64,000 nt of DNA, from assembly GCA_903900335.1 (NCBI GenBank), contig CAIUMP010000061.1, positions 1 through 64,000 on the forward strand, read 5' to 3'. The number at the start of each line of letters is the position of its first letter. Position 1 is the first letter of the stretch. The stretch comes from an uncultured Ignavibacteriota bacterium. GTDB taxonomy: Bacteria; Bacteroidota; Ignavibacteria; Palsa-1295. The position numbers were made by a program, and so were the translations under genes. Positions 1 through 64,000 of the stretch are shown piece after piece. The notes below the pieces were generated by a model. The model was not told the DNA's origin, searched no databases, and saw only the letters and a program-made list of their open reading frames with translations.

Positions 1-1837
1 ACGGCGGATTCCCCACAATCGCATCGAACCCACCTCGCTGCATGACCTCCTTGAATGCTGACTGGAAGCTGAAGGGCTTGATGCGCTTTTCTTCGGCGTC
101 GGTTAGCGGGAAGAGATCGGCAATATCGTACTCGACGAGGGAGTTACCGCAGACGATGTTCTTCGAGAGATCGGGTAGAATTTTGGTGCGCTCGAATGTG
201 AGCTGGCTCGCCCCGGCTCCGCTTTCGGATTCGAGAAATTTGAGGAAGAGCGAAAGCTGCGCGACCTCCACGGCCTGCGGGTCAATATCGACGCCATAGA
301 TATTATCGAGGAGAATCTGCTGCTTCTGTTTGAGCGATAGCGCATAGACTCCCTTGTCCAGCGTGATACATCCGGCCTTCTTTGCCTCGTCCGGGTGCTC
401 GTTGTACCAGGACTCGACATGATGCAGCACGGTGTCATACACTGCAATGAGGAATGAGCCGCTGCCGCAGGCGATGTCAGCGAAGCGGAGTTTGGAGACT
501 TCTTTTGGTGCGAGACCCATGCCTTTCGCGTCTTGCCCCACCTCGGTACGAGGAGGGGTCGGGGGTGGAGTCTCGATTGACGCGGTTTGTCCACCCCCCA
601 GCCCCCTCCTCGTGCCGAGGTGGGGGAGTTCGGGTCGGGCTGTGCCCTTCAGTATTTTGCCGACGGTATTCGCGACAATGTAATCCACAATATACTTCGG
701 CGTGTAATACACTCCACCCGCTTTGCGGACTTCGGGTTTGTACTCGATGTCCGCGCGCTTGGCTGTTGCGGTAACCACCTTACCAAGAAATCGCTCGTAG
801 ATCGAACCGAGCAACTCCACCGGAATGTAGCTGAATAAATACTTCGAGTTGTGATGGGAGATTTCCGAACAAATCTCCTGAAAGACTTTCTCATCCGGCG
901 GCGAGAACGAGGGTTTATCCACCTCGTGCGGTTTGAAGACGACGCCGTTGTATTTAACGTCAAGCTCTTTGCTCCATCCGATGAAAGATTTCCACGCGCC
1001 GCCTTTCTTCGCCGCTATTTGATCGACAATGTAATCGGATTCGATATTTCTATCTTCCAAGAATCGGATGAAGACGAGGCGATCAATTACTTTTTGCGTT
1101 GCTTCCGTGAGTGCTTCGGCATCCAGCGTTTCGTCCGATTTCTTGAATGCTTTGGCGAGTTTGCGGCGGTACTCTTCGAGATCATCGAGGAATTTGTCGT
1201 CAGTCGGTCGCGCCTCTTCCTGCGTGAGTTTCGCAGCTCCTTTGCCGCGCTGCTTCGGCTGCGCACCCGCAAACTCTTTCAGTTTTCCGGCCTCAACTGC
1301 CTCTCGCGAAAAAAGCCAGTATATGTCGGCGAATTTTTCGCGGTCGAGATACTCCTTGTAAGTAAAGATTTTGATTTGCGCCGACGGGTAACTCTTCGCA
1401 GTATGCGCCTGGTAGCGACAGTCGATAATATGAAATTCAGCGAAGCTAGTTAAGACGCCAATCGGTGTTTTGGCAGAATTTCCATAGCGAACAAGCTGAA
1501 AATAGTCTTCGGTGTTACCGAGATCGCGTGAAGGCTTCTTCGCCTCGGCAAAGAAGACGAAAGTCTTGTAATCAGGCTTGATGTGGAACGCATAATCCGC
1601 GCGGCGACCGGACGAGTTGCTGTCCGGGTTCTTCTCGACCTTGACTTCCTGCTCGCGCGGGTTCGTCTGCTGGCGGTGGTGGACATCCCACCCGAGCGCG
1701 ATAAAGAACTTGTCGATGAAGTCCGTGCGCACTTCGGACTCCTGATATTTTGGCAAGAGATACTCCGCTTCGTGCTCCGCGAAGAGGTGGACTAATTCGG
1801 AGACCTTCTCGAATGCGGCGTCGAATGTTGTGGGCAC
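1..1837 (-). CDS. Eco57I-like (type IIG-like) restriction enzyme / N6-adenine DNA methyltransferase, truncated by the window edge
   Basis: Manual minus-strand translation from GTG at 1837 is open to base 1: MPTTFDAAFEKVSELVHLFAEHEAEYLLPKYQESEVRTDFIDKFFIALGWDVHHRQQTNPREQEV...YYTPKYIVDYIVANTVGKIL...FADIACGSGSF...YGVDIDPQAVEVAQLSLFLKFL...FDAIVGNPP. It has motif I (ACGSGSF) and motif IV (NPP[Y]). It is absent from the ORF track because the stop lies outside the window. Confidence 0.93.
   Translation of the reverse strand, partial: MPTTFDAAFEKVSELVHLFAEHEAEYLLPKYQESEVRTDFIDKFFIALGWDVHHRQQTNPREQEVKVEKNPDSNSSGRRADYAFHIKPDYKTFVFFAEAKKPSRDLGNTEDYFQLVRYGNSAKTPIGVLTSFAEFHIIDCRYQAHTAKSYPSAQIKIFTYKEYLDREKFADIYWLFSREAVEAGKLKEFAGAQPKQRGKGAAKLTQEEARPTDDKFLDDLEEYRRKLAKAFKKSDETLDAEALTEATQKVIDRLVFIRFLEDRNIESDYIVDQIAAKKGGAWKSFIGWSKELDVKYNGVVFKPHEVDKPSFSPPDEKVFQEICSEISHHNSKYLFSYIPVELLGSIYERFLGKVVTATAKRADIEYKPEVRKAGGVYYTPKYIVDYIVANTVGKILKGTARPELPHLGTRRGLGGGQTASIETPPPTPPRTEVGQDAKGMGLAPKEVSKLRFADIACGSGSFLIAVYDTVLHHVESWYNEHPDEAKKAGCITLDKGVYALSLKQKQQILLDNIYGVDIDPQAVEVAQLSLFLKFLESESGAGASQLTFERTKILPDLSKNIVCGNSLVEYDIADLFPLTDAEEKRIKPFSFQSAFKEVMQRGGFDAIVGNPP
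536..626. repeat. Palindromic element (imperfect inverted repeat of about 33 bp arms) inside the methyltransferase CDS
   Basis: CCCCACCTCGGTACGAGGAGGGGTCGGGGGTGG ... CCACCCCCCAGCCCCCTCCTCGTGCCGAGGTGGGG; the arms are near-perfect reverse complements. Confidence 0.85.
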
Positions 1838-2061
1838 TGGGTCAATCGGAAAAGTGAATGGAGAGTTCGACTCCGTAAATGGACATGCTCTTTATGCAAG
1901 TTATTGTACGTCTTGAAAGAGTCCGGGGCGAGTAAGAGTTTCAACCAACCGTCGCGACGAACGCCTCCCCTTTCAAACTGTTTTGCACACTTCATTCCTG
2001 CTCCTTCGTAGGAAATCTGCGAAGTCGGGCACAAAACCTCTCTCCGTTTCTTTTAGGGTGT

Positions 2062-3411
2062 GTGATTACATTTAAGCCATCCAACTTCGTCGTCCTGCTG
2101 CTTTTGGGCGCATTGGCCATTTGGCCAACCCAGTCCCTCCGCGCCCAGGGGCTGGAGAAGCGCCGCAGCGTCCCGCAGCGCGGAGCAAAGTTCGGCCTGC
2201 AATCGGCAAAGGGGAATGCGATCTTTGCTATCAAGAACGTAGATATTACACACTTCCCCAACATGGGGATCATCTTTTCTGCGGTCAATAACCAGAATGA
2301 TTTCATCCGAACCTTAAAGAAGGAGGACGTTGTCGTTATGGAGAATGGCGAGCAGCGGCCCATTCTTTCGCTGGAGCAGGTCAGTGGCGAGAACCGCGTG
2401 CCGATCGACATCGTCTTCGTGATCGACCAGACCGCTTCCTTCACGGACATGATCGGCAGCGTCAAGCGGAACGTGACGCACTTCGCGGAGATGCTCCGGC
2501 AGTATGGCTTTGATTATCGCCTGGGCCTTGTCCGCTTCAGCGACATCATCGAGTGGCAAAGCCCCAAGCTCACGGATGATGTGACCGAGTTCGAGCAGTG
2601 GGTGACCGACATCCCGACCGTGGGCGGTGGCGATCCGAATGAGAACGCGCTGGAAGGACTGCACGCGATCGCCCAGATGCCGCTGCGTCCCATCGCGCTT
2701 CGGCTTGCCGTGCTCATCACCGACGCCTCCTGCCACCAGAAGGGCGATCACGGCGATGGCACCACAGAGTTCACATTCCAGACGATGGGCGATTGGCTCT
2801 ACGAGCGAGAGGTCCGCTTGCTGACAGTCACACCTCAGGAGTTTCCGCAATATCACGAGATGGCAACGCAAACCGACGGCGCCAGCTTCGATCTCGGCCA
2901 ACCGTTCGACAGCGTTATCACCGGGCTGGTGTCGAACATCACGAGCCTCTACTCGCTGCGCTATCTATCGGAATCCACCCTCGCGCCGGATTCCGTTCGT
3001 ATCGATCTGCTCCGCGCCGAGGATCACTCGCCTCTGGCGAGCCGCAAGCTTCTTGCGATGGAGCCGGGCCGGCGCTTTGTTTTCGAAGATCTTCAGTTCG
3101 CGCCGAACCAGGCGCAGCTCATCAACGAATTCATTCCCGAACTTGAACGTGTTGTTCGACTCATGCACGTTCGCCCTGCGATGCGGATCAAGATCGAGGG
3201 CCACGCTGACTCAACGGGCTCGCAAGAAGTCAACACCAAGCTATCGGAGCAGCGGGCAGTCGCGGTCAAGCGCTACCTTATGCAATCAGGAATTGCTCCG
3301 GACAGGATGGAGACCATTGGTTACGCCTCGACCCGCCCTATTGCATCGAATGCAACGGAGGCTGGCCGCCGGCTCAATCGCCGTATTGAATTTCTGATCT
3401 TGACAAAATAA
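2062..3411 (+). CDS. VWA-domain protein with C-terminal OmpA-like peptidoglycan-binding domain
   Basis: VPIDIVFVIDQTASFTDMI...LAVLITDA (VWA-like) and IKIEGHADSTGSQEVNTKLSEQRAVAVKRYL...NRRIEFLI (OmpA C-terminal). Confidence 0.85.
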   Translation: MITFKPSNFVVLLLLGALAIWPTQSLRAQGLEKRRSVPQRGAKFGLQSAKGNAIFAIKNVDITHFPNMGIIFSAVNNQNDFIRTLKKEDVVVMENGEQRPILSLEQVSGENRVPIDIVFVIDQTASFTDMIGSVKRNVTHFAEMLRQYGFDYRLGLVRFSDIIEWQSPKLTDDVTEFEQWVTDIPTVGGGDPNENALEGLHAIAQMPLRPIALRLAVLITDASCHQKGDHGDGTTEFTFQTMGDWLYEREVRLLTVTPQEFPQYHEMATQTDGASFDLGQPFDSVITGLVSNITSLYSLRYLSESTLAPDSVRIDLLRAEDHSPLASRKLLAMEPGRRFVFEDLQFAPNQAQLINEFIPELERVVRLMHVRPAMRIKIEGHADSTGSQEVNTKLSEQRAVAVKRYLMQSGIAPDRMETIGYASTRPIASNATEAGRRLNRRIEFLILTK

Positions 3412-4034
3412 TGATCCGGCGGATCACCAATAAATATATCACGCCGGATCTGGTTCTGAATGCCTACCATCAGGGCTTCTTCCCGATGGCGATCGAAAGT
3501 GGGGAGATCGGTTTCTATGCCTTCGACCAGCGCGGTATCATCCCGCTCGACGAGCGTTTTGTCGTTCGCCGCTCTGTGCGTCAGATACTGAAGAAGAAGG
3601 ATCTTCTTGTCACCTTTGACACTGCACCTCTCGACGTGCTGCGCGCTTGCTCACGACGGGGTGACATTCCTGCCTATGAGTTGTGGTTGTCCGACGAACT
3701 TATTGAGCTATACATGCAGCTCTTTGAGATGGGGAGCGTACACACTGTGGAGGTGTGGAAAGCCAGTCCGGAGCAAGGCCAGCAGTTAGTTGGTGGGTTG
3801 TATGGACTCACGATCGGCGCCGCCTTTTGTGGGGAGTCGATGTTCTCCCGCGTGCCCTTTGCTTCCCAGGTCGCGTTGGTACATCTGGTCGAGAGGCTCC
3901 GCGAGCATCACTTCGAACTGCTGGATGCCCAGATGCCGAGCGAGCACTTAAAGCAGTTCGGACTATTTGAATGCGGGCACGCGGAGTACATTGAGCTCTT
4001 TCAGCGAGCGGCCGCAAAGCCTGCTCAATTCTGA
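3411..4034 (+). CDS. aat: Leucyl/phenylalanyl-tRNA--protein transferase
   Basis: ITPDLVLNAYHQGFFPMAIESGEIGFYAFDQRGIIPLDERF; VGGLYGLTIGAAFCGESMFSR; family-typical motifs. Confidence 0.92.
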   Translation: MIRRITNKYITPDLVLNAYHQGFFPMAIESGEIGFYAFDQRGIIPLDERFVVRRSVRQILKKKDLLVTFDTAPLDVLRACSRRGDIPAYELWLSDELIELYMQLFEMGSVHTVEVWKASPEQGQQLVGGLYGLTIGAAFCGESMFSRVPFASQVALVHLVERLREHHFELLDAQMPSEHLKQFGLFECGHAEYIELFQRAAAKPAQF

Positions 4035-4051
4035 TTCCTACGCGGCACGAG

Positions 4052-7000
4052 TTACTCCACGATCATTCTCTTGACCTGCGGCTTCATCCCGTCCGCTTGG
4101 AATTCATAGAAGTACGCTCCCGAGCCTAGTCCGCTCGCCTGGAGCGGTAGTGTGTACCTTCCGCGAGGGAAGGTAATATGATCGAGTGGCCTCAGCACTT
4201 CCAAACCAGCAGCATTCATGATCCTGATCGTCACCTCAGTTCCATCCGTGCCTATGTCAAAGGGCAAAACGGTGTGATCCGCTACCGCACCAAATGGATT
4301 CGGAGTGTTCTGTGAAATGAAGGATGCGGTGGGATCGCCGGAGGAGAGCGGTATCGAACCACAAACTCCCTCGATCAGGATACTGCCTCCCGCCGACTGC
4401 GCAACAACATCTTTTGTAGCTGGGAACGCCGGTGTATGCGAGAGAGGCACCTGGGCACCAACAGTCGCATTGCCGTGGATCTGAAAGGTCATCCGAAGCA
4501 GCGTACCAGGCCCTCGAAGGGTGTCGCTCGTTGAGGAAATATCATAATCAAACGAACCGGGCGTTTGATTCAATATCTGGGTCGTCCACCGGGATGCAGG
4601 GGTGAGCGCACCCGGCAATATGGGTGAAAGCAGATCGACGTTCGCCGGATCATACGTCACAGTTCCCTTGAGATGCTGAACACCTATTGAGTCCGGGATC
4701 GACGATGTTAGCTTGACGAATGCATAGATCTTATCCGTTGGTCTTCCGGCGTAGTTACCAATCGTGATGTTCTCTTGAAGCGGTGGTCTGTCGCGAGCAA
4801 TGAGAACAAGTTTGAAAGTTGAGTTATCCTCTGTGTCAACGAATGTTACTGTCGCAACTCGCGGCGTGCCTTGCAACGGAGTCGTTGCGACAAAACCTAC
4901 ACCATAGTTTGCGGCAGAGTTTTCTGCCAATGCACTATCCGTTGGAATGATCGGAGAAAAATCCGCCGCATTCGGACCGGCAATGCTCGAATGGAAGTAA
5001 AGCGGCCAATTTCCGCTGTTGGAAAGTTTAACACCTCCTGTGGCAGGATGACCAGCCGGTAGCGTCCCGAAGTCAATGGTATCGACGGACAACTCCGGCA
5101 CAGGCGCAGCGCCAATGCCAGAGAGCAGCACGGTATCACCATAAAGGAATGTTGCTCCTTGACCCATGAGCGAGGAAGTTGACGGGCCGATCGCAGTTGG
5201 CGCGAAGCTTACAAGGACAGATGCAGTATCGCCATTGCGAACGGAGATCATGCTGCCAGGAGACGCACTAAACGGTGCCATAGGCAACTGCAAGGCATTC
5301 ACCACAAGAGGATGCGGCGATGTGTTTATCAGGTGTACCCATCGCGTAGCTGCGGGTTTGCCGATGCGCACTTTTCCAAAGTCAATACTGGAAGAGTCAA
5401 TAACAAGGAAATCGGTTTCATCTTTGGCGACGAGATGCACCATCTGCGTAGTGCCGTCGTCGAAGGAGAACAGCAGATCGGCCTCATGGTCCGGAAGTTT
5501 GGGTATCTGCGGAGTGAAGGTAATGGAGTATCCGCGCGCCTCACCGATGTGCGCAGAGTCTTGTGCAACAGAATCCACTTTCCCCAATTGCGGAAGGATC
5601 ACCGTGAACTCGTGATAGCGGTCACCGATCTTGGTCAGCGTAGCACCAAGCGGCCAGTCACCTGCGTTGGTAAGCGTTAGCAATTTTGCCGGACTCGTCG
5701 AGCCCATAACGGTGGTTCCAAGATCCACAATTTTTGCACTGAGCGATGGCACGGCCGCAACTCCAACGCCGGACAATACGACGGAATCCTCCTTTATGTC
5801 GCCATCCTTCGCGTGATGCCACGCGGAGAATTTGCCTCGTGCAGGAGGTGTGAAAGAGGCTTGCACTTTCTTGAAGCCGTTACTTGGTACATTCGTTGTC
5901 GAATCAACGATCCCGAACGGGCTGCTTTGGGGTGTCACCCACATTCTGCCGACATTGAGCGCGATGTTCGCGCCGTTATAGAACGTCACAGCTTGGTAGC
6001 CAGTAGCACCGACATGTACCTTGCCGAAATCAACAGTCTTCATACCCCCGATCGTCGGAGTGGAGTATTGCACGTATTGCGCGGCTTCCTGAGCGTGCAA
6101 GGGAATTGTGTCCGACGTGCCATCGCAATATCGAATCTCTAACTTGGCGAAATACATTCTGCCTGTGTGGTCGCTCGTCCCAAAATACACCCCAAACTGC
6201 TTCGCGCCAAGGCCACTATCTGGTATAGTCAGTGGCAAAGTCGGAGGATTGGCGATGGAGAAGTACGCGGAGTCTGGTCCACCGATATGAAGATCGCAAA
6301 TGTTCAGCGGATAATCTCCAGTATCGCTGACGCGTGTGGAGATATAATTCGTTGTTCCAGAAGGGACGATGTTAAAATCAAGAACTCGCGGCTCAAATAC
6401 CGGTAATGCCTGCGCACCAAATCCAAACAGATAGATCGAATCACGCTGCATCGTTGCATCCAGATGCATCCACGCGCCGAGTGGGCCATGAATGTTTGGT
6501 TGAAATATCAACTTGAGCGAATCCTTGCCGTTTGCAAACTGATTCGGTGTTGGATAGGCCACTTGAAATACCGGAAAACCTGGATCCGACGCAACGACTG
6601 CCGATGGCACGAACATCTCAGCGGTACCGCTCGAATTCGATACGTGCACGGTCCGTGTCGAGGTATTCATTATCTTGACCCGACCGAAATCAACGAGATT
6701 CGTATCATAGGCGAGCCGTGGCCTCTGTTCATTTCCATTCAGGATAATGTGCTGGCTTGCTGCGGCGTTGTCGAAGTAGAAATCCAATTGTGCCGTGAGA
6801 TTCGCGTCCGTCCCATTCTTTGGCTGGAACGTGATCGCGTAGCCACGGGATTCACCCGCATTCAGAAGAAAGGCGCTATCAAGCGGGACTACGGTGTAGG
6901 CGCTCCTGCCTGGCCCACTTAAGACCGCGTGAGTAATATTGGCCGTCCAATTACCAATATTGCGAACGGTATCCGTTCGCACGACTTGATCGAACGTGCG

Positions 7001-8365
7001 GACTGTTCCAAAATTAAGTACCGGCACATCAACGGTGAACTGTGGCTGGGCGCCTTCACCTGTTAACAAGACGGAATCTTTGTGTCCGTCGCTTGCGACG
7101 AAGTACAGCCAGGCATGATAGGATAGCTGCGCTTGCGGCATGAAGATCACAGGGATTGAAAGTGAACCCGGCTGAATCTGGAAGTTCTGAAGACAGTTCG
7201 GCGTGAACACCCCGTTCGGAGCACCGCCATCCTGTTGAACTGCGATGATCTGCAACGGTGCATTCCCAGCATTAAAAATATTGACATATTGCGTCGAAGA
7301 GTAGGTGACGCGCACTCGGCCGAAGTCGAGTAGATTAGTATTAAAGTGTACGTTGGGGGCTGCCCCGACTCCGTGCAGCGCAATCGTGCGATTCTGGTCT
7401 GGTGCATCAGCATTCGACGAGCGGATATGTAGAGTCGCTTGGCTCGATGCGGGTGCTGACGGGGCGAAGGTTACGCGAAGATAATTGCTGGCTTCGTTTG
7501 CTAAGGTAAAACGGGTACCACGTTGGGAGATGAAACTGTAATCCAGAGCACCGGGTCCGTCGATCCATACACTATCAACGGAAAGTGGGTCGATGCCGTA
7601 ACTCGCTATGGAATCGAGCACTTGCGCCGAAGAGCCAACATTGATCGCACCAAAATTCAAGTCGGTGCTCTTGATCGAAACGCCGGCAGTGAATTGAGCT
7701 AAACGGATACCAATTCCGCCGCTTGCCTGACTGTAGTAATAACCATCCGGACGCTCGTTGAGGCGGTCTTTGATTCGGAACTTGAAGAAGGTACCGTGTC
7801 CCTGATACCGAGCGGTGTAGCTGTGCGTTGTCTGGTAACTCGGTTCGAAGACCTGGATCGGGTTCTCACTGAATCCGTCCGTGTTAGCACTCAATAATAT
7901 CTGGTAACTGGTTCCATTGAAGGAGGGTGGGTTGGGAAGCGGAAACGGGGCATTCCAATTCGGAACGTTGAACGTGTACCGGCCATCGAAGCCAGAGCTG
8001 AACTGCCCAGGGAAAGCACCGAAGGTACCCGTAATATAGAGGTTCATCGCCACAGCCGAACTCGGAAAGAGTTTGCTCTGGGTCATGTTCTGCGAATTCG
8101 CAGGTACAAACAATGTGTCGCGCGGGGTGGCTATTCGCCATTGCGCATTACCGTCCGCGCTAAGGCTGATCAGCGCAATGAGTGCGGCAGTCGTTGCGCG
8201 CACAACTCCGCGCAGCAGCGACCACGCGGCAGATTCACGATCCACGGAATTCCTGGAGGATCGCTTACCCATGCTTGACCACACTTTTTTTGAATACCCC
8301 AAATGACGTTTCATAACAGAGTCGGAACGAGTCACCGAACGAACGGAATGCAGCAGAATTCGCAA
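4052..8365 (-). CDS. Giant secreted protein with multiple ASH/SPD-2/Hydin-like domains, a cohesin-like segment and a T9SS C-terminal sorting domain
   Basis: Recurrent xxFGxVxVGxxx...N.G..PL modules; C-term NPFGAVADHTVLPFDIG...IRIMNAAGLEVL...GSGAYFYEFQADGMKPQVKRMIVE. The true start may be downstream (the signal peptide begins near WSLLRGVVRATTAALIALISLSADGNAQ). Confidence 0.85.
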   Translation of the reverse strand: MRILLHSVRSVTRSDSVMKRHLGYSKKVWSSMGKRSSRNSVDRESAAWSLLRGVVRATTAALIALISLSADGNAQWRIATPRDTLFVPANSQNMTQSKLFPSSAVAMNLYITGTFGAFPGQFSSGFDGRYTFNVPNWNAPFPLPNPPSFNGTSYQILLSANTDGFSENPIQVFEPSYQTTHSYTARYQGHGTFFKFRIKDRLNERPDGYYYSQASGGIGIRLAQFTAGVSIKSTDLNFGAINVGSSAQVLDSIASYGIDPLSVDSVWIDGPGALDYSFISQRGTRFTLANEASNYLRVTFAPSAPASSQATLHIRSSNADAPDQNRTIALHGVGAAPNVHFNTNLLDFGRVRVTYSSTQYVNIFNAGNAPLQIIAVQQDGGAPNGVFTPNCLQNFQIQPGSLSIPVIFMPQAQLSYHAWLYFVASDGHKDSVLLTGEGAQPQFTVDVPVLNFGTVRTFDQVVRTDTVRNIGNWTANITHAVLSGPGRSAYTVVPLDSAFLLNAGESRGYAITFQPKNGTDANLTAQLDFYFDNAAASQHIILNGNEQRPRLAYDTNLVDFGRVKIMNTSTRTVHVSNSSGTAEMFVPSAVVASDPGFPVFQVAYPTPNQFANGKDSLKLIFQPNIHGPLGAWMHLDATMQRDSIYLFGFGAQALPVFEPRVLDFNIVPSGTTNYISTRVSDTGDYPLNICDLHIGGPDSAYFSIANPPTLPLTIPDSGLGAKQFGVYFGTSDHTGRMYFAKLEIRYCDGTSDTIPLHAQEAAQYVQYSTPTIGGMKTVDFGKVHVGATGYQAVTFYNGANIALNVGRMWVTPQSSPFGIVDSTTNVPSNGFKKVQASFTPPARGKFSAWHHAKDGDIKEDSVVLSGVGVAAVPSLSAKIVDLGTTVMGSTSPAKLLTLTNAGDWPLGATLTKIGDRYHEFTVILPQLGKVDSVAQDSAHIGEARGYSITFTPQIPKLPDHEADLLFSFDDGTTQMVHLVAKDETDFLVIDSSSIDFGKVRIGKPAATRWVHLINTSPHPLVVNALQLPMAPFSASPGSMISVRNGDTASVLVSFAPTAIGPSTSSLMGQGATFLYGDTVLLSGIGAAPVPELSVDTIDFGTLPAGHPATGGVKLSNSGNWPLYFHSSIAGPNAADFSPIIPTDSALAENSAANYGVGFVATTPLQGTPRVATVTFVDTEDNSTFKLVLIARDRPPLQENITIGNYAGRPTDKIYAFVKLTSSIPDSIGVQHLKGTVTYDPANVDLLSPILPGALTPASRWTTQILNQTPGSFDYDISSTSDTLRGPGTLLRMTFQIHGNATVGAQVPLSHTPAFPATKDVVAQSAGGSILIEGVCGSIPLSSGDPTASFISQNTPNPFGAVADHTVLPFDIGTDGTEVTIRIMNAAGLEVLRPLDHITFPRGRYTLPLQASGLGSGAYFYEFQADGMKPQVKRMIVE

Positions 8366-8851
8366 TACGTACGGTAAACAGTTAATTCAACTTACGCTAC
8401 TTCCGTTCGCCCAATCATCCTGGCAGATGGTTCTTTCTGCTGGCAAGAATGAACATGGGAGTTCGATTCCCATCGGGGATCAGAAGCGCGTAAATCCATC
8501 TCTCTGATAACCGCAGAGAACAACGGTGGGTATGCGAAATGTCGAGTTGAGGGGGCGACTGATCAAATATTCAGCATCCAGGGCACGGATGTCAGAACCG
8601 GGGGCGCGTCGTTTGTCTTTATTGGGGGTGAGCCAGCAAGGGGGATTGCATGGCAAAATGATTTCAAACGTCGGAGAAGTGTAACTGGTCAGGATAGGAA
8701 GAAGTTTCCCGCCGATTCCGGACTGATCCGGTATTGACTGGGCCGGACTCCGCCAGAACCCAGCTCAACAATAGTGCTATATTTGTCCTCGTTCCTTTGC
8801 TGCATTAACGACAATTGTACCGCATTACACCAAATGTAGGAGAAATCACAC

Positions 8852-10084
8852 ATGCATCCCATGACGATCGATACCGGCAATACCGGGTTTATGCTTCTGT
8901 GTACCAGTCTTGTCATGCTCATGACGCCCGGTTTGGCGTTCTTCTATGGGGGGCTCGTTGGCCGGAAGAATGTACTTGCAATCATGATCCAGAGCTTCGT
9001 TTCCATGGGATGGACGACTGTGCTCTGGTACCTCTTCGGCTACTCCCTCTGCTTTAGTGGCGATGTTGGCGGCGTGATAGGAAATTTTGATATGGCCTGC
9101 CTGCGCGGTGTGGATCTGATGAGTCCATCTCCGATCAACACTTCCATTCCGATCATCGTCTTCATCGCGTACCAGATGATGTTTGCGATCATCACGCCTG
9201 CGCTCATCACCGGAGCATTCGCCAACCGCGTTACCTTCAAGGCCTACATGCTTTTCCTCACGGGCTGGCTCATCTTCGTCTATTTCCCTTTCGTCCACAT
9301 GATCTGGGGTGGAGGCATTCTGGCTAAGTGGGGCGTGTTGGATTTCGCAGGCGGAATCGTCGTACACAACATAGCAGGTATGGCCGCTCTCGCTTCGGTG
9401 CTGTATGTCGGCAAACGGAAATCCGTTGATAGCGGCCCACACAATATTCCACTTGTTGCACTCGGAACAGGACTGCTCTGGTTCGGCTGGTACGGCTTCA
9501 ATGCTGGCAGTGAATTCCGCGTGGATGGCGTCACGGCCAGCGCTTTCCTCAACACCGATCTCGCAGCTTCGTTTGCTGCGGTCACGTGGATGATCATCGA
9601 GTGGTTCACCACACGTAAACCGAAATTCCTTGGATTGCTGACGGGGGCCGTCGCAGGACTCGCGACGATCACTCCAGCAGCCGGCTTCGTCTCTCCCACT
9701 TCAGCGGTACTCATCGGCGTTATCGCGGGTATCATCTGCTTCTACGCCGTTGCACTTAAGAACAAGTTGAAATGGGATGATGCACTCGACGTGTGGGGCG
9801 TTCACGGTGTCGGAGGTGCCATCGGCGTCGTGTTGCTTGGTGTGTTCGCTGATTCCGCGTTCAATCCTGCAGTTGGGACCAACGGACTCCTCTATGGCAA
9901 TACACACTTCTTCGGGAAGCAGGTGATCGCCATCCTGATCTCCTCGGTGTGGGCATTCGCCTTCACGTACGGAATGTTGAAGCTGATCGACATGATCACG
10001 CCAGTCAAGGTCGAAGAAAAGCACGAGATGATCGGACTCGATTCCTCCTTGCACGGTGAGACTGCTTACTTGGATTCACTCTAA
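8852..10084 (+). CDS. amt: Ammonium transporter
   Basis: TPGLAFFYGGLVGRKNVLAIMIQSF; ITPALITGAFANRVTFKAYMLF; DDALDVWGVHGVGGAIGVVLLGVFA. Confidence 0.96.
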   Translation: MHPMTIDTGNTGFMLLCTSLVMLMTPGLAFFYGGLVGRKNVLAIMIQSFVSMGWTTVLWYLFGYSLCFSGDVGGVIGNFDMACLRGVDLMSPSPINTSIPIIVFIAYQMMFAIITPALITGAFANRVTFKAYMLFLTGWLIFVYFPFVHMIWGGGILAKWGVLDFAGGIVVHNIAGMAALASVLYVGKRKSVDSGPHNIPLVALGTGLLWFGWYGFNAGSEFRVDGVTASAFLNTDLAASFAAVTWMIIEWFTTRKPKFLGLLTGAVAGLATITPAAGFVSPTSAVLIGVIAGIICFYAVALKNKLKWDDALDVWGVHGVGGAIGVVLLGVFADSAFNPAVGTNGLLYGNTHFFGKQVIAILISSVWAFAFTYGMLKLIDMITPVKVEEKHEMIGLDSSLHGETAYLDSL

Positions 10085-10085
10085 C

Positions 10086-11258
10086 ATGACGGTGAGAACT
10101 TCACGCCCCTTCTCTCGATTCGGGAGGGGGCTTTCTATTGCACTCCTGCTACTGTGCATTACCCGCTCGACCCATGCGCAAAACGCTAAGGCCGATTCGC
10201 TCGCGTGGTACCAATCTATCACTGTCAATGGATTGGTGAGCGCAAGTACAACCGTCAATTTCAATCACCCATCGGATAACCTGAATCGACTGAGGGTGTT
10301 CGATATTGACGCCAACTCGATAAATCTCGACCTCCTCTCACTCACCGTCCATCACGAACCCGCCGTTGGCGAGGCCGGCTTCCGCGCGGATATTTCGGTC
10401 GGCCCAAACATTCCGCGATTGATTCATTCCGCTGGCATGGCCAATGGAGATTGGGATCTGACACAGGCGTATGCCTCCTATGTTGCTGAGATCGGTGCCG
10501 GACTCAGGTTCGATATGGGTAAGTTCATTGCGCCTTTAGGCTACGAGTACATTGATCGATTTGATGGGCTCAACGACAACGCATCCCATTCCTTTCTCTT
10601 CGGATACGCGGTTCCATTCACTACGACAGGAGTACGAGTCACCTATCCGTTCAGCGACGTCTTTTCCGTCTGTGGTATGGTAGCAAACGGATGGGATAAT
10701 TCCGTCGACAACAATACGGCCAAAACATACTGTCTACTACTCTCCTTGCTTCCATCCTCCACCTCAAGCTTCATCCTAACAGCGATCCGTGGTGCGGAGA
10801 AGCCTGGGAATGCCACTGACATGCGCTCCGTGCTGGATCTCGTTGCCTCGTTCAAGATCGGTGAGCGCATCACCGTCGGGGTCAACGGCGATTATGGAAT
10901 GGAGCAGAATGATCAGCGCAGCTCGTTGTTCGCCGACACTTCGCACGGCGATCTTGTCATTAACAGCTACGGAGATGCAACGTGGGACGGCATTGCGGGC
11001 TATATTCGATATACTATCAGTGACAAATTCGCCTTCATTCTTCGTGCCGAAGTTTTCGACGACCCTCAAGGAGTACGAACTGGAACACCACAGACTCTTC
11101 ACGGATACACGCTCACTCCAGAATGGAAACCAACAGCACACTTTGTGCTTCGGGGTGACCTGCGCAATGATAGATCCACTGCCTACGTCTTCGATCACGA
11201 CGGTGCGCGTTGGGGTTCGCAATTGACGGCAAGTATTAACGCACTATACTCATTCTGA
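10086..11258 (+). CDS. Outer-membrane beta-barrel porin (OmpL/BBP2-like)
   Basis: Signal peptide; beta-strand pattern; FDMGKFIAPLGYEYIDRFDGLNDNASHSFLFGYAVPFTTTGVRV; C-terminal aromatic residue (SINALYSF). Start revised to ATG 10086 to avoid the overlap with amt. Confidence 0.7.
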   Translation: MTVRTSRPFSRFGRGLSIALLLLCITRSTHAQNAKADSLAWYQSITVNGLVSASTTVNFNHPSDNLNRLRVFDIDANSINLDLLSLTVHHEPAVGEAGFRADISVGPNIPRLIHSAGMANGDWDLTQAYASYVAEIGAGLRFDMGKFIAPLGYEYIDRFDGLNDNASHSFLFGYAVPFTTTGVRVTYPFSDVFSVCGMVANGWDNSVDNNTAKTYCLLLSLLPSSTSSFILTAIRGAEKPGNATDMRSVLDLVASFKIGERITVGVNGDYGMEQNDQRSSLFADTSHGDLVINSYGDATWDGIAGYIRYTISDKFAFILRAEVFDDPQGVRTGTPQTLHGYTLTPEWKPTAHFVLRGDLRNDRSTAYVFDHDGARWGSQLTASINALYSF

Positions 11259-11263
11259 GCACC

Positions 11264-11776
11264 GTGCACGTCGTTCGTGAAACACCGCGTCTCCTGCTCT
11301 CACGGTACACTTTAAAATATGTAGCGCTTCTGCATCCCATCACATCCGACAAGGAGACGATGAGCTATTATCCAGCGCCATTCTCGTTAGAACAGACTGC
11401 GGCCTGGATCGAGAGGAGCATCAAATGTTACGAAGAGTTTGGGTTTGGACGCTACGGAGTGTTCCTGAAGGATACGCTTGAATTCATAGGCTGTGTAGGC
11501 TTCTTCAGAACCGAGGTAAATGGCGAGGAAGAGAATGACCTGGGGTACATTCTTGGCAAGCCGTATTGGCATCACGGCTACGCGACGGAAGCTGCGCAAG
11601 CGTGCATCGACATGGCGAAAGAGAATGCGTGGTTCAGTCGTATTGTCATCCAGATGGCGGTAGAACACACGGCATCCCGACAAGTGGCAGGGCGGTTAGG
11701 GGCGAAACTGGAATCGCAGTTCATCAAGCACCGAAATCGAGGGAAGCTGACAAATTTGTTTGTGCTCGACATCTAG
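11264..11776 (+). CDS. GNAT-family N-acetyltransferase (RimJ/RimL-like)
   Basis: ETPRLLLSRYTLKY...GRYGVFLKDTLEFIGCVGF...DLGYILGKPYWHHGYATEAAQACIDMA. Confidence 0.88.
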   Translation: MHVVRETPRLLLSRYTLKYVALLHPITSDKETMSYYPAPFSLEQTAAWIERSIKCYEEFGFGRYGVFLKDTLEFIGCVGFFRTEVNGEEENDLGYILGKPYWHHGYATEAAQACIDMAKENAWFSRIVIQMAVEHTASRQVAGRLGAKLESQFIKHRNRGKLTNLFVLDI

Positions 11777-11800
11777 GATGCCACGCTCAAGGTGATACCG

Positions 11801-12478
11801 TCATGGCTTGACAAGCTCTGGATAGTCCCTCTGAAACTTGTCCACCTCCGGTTTCGTCACATGCGCCACATAACTTTGATTGGGATGATGCCGAAAGTAC
11901 TTAATATGATAATCTTCCGCACGATAAAATGTTGTGAATGGAGCTACTTCCGTCACGATAGGAGCGCGGTACTTCTGTGACTCCGTGAGCTTCGTAATAT
12001 ATAGCTGTATTGCCTCCTTCTGCGAGGCATCATGAAAGAAAACCGCAGAACGGTACTGCGGGCCTTCGTCAGGTTCTTGAAAGTCCTTTGTGGTGGGGTC
12101 ATGCTCGGCGAAAAACACTTCCAACAACTTCTCATACGTGATAACCTTGGGGTCAAATGTGACCTCTACTGACTCGGCATAGCGCGTCTTACCAGTGCCA
12201 ACCTGTTCGTAGGATGGATTAGGCTCCGTGCCCCCACAGTAGCCCGGTAGAGCCTCTTTCACACCTTTGATCTCTGAGAATATCTCTTCGGAATGCCAGA
12301 AGCACCCCATCGCGAACGTGGCGTGTTGCAGCGTGGAGTCCTTCGCAATTACCAATTGCTTGCTTTCCCCACCGGCTCCGGCTCTGGAGTGGCAGGAAAT
12401 AAGTAGTATCGCCGTGGCGAGAAAGAGGCTAGATTTATTCATCTGGCTACGTACGATGACAACTACTGTCGGTTTCAA
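11801..12478 (-). CDS. msrA: Peptide methionine sulfoxide reductase MsrA, predicted lipoprotein
   Basis: ATFAMGCFWHSEEIFSEIKGVKEALPGYCGGTEPNPSYEQVGTGKTRYAESVEVTFDP; lipobox-like LLISC after MNKSSLFLATAI (start probably near 12442). Confidence 0.92.
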   Translation of the reverse strand: MKPTVVVIVRSQMNKSSLFLATAILLISCHSRAGAGGESKQLVIAKDSTLQHATFAMGCFWHSEEIFSEIKGVKEALPGYCGGTEPNPSYEQVGTGKTRYAESVEVTFDPKVITYEKLLEVFFAEHDPTTKDFQEPDEGPQYRSAVFFHDASQKEAIQLYITKLTESQKYRAPIVTEVAPFTTFYRAEDYHIKYFRHHPNQSYVAHVTKPEVDKFQRDYPELVKP

Positions 12479-12539
12479 CCGAGCACGTAGCTGCTAGCTT
12501 ATGGCCCGCCCTGAACTTTCAAATCTGCCGAAGGCCGGG

Positions 12540-12950
12540 TTAAGCTTTTTTCCTCCAGCCGCCAAGGATGGCACCCATGATGACCAGAGAGATCACCGGA
12601 TACATTCCATCGATCAAGGCGAGTGTCTCAGGTCGGCCCGAGAAACGGTAATTCGTGGCGAAGGCAACGAGGATCGTACAGAATCCCAATATCAACCCAA
12701 GGCGAGCACCTTCCATCGCGGTCGTCATCTTCAGCCGACCCAGAAGCCAGGTCATCAACAGCGCCATCATTAGCGACATGAAGATAGAGTAAAGATACGG
12801 AAGAGCGCCGGCCGACATTGTCGCGGTCGGAGAAATATTGTTTAGGGACATCCAAGTCGAAGCGAAGATCCCACTATACCAAAGACCTCCGAGGAGAGCG
12901 TGCATAACTACACATGCTAGGATCGCCAGGTAATTCATTTGTGATTTCAT
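12540..12950 (-). CDS. DUF1761-like integral membrane protein
   Basis: MNYLAILACVVMHALLGGLWYSGIFASTWMSLN...; small 4-TM pattern typical of DUF1761. Confidence 0.7.
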   Translation of the reverse strand: MKSQMNYLAILACVVMHALLGGLWYSGIFASTWMSLNNISPTATMSAGALPYLYSIFMSLMMALLMTWLLGRLKMTTAMEGARLGLILGFCTILVAFATNYRFSGRPETLALIDGMYPVISLVIMGAILGGWRKKA

Positions 12951-13120
12951 GGAACAACAGAAGTAGTTTTAGACAAGATGGATGAGCCACTTCGCCAACC
13001 GTGGGAATACGGCCATCCGCAACGGCTCGAAAATACGACGATTCTATGGAGCCACCACGAAATCTCCTGTACGCGCCGTGGATACGACGGCGAAGGAGAA
13101 ACCTTTCGTATTTTCGTAGG

Positions 13121-13987
13121 ATGATGCGATACGCACTCTACTTATTCTTGCTTCTGACGCTGGTCCCTAGTGTGATGCGCGCCCAGTCCGGACAACCCAT
13201 GGCCTCACCGCGCACCGTTGCGCTATTATGGAGCGATGTGGCGGACGCGACCGACATGCGGGCGCCTACACCAGCGATGCGCCCCGACACCTCCTCTCGA
13301 GTGGAAGCAGATTTGATGACAACGCCAACGGGACTGGCAGGAAGTTGGACGGCTGGCTTGTCTGGGCATTATGCTGTCACCTCGCTGGATAGACTCGGTG
13401 CATCCTTTAGCCGCTATCAATTTCAAGATATTTACTCTTCGGAGATCATAGGAGTGCAGTACTCTCGCACGTTCCTCGTGGATTCGCTCCGACGTGCCTC
13501 AGGCGGAATTCGCCTCCGTTATGGTTCACAGGACTTTGGGCCACAATACGTGCCGCTCAATGATCTCACCATGGATTTCGGCGTATCCTTCGATCTCAAC
13601 GCTCAGCTAGCACTTGGCTTTGCCGCTACGCACATACTGAGCCTCTACAACAACCAGGGTATACAGACGGAGCATCGCACCGAATTCTTCGGACTGAGTT
13701 ACCGTAGCGAACGCAAGGACCGATCCTCTAAATTCATCCTCGATGCTGCCGCCGAGTCCAGCGAAAGCTCCTCTATCGCGATGCACGTCGGGGTCGAATA
13801 TTCCTTTGCGCTGGACGATGGTTACGCAAACAAATATTTGTCGATTCGGGCTGGAGTTGAGACCCTCACGCATCTTCTCGCCGGTGGTTTCGGGATCATG
13901 TTCGGAGAGACCCAGCTCGACTTCGTACTGCTGCATCATCCTGATCTCGGGAGTTCACTTAGCTTTGGTCTATCCTACCCGCTGTGA
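13121..13987 (+). CDS. Hypothetical outer-membrane beta-barrel protein
   Basis: Signal peptide MMRYALYLFLLLTLVPSVMRAQ; alternating beta-strand pattern; ends SLSFGLSYPL. The ORF extends upstream to 13001. Confidence 0.6.
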   Translation: MMRYALYLFLLLTLVPSVMRAQSGQPMASPRTVALLWSDVADATDMRAPTPAMRPDTSSRVEADLMTTPTGLAGSWTAGLSGHYAVTSLDRLGASFSRYQFQDIYSSEIIGVQYSRTFLVDSLRRASGGIRLRYGSQDFGPQYVPLNDLTMDFGVSFDLNAQLALGFAATHILSLYNNQGIQTEHRTEFFGLSYRSERKDRSSKFILDAAAESSESSSIAMHVGVEYSFALDDGYANKYLSIRAGVETLTHLLAGGFGIMFGETQLDFVLLHHPDLGSSLSFGLSYPL

Positions 13988-15963
13988 CGAGCCGATGGCA
14001 CATCGTGGTTGTACTGTTGCACGCCGGCCTTGTGCTTCTGCCTAGCGTTTCGGTGGCTCAGACCGAACGCCATCACGTTCCTCCGAACGACTCTGCAATT
14101 CACTCAACATCCTCCTCTCTCGTCGATGAGGAAGGAAGGCAGCTTCTTGACGAGCCGGGTGGTTCCTCCGTTGACCCCGATGCGTTGTTCGATTATCTCG
14201 ATGGGCTCCCATCAACGCCGAAAACAAATATCACCAACATTCATGGGGACCCAGCAACATCCTGGATCGCCGCACATCAGGCGGTGCGCAATCTGATCGA
14301 ACACCGGCAGAACAGCGGCGATTCTGCGACTCGATTCTCCTTGCGATCCCGTGCTGCCTCCTCGTTCAATGCGAACGACCAGCAAGGTTACAAGTCCGGA
14401 GAATACCTTGGTTCTCCGTACGCCGTCTACAACCGCTTGCGGGCATCTTCGCAGTTGTTCGATTTGGGTGTTGTGATACAGAAGAGGGCCTGGGAATCGG
14501 AGTTTGCCGATCAATTCAATGGCTTTGTCTCCCTGAAGAATCCGTTGGAAGTATTCGGAGCTTTTCAAGTACGCCGTGCCATCGCTGGAGACTATTCGCT
14601 TTCCTTCGGAGATGGGTTACTATTCGGTGGTGGAGCGACCGTGAGCAAGAGTTCAGACGCGGTTTCTGGGGTGGAGCAACGGGGGTTCGGATTTAAGGGC
14701 ACTCTCGGTAACGCGCCATCGAGTAGTTATAGAGGGGGCGCAATCGAATTGGGACTCGGGCCGGTCAACGTCACAGCATTCGGTTCGTCTCGGTTTGTCG
14801 ATGCGAATGTGCAGGGCGATACAATTCGCACGCTCTATTCAACGCCCTATCATCGGACACCGGCTGAACTTGCACTGAAGAACATTGAAGGGATGCATAT
14901 GTCGGGTATCCGAGTCGGTGCAACGAATGGTGATACCTCTTCGCTAAACCTTTCCCTTGGTGTGACAGCCATGTCATTCTATTACGATGCTCCTTACGCC
15001 GGAACCCCGGGAGCACCGTTCTTTGGCACCACCATGCGCGCCGGCAGCATTGATGCTCTTGCCATCGGCGGGCACGCCTCCCTTTCCGGGGAGCTTGCCG
15101 AGAGTGTCGACGCCCGTGCCGCTCAATCTGCGTGGATAGTAACCTGTCTTGCGGAACCGTTTCCCTCTGTAGGACTCTCGGCACTCTATCGTCATGTACC
15201 GAATGGCTTCGTCTCACCCTTCGGTCAAATCTCGGGCGAGGCGGTTTCATCGCTCGGCAACGCAAACGGCATCTATCTTGGTGTCACGGTTGTACCGTTC
15301 GAAGGAGTCTTGCGAGTCAATGCGTACGCTGACTTTGAAAACACATTACTCCCATCAACTACTGTCTTCGATAAGCAGACGCACGATTATCTGGCCGCCG
15401 CTCATTTGACTGCGATCCTCAACCGACTCGATCTGGATATGATAGTCAGAAGCACGACGCGCCAAGGAATTGTGACGATCGCTGGCGGTTTACGACCCGA
15501 ATATGCCACTGTTGCTCGGGAGAAGTCCACGATACGGATCGAGGCACACTATCACCTGACGGACGTCCTGAGCCTGCGATCGAGGGCTGAGCTGGTGATC
15601 GCTCCGCTTCCGTCGGAATCGGTTGAACACGGATTCCTCCTACTCCAAGAACTCCGGGCGACCGGGCTCCCGAATCGAACCAGCGTACAATTCGATGTTT
15701 GTCGATTCCAAACCGACTCGTTCAATTCGGCGCTATATCTATACCAGGGGATAGTCCCTGGCTCCGGGGCGGTTTCACTGCTTGATAGCAAGGGGTGGCA
15801 TTTTGGCATCCGAACCACCACTCGTGTTTTCTCGGAGCTTGCAGTTTCTTTGGCAGCCACGGGTTCCATCTACGATTCATCGCGCACCCTCGGCAGCGGA
15901 CCAACTGCCAGAACAGGAACGACCGACGTTACCGGGTATCTGCAGCTGGAAGTTACGTTGTGA
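13984..15963 (+). CDS. Hypothetical outer-membrane beta-barrel protein
   Basis: GTG start overlaps the previous stop; signal peptide; LFDYLDGLPS... N-terminal segment followed by beta-rich repeats; 659 aa. Confidence 0.6.
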   Translation: MTSRWHIVVVLLHAGLVLLPSVSVAQTERHHVPPNDSAIHSTSSSLVDEEGRQLLDEPGGSSVDPDALFDYLDGLPSTPKTNITNIHGDPATSWIAAHQAVRNLIEHRQNSGDSATRFSLRSRAASSFNANDQQGYKSGEYLGSPYAVYNRLRASSQLFDLGVVIQKRAWESEFADQFNGFVSLKNPLEVFGAFQVRRAIAGDYSLSFGDGLLFGGGATVSKSSDAVSGVEQRGFGFKGTLGNAPSSSYRGGAIELGLGPVNVTAFGSSRFVDANVQGDTIRTLYSTPYHRTPAELALKNIEGMHMSGIRVGATNGDTSSLNLSLGVTAMSFYYDAPYAGTPGAPFFGTTMRAGSIDALAIGGHASLSGELAESVDARAAQSAWIVTCLAEPFPSVGLSALYRHVPNGFVSPFGQISGEAVSSLGNANGIYLGVTVVPFEGVLRVNAYADFENTLLPSTTVFDKQTHDYLAAAHLTAILNRLDLDMIVRSTTRQGIVTIAGGLRPEYATVAREKSTIRIEAHYHLTDVLSLRSRAELVIAPLPSESVEHGFLLLQELRATGLPNRTSVQFDVCRFQTDSFNSALYLYQGIVPGSGAVSLLDSKGWHFGIRTTTRVFSELAVSLAATGSIYDSSRTLGSGPTARTGTTDVTGYLQLEVTL

Positions 15964-16930
15964 CCCTGCAATACCAAACATCGAAATACTCGCGCGAATC
16001 GGACCAGCGTTGCACGAGTTCAAAACCGGAGGCTTCAATGATCGCTGCGAATGCTTCGCGGGAATACTTGTAGGAATATTCGGTGACGATGTGCTCTCCT
16101 TCGGAAAGACGGATCTCGGTATCCTCTAGCTGGATGGATTGCCCAACAATGCTGACTAAGTGCATCTCGATTCGGCTTTCGAGCGTGTTGAAGAACGCGT
16201 GATGACGAAACTTGTCCGCCGAAAGTGTTGCATTGAACTCTCGATTGATGCGAGAAATGAGATTAAGATTGAAAGCTGCAGTAACGCCTCTTCGGTCGTC
16301 GTACGCTGCTTCGAGCGTCGCTGTCTCCTTTCTTCGGTCAAATCCAATGAGAAGATTTACTCCGGTACCCACGCTTGCCACAACGGAGCGTAAAAAACCG
16401 ACTGCTTCATCCGGTGTAAAATTACCTACCGTAGAACCAGGGAAGAATACCACGGTTTGAGCCGTGCGACTGTTAGGTTTTGGAAGGGAAAAACTCTCTG
16501 TGTAATCCGCACATACCGGCCAAACTTCAAGCTCGGGAAAGGCTTCGACAAGTTCTAACGAAGCATCCAGCAACTGCTCGCGGGAGATGTCGATAGGCAC
16601 GTAGGCGGCGGGTCGGTCCAGCGCTGCGAGGAGCATATTTGTTTTCAACCCGGCTCCGGTTCCGAACTCGATGACGAGGGCGTCGGGACCGACGAGGCTC
16701 GCGATCTCCGGTAGATACCTCTGTAGAATCGAAATCTCCGTGCGGGTGAGATAGTACTCATCAAGCTTGGTGATCTCTTCGAACAATTGTGAGCCACGTT
16801 CGTCATAGAAGAACTTGCTCGGAATGCGTTTCGGAGTCTGTATTAACCCAGCCAATACATCCTCTTTGAACGAATCGGTGGTCGGTTCGTGGTCGTGTAG
16901 AACGAGTGCTTCGTGTTGAGAAATATTCAT
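15953..16930 (-). CDS. egtD: L-histidine N(alpha)-methyltransferase (ergothioneine biosynthesis)
   Basis: GLIQTPKRIPSKFFYDERGSQLFEEITKLDEYYLTRTEISILQ; VFFPGSTVGNFTPDEAVGFLRSV. Confidence 0.95.
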   Translation of the reverse strand: MNISQHEALVLHDHEPTTDSFKEDVLAGLIQTPKRIPSKFFYDERGSQLFEEITKLDEYYLTRTEISILQRYLPEIASLVGPDALVIEFGTGAGLKTNMLLAALDRPAAYVPIDISREQLLDASLELVEAFPELEVWPVCADYTESFSLPKPNSRTAQTVVFFPGSTVGNFTPDEAVGFLRSVVASVGTGVNLLIGFDRRKETATLEAAYDDRRGVTAAFNLNLISRINREFNATLSADKFRHHAFFNTLESRIEMHLVSIVGQSIQLEDTEIRLSEGEHIVTEYSYKYSREAFAAIIEASGFELVQRWSDSREYFDVWYCRVTT

Positions 16931-16954
16931 GAGAGGCGTTTACAAGAGCAAAAT

Positions 16955-18232
16955 TTAGACATCCTTCGCTACGCGAATACCCGAGAACTGCCAGCGTGAC
17001 TCTGCCGGAAAGAAATTGCGATACGTCGAACGAATGTGATCGCCTGGTGTAGCGCACGAACCACCGCGAAGTACCATCTGATTCGACATAAATTTGCCGT
17101 TATACTCCCCGATTGCTCCCGGAGCAGGTTTGAAGCCCGGATATGGCAGATAGGCGCTCCGTGTCCACTCCCAGACATCCCCGAACATCTGAGCTAATGG
17201 CTCAGCGTGTTTGAGTGGAATAGGATGAAACGTACGAGTATCTAAAAAATTGCCTACCGCTGGGATATCACGGGCAGCGATCTCCCATTCGAACTCGGTT
17301 GGCAACCGCGCCCCACACCATGTGGCGAAGGCATCCGCTTCGTACTGACTAATATGTGTGACAGGCTCGGAATCCTCCACCGGCCGAAACCCCTGGAGTG
17401 TCATGTTCCACCAGTCACCTTCGTGCATCTCCCAATACTTCGGTGCCTGCCAGCTCTCCGCCAATAACCTTGCCCACCCATCCGAAAGCCACAGCGCCGA
17501 TGTCACATACCCCCCGTCGGCGATGAATTGTTTGTATTCCGCATTCGTGATAAGGCGATCCGCCAAAGCAAATTTTTGCAGGAAGACTCGATGACGTGGC
17601 CCCTCGTTGTCGAAGTAAAACCCACTACCCTCGGCACCAATTTCAACGACACCTTCGCCGAAGGCAGACCACGTCAGGGGAAGAATGCCTGAATTCCCAA
17701 TCTCTCGCGATTGATACATTGGAAGCAGTGGATTCATCGCAAGCACCGTCTTCACATCCGTGATGATCAACTCCTGATGCTGCTGCTCGTGATTGATGCC
17801 GAGCTCGATCAATGACTGTAGAGACTCGTCACCTCGCTCGATCAAGTGCTTCATCGCATCATTGACGTGGGCGCGATACTGGATCACCTCCGCGAGCGTG
17901 GGCCGGGACATCAGTCCACGCGCGGTGCGCGGTGTACGGTCCCCAACGGCATTGTAGTAGGAATTGAAGAGATAACCAAATTTTGGATGATACTCCTTGT
18001 AGCCTGCGACGTGTGGCACAAGCAGGAAAGTCTCGAAAAACCATGTCGTGTGCGCGAGCTGCCACTTCACAGGGCTGCATTCCACCGAACTCTGCACCAC
18101 GCAGTCTTCGATAGTCAGTGGCTCCACGAGGGACTCCGTTGTTTCTCGCACGTTGCCAAAGTGAGCAAGCAGATGCTCGGCTGCTTGCTTAGGTATCTCG
18201 TTGGGTGTTGCTCCCGGCATTTTCGTCTTCAT
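16955..18232 (-). CDS. egtB: Ergothioneine biosynthesis sulfoxide synthase EgtB
   Basis: INHEQQHQELIITDVKTVL (DinB-like ligand motif) and FGE-like C-term LRGGSCATPGDHIRSTYRNFFPAESRWQFSGIRVAKD. Confidence 0.95.
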   Translation of the reverse strand: MKTKMPGATPNEIPKQAAEHLLAHFGNVRETTESLVEPLTIEDCVVQSSVECSPVKWQLAHTTWFFETFLLVPHVAGYKEYHPKFGYLFNSYYNAVGDRTPRTARGLMSRPTLAEVIQYRAHVNDAMKHLIERGDESLQSLIELGINHEQQHQELIITDVKTVLAMNPLLPMYQSREIGNSGILPLTWSAFGEGVVEIGAEGSGFYFDNEGPRHRVFLQKFALADRLITNAEYKQFIADGGYVTSALWLSDGWARLLAESWQAPKYWEMHEGDWWNMTLQGFRPVEDSEPVTHISQYEADAFATWCGARLPTEFEWEIAARDIPAVGNFLDTRTFHPIPLKHAEPLAQMFGDVWEWTRSAYLPYPGFKPAPGAIGEYNGKFMSNQMVLRGGSCATPGDHIRSTYRNFFPAESRWQFSGIRVAKDV

Positions 18233-18674
18233 CCTTTCGCCTAATTCCTAACAGGTGCCCATCATCGTTTCTGGAATATACAACATTCCCGGATTCCGAT
18301 TCTGATGTTACCCAGAAGTTAATTATCACCGATTCCCTGCGAACCAGAAATTCAGCAACGGGAGTATGAATCGGCATTTGCGCGTGGGGCGGTTGGCACG
18401 CTCCTTGATGCAGTATTTGTCAGACAATTCAATTCAACAGGACTCACTTACGAGAAAAAGAATCAATAGCTTGCAACCCCGGGTGGAAATATCCACCATC
18501 GGCTGAGATTGGCCATCACCACCTACAAGGTCGGGTGCCCCATACACAGCCACTCGTTTCGAATTGGTCGTCCGCATGGACGCGACATTCTGGACGCCTG
18601 CGACGCAAATGAGATTCAGGGCATAAGAACCAGAAGTATCTTCGAGTGCAAATCTCTGTCGAAAAGAATATTCC

Positions 18675-18702
18675 AAAGAGGCTGTCGTGAGACAGCCTCT
18701 TT
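18675..18702. terminator. Perfect 12-bp stem hairpin, terminator-like
   Basis: AAAGAGGCTGTC GTGA GACAGCCTCTTT. Confidence 0.55.
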
Positions 18703-18880
18703 CCGTTCTGGACTGCAGCTTTCCACCCGGCACGGCTCGCCTTCCGTCGTCCAGTACTTAGACGGCTCCTCGCCGATAAACAGACGCTTTAGGGTATTCT
18801 CACGCTAATCGAACCCACTTCGTAACAGTCTCACTTAGTCCTCTTCGGCAAAGTAGTGAACCTCTTCGGCGGCAATTCGC

Positions 18881-18916
18881 TTTTGCACTCGGTCAGATGC
18901 AAAGTAGTAACTTTGC
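18881..18916 (+). promoter_or_regulatory. Bacteroidota-type promoter candidate (TTTG ... TAACTTTG) overlapping inverted repeat GCAAAGT-AGTA-ACTTTGC
   Basis: TTTTGCACTC at 18881, TAACTTTG at 18908-18915, then ATG of the GlsB-like gene at 18952; TTTGCACTC occurs twice. Confidence 0.4.
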
Positions 18917-18951
18917 ACTCAATTTCATCAATTTTAGTTCGTACCATCCAC

Positions 18952-19233
18952 ATGGCGTATCTTTGGATCGCACTGATCGGCCTCGCTGTGGGCGCGATTG
19001 CAAAAATTGTACTACCAGGCAGCGGCCCACGCGGAAAGAATCGCCCAGACCCTGGAGCGATCATTGTCACGATGATCGTCGGTATGCTCGGCGGCGTGTT
19101 CGGTGGCGTTGTCGCTCACGGTATGGATATTTGCACTTACTCGGAGCCAGCATGGTTCATAGCAGGCATCGCTGGTGCGAGCATACTCATACTTCTGTAC
19201 AATCGTGTTCTTGGAAAACGCAAACTCTCCTAA
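18952..19233 (+). CDS. GlsB/YeaQ/YmgE-family stress-response membrane protein
   Basis: MAYLWIALIGLAVGAIAKIVLPGSGPRGKNRPDPGAIIVTMIVGMLGGVFGG. Confidence 0.85.
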   Translation: MAYLWIALIGLAVGAIAKIVLPGSGPRGKNRPDPGAIIVTMIVGMLGGVFGGVVAHGMDICTYSEPAWFIAGIAGASILILLYNRVLGKRKLS

Positions 19234-19240
19234 ACCAGAA

Positions 19241-19945
19241 ATGTCTCGCAATATAGCGTACCTCACACGCGCCGCCTGCTTGCTCCTACTGGTGCTCTCC
19301 GTCGGGAGTTGCAACAAAGCTTCGGGCCCGGCGGCCTTGAATAGTTATCGCCCATACTCGATAGACCACGCGATAATGCACTTCGAGAACTTTGGCGAGG
19401 TTCGCGGCACAGAAGACCTATTTATTGACAGCTTTGGTCATTTGGAGGCCCATTACATTCACTCCGAACATGCTACACAGAAGGCATTTGAGGCGACGAT
19501 CACGCTGAGCATCAAGCATTGGGCCACAGCTACCATCATCGACACCGGCCACGGCCAAACGGTGCGCCTGAAAGATGTAACGCTGGATAGCCTGTACCAC
19601 CTACCCTCGGGTGATGTCCCCTCGGCCGAAGAACACTTTGGCAGTGTGTTTACGCAGCTGGGATACCACCAGGCCGGTGATACGACGTTGGCAGGCATAC
19701 ACATGCATATTTGGCAATTGGCCAGTGACCCCGTCTTCGTATTCGAGTGGCACGGCATTTTGGTTGGCCGCAAGATAGGTCCACCTGGGATGGGGATGGA
19801 ACTTCGACTTGTGTCCGTGGACACGACGAGCGCTGTCGATCCTGCTCGCTTCCAGTCACCCACGACCTACCCTATCCGCGACCTGGCATCCCCTCCGCCC
19901 GGAACCGTCCCGCCGACAATGCGTCACACTAAGGAGGACGAGTAG
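19241..19945 (+). CDS. Hypothetical lipoprotein
   Basis: MSRNIAYLTRAACLLLLVLSVGSCNKASG: signal peptide plus lipobox. Confidence 0.6.
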   Translation: MSRNIAYLTRAACLLLLVLSVGSCNKASGPAALNSYRPYSIDHAIMHFENFGEVRGTEDLFIDSFGHLEAHYIHSEHATQKAFEATITLSIKHWATATIIDTGHGQTVRLKDVTLDSLYHLPSGDVPSAEEHFGSVFTQLGYHQAGDTTLAGIHMHIWQLASDPVFVFEWHGILVGRKIGPPGMGMELRLVSVDTTSAVDPARFQSPTTYPIRDLASPPPGTVPPTMRHTKEDE

Positions 19946-20008
19946 GGCAGCCAACCGGTACTCATTCACAGCATTATGGCGAATCTCTGATTCGCCCTCC
20001 GATACACT

Positions 20009-20368
20009 ATGCGAGCCACACAAATCAAAAGAGAAGCAGCGAACCAGGCCACCGGCGTACCTGGCGAGATCCTCGTCCAGTGGGATGATGGTCACAGTTC
20101 GCGTTATAGCCTTGCCTATCTGCGCGAAGAGTGTCCTTGTGCCGGATGCAAGGGGGAAGTGCTCTTCGGCAAAGTCTACCGCCCACCGACACTGAGCGTG
20201 TTCAAGCCCGGCATGAATGAACTCACCCAGTTGAAGCCAACTGGTGGGTACGGTGTGATGGCTTCATGGGGCGATGGGCACGATACAGGGATCTATTCCT
20301 GGGAGTACTTGCGAATGATTTGTCCGTGCGCTGAGTGTGTGGCGAAACGTCCTGCCCCTGTCGAATAG
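20009..20368 (+). CDS. DUF971 (GBBH-like N-terminal) domain protein
   Basis: ILVQWDDGHSSRYSLAYLREECPCAGC...YGVMASWGDGHDTGIYSWEYLRMICPC. Confidence 0.85.
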   Translation: MRATQIKREAANQATGVPGEILVQWDDGHSSRYSLAYLREECPCAGCKGEVLFGKVYRPPTLSVFKPGMNELTQLKPTGGYGVMASWGDGHDTGIYSWEYLRMICPCAECVAKRPAPVE

Positions 20369-20383
20369 CGAGAGGACAAAAAC

Positions 20384-20415
20384 AGAAGGGCATGATCCGA
20401 AGACCATGCCCTTCT
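20384..20415. terminator. Bidirectional terminator-like hairpin between convergent genes
   Basis: AGAAGGGCATG ... CATGCCCTTCT, 11-bp perfect stem between the DUF971 gene (+) and the T9SS gene (-). Confidence 0.6.
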
Positions 20416-20436
20416 TCCATGAGTGGGAAGACCAAC

Positions 20437-22482
20437 TCACCTACGGAGCACGATGGATTGCCACATGCTTCCCGTGCTTGTTTTGATCTCACAATTATAG
20501 AAGCCGTTTGGAAGTCCGGCGAGCGACAGCTCAACGGTGTGCTCACCGACGCCACATAGCCCAGCAGGGTACACGATCAACTCTCTACCAAGCAAATCGC
20601 GAACTGATAGCGCTACACTCTCCGAACGCTGGAGGGAGAAGTTAATAGTTGTGCTGTTTGTACAGGGATTCGGAAAATTCGTCAGAGAACCGGGTGTGAT
20701 ACCAGCCGCCTCAGCGACGCTACCCTTGGTCGAGGCTGGTGTCTTGAAGCTGAGAGCATTGCTCCACGGCCCATTGATCTGTCCTTGGATCGCCGCTCCC
20801 TTTGTTCGGGTGCCACTCTGGATAAGCGCGCGGGCTCGCCAGTAATACGTCGTGCTTCGCATCAATCCTGTGACGAACCGTGTGGTATCTGCCAGGCCCG
20901 CTGCATCCAGGAATGGTGTGTTGCTAAACGTGGAATCCGTACTCACTTCTAATTCGTACGAGATCGCATTCGCCACACTGCCCCAGCGGAGTGTTACGGT
21001 CGTGTCCAGGAGCGCTGTACCCGAGGGTGGCAACAGATTGAGCGGTGGCGTTAGCGTGGTGCCCGCGCCCTGACCCAACTGACCTACGTACATCGCAGTT
21101 GAACTCGCGGGGATGTTCAGCGTGATGCTTCCGAAGACGGCGGATGCTGGCCAGTTGAGGTTGGCCGAGCCTGCCGCATAAACCGCACCGCCCGGGGTGA
21201 CGCCTGTGAAGCACTCGTTTAGGCCGCCCGCTTCCCCCCAAATGACATTGGCATTGGAATCGACCTTCATAATGTACCCTACAGAGTACCCTCCTGTAGG
21301 CAGTGTGAATGACCGGAATGCAAAGGTTTGCGGATAGTAGCTTGAAAAATAGAGGTTCCCCGCGTCGTCCGTGTTGAGCGAGACTTCTATGAATGTCCCG
21401 TTGTCAATGACGTAAGCCCACTTGGCCGTGCCTGAAGGATCGAGCTTGGCCACATAACCTTTGGCGTTCGGCCCAGCGCCGAGATCGAGCGTTGAAGTCC
21501 CAATCGTGAGCGATCCTATGCCATTTCCAGAAAAATAGACGTTGCCATTCTTGTCGGCGGTCAGTCCGTAGAGTTGGTCGGTATTTGCATTGCCAAATAG
21601 CTTTGCCCAAATCACCGAGCCATCAGAGCCGAGCTTTGCGATCATATAATCGTTGCCACCGGCGGGAGTCAGCGAGAACGACCCCACAGTCGCCTTCGAA
21701 GGGACACCCCACGATACATAGACATTATCGGAGCCGTCAACGGTAAGTGTATGGAGGAGCCCCTTCGCTCCATTCAATTCCGACTGTATTTGTTTCCTCC
21801 AGATGAGATCTCCATTCGAGGCCCACTTCATCACAAACGGAGCGCAGGCTCCATAGATATTCCCGTGATGATCCATTGCGATGCTGACGGGGACGTTCAG
21901 CGCATTCTTACTAAGAGAAGTGCTAGTATCGCGGGCTTGCTTCCTGGCCATCGTGACAGTGCCTGTCGCGTTGTAATGGACCAGGTACGCTTCTGATCCA
22001 GGAATGCCGGGAAAGAGCGGCGGAGTTGTAAGCGTGTAAGAACCGAAGACGATGGTATCACCGAACCTGCCCGAAACGTAGAGTCCACCGCTTCCATCTG
22101 GAAGAATGTCCGTGACGGAAGCGGACGCAGGTGCGGTACATTCGCCAGGGTGCTTCGCCCAGACCACGTTTCCCTTCGCGTCGTAGCATGCCAGGAACTG
22201 GACGGCCGTGACCGTAGAGGCGCCTGCGACAGTCTGATTTCCAAAAGTGGCGCCTGTGCCAATGATCTGTCCCTGAATGAAACTTGTGCCGTTAGCATCC
22301 ACTTTGAGGTCGATCGGCGTCACGGTTGGGATATAGCCGGTTAGTAGGCCAGCAACAACTGACTGAGCCCATTGCCATGAAGGCGGGGTTTGAGCGCGGG
22401 AAGTTTGACTCAGCGTGACAGCACCGAACAGGACGGCGAAAATGATTCGAATAAGGCTTTTGGGAAGTAGTTGTGTACTCAT
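20437..22482 (-). CDS. Secreted SBBP-repeat-like protein with Fn3-like domain and T9SS C-terminal sorting domain
   Basis: Repeated WAK...G.V..SG motifs; NLLPPSGTALLDTTVTLRWGSVANAISYELEVSTD; C-term TNFPNPCTNSTTINFSLQRSESVALSVRDLLGRELI...LPNGFYNCEIKTSTGSMWQSIVLRR. Confidence 0.85.
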   Translation of the reverse strand: MSTQLLPKSLIRIIFAVLFGAVTLSQTSRAQTPPSWQWAQSVVAGLLTGYIPTVTPIDLKVDANGTSFIQGQIIGTGATFGNQTVAGASTVTAVQFLACYDAKGNVVWAKHPGECTAPASASVTDILPDGSGGLYVSGRFGDTIVFGSYTLTTPPLFPGIPGSEAYLVHYNATGTVTMARKQARDTSTSLSKNALNVPVSIAMDHHGNIYGACAPFVMKWASNGDLIWRKQIQSELNGAKGLLHTLTVDGSDNVYVSWGVPSKATVGSFSLTPAGGNDYMIAKLGSDGSVIWAKLFGNANTDQLYGLTADKNGNVYFSGNGIGSLTIGTSTLDLGAGPNAKGYVAKLDPSGTAKWAYVIDNGTFIEVSLNTDDAGNLYFSSYYPQTFAFRSFTLPTGGYSVGYIMKVDSNANVIWGEAGGLNECFTGVTPGGAVYAAGSANLNWPASAVFGSITLNIPASSTAMYVGQLGQGAGTTLTPPLNLLPPSGTALLDTTVTLRWGSVANAISYELEVSTDSTFSNTPFLDAAGLADTTRFVTGLMRSTTYYWRARALIQSGTRTKGAAIQGQINGPWSNALSFKTPASTKGSVAEAAGITPGSLTNFPNPCTNSTTINFSLQRSESVALSVRDLLGRELIVYPAGLCGVGEHTVELSLAGLPNGFYNCEIKTSTGSMWQSIVLRR

Positions 22483-22596
22483 GGTTGTGTTCTCATGGAA
22501 ATGACTATCAATAACTCAGTACAAATATGGCGATTCGACCCGGCAAAAAAAACCCGGAATAACCCGGATTCTTACTAATCGTCGTATTTTGCGCTC

Positions 22597-24033
22597 ATGA
22601 ATTACCTCAAAACCCTGCTGGATGTGCTTTCGCCGGAAGAGCTGGCACGGCTCGATGAACTGCATCTTCGCGGGAAAGAAGCGGAGATAATGCAGGCGCA
22701 CGTCGAGCACAGGCTGGGTGAATTGCCGGCGAAAGCAGCGATGATGCAATCGCTCCAGATCAGCGGCTCGCATCTCGACAAAGCCGTCTCGCTCTTGCTC
22801 CAAAAAGCTCTCCGACTCCTCGCCGGGGATTCCCCCAACCAGAAGTTCGCGTACCTCAACCGCAAACATCTCGATCTGCTGAATTTCCACGAGATGGCCA
22901 AGCAGGAGAAGGTGCTTTTGAAACAAGAAGATCCCGCAGCGCTTGCAGAGTATTTCAAACTCAAGTGCCAGATGCACTATCGCGCACAGTTTCCACACTT
23001 TCGGATCTCAGATGCTTTGGAGGCCGCGGAGAAGTACCTTCACTACCTTGAAAAACTCAATGCCAAAGAGGTAGTCGCGGAGCGCATTGTCATTTACTGC
23101 AGCGCTCTTTACCCCTACATCCATTTTGCGCTCGTTTCCAGAAGAGGATCCGCCATCGCCAAAGCGGAGATCCTCGGATATCTCACCACGTTTCAAGACG
23201 CACTCGATGATACCCAGGGCGCATCCAGGTCTCACTTCGGAGACAAGTGGTCAGAGGCATATTACCATTATCACAAAACGGCGAGTTACTTTGAATGGCG
23301 CTTCAATAACAATGTCGAAGGAAGCTTAGCACACTTAGAGAGCGCATTGGCATACTTTGAGAGGAACCCCGAGAGTTTCGCGGTTCATGACAAAGTCTTC
23401 CTCCTCCGTTCGAAAGCGGACATTTACTATGGCACGGGGGTCTACGATCAAGCATACCAACTTTACTCCTTGATCTACCTAGACCATTTCGACTCGATCC
23501 GCACAAACTTCTACCATCTTGATCATTTTGCTGAAAGTGCGATGTTGACAGGACACATGGAGCTGGCACAACGGCTAGTGGACGTGCATTACCATGGTTA
23601 CATTCAAAGCGAACACGAAACAATGTTTCCCTTTGCGGCTATTACGGTGGCGAAATTTCTCCTTCTTACGGGCAAACCTTCCGCGGCACTTACGATCATT
23701 CAACGCGCGATGCACTTCGTCGAGCGTCGGACGCTGACGGATTTAGAGATCGAGCTTCGAACGTTGGAGACTGCTGCATTTCTTCTGATGCACGAATGGA
23801 AGACAGTGGAGATGCTTTCGTCGAAGAACCTGAAGTATTTGGAAACGAAGAAGATCTCACTCAAGTCCGATCAGCGCGGCTGGTTCTTCCAATTGGCCAG
23901 TGCTATTTGCGACGAGCGAATCGTTCGGAAACAATTGACTGCCAGGCAGGAGTCAAAGCTGATGGACTTTAACCGCGCAGGGGCATCGGTCTATGGCAAG
24001 ATCCTGGAACTGGTTCGGACTAATCAGGCCTAA
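22597..24033 (+). CDS. Conserved hypothetical alpha-helical (TPR-like) cytosolic protein
   Basis: 478 aa, starts MNYLKTLLDVLSPEELARLDELHLRGKEAEIMQ; helical repeat composition; no signal peptide. Confidence 0.6.
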   Translation: MNYLKTLLDVLSPEELARLDELHLRGKEAEIMQAHVEHRLGELPAKAAMMQSLQISGSHLDKAVSLLLQKALRLLAGDSPNQKFAYLNRKHLDLLNFHEMAKQEKVLLKQEDPAALAEYFKLKCQMHYRAQFPHFRISDALEAAEKYLHYLEKLNAKEVVAERIVIYCSALYPYIHFALVSRRGSAIAKAEILGYLTTFQDALDDTQGASRSHFGDKWSEAYYHYHKTASYFEWRFNNNVEGSLAHLESALAYFERNPESFAVHDKVFLLRSKADIYYGTGVYDQAYQLYSLIYLDHFDSIRTNFYHLDHFAESAMLTGHMELAQRLVDVHYHGYIQSEHETMFPFAAITVAKFLLLTGKPSAALTIIQRAMHFVERRTLTDLEIELRTLETAAFLLMHEWKTVEMLSSKNLKYLETKKISLKSDQRGWFFQLASAICDERIVRKQLTARQESKLMDFNRAGASVYGKILELVRTNQA

Positions 24034-24144
24034 GAGGGATACCATGCAATTCCCTCTCGGTGGTGGAATGATGAGAAGGAGTTACACAAGGAAGGCGCAC
24101 TGCATCGAACGCACAATGGCGCCTGAGGTAATTTGAATAAGACT

Positions 24145-25110
24145 ATGGCCGATCGCATAACTCCGACTGTTATTAATGCCCAAAATCTTACCAGGAGATT
24201 TGGCTCATTCTCAGCAGTCGATGATATTTCCTTCTCTGTCGGGAAGGGAGAAATATTTGGGTTTCTGGGAGCGAATGGCTCGGGCAAATCCACTACGATC
24301 CGGATGCTCTGCGGCCTGCTGCAGTCGACAAGCGGGACGGCCACTGTCGCGGGCTTTGACATTAATAAGGAGCCAGAGCGGGTCAAAGAGCAGATCGGGT
24401 ATATGTCCCAGAAATTCTCGCTCTACGAGGATCTAAGTGTTGCAGAGAATATTCGCTTCTGGGGGGGGATCTACGGATTGACGGATGAGCAGCTTGCAGC
24501 CAAACACATCTGGGCGATCAACATCGCAGGTCTTGCTGGTCGAGAGCAAAGCCTGCCTCGCGACCTTCCCGGCGGCTTCAAGCAACGGCTTGCGCTGGCC
24601 TGCGCGATGCTCCATGAGCCAGCAGTAGTCTTTTTGGATGAGCCGACGGGCGGCGTCGATCCGATCATGCGCCGGAATTTCTGGGACCTGATCCGCTCGC
24701 TGGCTGAGCAAGGGACCACCGTCTTCGTGACAACGCACTATCTTGACGAAGCAGAGTATTGCAACAGGATCATGCTGATCCACGCTGGAAAGATCATCGC
24801 AGGAGGCAGCCCAGCGGAGCTAAAGACAAAATACATTACGAATCCTGTGATGGAGGTCGAGGCAGACCGAGTTATCGAAGCCATGAGTGCCCTCGAAGCA
24901 GACCCCAGGGTAGCAGAGACCTCGGTGTTCGGGACCTTCTTACATGTGAGCGTGGGGCCTGGCTTTGATGCTGAGGAGGTGATCCGGACGGGCTTATCGA
25001 AGCATGTAATTCAGGTCATCCGCATCGAGCGGATCGTGCCGTCGCTGGAGGACGTGTTCATACACCTGATCGATCTGCAAGGAAAGGACGCGCTGGAAGC
25101 GGTCAGATGA
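24145..25110 (+). CDS. ABC transporter ATP-binding protein (ABC-2/YbhF-like multidrug class)
   Basis: Walker A GANGSGKST, SQKFSLYEDLSVAENI, signature-region LPGGFKQRLALACAMLHEPAVVFLDEPTGGVDP. Confidence 0.93.
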   Translation: MADRITPTVINAQNLTRRFGSFSAVDDISFSVGKGEIFGFLGANGSGKSTTIRMLCGLLQSTSGTATVAGFDINKEPERVKEQIGYMSQKFSLYEDLSVAENIRFWGGIYGLTDEQLAAKHIWAINIAGLAGREQSLPRDLPGGFKQRLALACAMLHEPAVVFLDEPTGGVDPIMRRNFWDLIRSLAEQGTTVFVTTHYLDEAEYCNRIMLIHAGKIIAGGSPAELKTKYITNPVMEVEADRVIEAMSALEADPRVAETSVFGTFLHVSVGPGFDAEEVIRTGLSKHVIQVIRIERIVPSLEDVFIHLIDLQGKDALEAVR

Positions 25111-25639
25111 GTGGGAGCAGTTCCGATAGATCCTTCAGGATAGCAGTCGCTTCAGGAATATCCTCGGTGTTGTCGGTGATGAGAAAAGCCGTCTTCGTAC
25201 CGGCCCGCTTCCCAGCTTCGATGTCAGATGTTGAGTCCCCTACCATCCAGCTTTGACGGAGATCGATGTTCCACTTTTGCGCTGCCTCGAATAACATAGC
25301 AGGAGCCGGCTTGCGGCGTCCATTCGAGTCGTCGATATCCGTTGCAGTGAAGATGTCATCAAACACTGCCCCTGATTCGCGAAGCAAAAGGGATTGCAGA
25401 TTGGTATGGATGCTTTCCAAGTCGGCCTCGCTCATTAGGCCGAGCCCAACACCCCGCTGATTGGTAATTATGATAGCGAGGAAATCACGTCGCTTAACTT
25501 CACGAAGAACCGATGCGATCTCCGGAGTAAGCTGAAGCTCTGACCACTGTCGAACATACCCGCCAACGATGCGCGTGTTGATCACGCCGTCGCGATCAAA
25601 GAATATCGCTCGACGCTTGTGATCGTTCTCAGTAGGCAT
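25103..25639 (-). CDS. HAD-IIIA phosphatase (GmhB/HisB-N-like)
   Basis: RRAIFFDRDGVINTRIVGGYVRQWSELQLTPEIASVLRE...NQRGVGLGLMSEADL...WMVGDSTSDIEAGKRAGTKTAFL. Confidence 0.88.
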   Translation of the reverse strand: MPTENDHKRRAIFFDRDGVINTRIVGGYVRQWSELQLTPEIASVLREVKRRDFLAIIITNQRGVGLGLMSEADLESIHTNLQSLLLRESGAVFDDIFTATDIDDSNGRRKPAPAMLFEAAQKWNIDLRQSWMVGDSTSDIEAGKRAGTKTAFLITDNTEDIPEATAILKDLSELLPLI

Positions 25640-27248
25640 TCTTATCGCCCCGGACAAGGTGGACGGCTGTGCGAGCAATAATGGAAATGTCGAGGAGGAA
25701 GGACCAATGCTCGATATAGTATAGATCGTGCTCAATTCGATGCTGCATCGAATCATGATCTGTCGTAGCACCGCGATAGCCGTTGATCTGCGCCCAACCC
25801 GTGACCCCTGGCTTCACAAAGTGCCGCACCATGTATTGTGCAATGATATTGCGATAATCCTCTGTGTGCTTAAGCATGTGCGGCCTTGGTCCCACAACGG
25901 ACATGTCGCCTTTGAGCACATTCCAGAACTGCGGTAACTCATCAAGACTGGTTCGGCGAAGCAACCGCCCGACGCTCGTCTGGCGTGGGTCGTTCTTGGT
26001 GGCCTGTAACGAGTCGGCAGAATCCCGGTCTTCGCGCATTGTCCGAAACTTGTAACAAACGAATGTTCTCCCATCCTCTCCGGTGCGGGGTTGACGGAAG
26101 AAGATCGGCCCACGGGAAGTGAGCTTGATGGCGATCGCGCTGATGAGGGTCACAATGGGAAATACTGCTATCAGAACAAGCAAACTAAAAGCAACGTCCA
26201 GTATTCGCTTAAGCAGGCGATTCGACCATAGATCCAAAGGTGCCTCACGCATTCGCACGATGGAGAACTCGCCAACCTGTTCGATCGTCCGAGGACGTTC
26301 AAGTATAGGGAATTCACCCGGTATAAGCGCAACACGGATGCAGCGGTTCTCACACTCGCTAACTAATCTGCTAATGGAGGCTTCGCTCGCGGTTGGCAGT
26401 GCAATGATCACTTCATCCACCGTCTCACGGCTGGCGACACGGTCCAGATCCAGGATCTTGCCGAGAACCATCGCCCGCACACCGCTTTGGCTTGCATCGT
26501 CATCTAAGAACCCGATCACACTGTAACCGTACTCCGGGTTTGTCGCGACCGTGTGATAAAAATTTTCGCCGATGACTCCTGCCCCAATGATGAGCACGTT
26601 CTTTCTGGGTGCCTTTTGGTGGCGGACTGTTGCGGCAGTGGACTCAATGACAATGCGGAATAATACTAGCACGACCGGGATCGCCACCAGAAAATAACCA
26701 AGGAAGAGTCGCGAATAGAAGTTGTACCCGCCTCGTGCTACGACACACAGCAGCAAACTACCTGCTAGCAGCAGCCCGGCCTTGGCAACCGCTCGCACTT
26801 CATCCAGACTGCCGACAGTACGTTCGTTCGCGACTCGTGGCGAGGAATAGAGCCGCAGTGTAACAGCGATGACAATCCAGAGGAGATTCATAAAGAATTC
26901 CAACTCCGGATAGATGGACCAGGGCGCGCCGTGCAGACGTTCGTTGCTTGCGGGAAAGATCGCCCCGAATCGGAATGCAAGCATCACGTGGAACAGCACG
27001 TTCAGAAGAACGATGTCACCAGCAAATTGCAAGCCACCTTTACGTGGCAATTGCGGCATCGGGCCAGAATGCTTTACATTCGGCGAGGGAGTTGCAGGGG
27101 GTACTCGCAGCGGCTCAGGGGTGACTACAGCGCTTGGTCCACTTCGCAAAGTCAGAATGGAATCGGAATGTCCTACGGGAGAGCTCTCCTTTGGGGATAC
27201 TCCCCGAAAGAGTTTGCTCTGCAGAACCGAAATTCCTTGCCGATTCAT
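25629..27248 (-). CDS. Undecaprenyl-phosphate sugar phosphotransferase (exopolysaccharide polyprenyl glycosylphosphotransferase)
   Basis: NVLIIGAGVIGENFYHTVATNPEYGYSVIGFLDDD; KRILDVAFSLLVLIAVFP...FYKFRTMRED-like VCYKFRTMREDRDS; RRTSLDELPQFWNVLKGDMSVVGPRPHM. Confidence 0.95.
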   Translation of the reverse strand: MNRQGISVLQSKLFRGVSPKESSPVGHSDSILTLRSGPSAVVTPEPLRVPPATPSPNVKHSGPMPQLPRKGGLQFAGDIVLLNVLFHVMLAFRFGAIFPASNERLHGAPWSIYPELEFFMNLLWIVIAVTLRLYSSPRVANERTVGSLDEVRAVAKAGLLLAGSLLLCVVARGGYNFYSRLFLGYFLVAIPVVLVLFRIVIESTAATVRHQKAPRKNVLIIGAGVIGENFYHTVATNPEYGYSVIGFLDDDASQSGVRAMVLGKILDLDRVASRETVDEVIIALPTASEASISRLVSECENRCIRVALIPGEFPILERPRTIEQVGEFSIVRMREAPLDLWSNRLLKRILDVAFSLLVLIAVFPIVTLISAIAIKLTSRGPIFFRQPRTGEDGRTFVCYKFRTMREDRDSADSLQATKNDPRQTSVGRLLRRTSLDELPQFWNVLKGDMSVVGPRPHMLKHTEDYRNIIAQYMVRHFVKPGVTGWAQINGYRGATTDHDSMQHRIEHDLYYIEHWSFLLDISIIARTAVHLVRGDKNAY

Positions 27249-27250
27249 CG

Positions 27251-28690
27251 TTAGGAGCTTGCCTGCTGTCGAGTCATTGAGGACGTAACACCTGCCGTTG
27301 TGGCATTGTCAAAGAATCCTGGTACGGTCTCTTGTATGAGCACATCGAGTGTACGGAAGACATGCTCCCAGGTGTAGCGCTCCTCGATGAGTTCGCGTGC
27401 ATTTCGCGCGAGCCGTAATGCCTTGTCATCATTCTTGAGCAGCGAAAGAGTCGCCTCGATGATTTCTTGGTCTGTCGTCCGGATGAGCGCGTTCACGTTG
27501 TCTTCCATACCCTCGATGCCGGAGGCACCTACGGGGGTTGTAACGATCGGCGTGCCCATTGCCATTGCCTCCAGAAGTTTATTCTGGATTCCTGCACCGA
27601 CCGTCTGAGCATGAACAAGCACTTTGCAGCTTCGCAGAAAGGGCCGAATATCTTTAACGTCTGGATGAAGTTCAGCACCGGGGGTGCGCTCCACAAGTTT
27701 TATCAGCTCTTTCCCGGGTGATTTACCGATGATAGCGAGCTTCGTTCTCGGCGAGACTTCTCGGATCTTGGGATAGATATTTTTGAGAAGCCGCTTCGCC
27801 ATTAGAATATTGTGGTATGTCCCGAGGTGGCCAAAGAAGATCAATTTGTCTTCCCGCTCACCAGCGCAGAAGTCATAATCTGTTAGTGCGACCCCATTCG
27901 ATAAGATCGATGTTTGGAGTTCGGGATCGGCCAAGCGAATACGCCGCTCGTCAACTTTTGACACAAACGTTATCCTGGAGAAGCCCTCTCCCATCGCTTG
28001 AGGCTCGTACGCGCGAAGTCTTTCTGCATCTATCTTCCGCACGATATACTGCAGATGGTCCACAAGACCTCGGAAGATGGTGAACCGCTCCGTAGCGCGC
28101 TCTTCCAGGATCACCCTGGCATCTTCGGCGATCAAAAGCTTCGGCGTTGCAGTGTGTTCGCGAACGAATTTCGCCGTGCGCAAGAAAAAGCAGAGAATCA
28201 GGTCATACGTATTTTTTGCAAGAGCCGCGTCCACGGCCTCTTGCATGGACTCGTCATTGTAGTAGGCGAACTCTATCGGCAGATTGGTCGGAAGGCTTTT
28301 CAAAATGCGCCCTGCCGCTTTACGACGGTTGAATGGCAGCACATGAACACTCGCAAAAGCTTCGAGCTCGGGGAGTGTTTCCGGTGTAGCAGAATCTGCC
28401 TCATCCAGGGCGATGAGATCGACATCGGCCAGACTGGAGAGATGCCGGATCAGATGATACGCCTTGATCCTATCTCCCCCGATCAACGGGAATGGGAAGC
28501 GATAGGATAGGAACAGCACTCGCGGGCGGCGTCCACTTGCCTCGTCGCCGGTTCGGCCGCTTCCACTATGGTGCATTGGGGAGTGCGTCGTCGCACTTCT
28601 GAGTGACTTAGACGAATCGGACTCATCCTTCAAGTTCAGAGGTGCAGTCACCAACGGAGATTTGTCCTGTTTGCTTCGAGCAGAGATCAT
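27251..28690 (-). CDS. Glycosyltransferase (GT4-like)
   Basis: PRVLFLSYRFPFPLIGGDRIKAYHLIRHLSS; LIFFGHLGTYHN; LLEAMAMGTPIVTTPVGASGIEG. Confidence 0.9.
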   Translation of the reverse strand: MISARSKQDKSPLVTAPLNLKDESDSSKSLRSATTHSPMHHSGSGRTGDEASGRRPRVLFLSYRFPFPLIGGDRIKAYHLIRHLSSLADVDLIALDEADSATPETLPELEAFASVHVLPFNRRKAAGRILKSLPTNLPIEFAYYNDESMQEAVDAALAKNTYDLILCFFLRTAKFVREHTATPKLLIAEDARVILEERATERFTIFRGLVDHLQYIVRKIDAERLRAYEPQAMGEGFSRITFVSKVDERRIRLADPELQTSILSNGVALTDYDFCAGEREDKLIFFGHLGTYHNILMAKRLLKNIYPKIREVSPRTKLAIIGKSPGKELIKLVERTPGAELHPDVKDIRPFLRSCKVLVHAQTVGAGIQNKLLEAMAMGTPIVTTPVGASGIEGMEDNVNALIRTTDQEIIEATLSLLKNDDKALRLARNARELIEERYTWEHVFRTLDVLIQETVPGFFDNATTAGVTSSMTRQQASS

Positions 28691-28901
28691 TCGTGTCCTA
28701 TTCGTATGCGTTCCTTCAGTTTGCCTCCGATGAACCGGAAGCTATTATCACGGTCTAATTAGCACGCTTACGGATGTCGTGCCCGGCTGGCTCCGTAACA
28801 TCCGAAGGACTGTGTACTAATATGAACCGAGTGATGAAGAAAGGTAACAGGTAATAATCCATCCACCTTTCCTATCGCCAACGGGAGTCCCATAGTAAGT
28901 C

Positions 28902-28955
28902 GGCTAAAACTTATATTCAGCCAAGATTCTTCCCGGAATCTTGATTCTTTTAGCC
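28902..28955. other. Two-tier stem-loop in a 653-bp intergenic region
   Basis: Outer GGCTAAAA (28902-28909) / TTTTAGCC (28948-28955); inner CAAGATTC (28922-28929) / GAATCTTG (28936-28943). Confidence 0.5.
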
Positions 28956-29343
28956 TCCAGGCTGTGCAGTTTCAGCAATGTTGGATCCTGATCGTGGGCA
29001 ATGAGAACACCTCAATTCTCACGTCCCATCTGGCGACCGAGAGAAGGATGCAATCTTGCTTGATTCGGGGCGATTGGGGCAATCCCATGGCTACAAAATT
29101 ACGATTTTTAGTGAGGATTTCCAAGATAGGGACAGATTTATGACCTGTTTTCTAGGGGAATGGGCAGTTGTAAGGAGGCAATCAACGGAGGCGCGTCAGA
29201 TTTGGGCTCGTCGCGGGAGTAGACTCGAATCAGGTACAACTAAATTCCGGGTTAAACCTGTTGACGGTTGTCGAACACGAAGTTAAAGCGATACTTCTTT
29301 GCGTCAACCTTCGGAATGACGTTTTTCAACCTTCAACGTACGA

Positions 29344-29619
29344 ATGACCCACGAAGAGATATTTGAAGAGCTAAAAGGCCTCGCGAGCGAGCTTGGCATA
29401 AAAGTCCGGTTCGAGAACGGTAATTTCGATGGTGGCTATTGCCTATTGCGCGAGGAGCGCTTGCTCGTCCTCAACCGCCGCTCGACCGTACCAAAGAAGA
29501 TCCGCACGCTCTCTCAAGGCCTCACCGAATACGGCCTCGGAGATATTTTCATTCGGCCCGCACTCCGCGAAGCCATCGAGGACGAACTTGCAAAGGTAAT
29601 GAAGGAAGCTGCGGCGTGA
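29344..29619 (+). CDS. Small conserved hypothetical protein
   Basis: MTHEEIFEELKGLASELGIKVRFENGNFDGGYCLLREERLLVLNRRS; 91 aa, plausible folded domain. Confidence 0.6.
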   Translation: MTHEEIFEELKGLASELGIKVRFENGNFDGGYCLLREERLLVLNRRSTVPKKIRTLSQGLTEYGLGDIFIRPALREAIEDELAKVMKEAAA

Positions 29620-29689
29620 TTCACACCACCATGAGCGAGAACACATCTCACCTTCTTCATCATTCATCATTTCTAATTCATAATTTCCC

Positions 29690-30469
29690 TTGCGCGTAAC
29701 CCTCCTCGGCACCGGCACATCGACAGGCGTTCCTATGATCGCCTGTCATTGCAGGATATGCCGCTCGACCGACCCGAGGGATAAACGGCTCCGCGTGAGC
29801 GCACTGATCGAGAATGGCAAGGACAATATCCTCATCGACACCAGCGCCGACTTCCGGCAGCAGATGCTCTCGCAACAGGTCACGCACCTCGAAGCTATTC
29901 TTTACACGCACAAACATTACGATCACATCGCCGGCTTTGATGATCTCCGCGCGTTTCAGTTTCTGAATAAGAAGTCGCCACTCTGTTACGCCACGCTGGA
30001 GACGACAGATTACATCCGCAAGACGTTTGACTATGCCTTCGGTGCAGCGATCCAATCCGGTGGCGGGCTTCCGAAGATTCCATTCAGAGTCATTGATGAG
30101 AAACCATTCAAGGCCTGCGGACTGGAAGTTATCCCGATACCATTGATGCACGGGCTCATGCCTATCCTCGGTTTCCGCATCGGTGGTTTCGCCTATCTCA
30201 CCGATTGCAGCGCAATTCCCGAAGCGTCCTTTCCTTTGCTGGAAGGGCTCGACACGCTGATCTTAGACGGCCTTCGTTTCAAACCACACTCTACGCACTT
30301 CACCATCGAAGAAGCCATTGCAAACGCAGAACGCATTGCGCCGCGAGTTACCTATCTGACGCACATGAACCACGATGTACTGCACGAGGAGACGGAGTTG
30401 GCCTTGCCCGCGCATGTAAGGTTGGGGTTTGATGGATTGAGCTTTGAATTAGAAGGTATTTGCCAATGA
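29690..30469 (+). CDS. MBL-fold metallohydrolase (PhnP-like)
   Basis: TTG start; LLGTGTSTGVPMIACHCRICRS; YTHKHYDHIAGFDDLR. Confidence 0.9.
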   Translation: MRVTLLGTGTSTGVPMIACHCRICRSTDPRDKRLRVSALIENGKDNILIDTSADFRQQMLSQQVTHLEAILYTHKHYDHIAGFDDLRAFQFLNKKSPLCYATLETTDYIRKTFDYAFGAAIQSGGGLPKIPFRVIDEKPFKACGLEVIPIPLMHGLMPILGFRIGGFAYLTDCSAIPEASFPLLEGLDTLILDGLRFKPHSTHFTIEEAIANAERIAPRVTYLTHMNHDVLHEETELALPAHVRLGFDGLSFELEGICQ

Positions 30470-30551
30470 ACCAACCCGAAATAGTGTTCGGAGGCTGCAA
30501 CGAGGACAACCTCGTTACCCATTACTCGTTACTCATCACTCCGGGCAAGGC

Positions 30552-31232
30552 ATGATCAATTCCATCGTTTTCGATCTCGATAATACGCTCGTCGATTTTA
30601 TGGCAATGAAGCGCCTTGCCGTCGAGGCGGCAGTTGATGCCATGCTGGATGCCGGACTCGATCTCGAACGCGCGGACATTAAGGCGCGCATCGATGCCAT
30701 CTACAAAGAGCGAGGGATCGAGTATCAACAGGTATTCGATGATCTCATCTTTGGCGTGTTCAATAAGATTGATCATCGTATTCTCGCCGCAGGTGTAATC
30801 GCTTATCGCCGCGCAAGAGAGGCCGCGCTGAAGCCCTATCCTCATGTTACAGCAACACTGATGCAGCTCATCCGACGCGGCATAAATCTCGCCGTTCTTA
30901 CCGACGCTCCCAGCCGCGAGGCCTGGCTTCGTCTATGCCACATCGGATTTCATCATATCTTTACGGTGGCCGTTACCTTCGACGAGACCGGCGAGCGTAA
31001 ACCTGCCGCAAAGCCATTCCTAACCGTTCTCGAACGCCTCAACACAGCACCCGCCAACGCGCTAATGGTCGGGGACTGGGCCGAGCGAGACATTGTCGGC
31101 GCAAAAGCCGTGGGTATGCAAACCGCCTTCGCGCGTTATGGCGATTTCTTCAAAACCGAGACGCACGGCGCAGATTTTGAACTCCACGACATCACCGATC
31201 TACTCGCTATCGTCGATACACAGAACGCATGA
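30552..31232 (+). CDS. HAD-superfamily hydrolase
   Basis: SIVFDLDNTLVDFM; LAVLTDAPSREAWLRL; NALMVGDWAERDIVGAKAVGMQTAFARYG. Confidence 0.9.
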   Translation: MINSIVFDLDNTLVDFMAMKRLAVEAAVDAMLDAGLDLERADIKARIDAIYKERGIEYQQVFDDLIFGVFNKIDHRILAAGVIAYRRAREAALKPYPHVTATLMQLIRRGINLAVLTDAPSREAWLRLCHIGFHHIFTVAVTFDETGERKPAAKPFLTVLERLNTAPANALMVGDWAERDIVGAKAVGMQTAFARYGDFFKTETHGADFELHDITDLLAIVDTQNA

Positions 31233-31615
31233 TCTTTGGCATTGGCATAGATACTATCGAGGTTCCGCGTATCGCTCGCTCCATCGAGACGTATGGCGAT
31301 CAGTTCGTGAAGCGTATTTTTTCCGAGGAGGAGATTCGCTACTGTTCACGCCGCCCTCATGCCGCCGAGCACTTCGCTGCGCGCTTCGCGGCGAAGGAGG
31401 CGTTTGCAAAAGCTCTGGGGACCGGCGTTCGGCGGGGATTCATTTGGAGGAAGGTCGTCGTTCTCAAAGAACTTTCCGGAAGGCCGTTCCTTCTGCTTCG
31501 CGATGAGATGGGCGAACGCGCTCGACAGATAATCGGCAGCGAATTCGTTGCACAACTTTCGATTACGCATACGAAGGAGATCGCTGAAGCGATCGTGACC
31601 ATAGAGCGTGTATGA
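31229..31615 (+). CDS. acpS: Holo-[acyl-carrier-protein] synthase
   Basis: MIFGIGIDTIEVPRIARSIETYGDQFVKRIFSEEEIRYC...HFAARFAAKEAFAKALGTG. Confidence 0.95.
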   Translation: MIFGIGIDTIEVPRIARSIETYGDQFVKRIFSEEEIRYCSRRPHAAEHFAARFAAKEAFAKALGTGVRRGFIWRKVVVLKELSGRPFLLLRDEMGERARQIIGSEFVAQLSITHTKEIAEAIVTIERV

Positions 31616-31681
31616 TGACTCCATGAGTTGGGCCGACGCCCCTTCATCATTCACAATTCATCATTCATCATTGCCCTTGAC

Positions 31682-32287
31682 ATGAGCATTCAAGGTGAGT
31701 TTTTTGAAACACCGACCGCCGTTATTCAAGAAGTTCTTGAGGATCGAACATCTACGGAGGACACTTCGACGGAAGAAGTGACAAGTGTTGTGCTTGAAGA
31801 TGTTCCATCGCCAACCGAACACCGGGCGGTCAAAACCGACACACCGCCGCGAGGCAAACTGACCATGAAAGATCTTTCGATTCCGAAGCTGTATTATTCA
31901 ATCTCCGAGGTCAGCCGACTCACCGGGATCGAGCCGTATGTTCTGCGCTATTGGGAGTCCGAATTCCACGAGCTGAAGCCGCAGAAGAACCGGGCCGGCA
32001 ACCGCACGTACTCCAACCGCGACATCAAGTTCATTCTTCGCATCAAGGATCTGCTCCGAGAGAAGCGCTACACAATCGAGGGCGCGAAGCATATCATTCA
32101 CGCCGAACGCAACACAATCGACAGCAAAGAAGAAACAGCGTCGACTACAGTCAGCGACCCCGCGCAAATCGCAATGCCAACGGAGACGAAAGCACCCGCC
32201 GCACCGCAGGCGTTTCTTACACTTGCGGAGATCAAGACTATGAAGGAATCGCTCTCCGCATTAAAGTCAGTGCTGCTGAAACATTAG
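31682..32287 (+). CDS. MerR-family transcriptional regulator
   Basis: KLYYSISEVSRLTGIEPYVLRYWESEFHELKPQKNRAGNRTYSNRDIKFILRIKDLLREKRYTIEGAKHII. Confidence 0.92.
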   Translation: MSIQGEFFETPTAVIQEVLEDRTSTEDTSTEEVTSVVLEDVPSPTEHRAVKTDTPPRGKLTMKDLSIPKLYYSISEVSRLTGIEPYVLRYWESEFHELKPQKNRAGNRTYSNRDIKFILRIKDLLREKRYTIEGAKHIIHAERNTIDSKEETASTTVSDPAQIAMPTETKAPAAPQAFLTLAEIKTMKESLSALKSVLLKH

Positions 32288-32293
32288 CGGAGA

Positions 32294-32641
32294 TTACTTT
32301 CCAGCCTTCGTCTTCGCTCCGCCACTCTTTCCTCTTTTCGTAAGAGACTCCACCAAAAACACGCCCGGTTTCAATTCGTGGATCGAGAAGTTCACGGAAT
32401 CCCCCTCCGCAAAGTTCTTCATCATCGCATTACTTTTGACGGGATACGCATACGTCATCGGATGCAGTATCGTCCCGACTGTGCCGTGCGATAACGTGAT
32501 CAGATGATGGACCGTGTCGACACGCCGCACAATGCCTTTGCCGGTACCAACACCGGAATCGACGGGGAATAGCTTTTGGCAGCTCGTCACCGAGAGCAAC
32601 ATCAGTATGATGGAGGCGAAGGCCATCCGCAGTCGTGTCAT
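32294..32641 (-). CDS. Hypothetical lipoprotein
   Basis: MTRLRMAFASIILMLLSVTSCQKLFPVDSG: signal peptide and lipobox. Confidence 0.6.
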   Translation of the reverse strand: MTRLRMAFASIILMLLSVTSCQKLFPVDSGVGTGKGIVRRVDTVHHLITLSHGTVGTILHPMTYAYPVKSNAMMKNFAEGDSVNFSIHELKPGVFLVESLTKRGKSGGAKTKAGK

Positions 32642-33768
32642 GCCAACTTCTTTCTAAATCGTAACGCGCTCAAACCAAGGATCACAACTGCAAATGTCAG
32701 CAATGATAATGCCTGTGGCCACAACACTTCCATTCCTACGCCACGAAGAAATATGCCGCGAATGATCTCGAAGAAATATCGAAGTGGAAGAAAGAGACTT
32801 ACACCCTGAATAAGCTGTGGCATGTTCTCGATCGGGAAGACGAAGCCCGATAGGAAGTTCATCGGCATCATCACGAAGAACATCGCAGTCATCATCGCTT
32901 GCTGCTGTGTGCGGCTGACGGTCGAGACGAACAGCCCGATTCCCAGCGTCGTCATGATGAAGAGAATGCTCAGACAGAACAGCGTAAAGACGGAGCCGCG
33001 AATCGGAATGCCAAGCACAAGCGTCACGCCTGCCAGCGCGAGAATAATATCTATGATGCCGATGATCATAAATGGCGTCAACTTGCCGATAATGATCTGC
33101 CACGGTTTGATCGGCGTTACAATAAGCTGCTCCATTGTGCCGGATTCTTTCTCTTTCACAATGGCGAGAGATGTGAGCATCACTGTGGCGGTCATCAGCA
33201 GCATCCCCAGAATCCCCGGTACAAGATAATTGCGAGACTTCAGTTCGGGATTGTACCACACGCGTACTTCGGGCGATATGGTGATAGGCTTGAGCGAACC
33301 CAGTCCCCTTCTTGCGAATGCTTCGAGCAATGCGTTCTGCGCGTACCCAGCGACGATCATCCCCGCGTAGTTCAAGCCAACGGATGCCGAGTTACTTTCC
33401 GCGCCATCGACAATTGCTTGCAGCGGCACTGGCTCTCCGCGTGCGATCTTCCTCCCGAACTCGCGCGGTATCGTTATCGCGATAGATGCCTTGCCGTTCT
33501 CGAGATACTTGTCGATCTCTGAAGTTCGCTCGACGCGTCCGACGATTGGGAAGTAGCCCGAGTGTTCGAATCGCTGCACCAGGTCGCGGCTCTCGGTTGT
33601 ATTGTCCTGGTCGCAGACGAGCATCGGCACGGTCGTCACATCCATGTTGATGGCGAAGCCGAAAATAAAGAGCTGCATGATCGGCCCGACAAAGATGATC
33701 TGGATGACCTTCTTGTCCCGCTTGATCTGCAAGAACTCCTTGCGCAGTATGTGGAGGATCGTTCTCAT
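32638..33768 (-). CDS. ABC-2 type transporter permease
   Basis: RTILHILRKEFLQIKRDKKVIQIIFVGPIMQLFIFGFA...VKEKESGTMEQLIVTPIKPWQIIIGKLTPF. Confidence 0.93.
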   Translation of the reverse strand: MRTILHILRKEFLQIKRDKKVIQIIFVGPIMQLFIFGFAINMDVTTVPMLVCDQDNTTESRDLVQRFEHSGYFPIVGRVERTSEIDKYLENGKASIAITIPREFGRKIARGEPVPLQAIVDGAESNSASVGLNYAGMIVAGYAQNALLEAFARRGLGSLKPITISPEVRVWYNPELKSRNYLVPGILGMLLMTATVMLTSLAIVKEKESGTMEQLIVTPIKPWQIIIGKLTPFMIIGIIDIILALAGVTLVLGIPIRGSVFTLFCLSILFIMTTLGIGLFVSTVSRTQQQAMMTAMFFVMMPMNFLSGFVFPIENMPQLIQGVSLFLPLRYFFEIIRGIFLRGVGMEVLWPQALSLLTFAVVILGLSALRFRKKLA

Positions 33769-34910
33769 CAGACACGGAACCCCGACTTTCTCATCTTATT
33801 CCAACTTACGGTCGTGATCCAAATCGCGAACAGCGCCATGAAGAGTGTCTCCTGCCACACGCTCGAGATTGTTACGCCCTTCAATATGATGGAGCGAAGT
33901 GCCGTCAAAAAGTACCGCGCTGGATTGAGATACGTTATCATCTGAATTGGCACCGGCATGTTGCGTATCGGGAAGGAGAAGCCGCTAAGCATGAAGGTCG
34001 GGAGCATCGCGAGCGTGGAGGAGAGCATGAACGCGTCCTCTTGTTTATCCGACACGGTAGATACAAAGATGCCGACACCAAGTCCGCAGAAAATGAAGAG
34101 TAAGGTTTCGAGATAGAGCAATGCCAAACTACCCCGCACCACCACGTTAAACAGGAAATATCCTGTGATGAGAATGAGCGTTGTGCTGATGAGTGAGATG
34201 AGCACATACGGCAGCGTCTTCCCGAGCAACAATTCCATAGGATGAATCGGCGAGACGACGATTTGTTCGAGCGTCCCCTTCTCGCGTTCGCGAACGATGG
34301 AGAGCGATGTTGAAACGACCGTACTTATCATGAGGATAAAGCCGATGAGGCCGGGTACGAGGAAGCGCGGACTTGTCAATTCGGGATTATACCAAACCCT
34401 CGGTCGATAATCAATCGGCAACGCGGGCTTTGAAACTCCGTAATGCGCCAGAGCTTCGAGCGTGATCTTTGTGGAGTAATCCTGCGTCATCGCGGCGAGA
34501 TAACCGGCGGCGGTCGCCGCTGTCGTTGCATTCGCTCCATCGACAAGCACCTGCACTTTGACGGGCCGACTTGCAAGAATGTCCTGCGAGAAGTTCTGTG
34601 GAATTACAACAACAACGCGAGCGATCTGTCCGCTTATCACAGTGTCGATCTCGCGGGAGGAATGGATGGCGGCGACCTCATCGAAGTACTCCGAGTGAAT
34701 AAATTGCTCGGTGAACTCGCGGCTCTGTGTGGAGTGATCCTGATCGAAGACGGCGAGCTTCACATGACGCACATCATAATTAAGCGCGTACCCAAACATG
34801 ATGAGCATGAACGCGGGCACAACCAACAGCACCCCAAGCGACCGCCGATCCCGCACGATCTGGCGGAATTCCTTCTTGATGATCGGACGAATGCGGTGGC
34901 GGCTAATCAT
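33768..34910 (-). CDS. ABC-2 type transporter permease
   Basis: IIKKEFRQIVRDRRSLGVLLVVPAFMLIMFGYALNYDVRHVKLAVFDQD...VREREKGTLEQIVVSPIHPMELLLGKTLPY. Confidence 0.93.
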   Translation of the reverse strand: MISRHRIRPIIKKEFRQIVRDRRSLGVLLVVPAFMLIMFGYALNYDVRHVKLAVFDQDHSTQSREFTEQFIHSEYFDEVAAIHSSREIDTVISGQIARVVVVIPQNFSQDILASRPVKVQVLVDGANATTAATAAGYLAAMTQDYSTKITLEALAHYGVSKPALPIDYRPRVWYNPELTSPRFLVPGLIGFILMISTVVSTSLSIVREREKGTLEQIVVSPIHPMELLLGKTLPYVLISLISTTLILITGYFLFNVVVRGSLALLYLETLLFIFCGLGVGIFVSTVSDKQEDAFMLSSTLAMLPTFMLSGFSFPIRNMPVPIQMITYLNPARYFLTALRSIILKGVTISSVWQETLFMALFAIWITTVSWNKMRKSGFRV

Positions 34911-34978
34911 TAAATGTGGAGTTGACCCACTAACACAATTCCCGTGCTATTTGATACTGTCATTCCATCAAATGGGTT

Positions 34979-35046
34979 CGGGAAGCAGGCGCTTCCCTCC
35001 CACACAACACGGCCTCTCTGTGTGGGAGGGAAGCGCCTGCTTCCCG
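34979..35046. repeat. Perfect 28-bp inverted repeat whose arms are themselves palindromic
   Basis: CGGGAAGCAGGCGCTTCCCTCCCACACA - 12 nt - TGTGTGGGAGGGAAGCGCCTGCTTCCCG. Confidence 0.95.
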
Positions 35047-35066
35047 GGCCCTTTCCTCTTGAGAGC

Positions 35067-36410
35067 TTACCACATTGGTGTACCGATGGCGCGGTTCACA
35101 TTGTAAAGGCTGAGTTCAAATGCATAATGGATCTGCGCCGACTGAAGATACGCATCTTCGAGTGCACTCTGTGCAGTGAGAACATCTAGGCTTGTGGCAG
35201 CACCGTTCTTGTAGCGAACATTCGCCACATCGTATGCTTGCTGCGCTTGATCAATTTGAACCTGCGTGCTAAGCAGCCGTGTGCTGCTTGATTGCAGATC
35301 GGCCTCCGCTTGTTCGATGTCGCTTGCGATGGAACGGCGGGCATCGAGTGTGCGCGTCTCCGCAACGCGAAGATTCGCCTCGGCTTGCTCAACTTGACTT
35401 GAAGCAAGTCCGCCGTCAAGGATCGGCACATGCAAGCTGATATTGCCAGACCAATTGAGCTTTGGATCGGTGAGATTTGGTAAGTACCCATCCTTCACTC
35501 CACCCGCAACGTTCGCTGAGAGCACCGGGTAATTCGTCATCTTCGCGGCCTCGACCTGCAATCGCGCCGTGCGCTCAGCATCTTTCGCGAGTGCAATCTC
35601 CGGGCGTTGCCGCTCCGCGATAGCGATGAGTGTGTCCATGTCGCCTGGCACCTGAAGATCCCGCGCTGGCTTAACAACCGGAATGTGAACACCAGGCGCA
35701 ATACCAGTCAACCGATGCAGCATTGCTTCCTGCTTCTTGCGGGTCGCACTGATGTCTGCAATTTGATTCTCCAATGCGGAGATGCGAACGCGCACGGATA
35801 GCGGATCGAGCGATGTGACCGTCCCCTGCTTCTGTCGCTCCTGCGTGATGCCAAGATTCTCCTGCACAATCTTCAACTGATCCTGCACAACGTGCAAGCT
35901 CTCGTCGCTTGTTAACATTGCGTAATAGACCTGCACGGTTTGATAGGCCGCCATCATCTTCGCCGCGTCGAGATTATCCTCGGCGCTCTTTATGCCACTT
36001 TCGGCGACGCGTTCATTCGCGCCTTCGCGCCCAAACCCGGTAATGAGCTGGGAGAAGTTCAAGCCAGCAGTGTAGTTGTCATTCGGCATCGTGCTGAAGG
36101 AGTTGCTACTTCCTCCAGGACCGGGTATGGTGATTGAGATAACCGGATCGATGCGTGTGTACCCAGCATTACCAGAGAGTTGCGGATAGGCATACGAATC
36201 GATCTCCCTCACACGCGCTTTGGCCGCATCCACTGCGGCTTCTGCCGCATGGAGAGCTGGCGCGGCCTGCACTGCCATACGCACGGCCTCGCCAAGTGAG
36301 AGCGTGTCACGGGTGGCGCTCTGCGCGTGTGTGAACTGCGGTGTGACGAACATCGCTATTAGCATCAGAAGAGGTGCGACTGCTCTTCGGTACTTCATAT
36401 TATACTTCAT
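35067..36410 (-). CDS. TolC-family outer-membrane efflux protein
   Basis: DTLSLGEAVRMAVQAAPALHAAEAAVDAAKARVREIDSYAYPQLSGNAGY; DVANVRYKNGAATSLDVLTAQSALEDAYLQ. Confidence 0.93.
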   Translation of the reverse strand: MKYNMKYRRAVAPLLMLIAMFVTPQFTHAQSATRDTLSLGEAVRMAVQAAPALHAAEAAVDAAKARVREIDSYAYPQLSGNAGYTRIDPVISITIPGPGGSSNSFSTMPNDNYTAGLNFSQLITGFGREGANERVAESGIKSAEDNLDAAKMMAAYQTVQVYYAMLTSDESLHVVQDQLKIVQENLGITQERQKQGTVTSLDPLSVRVRISALENQIADISATRKKQEAMLHRLTGIAPGVHIPVVKPARDLQVPGDMDTLIAIAERQRPEIALAKDAERTARLQVEAAKMTNYPVLSANVAGGVKDGYLPNLTDPKLNWSGNISLHVPILDGGLASSQVEQAEANLRVAETRTLDARRSIASDIEQAEADLQSSSTRLLSTQVQIDQAQQAYDVANVRYKNGAATSLDVLTAQSALEDAYLQSAQIHYAFELSLYNVNRAIGTPMW

Positions 36411-36431
36411 AATTCATCCTTCATAAATTCT

Positions 36432-37985
36432 TTAGTGCGCCGCTGCGGCATCAGCCGAGACGGCCGTTCTTCCGCGGCGAAGCGTCATGATAAGCGGCAG
36501 GCACAGCAGGAAGAAGACGGTGACAAACAAGAAAATATCCAAATAGCTCTTCACCATCGTTTGCCGGATCACCATCCCATCAAGTGCCTTCATTGCCTGT
36601 TGTTTCGCAGCCACCAGAGATGATCCCTTTGCCATAAAAGCCTGTATCATCCCATTCAACCGCTGCTGCGTAGCCATGCTGTATTCGGTAACGTGACTGA
36701 TCAGCCCGACACGATTAACACCAATGCGGTGCGCGAGATAAGTGTTGACGATTGCGATACCGAACGACCCACCGAGCTGGCGCATCATATTGTTCAGCGC
36801 AACGCCCTGTGGTATGTCGCGCGGATGCAAGCTCGATACCGCAAGGGTCGTGATGGGCACAAAGCAGAGCGGCAATCCAATTCCGCGTATGATGAGCGGC
36901 CCCAGGAATGTCCCGTAGTTCGCGTCGAGACTGATGCGGGAGAGCAAATACGTAAAAAGCGCTGTGAGAACAAAACCAATGAAGATCATCACCTGTGGAG
37001 GCGCTCCTCTCTGTTGAATCTTCCCTATGAAAGGCAGCGCAACCATGGTTACAGCAGCGCCGGGGAGCATCAGCAATCCCGTTTGCATCGCATTGTAGCC
37101 GAGCAATCGCTGGGCGAAAAGCGGTACAATGAAGACGGAGGAGAAAAGGCCGAAGCCAATTATGAATGTAAGGAATGCGCAGATCGCGAGCGTCCTGCTC
37201 TTCAGAACATGTAGTTCAACAGCGGGGTGCTCCGTATGCAGTTCATGCCACACGAACAAAATCAGCGACACGGCGGAAAGCACGGACAACAGAACAATCG
37301 TCCGCGAATCAAACCAGTCTTCGAACTGCCCGCGCTCCAGCACATATTGTAAGCTCGCAATACCGACGATGAGATATCCTATACCGAGCCAGTCGATCTT
37401 CGAAACGACACGTTCATGCTTGGGCTCCTTCACATACGTGAATGCAAGTATTGCCGCTGTTATGCCGATGGGGATATTCACGAAGAAGATCCACGGCCAG
37501 GTGAAGTTATCGACGATGTAGCCACCAAGCGTTGGGCCAATCGTCGGGCCGATAACCACGCCGAGTCCGAAAATAGCAGATGCGAGAGGACGCTCTTTGA
37601 TAGTAAAAGTATCAAAGAGAATCGACTGTGATGTGGAGAGCAATGCACCGCCACCGAGTCCTTGCAGGAATCGGAAGAATACTAACTCCGGCAACGTGTG
37701 TGAGTTACCGCAGAAGAACGAGGCCGCAGTAAAGAGGAGAATCGAGAACGTGTAGTAATTGCGCCTGCCGAAGAGGCCGCCGAGCATACTCGTCATCGGG
37801 ATGACAATGACGTTCGCGATCGCATAGGCCGTGATAACCCACGCGATGTCCTCGATCGTCGCGCCGAGCGTTGCGCTCATATCGCTGATCGCAACATTGA
37901 CGATCGAAACGTCGATCAATTCGATCACCGCCGCTACGATAACGGTGATGACGATGATCCATTTCTTAAATCCGTGTTCAGCCAC
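36432..37985 (-). CDS. DHA2-family MFS efflux transporter (EmrB-like)
   Basis: 14-TM MFS; VVAAVIELIDVSIVNVAISDMSATLGATIEDIAWVITAYAIANVIVIPMTSMLGGLFGRRNYY. Confidence 0.94.
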   Translation of the reverse strand: MAEHGFKKWIIVITVIVAAVIELIDVSIVNVAISDMSATLGATIEDIAWVITAYAIANVIVIPMTSMLGGLFGRRNYYTFSILLFTAASFFCGNSHTLPELVFFRFLQGLGGGALLSTSQSILFDTFTIKERPLASAIFGLGVVIGPTIGPTLGGYIVDNFTWPWIFFVNIPIGITAAILAFTYVKEPKHERVVSKIDWLGIGYLIVGIASLQYVLERGQFEDWFDSRTIVLLSVLSAVSLILFVWHELHTEHPAVELHVLKSRTLAICAFLTFIIGFGLFSSVFIVPLFAQRLLGYNAMQTGLLMLPGAAVTMVALPFIGKIQQRGAPPQVMIFIGFVLTALFTYLLSRISLDANYGTFLGPLIIRGIGLPLCFVPITTLAVSSLHPRDIPQGVALNNMMRQLGGSFGIAIVNTYLAHRIGVNRVGLISHVTEYSMATQQRLNGMIQAFMAKGSSLVAAKQQAMKALDGMVIRQTMVKSYLDIFLFVTVFFLLCLPLIMTLRRGRTAVSADAAAAH

Positions 37986-38118
37986 TGGGAGTGCTTAGTG
38001 CTAAAATGCTAAGTGCTGAGTTTTGAGAATACAATGACCGTATGTCATTATGTCATTGCGAGGAAGTCCCGAAGGGACGACGAAGCAATCCGTTGATCAA
38101 AGGCGACAGGCGACGACG

Positions 38119-39165
38119 TTACTTCGGCGTGGAAACTGTGACATCCACGCTCATGCCCGGACGAAGCACTGCCTTACCCAGCGATGCTTCATCTACCTGG
38201 ATGCGAACGGGTACGCGCTGTGTAACTTTCACGAAATTACCGGTTGAGTTATCCGGCGGCAGGAGCGAGAACTTTGCGCCTGTCGCGGGTGAGACGGATT
38301 GTACCGTACCGCGAAAAACGGCATCGGGAAACGCGTCGGCGGTGAATTCTACCTTCTGCCCGACCTGCATCTTCTCCATCTGCGTCTCCTTGAAGTTCGC
38401 AGTGATCCAAATACCCTTCTCGGCAATTGCCATTAGCGGCTGTCCTGCCTGAATGAACTCACCAACTTGCACATTCTTCTTCGCGATGATGCCGCTCATC
38501 GGCGCTGTGATCGTTGCATAAGAGAGCTGCAATTTCGCATTATCGAGATCGCTCATGCGCTGCTTGACGATCGACTCTGCAACGGCGACTTGCGATTGCG
38601 CGGCCGCGGCTTGGTCAGTGACGGTGTGCAATTGCGCTTCCGCGCTTTCGGCCGCGGCTTTCATTGCATCGACTTGCTCCTGCGTCCCGGCATTGCCGCG
38701 CATGAGTCCTTCCGCACGAGCGAGATCATTCGCGGTCTTCTTGCGCATGACTTCCGCCGTTGCAAGATTCGCTTTCGAGGCAGTCGCAGCAGCTTGTGCG
38801 CTACGGACTGCAGCTTGCGCGTTCTCGATCGCTGCCTCGGCGCTTTGCACCTTGATCTCCAGATCACGCGTATCCAGCTTCACAAGCACCGCGTTCGAAT
38901 CCACGTTGTCGTTCTCCTTTACGGATACTGAAGCCACGTAGCCAGAGACGCGCGGGATGATCGGGCTGATCTCCGCATCGATCTGTGCGTCGTCCGAGTT
39001 AACGTGGACGCGATTGAATTGAATGATGCTCCATCCATAGATCGCGCCCGCTATGAGGATAGCGACGAAGACGAATGGTAGTGCCCGCTTTACCGGACCC
39101 TTCTTCGGCGCCGTTGTCTCGATTGTTTCTTCCGTTGTTTGTGCCATCGTTCTTTCTTCCAACAA
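38119..39165 (-). CDS. HlyD/EmrA-family membrane fusion protein
   Basis: NSDDAQIDAEISPIIPRVSGYVASVSVKENDNVDSNAVLVKLDTRDLEI; GIIAKKNVQVGEFIQAGQPLMAIAEKGIWITANFKETQ. Confidence 0.94.
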   Translation of the reverse strand: MLEERTMAQTTEETIETTAPKKGPVKRALPFVFVAILIAGAIYGWSIIQFNRVHVNSDDAQIDAEISPIIPRVSGYVASVSVKENDNVDSNAVLVKLDTRDLEIKVQSAEAAIENAQAAVRSAQAAATASKANLATAEVMRKKTANDLARAEGLMRGNAGTQEQVDAMKAAAESAEAQLHTVTDQAAAAQSQVAVAESIVKQRMSDLDNAKLQLSYATITAPMSGIIAKKNVQVGEFIQAGQPLMAIAEKGIWITANFKETQMEKMQVGQKVEFTADAFPDAVFRGTVQSVSPATGAKFSLLPPDNSTGNFVKVTQRVPVRIQVDEASLGKAVLRPGMSVDVTVSTPK

Positions 39166-39171
39166 GATTGC

Positions 39172-39885
39172 TTAGGCTCTGCTTGTTCGCTTCGTTTTGC
39201 TTACGTGCGAGTGCGAGCTGATTGCGACAGTAGAATTCTTCACGACTGGGTGATTGGCGGTTGCGACTTCGATATCCGCGCGAGAATCCTCGTTGATGAT
39301 GCCTTCGAATAAAATCTTGACCAAACTTTGAAATGCTTCCTGCGCCGAGCACGGAAGCTCGCCAAGCGACTGCGGATTCAGAATGTTCTCCGCTGCGGCG
39401 GTGTACGTGCGGAGAATGATCTCCGCCGGAATGTCCGAGCGGAACACTCCTTGACGAATCCCCTCTTCGAGAAGCTCCCCGAATTTCTTGAAGCGCTTCA
39501 TCTTGAACGCCTGAATTTCTTTCCAGACATCCGGGGCATGCACGCACACGTCACGCATCAGGATCGGCGTCGCGCGCTTGTACTGAAAGCCAATTGCAGA
39601 CATGACCGCCTGGAGCTTATCGGGAAAGGCCAGTCCCTCATCGGCGATGATCGCATCGATGACCTTCGCGGACTCCTTCATTCGTGGAAGCGTACAGGCG
39701 CGAAGGATTTCCTCTTTGTTTTCGAACTCCTTATAGAGCGTTTTTTTGCTAATGCCAAGCGCCTCGGCGATCTCGCTCGTCGAGACTTTCGAGTAGCCGT
39801 GATCCAAGAACAGCGCACGTGCCGCATCGGTGATGCGGGTGCGAAGTCCCTGATCCTGCTCCTGGTTTTGTGTGGCTTCTGGCAT
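39172..39885 (-). CDS. TetR/AcrR-family transcriptional regulator
   Basis: TRITDAARALFLDHGYSKVSTSEIAEALGISKKTLYKEFENKEEILRAC. Confidence 0.94.
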   Translation of the reverse strand: MPEATQNQEQDQGLRTRITDAARALFLDHGYSKVSTSEIAEALGISKKTLYKEFENKEEILRACTLPRMKESAKVIDAIIADEGLAFPDKLQAVMSAIGFQYKRATPILMRDVCVHAPDVWKEIQAFKMKRFKKFGELLEEGIRQGVFRSDIPAEIILRTYTAAAENILNPQSLGELPCSAQEAFQSLVKILFEGIINEDSRADIEVATANHPVVKNSTVAISSHSHVSKTKRTSRA

Positions 39886-39995
39886 TCGGGACTCTGGAAA
39901 CCCAAATGGGGTAGAATGGTTTCCGCGATTTCCGATTTAGGCAGCAGCATCGAGCTTGGGGTCACAATTCTACAAGCCCTAGCGACCCAAAAACT

Positions 39996-40025
39996 AAAAT
40001 GCCGCTCAGATGTGAGCGGCATTTT
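39996..40025. terminator. Intrinsic terminator hairpin downstream of nuoD (minus)
   Basis: AAAATGCCGCTCA GATG TGAGCGGCATTTT, perfect 13-bp stem with A/T flanks. Confidence 0.85.
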
Positions 40026-40076
40026 GATCAGAAGTTTGAATTACCGGTTTGCTTTCAAAACCGACGGCATAGGCCT

Positions 40077-41357
40077 TTACTTATCCGCCTCCCCCATGAT
40101 CGGATCAATCGAACCGATGATTGCAACAATATCCGAGATCATGCAGCCTTCGAGTAGGCGTGAGAGTCCCTGCAAATTCGCGAAACTTGGGCTTCGGATC
40201 TTCGAGCGCCACGGATAGCCGGTGCCATTGGAAACCAGGTACCATCCTAGTTCACCCTTTGCTGCTTCGATTCCGTGATAGACCTCACCAACAGGAGCAG
40301 ATTGTCCGAAATTCACCAGCATGAAGTCGTTAATCAACTCCTCCATGTTGCTGTAAATATCTCCCTTTCTCGGGACGATCTTCTTCGCATCGGCAGCCCA
40401 TATCTCACCCGCAGGCAGCTTGTCGAGGCATTGATAGATGATCTTCGCGGCCTCCTTTATCTCATCAAAGCGAACCTGATAACGGGCAAGTACATCACAC
40501 TCCGTTCGCGTGATCACATCAAAGTCCAACTCATTGTAGACCAGATACGGGTGATCACGGCGAAGGTCTTTGGCAAAGCCGCATCCGCGCAGGTTCGGGC
40601 CGGTCCAGCCGAGATCAAGCGCTTCATCAGGTGGCATGATCCCGATACCGGAGGTTCGTTCAATGAATATTCGATTTTTATGCAGCATCGCCGCCATCTC
40701 GCGAATTGCTTCGGGAAGCCCGTCGAGATAGGCACGAATCATACGGATGGATTCATCGGTGATGTCCTGTGCCATACCGCCAATACGCATGTAGCTCACG
40801 GTGAATCGCACGCCGGTAAGTACATCGTAGATATCATAGATCTTTTCGCGCTCACGAATGGCCCACACAAAGACCGTGAGCGCACCGATGTCCATAGCGA
40901 GGGCACCGAGCGCGAGTAGATGTGAGGAAATGCGTGCAAGCTCACAGCAGATCACGCGGATGTATTGCCCACGACGGGGGAGCTCAATTCCCATGAGCTT
41001 CTCCACTGCCAAGCAATAGGCAACGTTATTCGCCGCTGGGGAGATGTAGTCGAGCCGATCCGTATGTGGGATGAACTCGTGATACGTCATATTCTCCGCA
41101 AGCTTCTCGTAGCCACGATGAAGATAGCCCAGCTCGCACTCTGCATTTACAACGGTCTCTCCATCAAGGCGGAGCAAGACACGCAAGACACCATGCGTCG
41201 CTGGATGCTGCGGCCCCATGTTGAGTATCATCTCATTTTCCAGAGAGTCCTCGGACATGGAAACCGTTGTGTCCTTCGACATCAGAGCATCGAGGATCCT
41301 CTGGCGGGGAGGTACTTCCTGGAAAACGGGGCGTTCGATTGTTGCGTCTTCGACCAT
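40077..41357 (-). CDS. nuoD: NADH-quinone oxidoreductase subunit D
   Basis: LNMGPQHPATHGVLRVLLRLDGETVVNAECELGYLHRGYEKLAE; INDFMLVNFGQSAPVGEVYHGIEAAKGELGWYLVSNG. Confidence 0.96.
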   Translation of the reverse strand: MVEDATIERPVFQEVPPRQRILDALMSKDTTVSMSEDSLENEMILNMGPQHPATHGVLRVLLRLDGETVVNAECELGYLHRGYEKLAENMTYHEFIPHTDRLDYISPAANNVAYCLAVEKLMGIELPRRGQYIRVICCELARISSHLLALGALAMDIGALTVFVWAIREREKIYDIYDVLTGVRFTVSYMRIGGMAQDITDESIRMIRAYLDGLPEAIREMAAMLHKNRIFIERTSGIGIMPPDEALDLGWTGPNLRGCGFAKDLRRDHPYLVYNELDFDVITRTECDVLARYQVRFDEIKEAAKIIYQCLDKLPAGEIWAADAKKIVPRKGDIYSNMEELINDFMLVNFGQSAPVGEVYHGIEAAKGELGWYLVSNGTGYPWRSKIRSPSFANLQGLSRLLEGCMISDIVAIIGSIDPIMGEADK

Positions 41358-41375
41358 CGCGATTCGAAAGGATTG

Positions 41376-41888
41376 TTATTCGCCCTGATTGGCAATATTG
41401 AAACGTGGGTTGGAGTCCTCATGATGAGGAAGCGGAATGGAGCCCGGTACACCCATCAGCGGGAAATCTTTCCGAAGTGGGTTGTATGCGAAATCCTCGG
41501 GCATATACATCCGTCGCATGTCCGGATGGCCGTCGAACATGACGCCGAACATGTCATGCGCTTCGCGCTCATTCCAGTTGCATCCCGTCCATACCGAAAC
41601 CAGCGATGGCACATGTGGGTCCCTCTCGTCACACTGCACCTTGAGGTAAATGCGCTGGTTGGTATTGTGATTGTTCAAATGGTACGTTACTTCATAGCGC
41701 CGTTTTTTTGCCATCGTCTCCGCCCCAAAGACATCGATCAATTGGAGGAATCCGAATTCCTCCTTGAGCCGCAATGCGACTTCCATCATCTGCTCGCGCG
41801 GGAAAATGGCTGCCCGATCACCGCCGACATCAACTGTTTCGAAGTGAAGACCTGGACTACCTTCTCTGAGTTGCTCGAATTCAAACAT
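41376..41888 (-). CDS. nuoC: NADH-quinone oxidoreductase subunit C
   Basis: FGFLQLIDVFGAETMAKKRRYEVTYHL...SVWTGCNWNEREAHDMFGVMFDGHPDMRRMYMPEDF. Start revised to MFEFEQ. Confidence 0.94.
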   Translation of the reverse strand: MFEFEQLREGSPGLHFETVDVGGDRAAIFPREQMMEVALRLKEEFGFLQLIDVFGAETMAKKRRYEVTYHLNNHNTNQRIYLKVQCDERDPHVPSLVSVWTGCNWNEREAHDMFGVMFDGHPDMRRMYMPEDFAYNPLRKDFPLMGVPGSIPLPHHEDSNPRFNIANQGE

Positions 41889-41889
41889 A

Positions 41890-42459
41890 TCAAGCGTGAG
41901 TGAATAATTTCTTGGAGGGGATTTCGATATTTGGAATCGGTATCTCGATAGGCTTTTGAACCGAGGTGTCAATGATCGTGCCGCGCTTGAACGGGTGATC
42001 GTTCTTGATCTCCTCCTGGATCATCATTAGTGCCTTGAGAAGGGAGTCCGGTCGCGGAGGACAACCCACGACGTACAGATCTACAGGCAAGAATTGGTTG
42101 ATACCCTGCACCACAGAGTACGTGCGGTAAATACCTCCAGAAACCGTACAAACGCCCATTGCGATAACGTACTTCGGATCGGGCATCTGATCGTAGATCT
42201 TCCGCACGACCTTTGCCATCTTGTATGTGACAGTGCCAGCAACAATCAACAGATCCGACTGTCGAGGCGAGAAGCGAAAAACTTCGCTGCCAAATCGAGA
42301 GACATCGAACCGGGGACCGGCGAAGGCCATCATCTCAATGGCGCAGCACGAGATGCCAAGAGGCATCGGCCACACGGCGTTCTTTCGTCCCCAGTTAACA
42401 AGATCGTCGATCTTGCCGGTCACGAACCCTTCTGATTGAACAGCGTCATTAATTCCCAT
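41890..42459 (-). CDS. nuoB: NADH-quinone oxidoreductase subunit B
   Basis: [79 protein letters not shown]. Confidence 0.96.
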
Positions 42460-42471
42460 AGTCGTTCCTTC

Positions 42472-42828
42472 TTAGTCCCACTCCAATGCACCCTTCTTCA
42501 GAATGTAGATATAACCGACGAAGAGTAGCGCGATGAATAGAAACATCTCCGTAAGTGCAAACGCTCCGAGCTTGTCAAATACGACAGCCCACGGGTAGAG
42601 AAAGACAAGTTCGATGTCGAAAATGATAAAGAGCATACCGACGACATAATACTTGATCGAAACACGCTCGCGCGTCGTCCCAACCGGGATCATGCCGGAC
42701 TCGTACGTGGTGAGCTTCTGAAAATTCGGTCGTTTCGGGCCGATCCATTTGCTGAGATTCGCCATCATGACGCCGAAGACCACGGCGATAACCATCATGA
42801 GCGCGACCGGGATGTAGCTACTGAGCAT
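42472..42828 (-). CDS. nuoA: NADH-quinone oxidoreductase subunit A
   Basis: MLSSYIPVALMMVIAVVFGVMMANLSKWIGPKRPNFQKLTTYESGMIPVGTTRERVSIKYYVVGMLFIIFDIELVFLYPWAV. Start revised from 42933. Confidence 0.95.
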   Translation of the reverse strand: MLSSYIPVALMMVIAVVFGVMMANLSKWIGPKRPNFQKLTTYESGMIPVGTTRERVSIKYYVVGMLFIIFDIELVFLYPWAVVFDKLGAFALTEMFLFIALLFVGYIYILKKGALEWD

Positions 42829-43057
42829 AGGCTTCTTAATTTTGTGCCACAAAAATACGACTTTTGACCTAACCGTTCCTGAACTTAGATTTTTTGCAAA
42901 AATTCGGTCGGAACTTCCTTCCCACTCTCGCATCGGAGTGCTTAGAAGTCCCCCTGAACTGCTCCCCGTTTCGCACCCAGCGAACCCAATCTCTATTGAA
43001 ATGTTATTCCCTCACAATCTTCGACTGAGCGTCACATAAGAACCGAACGTAGCAACT

Positions 43058-45577
43058 ATGAAAGCGATCATCATGGCAGGGGGATTTGGCACGCGGCTCC
43101 GTCCGCTTACGATGAACCTGCCCAAGCCTATGGTCCCGATGTTAAATCGGCCAATGATGGAGCACATCGTCAGGCTCCTGCGTCGGCACGGAATGACCGA
43201 TCTAACATCTCTGCTATACTTTCACCCTGACGCAATTACCTCCTACTTCGGCGACGGTTTCGCCTTTGGCTGCAACATGAGCTACGTCCGAGCCGAAGCA
43301 GACTTCGGTACCGCGGGTAGCGTACGCAATGCAACGGAGCAGCTCGGAATCAACGAGCGAATTCTCATCATCTCCGGAGATGTGTTAACGGATTTCGACC
43401 TGGGTGAAGCCATACGGTTCCATGAAGAGAAGGCTGCAACTGCTACGATCGTGTTGACTCACTCCAAAAACCCACTGCAGTTCGGCATCGTAATGACCGA
43501 TGCGGAGCAGAACATCACCCGATTTCTCGAAAAGCCATCCTGGGGTGAGGTCTTCTCCGACACGATCAATACGGGAATCTACATTCTCGAACCAGAAGCC
43601 TTCGCGCAAATACCCTACAAACGCGAATTCGATTTCAGCAAGGATCTTTTCCCACTCCTTCTCGCTGGCCCCGGAACGCTTGCGGGTTACATCGCCGAAG
43701 GATACTGGCGCGACGTGGGTAATCTTACGGAGTATCACGAGGCGCACATGGATGCTCTGGCAGGTCTGGTACAGCTCGAATTCGATGGCGAGCGTCGCAG
43801 CGGGGTCATCGTGGAGGATAGCTGCAACATTGAAGGCGCAAGCTTCCGTGGCCAGAACATCGTAGCACACGGCTCGACCATCGAGGATGGCGCCATGCTG
43901 ACGAACTCCATCGTCGGAGCCAATTGCCATATCGAATCTGGCGCCGTGATCGAGAACTCCATCTTATGGGATGGAGTCCGTGTTGGGCGAAACGCCCACA
44001 CCAGCAATGCCGTAGCCTGCAACAATGTCTTGATCGGCAACCGCGCTACAATTGACGAGAATGTCTTCGTGGGAGAAGGCTCACAGATTGGCGATGGTGC
44101 GCACGTCATGCCTAACCTGAAGCTGTGGCCCGGGAAGCGCGTGGAAGCCGGAGCCAAGCTACAGACCAGCCTGGTCTGGGAAGATCGCTGGAATAGAGAG
44201 CTCTTCACCAACTCCCGCATCTCAGGACTTTCCAACATAGAGCTTATCCCGGAGTTCTCTGCCAAAGTCGGAGCGTCACTAGGAGCACAGGTCGGACTGG
44301 GCCAACGCGTCGTCATCAGCCGAGACAGTGATCCCGGCTCGCGAGTCCTCTCCCGTGCACTCACCAGCGGTCTCATGAGCGCCGGCGTCACCGTCATCGA
44401 CATGCAGCAGACGCCCATACCGCTGACCCGCCACCACCTTCGCGACGCACGACACTCCGGCGGCATCCACGTACGCAAGAACCCCATGAACCGCAGCAGA
44501 TCGGACATGATCTTCTTCGACTCCGGCGGATACGACCTCTCCTCCAGCAAAGGCAAGGCGATCGAGCGCTACTTCTTCGGCGAGGACTTCCCCCGCGCCC
44601 CGTTCGATCAGGTCGGCACCATCGAATTCCCAGCCCATACGGGCGAGATCTACACGCGCCGCTTCACCAAAGCGCTTGACGTGGACCTCATTACCCGCAG
44701 CAACTTCAAGCTCGCCATTGACTACGCCAATGGGATAGCTTCTACCATCTTCCCGAACATTCTCGGTGCCTTCGGCAGCGAGGTAGTCTCCATCAACGCG
44801 TATCTGGAGCCATCACGTCTCACCCGCGGACGCGAGGAGTTCGACCGCTCCACCAGGCATCTAGCCAATGTCGTCAAGTCCCTTCATTACCAGATCGGCT
44901 TCATCCTGGACGCTGGGGGTGAGCGGGTCGGGGTCGTGGACGAAGGCGGCAACATCTACCTCAATAACTCACTCCTAACACTTCTGACCAAACTCTTCCT
45001 CGAAAGCGAAGAAAAGCGCGGACGAAAGGTCACCAAGATCGCAGTTCCCGTCGCGGCAACAAGCGAGGTAGAAGTCCTCGCGGAGCGCCACGGAGTCGAG
45101 CTCCTATACACCAAGAATACCCATGCCGACATGATGCGCGCCGCCAGCCGTGACGACGTCTCCTTCGTCGGCGGAACACTCGGCGGAGCCATCTTCACAG
45201 ACTACTTCTTCGCCGTGGACGGCATGTTCACCGTCGCGAAAACCCTCGAAATGCTCGCAGTATTGGGCAAAAACCTCGGCGAGATCGCCCGCGACATGCC
45301 GCGTCACGCCCAGTCGCGCACGGAGGTCGAGTGCCCCACGGAGCAGCTCGGAAAGGTTATGCGGCAGGCAATGGACCACGCCCAGGACATGCGCCGGGTC
45401 CTCATTGACGGCATCAAATTCTACCCGGTAAACGGCAACCCATCATGGGTGCTTGTTCTGCCAGACAAGGAGCGACCATACTGCTCCATACTCGCCGACG
45501 CCCCAACCGAGGCCGACGCTAACATGCTGGCAGACAAATACGCAAAGCTCGTGGAGCACTGGCGCGATGCGGATTAA
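43058..45577 (+). CDS. Fused NDP-sugar pyrophosphorylase (GDP-mannose-type)/LbH/phosphohexomutase-like protein
   Basis: MKAIIMAGGFGTRLRPLTMNLPKPMVPMLNRPMMEHIV (nucleotidyltransferase); hexapeptide segment; C-terminal PGM/PMM-like region with degenerate catalytic motifs. Confidence 0.88.
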   Translation: MKAIIMAGGFGTRLRPLTMNLPKPMVPMLNRPMMEHIVRLLRRHGMTDLTSLLYFHPDAITSYFGDGFAFGCNMSYVRAEADFGTAGSVRNATEQLGINERILIISGDVLTDFDLGEAIRFHEEKAATATIVLTHSKNPLQFGIVMTDAEQNITRFLEKPSWGEVFSDTINTGIYILEPEAFAQIPYKREFDFSKDLFPLLLAGPGTLAGYIAEGYWRDVGNLTEYHEAHMDALAGLVQLEFDGERRSGVIVEDSCNIEGASFRGQNIVAHGSTIEDGAMLTNSIVGANCHIESGAVIENSILWDGVRVGRNAHTSNAVACNNVLIGNRATIDENVFVGEGSQIGDGAHVMPNLKLWPGKRVEAGAKLQTSLVWEDRWNRELFTNSRISGLSNIELIPEFSAKVGASLGAQVGLGQRVVISRDSDPGSRVLSRALTSGLMSAGVTVIDMQQTPIPLTRHHLRDARHSGGIHVRKNPMNRSRSDMIFFDSGGYDLSSSKGKAIERYFFGEDFPRAPFDQVGTIEFPAHTGEIYTRRFTKALDVDLITRSNFKLAIDYANGIASTIFPNILGAFGSEVVSINAYLEPSRLTRGREEFDRSTRHLANVVKSLHYQIGFILDAGGERVGVVDEGGNIYLNNSLLTLLTKLFLESEEKRGRKVTKIAVPVAATSEVEVLAERHGVELLYTKNTHADMMRAASRDDVSFVGGTLGGAIFTDYFFAVDGMFTVAKTLEMLAVLGKNLGEIARDMPRHAQSRTEVECPTEQLGKVMRQAMDHAQDMRRVLIDGIKFYPVNGNPSWVLVLPDKERPYCSILADAPTEADANMLADKYAKLVEHWRDAD

Positions 45578-45792
45578 AACAAATTAGGCTTTTCCCATCG
45601 CAAACATTCAGGGATCTTCAGGAACGCGCAAACACATTCGTTGTGTGATGTAAATTCGCGATTCATGAACTTCTCATATAAATCAACAACTTACAGCTTT
45701 TTGTCTATAAGACAGAAAGCGCTTTCCATAAATATTTTGCGGTTCCCGGACCGACCCGGAATTCGGTAGAATGGCAAAAATTTCTCCCCGCC

Positions 45793-45905
45793 TCCCCGTG
45801 TAGCACAGACTTTAGTCTGTGACCCCAACCTTCCCCCGTGTAGCACAGACTTTAGTCTGTGACCCCAACCTTCCCCCGTGTAGCACAGACTTTAGTCTGT
45901 GACCC
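45793..45905. repeat. Three 40-bp direct repeats, each carrying CACAGACT-TT-AGTCTGTG (third copy partial)
   Basis: tagcacagactttagtctgtgacccc at 45801, 45841 and 45881: exact 40-bp period. Confidence 0.95.
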
Positions 45906-45964
45906 GATGCGCAGAAAGCACGCGCTGGGCCCGCTGAAGGGTCCGCGCTACACGGGCGACCATC

Positions 45965-46065
45965 ATCTCCCAACCACAACCCGCCGCGCCTCCACAAAAC
46001 CACCCAAACTCACCCGCAGGTAATACACCCCTCCGGCAGCGAGGAGAACCCCGCCGCGGCGCTCA
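45965..46065 (-). pseudogene. Possible relic of a T9SS cargo C-terminal sorting domain
   Basis: Minus frame ending near 45963 reads RGGVLLAAGGVYYLRVSLGGFVEARRVVVGR*, like a T9SS type-A CTD tail; no matching upstream CDS in frame. Confidence 0.4.
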
Positions 46066-46178
46066 ATCGCTCGCGTAGAGCGCGGCTTCCAGCCCGACTC
46101 CCTTCCCCGAGCAGCGCACATCCCAACCTGCCGAGCCGCCTCCAAAACCAGCGGACATCCAACCCACCCAACCCAATC

Positions 46179-46448
46179 TCAAATCGCCTGGGCCCAAACT
46201 TCAAGCTTCACTCCAGTGAGCGTGGGATCCAACTCCCTAAGCCAATGATGATGGCTCCAAAGCGCACGCTGGGAAATGCCAAGAATTTGTTGTGTCTCTT
46301 TGTTGCTTAGCAGCGAGCGTGCGGCCATACAGACCTGCATCTCCATTCGTGTGATGCCGGGATATTTCTTGGCTATGCGTTCGCAAAATCCGGGGTGGGC
46401 CTGACAAAAGCGGAACGAGAAGTCAAGCCATTCGGCGGTTGGTGACAT
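46179..46448 (-). CDS. Small orphan helix-turn-helix (LuxR-like) protein
   Basis: YPGITRMEMQVCMAARSLLSNKETQQILGISQRALWSHHHWLREL resembles the LxxxExxIc...L.SNKEIA..L.IS..tV..H...LR HTH found in Bacteroidota TPR-LuxR proteins. Confidence 0.55.
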   Translation of the reverse strand: MSPTAEWLDFSFRFCQAHPGFCERIAKKYPGITRMEMQVCMAARSLLSNKETQQILGISQRALWSHHHWLRELDPTLTGVKLEVWAQAI

Positions 46449-46621
46449 GGCATCTGTAAATGATTAAAGTGAGCAATACAGAGCATCGGCCTCCGACCAG
46501 AGTACCGACTCGACGACAAGCGACAAGCGACAAGCGACAAGCGACAGAGAAAGAAACTCGAACTAAGAAAATTAGTTTCCGGCCGGCGGTGAATTGAACG
46601 TACCGTAATTCCCAATTTGTC

Positions 46622-46641
46622 ATTCCCGCAACAGCGGGAAT
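46622..46641. repeat. REP-like palindrome ATTCCCGC-AACA-GCGGGAAT
   Basis: gtcATTCCCGCaacaGCGGGAATcca. Confidence 0.7.
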
Positions 46642-46827
46642 CCAACCCGCTCGGAAGTGATTGTAAACACGATGGTACGCTTTTGCATGGGAATGCAAGG
46701 AAATGTAAGTATTTGAAAGGTTTTGCAAGCCACCTTCGGGATGTGGGAAGGGTTTTATTATTGCGCGGTAACGACAGTAGCGCTTGAAGCCACAACAGTA
46801 GTTATACAATAAACCTAACCGAAGAAC

Positions 46828-47445
46828 ATGAACGCCAACACACCTCAATCGTGGTACGATTTTCCCGAGATGGAGACGATGGACCCACGTACTTTCATAC
46901 AGACCCTCACCTTTCAGGATCAGGCCGGCACCGTGCAGCCATCGAGTTTCCAAAGAAGCCCAACATGGCTACAGAACGTAACATGGATTGATCCGCCGAT
47001 GATCGTCACCCCATTTGCCACCGCAGTACCGACAATCACGGTGCAGAATGCACAGGATTACGAATCACAGCAGATTGCGAACAGATGGAACAGCTCACAT
47101 GCGATGACTGCAACAAGCACAAAGCTACCACGCTCAGTTGAAAAGATCATGTTTCTAAAGGCCGGGGCCGCATTTCTCAACACACTATATCTGGATTGGA
47201 CGGTTGGTGTTACTTCGACGGATATTCAATTTAGCTTAAATATGAACTCCGTAACGAGCGGCGATTTTACTAATTCCGCATCGGGGACGATTCCAGTCTT
47301 CGCATTCAAGAGTGCTACGTATGGCGGCACAGCTCGTTCTCTTAATGTAACTATCCTCAGACCCGGGCGCTACGATGTGGCAATCCGCATCATTGATAAC
47401 TCTGGCAATTCGAGCATGTATGAGATGTTCTGGATTGTTCTTTGA
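46828..47445 (+). CDS. Hypothetical protein (C-terminal beta-sandwich-like)
   Basis: 205 aa; ...LDWTVGVTSTDIQFSLNMNSVTSG...ILRPGRYDVAIRIIDNSGNSSMYEMFWIVL; no recognised family, no signal peptide. Confidence 0.6.
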   Translation: MNANTPQSWYDFPEMETMDPRTFIQTLTFQDQAGTVQPSSFQRSPTWLQNVTWIDPPMIVTPFATAVPTITVQNAQDYESQQIANRWNSSHAMTATSTKLPRSVEKIMFLKAGAAFLNTLYLDWTVGVTSTDIQFSLNMNSVTSGDFTNSASGTIPVFAFKSATYGGTARSLNVTILRPGRYDVAIRIIDNSGNSSMYEMFWIVL

Positions 47446-47501
47446 AACCGCTCCTCCTCCAAGCGCAATACTGAAGCATTTACCCTAGAAAGGAACGCAG
47501 A

Positions 47502-49046
47502 ATGAGCAGCCTGTTAAGACCGCCAACTCCAGGATGGTCGGATGAAAACGGATTGGACCTTGGAGACCCTACTGACCCGACAGACATGCGGAAGGGAGGC
47601 GGCTTTAAGTGGGGTCAGCGTCCAGATGCTGGAGGCTCAGGAGGCGGGGGCGGCCTGGGATTAGGCGGCGGACACCCCAGTGCTGGCGGCACACCGGGAT
47701 CGGGCCAAGATGGTGGTGGAGGTGATCCTGGTTCTGGTGGGAAGGGCTCTGATGGCAAAGGGAGTGACAACAAGGGTTCGGATGATTCTGATACCGGTGA
47801 CACGGGAACCGACGATTCCGGAACTAGCAACACTGGAACAGATGACTCCGGAACCGATGATTCGAAATCGGGCGATACGGGGACTGGTGACGCGGGAACG
47901 GGTAACCCGGCGTCCGGCGACTCTGGTACAGGTAATGCTAATCCATCGCCGTCACCAATGGGTAGCCCAACTGCCCCAAGCGGCGCAACCGGGCCGGGTT
48001 GGAATATCCTCCCAGATCCTTTCGCCGGCGATTCCAAGGATGATCCGAATCAAGACGACGACCCCACCGGGGATAGTAAGTCTGGAGGTGGGAAGCACAA
48101 AGACGACATCGACATTGATTTTGCGTTCGATGGGCTCGATCCGGGCACGAATCCAACAGACCCACCGCCAAACCCACCACCACCACCACCCACCCCACCG
48201 ACAGGCGGCGAGCCAGGTGGTGGCAAGGGAACGGATGACGGTCTAGGATCAGGCGATCCAACTGACACGGGCGATCCATCCAACCAAGGCGGCCCGGCTG
48301 ATACCGGCGATCCCTCAGGTCCTGTTTCTGGCTTTGGACTCGGATTTACGAATGATCCGTTTATGCAAATTACCTCACCCGGCCCCGTGGTTCCGACACC
48401 TAGCCCAACCGGTGGTAGCCCTTCTGGTGGCCAAAGTCAGTCTGGGAAGAAGAACACCAAAAAAGTAAAGTCTAAACAGGGAAGCGGACACCCCACGAAG
48501 GGTATTCATGCGGTAACGTCTAATCAGCACGTGGGCCAAGCTGCAAGTCTCGAAGTAGCGGCTAACAACGGACCTCGCTTCCCTTTGCCAACCGGCGGGA
48601 AGGCTGTGCCAGATGGTTCATCAACGCATGTCGAAATGTATGACCCCTTTGCCGGGTTGCGTAGTCCATGGAACGACACGCAGCTTGGGCCTCCACCTGC
48701 GACGGACTGGTCAGGTGACATTAGCCAACTTAAGGACGAGCTAGATGGACAGTCCTCAAAATACCTTGGCCTACTTGAACTTTTATTTGGCTCTGGGACT
48801 TTCGGTACATCAAGAACTCCTCTAACGCAAAAGGAGGTCAAAGGATTGGGGATTCAGTTCGATGGATTCAAGGGAGTTCTCGAGCGGCAACTTGGCGTGC
48901 TGAAGCTATTTTTTAGGTACCATCCTTACATTCCGGAAATTCCACCGGCTTCAAGGCAAAACGTCGCTGATTACGAGGAGCTGAGAAAGCGATACCAGCG
49001 CCTAATCGTTTGGTATACCAGTTCGATCGGACCTTGGCAATGGTGA
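47502..49046 (+). CDS. Hypothetical acidic Gly/Asp/Ser/Thr/Pro-rich low-complexity protein with folded-looking C-terminal segment
   Basis: 514 aa; GSDGKGSDNKGSDDSDTGDTGTDDSGTSNTGTDDSG... then a predicted helical C-term (ISQLKDELDGQSSKYLGLLELLFGSG...). The longest frame in the region. Confidence 0.6.
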   Translation: MSSLLRPPTPGWSDENGLDLGDPTDPTDMRKGGGFKWGQRPDAGGSGGGGGLGLGGGHPSAGGTPGSGQDGGGGDPGSGGKGSDGKGSDNKGSDDSDTGDTGTDDSGTSNTGTDDSGTDDSKSGDTGTGDAGTGNPASGDSGTGNANPSPSPMGSPTAPSGATGPGWNILPDPFAGDSKDDPNQDDDPTGDSKSGGGKHKDDIDIDFAFDGLDPGTNPTDPPPNPPPPPPTPPTGGEPGGGKGTDDGLGSGDPTDTGDPSNQGGPADTGDPSGPVSGFGLGFTNDPFMQITSPGPVVPTPSPTGGSPSGGQSQSGKKNTKKVKSKQGSGHPTKGIHAVTSNQHVGQAASLEVAANNGPRFPLPTGGKAVPDGSSTHVEMYDPFAGLRSPWNDTQLGPPPATDWSGDISQLKDELDGQSSKYLGLLELLFGSGTFGTSRTPLTQKEVKGLGIQFDGFKGVLERQLGVLKLFFRYHPYIPEIPPASRQNVADYEELRKRYQRLIVWYTSSIGPWQW

Positions 49047-49083
49047 ATTAAGCTACAGTTTATCGGAACACTCCGCAATCATT

Positions 49084-49650
49084 ATGAGCAAGCTTCTACG
49101 ACTAGTCTGCGTTTCCACGTTGATCTGTTTTGTAAGTTCATGCGGACAACAGAACTCCGCGACTCGTCCATTGACCCCCATAAGTTTGGCAATATTATCA
49201 GATCCCTCGCTGTCAGAGCCGGGCCTCCTATCCTACCTACAGGGTAAATTTGCCTGGGACACTATTATCGTCGCTGATTCGGATTACTGGGAACGACGGT
49301 ATGACACCGTCGAGTTTTGTGGTTTACCTGGCCTACTCCGCGTGTTCTTCACTCGTCACTCCGGCAATCAGCGGGACACTGCGATTAGCTTTGAGTGGAG
49401 TATCGCAGCGCGAGGCTCGCACGCGCCATTTCGGCCACGGCTGCCGGCCGAGTTGCTCCCATCAACTCGGTCCTGGCCAAGAGGCCAAATCTACGACACT
49501 CTTCGTGCCCGACTTGATCGCATTTTGCCGTTTTTACCTAACCGAAACAATCACCGCTGGGAGCCCTATTCACTCCATCCTCCCTACTCAGGGATGATCA
49601 TCCCTGGACAAGATTCAGACATTGTCATGCACCTCGACCGCGACTACTAG
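49084..49650 (+). CDS. Hypothetical lipoprotein
   Basis: MSKLLRLVCVSTLICFVSSCGQQNSATRP: signal peptide plus lipobox. Confidence 0.6.
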   Translation: MSKLLRLVCVSTLICFVSSCGQQNSATRPLTPISLAILSDPSLSEPGLLSYLQGKFAWDTIIVADSDYWERRYDTVEFCGLPGLLRVFFTRHSGNQRDTAISFEWSIAARGSHAPFRPRLPAELLPSTRSWPRGQIYDTLRARLDRILPFLPNRNNHRWEPYSLHPPYSGMIIPGQDSDIVMHLDRDY

Positions 49651-50160
49651 CGCCTAGGTGATGAGTGCTCGCCCGCCATCCCCGCATTGAAACGAACAAC
49701 AATTCGGTTGACGTTAACAGCCACGCACACCGTGCGTTCGCCAGCGTTCGCGTTGTTGCGTTGTGTCGGGTAACGACGACCTTCGCGCAATCCCCACCGT
49801 GTCGAGCGAGGATGCTCGACCTACGCGTATTCTCCTGCTGTCGAGCTCCTCCCAACCCCAGAAAACGGAATGACCGGCCCACGAACCATCAGTGTGCCGG
49901 TCATTCATACGTGCTGTGTCATGAGACGTTTGCCAGAGAGGTGGCTGGAAATTCTGGTGGGGTCAGCGGAGTTGAAAACCCCAAGCATTACTCTCTAACA
50001 AATCGGATAATTTCTCACCCTGGATGATCTTTCGTTCTGCGAGGGTCGCTCACGTTGCCGATCGGATCGTCGCCGATTGAATCGTCGCCGATCCAGCTCA
50101 TCGTACGCATAAGAACTTGCCTCGCCGAGTTTTGTTACAGGGGAAACTCAATTTTTCTTT

Positions 50161-51195
50161 ATGTCTTTTTCCCGCAAGCTTTCCTTCCTCCTCCTTCTCG
50201 TCGCACTTGCCTCCTTTGGCCCCGGCTGCAAGAAGAAAGACCAGGACAACCCTCCGGAGCAACCCGCTGCGGCTCAGGCTCCCGCCATTCCGCCACAGCC
50301 CGTGCCGCCCTTCGATGCCGAGCGCGCGTTCAAGGACATCGAGACGCAGGTCTCGCATGGCCCGCGCGTACCCAACTCCGCCGCTCATGAGAAGACGCTG
50401 GCCTTCATCCAGGCCGAACTGGCAAAGTGTTCGAAAGATGTGTCGCTACAAAGCTTCACCTCACCCGGCTACAAACCGGGCGAGGTGCTCAAGCTCACGA
50501 ATGTGCTGGCCTCCTTCAACCCATCCTCAACGCAGCGCATTCTGATCCTGACACATTACGATTCGCGCCCCTGGGCCGATCAGGACCCAAACAAGGCCAA
50601 TCAGGAGAAGCCCGTCCCCGCCGCCAACGATGCTGGCTCCGGCGTTGCCGTGATGCTCGAACTCGCGCGACAATTCAAGAACAATCCGCCGCCCATCGGC
50701 GTCGATCTGCTTTTTGATGATGGCGAGGATTACGGCAAAGACAAAGTGGATTCGCTCGAAAAATACTTCCTCGGCGTGAAGTACTTTGTCAAAACAAAGC
50801 CCTCGAATTACACTCCGCGATTTGCTATCCTGCTCGATATGGTCGGCGACAAAAATGCGCTCTTCGAGCCAGAGCCCTATTCTGTGCAAAGTGCTTCTTC
50901 CGTTGTGAGCGAGATCTGGGGCACTGCCCGCAGCCTCGGGCTCACCCACTTCCGCTCATCGCAAGGCCCCGGCATCGAAGATGACCACCTGCCGCTTATC
51001 CAAGCGGGGATTCCATCGGTGGATCTGATCGACGGTCATCTCGTCGGCGCTACGGTCACCGATCCGGAGCGCAAATACTGGCACACGACCGATGATCTTC
51101 CGAAGCATCTCAGCCCCGCCACGCTCGGTGAAGTCGGCAAGCTGCTGCTCACGCTGATCTACGACCGCTTGCCGCGGGATATTCCCACGCTCTAA
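50161..51195 (+). CDS. M28-family zinc peptidase / glutaminyl-peptide cyclotransferase-like lipoprotein
   Basis: LTHYDSRPWAD, ANDAGSGVAVMLELAR, LLFDDGEDYG, LLDMVGD, YWHTTDD metal-ligand pattern; lipobox FGPGC. Confidence 0.9.
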   Translation: MSFSRKLSFLLLLVALASFGPGCKKKDQDNPPEQPAAAQAPAIPPQPVPPFDAERAFKDIETQVSHGPRVPNSAAHEKTLAFIQAELAKCSKDVSLQSFTSPGYKPGEVLKLTNVLASFNPSSTQRILILTHYDSRPWADQDPNKANQEKPVPAANDAGSGVAVMLELARQFKNNPPPIGVDLLFDDGEDYGKDKVDSLEKYFLGVKYFVKTKPSNYTPRFAILLDMVGDKNALFEPEPYSVQSASSVVSEIWGTARSLGLTHFRSSQGPGIEDDHLPLIQAGIPSVDLIDGHLVGATVTDPERKYWHTTDDLPKHLSPATLGEVGKLLLTLIYDRLPRDIPTL

Positions 51196-51204
51196 ATCCA
51201 ATCC

Positions 51205-52062
51205 ATGCCCACAACACACGTCGCTCTCCGCTTTCGCGTCTCGCAGTCAGCGGAAGATCTGCTGCAAGGCTTCATGCTGACTCACGCATCTGTCGAAGGC
51301 GTTGAGGAGAATTCCGGTGAGACGCTCTACTACATACCGGAAGCGGAGTGGAACGCCGAGTTGGAAACGGCGACAGGTGCGTTGTGCAGCACGAGCGAAG
51401 GCATCACCTTCCTGGGCTCGGAAGAGATCGTCAATCGCGACTGGAACGCCGAGTGGGAGCAATCCATCGAACCACAGCAAGCAACCGATGAGTTGGTCAT
51501 CACCCCGTCGTGGCGCATGGCGGAAGCCCTTGCACTAAATGCGAAGCACCTCATCACCATCGACCCCAAGATGAGCTTCGGCACAGGCCACCATGAGACA
51601 ACTCGGCTTTGCCTTCACGCCGTCGAGCAGATTGACTGCACCCAACAGCGCGTCCTGGATATCGGCACAGGCTCCGGTGTGCTTGCAATTTATGCATTGA
51701 TGCGCAGCGCTTCCCATGCCGTCGCCATCGACACCGATGAATGGTCAATTGAAAATGCGATTGAGAACCGAGCGCTTAACCACTTCACCGCCGATCAACT
51801 TGATATCCGCAAGGGTACTCTCGATGAGACCGTCACCGCCGATGAACACTTCGGCGTTGTTCTCGCAAATATTCATCGCAACGTGCTGATCGAGATCGCA
51901 GTAGATATCCGCTCCCATTGCACCCCCGGGGCGACCGTCGTGCTCTCAGGTCTTCTCATCTATGATGTGGATGAAGTCCGCGCAGTGTATGAATCTGCGG
52001 GATTCACATTCCTTCGCGATGGTCGAGAGAATGAGTGGGCATCCCTGACGTTCACCGCATAG
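51205..52062 (+). CDS. prmA: Ribosomal protein L11 methyltransferase
   Basis: ITIDPKMSFGTGHHETTRLCLHAVEQI...RVLDIGTGSGVLAIYALM...VVLANIHRNVLIEIA...VVLSGLL. Confidence 0.92.
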   Translation: MPTTHVALRFRVSQSAEDLLQGFMLTHASVEGVEENSGETLYYIPEAEWNAELETATGALCSTSEGITFLGSEEIVNRDWNAEWEQSIEPQQATDELVITPSWRMAEALALNAKHLITIDPKMSFGTGHHETTRLCLHAVEQIDCTQQRVLDIGTGSGVLAIYALMRSASHAVAIDTDEWSIENAIENRALNHFTADQLDIRKGTLDETVTADEHFGVVLANIHRNVLIEIAVDIRSHCTPGATVVLSGLLIYDVDEVRAVYESAGFTFLRDGRENEWASLTFTA

Positions 52063-52078
52063 ACCCTCGACATCCGCG

Positions 52079-53029
52079 ATGCGCATCGCCACGCTCGACA
52101 TCGGAACCAACACCGTTCTCCTTCTTATCGTAGAAGTTGAGGGCCAACGCATTCGCGTACTTCGAGACGACCACGCGATCGCGCGTCTCGGCGAGGGCGT
52201 TGATCGCACCCACCGAATCAATAATGCCGCCCGTGAGCGATTCCTCGCCGTACTCACGCAACATGCTGCGACAATCGCTGAACTCGGCGTAACGCACATC
52301 TCCGCAATTGCAACGAGCGCACTCCGTGATGCCGAGAACCGTGACGAGATCATTCGTGCGGCGAAAGGATCGACTGGAATCACCGTTGAACTGCTCAGTG
52401 GTGACGATGAAGCACAGTGGACATATCGCGGCGCACTGCTCGGAGCACAGATTAGCCCGGAAGATAACCTCGGCGTCCTCGACATCGGCGGCGGAAGCAC
52501 TGAGTTATCCAGTGGAACGGGATTTCGTTTTGTCAGCGGAGTAAGCATGGATATTGGTGCCGTCCGAATCACAGAACGCTGCTTCGGCTCCACTCCGATA
52601 GCGAAAGAAGCTGTTGAGCCTGCAAGACTTCTAATCCGAGAGACACTACATTCAAGCGATCCGAACAGGCCAACGCTCTCCCAACTTATCGCCGTTGCTG
52701 GGACGCCCACAACACTTGCCACGATGGATCAGCAGTTACAGGAGTTTGATAAGAGCAAAGTCCAGAACTACATACTTCGTCGGGAAGCAGTCTCACAACT
52801 CCTCGACATCTTGCTTAGCCAAGATACGGCGACCTTGCTTGAACGCTATCCCGCAATCAACAAAGCGCGAGCAGATATCCTGCCAGCAGGTGCACTTATA
52901 CTCGCAGAGGCGATGGATTATTGTGAAGTAAACGAAGTGCGGGTCAGCACCCGAGGTCTTCGCTATGGGATTGCTATTCGTGAAGCGGAGCGGCTCACAG
53001 GAACAACCAACTTCACGATTTTGGAATGA
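52079..53029 (+). CDS. Ppx/GppA-family exopolyphosphatase/phosphatase
   Basis: MRIATLDIGTNTVLLLIVEVEGQRIRVLRDDHAIARLGEGVDRT; LGVLDIGGGSTELS; RADILPAGALIL. Confidence 0.93.
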   Translation: MRIATLDIGTNTVLLLIVEVEGQRIRVLRDDHAIARLGEGVDRTHRINNAARERFLAVLTQHAATIAELGVTHISAIATSALRDAENRDEIIRAAKGSTGITVELLSGDDEAQWTYRGALLGAQISPEDNLGVLDIGGGSTELSSGTGFRFVSGVSMDIGAVRITERCFGSTPIAKEAVEPARLLIRETLHSSDPNRPTLSQLIAVAGTPTTLATMDQQLQEFDKSKVQNYILRREAVSQLLDILLSQDTATLLERYPAINKARADILPAGALILAEAMDYCEVNEVRVSTRGLRYGIAIREAERLTGTTNFTILE

Positions 53030-54179
53030 TACCTCGAAGGGCTTCGATGAAGCCGTCAATATCCGAGACTGTGTTGTAGCGTGAGAAGGAAACCCGAATA
53101 GATTTGCTCGCAATATCCGTCCCCTTACCACACGCAAGCAGAACATGCGATGGCTGCTGACTTCCAGATGTGCACGCCGCTCCGTTCGAAACAGCAACAC
53201 CGGCCATATCAAATCGGATAATGATCGAATCCGCATCGAGCCGCGAGAGAATTTGCGGGATGAATGTGATATTCACAATGGAGTTGACGGATGTATCATC
53301 CTTTGCAGAATTCAAGACAACTTCGGGAAGTTCTTGAAGTCTTTCCAACAGGTGCGATCGAAGATTTCGAAAATCCGTTTCATGTCCAGCTATTCGCCTC
53401 ACGGCTTCTGCAAAACCAACGGCGAGAGCAACTGCTTCCGTACCACCGCGCCGGTTACGCTCCTGCGCACCACCGCGCAACAACGGCTCCCATTCAACGC
53501 CACTCCTCACATACAACGCGCCGATCCCCTTTGGTCCGTGGATCTTGTGAGCACTCAGCGTCATCATATCAACTCCCAATGACTTGACATCAAGCGCGAG
53601 TTTACCGAGAGCCTGCACACCGTCGCAGTGGAACACTGCCGATGACTTACTCTTTACAAGGGCCGCTATGTCTTGGATCGGACTGATCGCCCCCGTCTCA
53701 TTATTGACCATCATGAGCGAGACGAGCGTCGTATCGTTGCCAACCTTACTCGCAACAGATGCAGCGGATACACCACCACAACTTTCAACGTCAACATACT
53801 CCAAACGAACACCAAGCTTTTCCATGAACTCAGCCGATTCAAGAATAGCGGAGTGTTCTGCCCTGCTCGTGAGGAGCGAAAGATCATTCCACGCGATCCC
53901 GCTCAGGTGCTTCTTGAATAACGGACCCTTGATTGCTGCGTTGTCCGACTCTGTCCCTCCGGAGGTAAAGATGATCTCACGCGGCTCTGCGTTGATCGCG
54001 CGCGCAATTGTCTCGCGGGATTCCTCCAGCGCCACACGCGCCGCGCTTCCCAACGAGTGAACGCTGGATGCGTTGCCATACTCATTGGTTAGGTATGGCA
54101 TCATCGCTGCCAGGACTTCAGGTGCTATTTGGGTGGATGCGCTATTATCAAGGTAGATCATTTCCGGGCACGTCAACAA
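53013..54179 (-). CDS. Cysteine desulfurase (class V aminotransferase)
   Basis: MIYLDNSASTQIAPEVLAAM; FTSGGTESDNAAIKG; MTLSAHKIHGPKGIGALYV; SNGAACTSGSQQPSHVL. Confidence 0.95.
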   Translation of the reverse strand: MLTCPEMIYLDNSASTQIAPEVLAAMMPYLTNEYGNASSVHSLGSAARVALEESRETIARAINAEPREIIFTSGGTESDNAAIKGPLFKKHLSGIAWNDLSLLTSRAEHSAILESAEFMEKLGVRLEYVDVESCGGVSAASVASKVGNDTTLVSLMMVNNETGAISPIQDIAALVKSKSSAVFHCDGVQALGKLALDVKSLGVDMMTLSAHKIHGPKGIGALYVRSGVEWEPLLRGGAQERNRRGGTEAVALAVGFAEAVRRIAGHETDFRNLRSHLLERLQELPEVVLNSAKDDTSVNSIVNITFIPQILSRLDADSIIIRFDMAGVAVSNGAACTSGSQQPSHVLLACGKGTDIASKSIRVSFSRYNTVSDIDGFIEALRGIIPKS

Positions 54180-54209
54180 GGAATCCGGTGGGCATGTGCC
54201 GTTGGAATG

Positions 54210-54247
54210 AAAAACGGGGCGGAGCCTCAGATGAGTGCTCCGCCCCG
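54210..54247 (-). terminator. Intrinsic terminator downstream of the 54274-54885 gene
   Basis: CGGGGCGGAGC / GCTCCGCCCCG perfect 11-bp stem; T-tract on the minus strand. Confidence 0.85.
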
Positions 54248-54273
54248 CAAATCTATCCTAATGCGACTGGCGC

Positions 54274-54885
54274 TTAGCGCATTCCCCCCGGCGGCTTCGC
54301 AATTCCGCGCTTCAACATTCGATTCTTCATGCGCTCACGCATCAACTCCCGACGCAGCTCCTGCACACGAGGGTTGAATCCATTGCCGAGTTGTCGTTGC
54401 GCGATCTGTTCGCGTATTCGTCGGTTGAACTGCTGCTCAAAGACCAGCAAACGGGCGCGCTGCCGTGGCGAGAGCACTGGCGCGAGTTCTCCATCGAGTT
54501 TCTCCTGACGCGTGATGATCTTCTGGTTCAGCTCGCGGATCTTTTGCATCACCGGATCGACATCCGCATCGGTCTTCGCTCCGTTCATCAAAAGCGTGAG
54601 CTTCCGCATTTCGTCGTTGCGCTGCTTGACGATCTCCTGCACCTCTTTCTCGGCGGGCTTGTAGATCTGGAAGAATTTCACCGCCGTCTCATCGTCGAGG
54701 GCAAGCGCCGTTTTCATGCGCTCGTACTTCAGCTTTTCGATCTTCTCCATCAGTTCCTGCCGCCTCGTTTGTTGCGCGGCCTTGCGCTGCTCCGGCGTCT
54801 GTGCGTCTTGCGCAGCCGCGATACTACTTCCTCCAAGCAGAAGGAGTGCTGCTGCGAAGAATACTAATTGTTTGATCTGTTTCAT
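54274..54885 (-). CDS. Periplasmic Spy/CpxP-like or LTXXQ-like protein
   Basis: Signal peptide MKQIKQLVFFAAALLLLGGSSIAAAQ; helical charged body RRQELMEKIEKLKYERMKTALALDDETAVKFFQIY...LSPRQRARLLVFEQQFNRRIREQI. Confidence 0.65.
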   Translation of the reverse strand: MKQIKQLVFFAAALLLLGGSSIAAAQDAQTPEQRKAAQQTRRQELMEKIEKLKYERMKTALALDDETAVKFFQIYKPAEKEVQEIVKQRNDEMRKLTLLMNGAKTDADVDPVMQKIRELNQKIITRQEKLDGELAPVLSPRQRARLLVFEQQFNRRIREQIAQRQLGNGFNPRVQELRRELMRERMKNRMLKRGIAKPPGGMR

Positions 54886-54969
54886 AATACGTGACCTCCA
54901 AAAGTTTCCGTGGTGTGGATGCATCCATCCCGAGAGGGGAAGAGGGCACAACCAGTAGCCACATGATGA

Positions 54970-55587
54970 TTAATTCTTCGGCACCTCATCAAGGTCCTTA
55001 ACGGTCTCCAACACGGATTCAAGCTCCGAGGCCGAGAGATCGTTCAAGCTGACGGGGCCATCCGTGTCACCATGCATCAGTGATGGCGGATTGTCGTTTT
55101 CGTTCGGCGAAGCATCGGCCATCGCCAGGAGAGCGTCCGTCCTGTGCGCGCGTGGTGACAGGTTCGTAGCCATTGGCTTCTGATCCGAGTTGGCTTGCAC
55201 AGCCACCGGTTGCAGCTCCGCAGGCACCGTCGCAACGGTCTTTTGCTCAGCTATCGCCGGTGAGTTAGTCTTGCCGATAGTGATATTCGAAGCCTGATCC
55301 GGCGCGTCCACTCTTCCAGTTCCGAATGGGTTAGCGAGGAAAATCACGATTGCCACCGCCACTGCTCCAGCGAGCCCCAGAGATAATCCGTGCCCGAAAA
55401 CGAACTCCCGCACACGATCCATCAAGCCGGCAAATCCGCGCTTCTCCTCAACGCGCTCCATTACCCGGACGCGAAAATTCGCCCAGTAGAGCTCGTCCGG
55501 CTCGGGGGTCTGATATGGCGTGCCGAAGCTCCGAATTTCTTCGGTCAGCCTCGCAATATCCTCGTTATGTTCGTGTTCCGTTTTCAT
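54970..55587 (-). CDS. Putative anti-sigma factor (single TM)
   Basis: Directly downstream of the ECF sigma gene; N-term cytosolic MKTEHEHNEDIARLTEEIRSFG..., central TM LGLAGAVAVAIVIFLANPF. Confidence 0.6.
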   Translation of the reverse strand: MKTEHEHNEDIARLTEEIRSFGTPYQTPEPDELYWANFRVRVMERVEEKRGFAGLMDRVREFVFGHGLSLGLAGAVAVAIVIFLANPFGTGRVDAPDQASNITIGKTNSPAIAEQKTVATVPAELQPVAVQANSDQKPMATNLSPRAHRTDALLAMADASPNENDNPPSLMHGDTDGPVSLNDLSASELESVLETVKDLDEVPKN

Positions 55588-55673
55588 TCTCTGCTCTATA
55601 ATGTCAGACGTACCAAGCCACACCAAGTTTAATTCTGAGCGATCATTCTCGTTTTTGCCCAGATATTGATGTA

Positions 55674-56339
55674 TTACGCATCATTTTGCATCCGATGTGC
55701 CAATTCCTCCGTCATACGCCCCGATGCCTGCAAATACTCCCCTATCTTTCTGATTGCATGGAAATAATTGGCTTTCAGTCCGCCAACGCTGGTGCCAGTC
55801 ACCTGCGAAATGTCCTCGTATGGCAATTCCTCAAAGTGTCGCATGATGAAGACCCGTTGTTGTTTAGGAGGCAAGGTTTCTATCGCCATTTCTATCAACT
55901 TTGTGGTCTCGGTTCGGAGCATTGCATCGACCGGCCCCGGCTCAGCGGATTCCAGAGTGTTCTCCAGATCCTCAAGCCCCACCATCTGGCGAGTCTTGCT
56001 CTTCCGCGACCGCTGGATCACAGCATTCATCATGATGCGATAAAGCCATGTGTAAAGCTTGGCCTCTCCCCGGAAGGTGCCGAGCGCCTCGTACGCCTTC
56101 ACGAACGTGTCCTGCGCGATCTCATCGGCCTCGTCGTGGTCGCCATGCACCATCTTGCGCGCCGCGAAATAGATGCGCTTCTGGTAGCGCTCGACCAGCA
56201 CGTTGAATACACCATGACACGCCCCACGATCGTTGCTTTTGTCCGCAGCATGAAAGAGCTTCACAAGCTCCTCATCGGAAAGCGCAACATATTCGGGCCG
56301 ATAAGCCATTAATTGGGGTAGTGCAAATTCTTCCGGCAC
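55674..56339 (-). CDS. RNA polymerase ECF sigma factor (RpoE-like)
   Basis: KRIYFAARKMVHGDHDEADEIAQDTFVKAYEALGTFRGEAKLYTWLYRIMMNAVIQRSRKSK...LPPKQQRVFIMRHFEELPYEDISQVTGTSVGGLKANYFHAIRKI. Confidence 0.94.
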   Translation of the reverse strand: MPEEFALPQLMAYRPEYVALSDEELVKLFHAADKSNDRGACHGVFNVLVERYQKRIYFAARKMVHGDHDEADEIAQDTFVKAYEALGTFRGEAKLYTWLYRIMMNAVIQRSRKSKTRQMVGLEDLENTLESAEPGPVDAMLRTETTKLIEMAIETLPPKQQRVFIMRHFEELPYEDISQVTGTSVGGLKANYFHAIRKIGEYLQASGRMTEELAHRMQNDA

Positions 56340-56466
56340 GAAGGTCTTCTCCGAGCCTCATCTGTAAGAGTGAACGGCCTACGAGTAGTTTAATGCGTGT
56401 AAAATTAGTAATGGGGCTGCTTGTAGGGTCACGATGTCAAAGTTGATTACGCAATACCGCGCTCCC

Positions 56467-56526
56467 GTAGGTCGGGCATCCTTGCCTGACACCCCTGTTC
56501 TGTCGGGCAAGAATGCCCGTCCCACC
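56467..56526. repeat. Imperfect inverted repeat with palindromic arms
   Basis: GTAGGTCGGGCATCCTTGCCTGACA ... TGTCGGGCAAGAATGCCCGTCCCACCTG. Confidence 0.8.
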
Positions 56527-56605
56527 TGAAATTGCTGCCGCTTACCCTGGCATCTCTTCACTCTGTTTCTTCTTCAAGCAGATCGCGGCGCCGTATTTTT
56601 GCACC

Positions 56606-57352
56606 ATGCGAATTCGATCATTTACCTCCCTTGCACTTCTCTTTTCGAGCTTTCTCTTTAGTGGATGCTTTGAGATCTACTACGACGTTGTTCTAAATCC
56701 TGGCGGCTCCTTCACGCTTCGCCAGACGGTCGGTCTCAGCAATGAGTTCTTTCAAGGTCTCACAAGTGCGGGTGCTGCCGTTGGCGATACCACCCCGATC
56801 TCCCGTCAATCGGTTGTAGACTCCATCCGGCACTCGCTTACCCACCGGCGAGACTCGCTGGTTGATGCGCATGCCATTATTGGACTCTGTGGCATCACCT
56901 CCTTCAACATCCGCGATACAACGATGGATGCAAAGACATTCTTCACTCTTGAATCAACCGTCACGAGTGCCGATTCGCTGCTCGGGGCGTTGCGCCTGAT
57001 GGGAACGGCGTCGAAAATGATGCAACCGGGTGCAAGCGAAGAGGACTCCGACGACATCCAGATATCCGCCTCCAAGAAAAATGGCAAACTGTCATTCTTG
57101 TTTCATGCGCCTCAGAAGGAAGGCGGCTTTATGAATGTGGACATACCGGGCATGAGCGTGCTTTTCAAGGATCTATCGCTTCACTATCGTCTCTTTGCAC
57201 CCTCGCTCGAAAAACCCACCGATAAGCACATCAAACAGATACCCGGTGGCCAGGAGCGCGTCTTCGGACTAAACGAGCTTACGAAGAAGGGGCGAAAGAA
57301 TCATCTGGATGCGATGTTTGTGCTGAAGAATATTCTGGCCTCACCAAATTGA
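56606..57352 (+). CDS. Hypothetical lipoprotein
   Basis: [36 protein letters not shown]: lipobox; start codon revised. Confidence 0.7.
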
Positions 57353-57393
57353 AGTAGGACAGTCTTCCCGGAGTGGTGCCGTCATAAACAGGC

Positions 57394-57430
57394 GGATGGA
57401 TGGGATAATAAACAATCATCCCATCCATCC
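57394..57430. terminator. Strong hairpin, possible terminator
   Basis: GGATGGATGGGAT - 11 nt - ATCCCATCCATCC, perfect 13-bp stem after the lipoprotein gene; no clear U-tract. Confidence 0.45.
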
Positions 57431-57483
57431 TCACCATCCCCAAAATCCCAGTTCAGACATTTCCCATTTCCCCTGCATCATCC

Positions 57484-57510
57484 TTTGCCTCTCCGTTGTT
57501 CGTAGTTTTG
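57484..57510 (+). promoter_or_regulatory. Bacteroidota-type promoter candidate upstream of lpxD
   Basis: TTTG (57484-57487), 15 nt, TAGTTTTG (57503-57510), ATG at 57528. Confidence 0.4.
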
Positions 57511-57527
57511 CAGAACTTAGATACGCT

Positions 57528-58565
57528 ATGAACATAACAGAATTTGCAGAGAAGATCGGGGCTGTCGCCATCCAATTCGCTCGTGGGGATGAAGAGCTCA
57601 CCTGTGTGACCGGCATCGAGGATGGTGTCGAGCACGCAGTGACATTCATTGGTAATGCGCTCTACGAACGCTATCTTACTACCACAAAAGCCAGCGCGGT
57701 CATCGTTAGCGAGCACCTTCAGGTGCCCTACGTGCTTGGCAATGGCCCGGCCGTCATTCGTGCGAAAAGCCCCTACGAAGCATTCTCCCGCGCGCTGGAG
57801 ATATTCAGCCCACGCAGAGAGCAACCCGAGCGTGGCGTCCATCCGAGCGCAGTCGTCGAGACAGCTGCTGTGCTGCATGAGTCTGCACACATCGGCGCGA
57901 ACGCGTTCATCGGGGCACGGGCAAAGATCGGAGCGAATACCGTTATTCGTCCTGGAGCCTACGTCGGACCCGATGCCATCATCGGCGCTGACTGCGAGAT
58001 CCATCCGAATGTTGTTATCTATGACCGCATGAAGCTCGGCGACCGTGTCGTCATCGGTGCTGGCACGGTGATCGGTTACGATGGCTTTGGCTTCGTCCCG
58101 ATGGGTGACGGCTCCTATCGTAAGATTCCACAGATCGGAATTGTCGTGATCGAAGACGATGTGGAGATCGGTGCGAACACGACCGTCGATCGCGCTACGG
58201 TGTCCGAGACCCGCATTCGCAAAGGCGTGAAGCTCGACAACCTTATCCAGATCGCCCATAATGTTGACGTCGGCGAAAACACCGTGATGGCCGCGCAAGC
58301 TGGCATCTCCGGCTCGACAACGCTCGGTCGCTCCAACATCATCGCTGGTCAGGCTGGGCTGACTGGTCACATCACGACGACCGATCAAGTGATCGTCGGG
58401 GCGCAGTCCGGTGTTTCGAAATCCATCACAAAGCCAGGACTTTACATGGGCTACCCCGCTCGCCCCAGCCGCGAAACGCTTAAGCTCGAAGGCGCACTGC
58501 GCTCGTTGCCAGAGCTAATTGAGCGTGTGAAGAAGCTGGAAGAACAACTCGCGGCGAACAACTGA
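57528..58565 (+). CDS. lpxD: UDP-3-O-(3-hydroxyacyl)glucosamine N-acyltransferase
   Basis: Hexapeptide repeats; [54 protein letters not shown]...[28 protein letters not shown]. Confidence 0.96.
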
Positions 58566-58582
58566 AAAACACCATACACCTG

Positions 58583-58606
58583 TCATTCCCGCGAACGCGG
58601 GAATCC
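58583..58606. repeat. REP-like palindrome ATTCCCGCG-AA-CGCGGGAAT
   Basis: tgtcATTCCCGCGaaCGCGGGAATcca. Confidence 0.75.
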
Positions 58607-58666
58607 AGACCCAAGACCCTCGACGAAGTCACAATATTTATTAGCAAGCACAGAAGTACTCCCTCA

Positions 58667-59461
58667 ATGACCGAAACCACGTACCAAACGCTCCTACTCT
58701 CCGTCAACGGATCCGTAGCGGAAGTCACCATCAATCGCCCCGACAAACTAAACGCTCTCAGCGCGCAGGTACTCAACGACCTGCGCCATCTTGTCGCTGA
58801 TCTCCGTGAGCGGGAGGACATCCGCGCCGTCATCATCACGGGTGCAGGAGAAAAGGCCTTCGTCGCCGGGGCAGACATCGGCGAGCTTGCTGCACTCAAC
58901 GATTGGGAAACTGGTACAGAGTTCGCTCGCAGTGGGCAGGCAGTCTTCAGCCTCATCGAGACATCCCCTAAACCTTTCATCGCTGCCGTAAATGGCTTCG
59001 CACTTGGTGGCGGCTGTGAACTTGCACTCGCTTGCCATATTCGTATCTGTTCAGAGAATGCGAAGTTCGGCCAGCCGGAAGTCAATCTTGGTATCATCCC
59101 CGGCTATGGCGGCACCCAGCGACTGACGCGCGTCATGGGCCGCACGTATGCGACCGACCTCATTCTCACTGGCCGCATGATCAACGCAACTGAAGCACAC
59201 GCTCATGAGATCGTCTCCCGCGTGGTGCCACTGACCGATCTGATGAAGACCGCCCGCGAGATCGCCAGCACCATCGCCGCGAAGGCACCGCTGGCGGTTC
59301 GCGCGTCTATCGAGGCGATCTTTATGGGAAGCGAAGAAACGATCGAGGAAGGACTCGACCGAGAAGCCACGCTGTTTGGCCGCCTCACCACCAGCGCCGA
59401 TTTCCACGAAGGCACCACCGCGTTTCTCGAAAAGCGCGCCGCCAATTTCCAGGGACAATAA
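58667..59461 (+). CDS. Enoyl-CoA hydratase/isomerase
   Basis: VTINRPDKLNALSAQVLNDLRHL; AFVAGADIGEL; FIAAVNGFALGGGCELALACHIRI; PEVNLGIIPGYGGTQRLTRVMG. Confidence 0.95.
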   Translation: MTETTYQTLLLSVNGSVAEVTINRPDKLNALSAQVLNDLRHLVADLREREDIRAVIITGAGEKAFVAGADIGELAALNDWETGTEFARSGQAVFSLIETSPKPFIAAVNGFALGGGCELALACHIRICSENAKFGQPEVNLGIIPGYGGTQRLTRVMGRTYATDLILTGRMINATEAHAHEIVSRVVPLTDLMKTAREIASTIAAKAPLAVRASIEAIFMGSEETIEEGLDREATLFGRLTTSADFHEGTTAFLEKRAANFQGQ

Positions 59462-59479
59462 GCACGCCGCATTATTCCC

Positions 59480-60601
59480 ATGGAACGGGACGAATTATCC
59501 TATTACCTGGCCCTGCATTTTACGAGCGGAATTGGCTCACGGCGGTTGCTCACGTTGTGCCAGTATTTCGGCGGCCCCGAGCAAGCTTTTCACGCTTCAG
59601 CACAGGCCCTGCTGGATGTTCCAGGTTTCGGCAAAGGCGTCACCGATGCGTTTGTTCTCAGCCGTGAGGCCGCCCTCGTCGACGCGCGGAAGCAATTAGA
59701 GCGGCTCTCCGATGAAACGAGCATCATCACCTATTACGACGAAGGCTATCCCGAATTGCTCAAGTCAACCTACTCCCCACCGCCGCTACTTTACGTCCGT
59801 GGCAATGCCGATCTGCTTCGCGGAGAGAAGTTGATCGCCATCGTCGGCAGCCGTAAGACCAGCGATTATGGCCGACGCGCCGCGCAAGAGATCGCCCAAG
59901 GCTTGGTGAAAGAAGGAGTAACTGTCGTCAGTGGCTTCGCAAAGGGGATCGATACCATCGCGCATACGGCTACCTATGAGAGCGGCGGTAAGACCATTGC
60001 TGTGCTCGGCTCGGGCGTAGATGTGATCTACCCACCGACGAACAAACTACTCGCATCGGACCTGATCGCGAGCGGGCGCGGCGCTATCGTCTCCGAACTT
60101 CCGCTCGGCACAACACCCGATGCGCGAAATTTTCCGTGGAGAAATCGCATAGTCAGTGGCTTATCAACCGCAACCGTCATCATCGAAAGCGAAGTGCAAG
60201 GTGGTTCGATGATCACGGCATCACTGGCTCTCGACGAAAGCCGCGAAGTCTTCGCAATCCCTGGGGACATTCACCGGCCATCGAGCGCGGGCCCCAATCA
60301 TCTCATCCGAGAAAGCCGCGCTAAGCTTGTCGTCAATGCGGATCAAATGCTGGCGGAGCTTGGCTGGATCGATCGACCAGGAATGATGAAGCGACCACAG
60401 CCGGTCTCACGCGCCAACCTGAGTCTGTTCGAATCCAAGATCGTTGATGTTCTCGAGGCTGCTGGGGGCCCACTGCAGGTCGACATCCTCGCCGAACGTG
60501 CCGGACTCGACGTCCAGGACATACTCGTTCAGCTACTCACTCTTGAGTTCAAATCCATCGTCCGCCAGATGGCTGGCAAGCAGTTCATGCTGGTAGGCTA
60601 A
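59480..60601 (+). CDS. dprA: DNA-processing protein DprA
   Basis: IAIVGSRKTSDYGRRAAQEIAQGLVKEGVTVVSGFAKGIDTIAHTATYESGGKTIAVLGSGVDVIYPPTNK; FPWRNRIVSGLS; EVFAIPGDIHRPSSAGPNHLI. Confidence 0.96.
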   Translation: MERDELSYYLALHFTSGIGSRRLLTLCQYFGGPEQAFHASAQALLDVPGFGKGVTDAFVLSREAALVDARKQLERLSDETSIITYYDEGYPELLKSTYSPPPLLYVRGNADLLRGEKLIAIVGSRKTSDYGRRAAQEIAQGLVKEGVTVVSGFAKGIDTIAHTATYESGGKTIAVLGSGVDVIYPPTNKLLASDLIASGRGAIVSELPLGTTPDARNFPWRNRIVSGLSTATVIIESEVQGGSMITASLALDESREVFAIPGDIHRPSSAGPNHLIRESRAKLVVNADQMLAELGWIDRPGMMKRPQPVSRANLSLFESKIVDVLEAAGGPLQVDILAERAGLDVQDILVQLLTLEFKSIVRQMAGKQFMLVG

Positions 60602-60693
60602 GGATCTCCTCGAAAGCCCGCGTTCGTTTCCAGGAGCTTTAGGAAGAAACCTGTCGTTTCCAAACGCCTTTTAACATACAAATACTAATAGAT

Positions 60694-61131
60694 ATGATCA
60701 AAGTATTATTCATCGCCATGATGGCTCTCGGCCTCGTGGCATCGCCTTCTATCGGAGCTAAGAAGCCGAAGCAAAAAGAGAAGATCGTTACAACGCCATC
60801 GGGACTCCAATATGTCGACGAAGTCGTTGGCAAAGGGACTCTTGCGGAAGTCGGCAAAAAGGTATCGATCCGGTGTGTAGGTAAACTTGCAGACTCTACC
60901 GAGTTCTGGGCCACTACCGCAAAATACAATTACGATCAGCCGCTTGAATTTTTGGTTGGTTCCGCGGCAATGGTCAAGGGCATGGATGAAGGCGTGCGCG
61001 GTATGCACGTTGGCGGTCGAAGGAAGATCGTGATCCCGGCAAACCTTGGTTACGGAGATCGAGGCCGAGCGCCGGCGGTACCACCCAAGGCGACACTCAT
61101 TTTCGATGTCCAAATGCTGGACGTTAAGTAA
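60694..61131 (+). CDS. Secreted FKBP-type peptidyl-prolyl cis-trans isomerase
   Basis: Signal peptide; [18 protein letters not shown]...KGMDEGVRGMHVGGRRKIVIPANLGYGDRG...ATLIFDVQMLDV. Confidence 0.92.
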   Translation: MIKVLFIAMMALGLVASPSIGAKKPKQKEKIVTTPSGLQYVDEVVGKGTLAEVGKKVSIRCVGKLADSTEFWATTAKYNYDQPLEFLVGSAAMVKGMDEGVRGMHVGGRRKIVIPANLGYGDRGRAPAVPPKATLIFDVQMLDVK

Positions 61132-61157
61132 TCCCACGCTCGATCTGAGATACATCC

Positions 61158-61514
61158 ATGGAAACAATCACAACTCCTTCCGGGCTCCAATACATCGATG
61201 ATGTCGTCGGAACCGGACCAATGCCAAAGGCCGGCCAAAAGATCTCTGTGAACTACACTGGGATGCTGACCGACGAGACCAAATTCGACTCCAACGTGGA
61301 TCCGAAGTTCGGGCACGTTTCACCATTCGAATTCAAAGTAGGCACGGGCCAGGTCATTCAAGGCTGGGACGAGGGCCTTCTGACGATGAATGTCGGTGGC
61401 AAGCGCAGACTCATCATCCCCTATGACCTTGCCTATGGCGTGCGCGGAATGCCGCCAACGATCCCGGCAAGGGCGACGCTGATCTTCGACGTTGAGCTCG
61501 TCGCGATCAAGTAA
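61158..61514 (+). CDS. Cytosolic FKBP-type peptidyl-prolyl cis-trans isomerase
   Basis: [37 protein letters not shown]...[28 protein letters not shown]; no signal peptide. Confidence 0.93.
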
Positions 61515-61537
61515 TCGCGAACAACAGCATCAAACAA

Positions 61538-61570
61538 AACGCCGCGTGACCTTTGTCTCGCGGCGTTTTT
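61538..61570 (+). terminator. Intrinsic terminator downstream of the FKBP pair
   Basis: AACGCCGCG ... CGCGGCGTTTTT. Confidence 0.85.
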
Positions 61571-61697
61571 AGCATTTCACCTTCCGTCATTGCGAGGAGT
61601 CCCGGAGAACCGACGAAGCTGTCATTGGTCTTTCTCCGCCCTGACAACCGATTGCTCCGTCACATCGATGCAGCCAAGGGAATCGCGCTCTATCCTA

Positions 61698-62396
61698 TCA
61701 CTCCGTCTTCCTGTCCGCCAACTCCTTGGCCGCCTTGCGCTTCTTCCACTGGTACCACAAATAGACCCCAATGCCAATCGCAATGAGCGTGATCGTAATG
61801 CCTGCGCGCTTAACCCACTTTTCCAGCAGTGGCAGGTTCGAACCAAACGCATATCCCAACGAGCCATAGATGGATGCCCAGACGATTCCTCCGAGCACAT
61901 TGTAAACCAAGAACTGGAAATAGTTCAGATGGTGCGCACCCACAAGCACGGCGATCCAGGTTCGAGCGATCGAAACAAACCTTCCAAAAAAAACGGCCTT
62001 ACCTCCATGGATCTTCAGATAGCCTTGGGCTTTCTCATAACGCTCGTCCGTGAGTCCTACAAACTTGCCGTATTTGCGGATCAGCTTCCTTCCACCCTCA
62101 CGTCCGATCCAATAGCCAATGCTGTCCCCGGTGATGGCACCGCCGGCCGCCGCGCCGATAACACCGTAGATACTGAGAATACCAGAACTTGCAGCATACG
62201 CCGAAGCAAATAGGAGCATCGTCTCGCCAGGGAAGGGCACTCCCATGCTCTCGATCATCACCACCAGAAACACGATGACGTAGCCATAGTCAACCAACGC
62301 CTGATCTAACAGCCCCTGGAAGTCCTTCCAGAAGCTGGCGACGTGCATGAAAAGCGTCAGAAAATCCGACAGGTAATGCGCCGAAAGGAGGATCAT
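61698..62396 (-). CDS. DedA/SNARE-associated family membrane protein
   Basis: ESMGVPFPGETMLLFASAYAASSGILSIYGVIGAAAGGAITGDSIGYWIGREGGRKLIRKYGKFVGLTDERYEKAQGYLKIHGGKAVFFGRFVSIARTWIAVLVG. Confidence 0.93.
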   Translation of the reverse strand: MILLSAHYLSDFLTLFMHVASFWKDFQGLLDQALVDYGYVIVFLVVMIESMGVPFPGETMLLFASAYAASSGILSIYGVIGAAAGGAITGDSIGYWIGREGGRKLIRKYGKFVGLTDERYEKAQGYLKIHGGKAVFFGRFVSIARTWIAVLVGAHHLNYFQFLVYNVLGGIVWASIYGSLGYAFGSNLPLLEKWVKRAGITITLIAIGIGVYLWYQWKKRKAAKELADRKTE

Positions 62397-62540
62397 TCGG
62401 GGATATGACTTATGGGGTAGATCGTCGGGGTCGTGGGGTAGCTCTCAAAAATTAGAGGACGAATTAGCTCTCTATCTAAACGGCACAATCCGAACTTGCG
62501 TTGCGGTTTCGAACAGCAAGCGACCCAGAGAAACAACCAC

Positions 62541-62568
62541 AAAAAAAACCGGGACCTTTCGGTCCCGG
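62541..62568 (-). terminator. Strong intrinsic terminator of the 62603 gene
   Basis: Minus strand reads CCGGGACC-GAAA-GGTCCCGG-TTTTTTTT. Confidence 0.95.
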
Positions 62569-62602
62569 CGTTTCTTAATCCGTTAATGAGATAAACCGTG
62601 AA

Positions 62603-64000
62603 TCAATTCTGATTCACAACTCTGATCTCCTTCGATCCAAGCGAAGAGCGGGCGATAATGGTGTACGTACCATTGCCGAGCTTTCGTGCATCGAACGACG
62701 CGGTGTAGGTATTGTCTCCTGACAAGGAGTACATCGGCTTCGAAACTTCGCGTCCGAGGACGTCATACGCTGCGAAGGTGACATCGCGCTCGCCAGCCTC
62801 GGTGGTGTATGTAACCTTTGTTGTGCCACGGAAGGGATTCGCCGAAGCAACCAATCCGGTAGCGGTGCCAACTGCCGTCGGGCTAACACCGGCTGCATCG
62901 GAAGACAACAACCAATTCACGCAATTCTGCATGATCGTCGTCGCACTTGCCTGCTTAGAAATGCCGCCGAAGTCAAATCCCAAGTAGACCAAACGGGCGT
63001 GGGTAGCCGGATCCTTATACCAAGAACCAGCGATCTCCTTCGGCTTGCCATCGAAATAGAAAAGCGGAGTCGAGTTCGAGTCGATTGTGTAGTCTTCCGT
63101 CAAGATCACGCTCGTTGGCACATCGGTCACGCTGATGCCCTTGCTGATCGGATCGGTCGTGCCGGTGATCGTAAACGACTTCAAGCCAGTTATCTGGTTG
63201 CTGGAATTCACCGTATAACGATTGATCGAGTGCGGTGTGCTGAGTCCCAAACGGGCATAGAAATCCAGAACGTCCTGAGTTTGCGTCGAACCGGATTGCG
63301 AGAAATTGGGATCAAGGCCATAGTACATTGCCCAGATCGAATTGATGAACACTTTGCCACCTGCATTCAACTGCGAGGTGATGTCCGTCACAACCGTCGG
63401 ATCCGTATAAATACCACCATTATCCAAGATCGGCACATTGTTATAGATCGTGACCGGATAGGTGGTGGGGAACACGCTGTAGGTGCTTGCATTCAACGGA
63501 ATCACTGCGGAGTGCGTCTTTAGGCTATCCGGGATACCCGTTAGAACGGCGGCTTCGGCCGCACCACCTGAGGCAAAGATACCGCAGCGAACATTATCCG
63601 AAAGCAGGCTTACTGCACCTGAGTAGGTTGTGACAAGGTAGCCTTCCTTGACCGGAATTGCATTGAACTTTACAGTAACATAGCCTGAATTCTCAGGTGC
63701 CGTGACCGTGAGAACGGCCTTACCAACGTTACCTGGATCAATGCTCAGGCTCGGCGGTGTGATCTTCGCCACCCAGCCGGTTGGAAGTACAAGTGCAGGA
63801 TCAATTCCGAGGCTAAGGGTGACTGGGTCTGTCCCATTGTTCGAGAAACTGACATTCGAGGTGACATCACCATTCGACTTCGCGGTCATATAACGATCCG
63901 GCGAATTGACTGTGATGCTCGTCGTCAAATACTTCGGACGTGATCCGATGAGCGGCACTTGATCCACATCGAGGATGGTATTTGAAGCAGCGTTGGTCTT
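62603..64000 (-). CDS. Secreted protein with T9SS C-terminal sorting domain, truncated by the window edge
   Basis: Frame stays open past the nominal 63967 start (KTNAASNTILDVDQVP...); C-term VASANPFRGTTKVTYTTEAGERDVTFAAYDVLGREVSKPMYSL...KLGNGTYTIIARSSLGSKEIRVVNQN. Confidence 0.85.
   Translation of the reverse strand, partial: KTNAASNTILDVDQVPLIGSRPKYLTTSITVNSPDRYMTAKSNGDVTSNVSFSNNGTDPVTLSLGIDPALVLPTGWVAKITPPSLSIDPGNVGKAVLTVTAPENSGYVTVKFNAIPVKEGYLVTTYSGAVSLLSDNVRCGIFASGGAAEAAVLTGIPDSLKTHSAVIPLNASTYSVFPTTYPVTIYNNVPILDNGGIYTDPTVVTDITSQLNAGGKVFINSIWAMYYGLDPNFSQSGSTQTQDVLDFYARLGLSTPHSINRYTVNSSNQITGLKSFTITGTTDPISKGISVTDVPTSVILTEDYTIDSNSTPLFYFDGKPKEIAGSWYKDPATHARLVYLGFDFGGISKQASATTIMQNCVNWLLSSDAAGVSPTAVGTATGLVASANPFRGTTKVTYTTEAGERDVTFAAYDVLGREVSKPMYSLSGDNTYTASFDARKLGNGTYTIIARSSLGSKEIRVVNQN

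Follow-up and report, generated by a model that had tools for sequence, protein, structure and literature searches.

An in-frame palindrome within a type IIG restriction-methyltransferase gene consists of two copies of a hairpin unit, specific to one genus, that also brackets DUF559 genes

Results

A type IIG gene with a palindrome ahead of motif I

Contig C61, whose first 64 kb make up the window (by which we mean the whole stretch of DNA analysed), belongs to a draft genome of 4.0 Mb and 62 contigs, and the contig start cuts a minus-strand gene (2..1837) for a type IIG restriction-methyltransferase of the Eco57I/MmeI-like kind. The first 612 codons fall within the window, and the others are found on C34 (L138), another contig of this genome. 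The start of C34 repeats the same ~137 bases as this end of C61 and carries the frame on for 450 codons that include the catalytic NPPF motif, and thus we conclude that the gene is open throughout. Pfam matches to Eco57I (1.3e-16), MmeI_Mtase (8.6e-13) and HSDR_N were accompanied by a PADLOC assignment to REase_MTase_IIG (3.1e-128), the first matched stretch of which stops at residue 404, and by Foldseek matches to DrdV, BrxX/PglX, BpuSI and MmeI. An N-terminal nuclease-like region is therefore combined with an Eco57I/MmeI methylase in which DIACGSGSF (motif I) and NPPF (motif IV) are both found; motif I (DIACGSGSFLI, 446..478, minus strand, coordinates derived from residue numbers 454-464) is intact and follows shortly after the insert described below. 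The type IIG enzymes DrdV, BpuSI and MmeI belong to the same family as the host protein, which differs from them in having a palindrome-encoded loop ahead of motif I.

The palindrome occupies positions 529..632 and, as evidenced by folding, homologue comparison and matches to a repeat model, is a MITE-like, heads-out dimer of a hairpin unit, here called R1, that is read in frame. The first unit (529..572, plus strand) is a diverged copy scoring 49.4 bits, whose gene strand encodes ETPPPTPPRTEVGQ, while the second (589..632, minus strand) encodes ELPHLGTRRGLGGGQ and is the best-scoring copy in the genome at 69.9 bits; the hairpin heads point outward, and the inward-facing G-rich tails are separated by a 16-nt spacer (573..588). 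The region folds at -44 kcal/mol as DNA (z = -6.9) and at -77.7 kcal/mol as mRNA (z = -6.8), a level reached by 0/200 shuffles, and its arm pattern occurs twice in the window against 0.00 occurrences expected by chance. The initial annotation, which had placed a palindromic element in frame within an Eco57I-type gene, is borne out by these results with slightly altered dimensions, the extra residues numbering ~43 instead of ~45 and the element measuring ~104 bp by the unit model instead of ~91 bp. Beyond that reading, the element pairs two copies of a ~44-nt hairpin unit that is specific to the genus, and it is one of many.

Alignment with homologues, which the initial annotation had suggested together with a genome search and structure prediction, identifies these residues as an insertion. 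Eleven homologues from several phyla (46-54% identity) span the site, and 10 of them run NTVGKLI-xGK-TP directly into motif I, whereas the window protein has ~43 extra residues between NTVGK and motif I by our own count on the homologue alignment. The site is also empty in a genus relative, G006 (L135), which reads ILEGKNPDEVSKLRF; the one homologue of the 11 with an insert (L050) has a different one from that of the window. In an AlphaFold model built from a 15-sequence alignment (mean pLDDT 76), residues 401-438 (codons at 524..637, minus strand) are the sole long stretch below 50 and form a disordered loop beside the folded core, between a helix at 381-397 and the motif I strand at 452-455. 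The simplest reading for the host enzyme, as modelled, is a tolerated, disordered Pro/Gly-rich loop, and the enzyme most likely still works with the insert. Inactivation, which had been raised as one outcome, is unlikely: the frame is intact onto C34, the model puts the insert in a disordered loop next to the folded core, and other inserts are found at this very position in orthologues.

The R1 family and its insertions in genes

The R1 unit of ~44 nt reads CTCCCCCACCTC-n(4-6)-GAGGAGGGGG-CTGGGGGGTGGA, in which an imperfect hairpin CCCCCACCTC(n)GAGGAGGGGG is followed by a G-rich tail GGGGGGTGGA. Compensatory changes are seen at the innermost stem pair (G-C/C-G/U-A = 11/8/8); the covariation score, from copies that include related ones, is 0.153, compared with 0.038 when shuffled and at most 0.060 when slid. 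The unit consensus, CGnACTCCCCCACCTC..GAGGAGGGGGCTGGGGGGTGGA, bears no CGTC tag at either end, and R1 has no GTAG tag. Matches to a covariance model, mostly inside genes, number 36 in the window's own genome and between 11 and 124 in each of the six other genus members; the family is present in 7/7 genus genomes and, at E <= 1e-8, in 1/142 other genomes of the class.

Long ORFs (150 codons or more, of which no fewer than 40 flank the unit on either side; ORFs, not curated gene calls) contained 57 of 75 R1 units, some of which share ancestry, compared with 75.1% for random positions at the same loci (Fisher p = 1). This random level implies that the family does not avoid coding sequence. Inserts were found in 13 genes, mostly in variable linkers, including rlmB, ubiE, kbl, xseA and mazG; further hosts are miaB, a glycosyltransferase and an amidohydrolase with two units, and hosts in relatives, named by eye from motifs, look like ispE, queA, tsaD, dnaG and cas1. 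The ubiE insert sits just before motif I, as in the methyltransferase. From species to species within the genus, orthologues have or lack inserts at the same linkers (rlmB, ubiE, kbl, xseA, mazG and others), and the insert positions align with gaps in the solved homologues of rlmB, kbl and ubiE. Insert sites lie at low conservation (median percentile 0.055 over 11 genes), a measure that is partly circular because relatives have their own inserts there. At clean sites the net length gain was 27 nt (kbl, rlmB) or 30 nt (kbl of G003), which is below the unit length and suggests that insertion replaced or lost target bases, or that later trimming occurred; no target-site duplication was evident in these empty-site comparisons.

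In-frame R1 units measure 42, 44, 45, 47 and 54 nt, so that an intrinsic unit length of 3n is rejected as the means of keeping frame, and we attribute frame-keeping to selection. Frame use is uneven, with 19, 8 and 0 copies in the three same-strand frames and 3, 17 and 6 in those of the other strand (chi-square 32.9, 53 copies), and the two dominant frames probably reflect selection for soluble peptides. A selfish peptide encoded in a single frame was rejected, as the 53 copies use 5/6 frames and the second unit of the window uses the sixth. We do not claim six-frame openness as a special adaptation, given that a quarter of same-composition shuffles are equally open. Other palindromic or AT-rich repeats are in frame at the linkers of miaB, xseA and mazG (L006, L144-L149, L162-L167), and at one linker of xseA the genus has several repeat families that are unrelated to each other.

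Other palindromes at the methyltransferase linker

Palindromes unrelated to R1 occupy the same methyltransferase linker in relatives. An in-frame palindrome of the GGAAGCGCTGCTTCC (GGAAGC) family is found there in G001 and in a G006 paralogue (z -8.6 and -6.4), a third palindrome in G003 (z -8.1), and none in the G006 gene L135. Yet another (z -5.0) is present in L050, from a Bacteroidota MAG; as a repeat in its own genome this insert was rejected, since only one copy was found although it is palindromic. At three loci (G001:C6, G001:C2 and G006:C7), copies of the GGAAGC family also stand on both sides of a Y1 transposase gene, and at least one family invading this linker is thus RAYT-linked. 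A second palindromic in-frame insert (z -7.5) lies near query residue 281 in the G003 orthologue of the methyltransferase (L134).

Further repeats were noted in the window. A near-perfect 68-bp palindrome at 34979-35046 (CGGGAAGCAGGCGCTTCCCTCCCACACA...), with no long ORF across it, resembles the GGAAGC family; three tandem 40-nt repeats with CACAGACTTTAGTCTGTG lie at 45794-45913; and two copies of a short palindromic repeat, TGTCATTCCCGC..GCGGGAATCCA, lie at 46618-46644 and 58581-58607.

DUF559 genes bracketed by R1 units

Among the loci analysed, R1 pairs that lie close together with heads outward have gaps of two sizes, 16-37 nt (8 pairs, that of the window included) and 402-436 nt (4 pairs). 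Each of the four wide-gap pairs encloses a DUF559 gene (G000, G003, G005 and G006; PF04480 down to 3e-34), in a search for DUF559 genes that covered these four of the seven genus genomes. The R1 ends of the close pairs have the same orientation as in the longer, DUF559-coding element, and the window pair, with its 16-nt spacer, is arranged as a MITE derived from that element would be. The DUF559 loci of G005 and G006, both beside cas1, are probably one ancestral insertion, and the genus association rests on four loci. The cas1-like gene in these two genomes (L089 1396-2476 and L084 1379-2453) contains an in-frame R1 pair, with the DUF559 element directly downstream. At L009/L012 (G000:C61:66223-66712), a recQ-like frame runs through an R1 unit into DUF559, a possible fusion.

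Outside the genus we compared the left flank of DUF559 genes with the reverse complement of the right flank in plasmids and IMG/VR contigs; the viral-contig scan yielded three loci with the genus DUF559 alignment and 80 with a wider alignment. Strong inverted hairpin flanks were present at 21/31 non-redundant loci with at least 45% identity to the query, at 4/17 with 39-44% identity and at 0/28 below 39%, compared with 0/600 random control segments drawn from three of the same replicons and the window (Fisher 5e-32 and 9e-9). About a third of the close homologues have no hairpin flanks. The flanked group includes Pseudanabaena, Deinococcus, Azospirillum, Sphingomonas, Sphingobium, Qipengyuania and Sinorhizobium, and many of the flank arms consist, as in R1, of a C-rich hairpin followed by a G-rich tail toward the gene. 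The S. meliloti flank unit is dispersed over 1361 places in 338 plasmid records, with no match in E. coli genomes, and may correspond to the known RIME repeats.

The DUF559 protein (model pLDDT 85) has a Vsr-like endonuclease fold with invariant acidic and His residues of the EDxHD kind (E22, D51, E62, D64, H68 and D77). The model aligned with 3hrl at a TM of 0.71 and with I-Bth0305I at 0.64-0.65, Vsr being further off, and a PDB profile search gave 3hrl at 1.9e-35 and I-Bth0305I at 0.002. The predicted fold is thus apparently shared with the homing endonuclease I-Bth0305I, from which the system differs in that the DUF559 gene is not in an intron but is hairpin-bracketed and at dispersed positions; its nuclease activity is a prediction.

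Discussion

In-frame palindromes are usually presented as a Rickettsia peculiarity. The Rickettsia palindromic elements (RPEs) are dispersed, lie in frame in unrelated protein genes and are tolerated in linkers (PMC10969869); besides Rickettsia, in-frame palindromes are known from Opitutus and others in the form of intragenic REPs (PMC10969869, PMC3733652) and from the Cod-2 family (PMC2267715). The R1 inverted repeat likewise encodes an in-frame peptide inside genes, and the comparison with RPEs drawn in the initial annotation holds for the phenomenon. R1 is nevertheless not an RPE: it has no sequence link to them and no CGTC end tag of the kind described for R. conorii RPEs (PMC3733652), its unit is shorter, and it forms a genus-limited family in a different bacterium that is linked to DUF559 genes. 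With REPs and REPINs it shares a short imperfect hairpin with a tail, occurring as singlets and inverted dimers. Most REPs are intergenic, intragenic ones being reported in some species (PMC3733652), whereas R1 is not mostly intergenic, lacks GTAG and has no consistent RAYT neighbour, DUF559 standing there instead. R1 pairs resemble MITEs in being short and non-autonomous, with ends as in a longer coding element, but differ from them in that there is no classical transposase and no target-site duplication is evident.

To our knowledge, no mobilising enzyme has been identified for GC-rich hairpin repeats without a GTAG tag. Nor is one known for CGTC REPs (PMC3733652). We consider it reasonably probable that the palindrome is a small non-autonomous mobile element, that R1 forms the ends of a DUF559 element which the DUF559 protein moves through cutting and repair, and that the host enzyme most likely works. 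The full element would comprise two heads-outward units, 402-436 nt apart, around a DUF559 gene for a putative Vsr/EDxHD-type endonuclease related to I-Bth0305I. This protein would recognise the hairpin ends or their target and cut the DNA, and repair would copy hairpin-ended DNA into the break. The full element would be autonomous, with close pairs, that of the window included, and single units as its non-autonomous derivatives, and it is probably the autonomous partner of the window insertion. In the host gene, two inverted ~44-nt units would have entered the linker just upstream of the SAM-binding motif, and such insertions would last wherever they preserve the reading frame and fall in a linker that accommodates additional residues. 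What the data show is the unit family with its geometry and hairpin covariation, the in-frame insertions opposite empty sites in orthologues, the bracketing of DUF559 within the genus and outside it, and the DUF559 fold; we infer the causal role of DUF559 in R1 mobility, the copying mechanism and the retained activity of the host enzyme.

Of the rivals, two are strongest: Y1 transposases could mobilise the units in trans, or DUF559 could have invaded pre-existing pairs. That R1 is a REP-type family moved in trans by a Y1 tyrosine transposase (RAYT), with DUF559 as a passenger, gains from the presence of Y1 transposases in 7/7 genus genomes (5-11 each), from the REPIN-like geometry of R1 dimers and from the GGAAGCGCTGCTTCC family, which brackets Y1 genes at three loci and occupies the methyltransferase linker in G001 and the G006 paralogue. 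We nonetheless regard it as unlikely: a search of 32 Y1 loci placed strong R1 units within 1.5 kb at L212 only, where they lie in a neighbouring gene, with a weak match at L204, and R1 has no GTAG tag and brackets DUF559. A Y1 transposase as a linked mobiliser of R1 was accordingly rejected, no linkage being found in the window's own and the genus genomes. About equally doubtful is that DUF559 is a homing-endonuclease gene that invaded the spacer of pre-existing palindrome pairs and has no role in hairpin spread. I-Bth0305I, a homing endonuclease, is the closest characterised fold, insertion into a spacer would also produce the two-class gap distribution, and insertion sequences that target REPs are a known precedent (PMC1525189); hairpins of like architecture bracket the gene in distant bacteria, however, and targets of one kind would then have had to be invaded again and again.

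Two further explanations carry less weight. A hairpin kept for an mRNA-level effect, slowing translation or lowering restriction-enzyme expression, would fit the very stable fold of the transcript (-77.7 kcal/mol) but is improbable when R1 units occur in both orientations, many frames and unrelated genes, and when relatives have other palindromes or none at the site. Least credible of all is an assembly or binning artefact: the draft genome has 62 contigs and the host gene does lie at the end of one of them, yet the insert is more than 500 bp from that end, the break is a clean ~137-bp overlap with C34, and palindromes occur at the same linker in independent genomes.

The R1 family is new, as are the absence of any avoidance of genes, the entry of different palindrome families into one linker time and again, and the bracketing of DUF559, and the link between DUF559 and hairpins appears to be so: our search of the open-access literature, with subscription journals and preprints outside its scope, found no paper linking DUF559 to palindromic repeats. 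We put at about even the chance of an undescribed, broad class of mobile element in which a single DUF559 gene, Vsr/homing-endonuclease-like, is bracketed by inverted hairpin-plus-tail units, and whose non-autonomous pairs and single units would explain many GC-rich palindromic repeats that are common in bacteria, in-frame copies within core genes among them. Another bacterial genus is here seen to have in-frame palindromes across core genes, one in which the rewriting of protein linkers by mobile DNA can be followed. The association with DUF559 provides a specific and testable candidate mobiliser for one large class of GC-rich hairpin repeats, and suggests a role for a domain that is still annotated as of unknown function.
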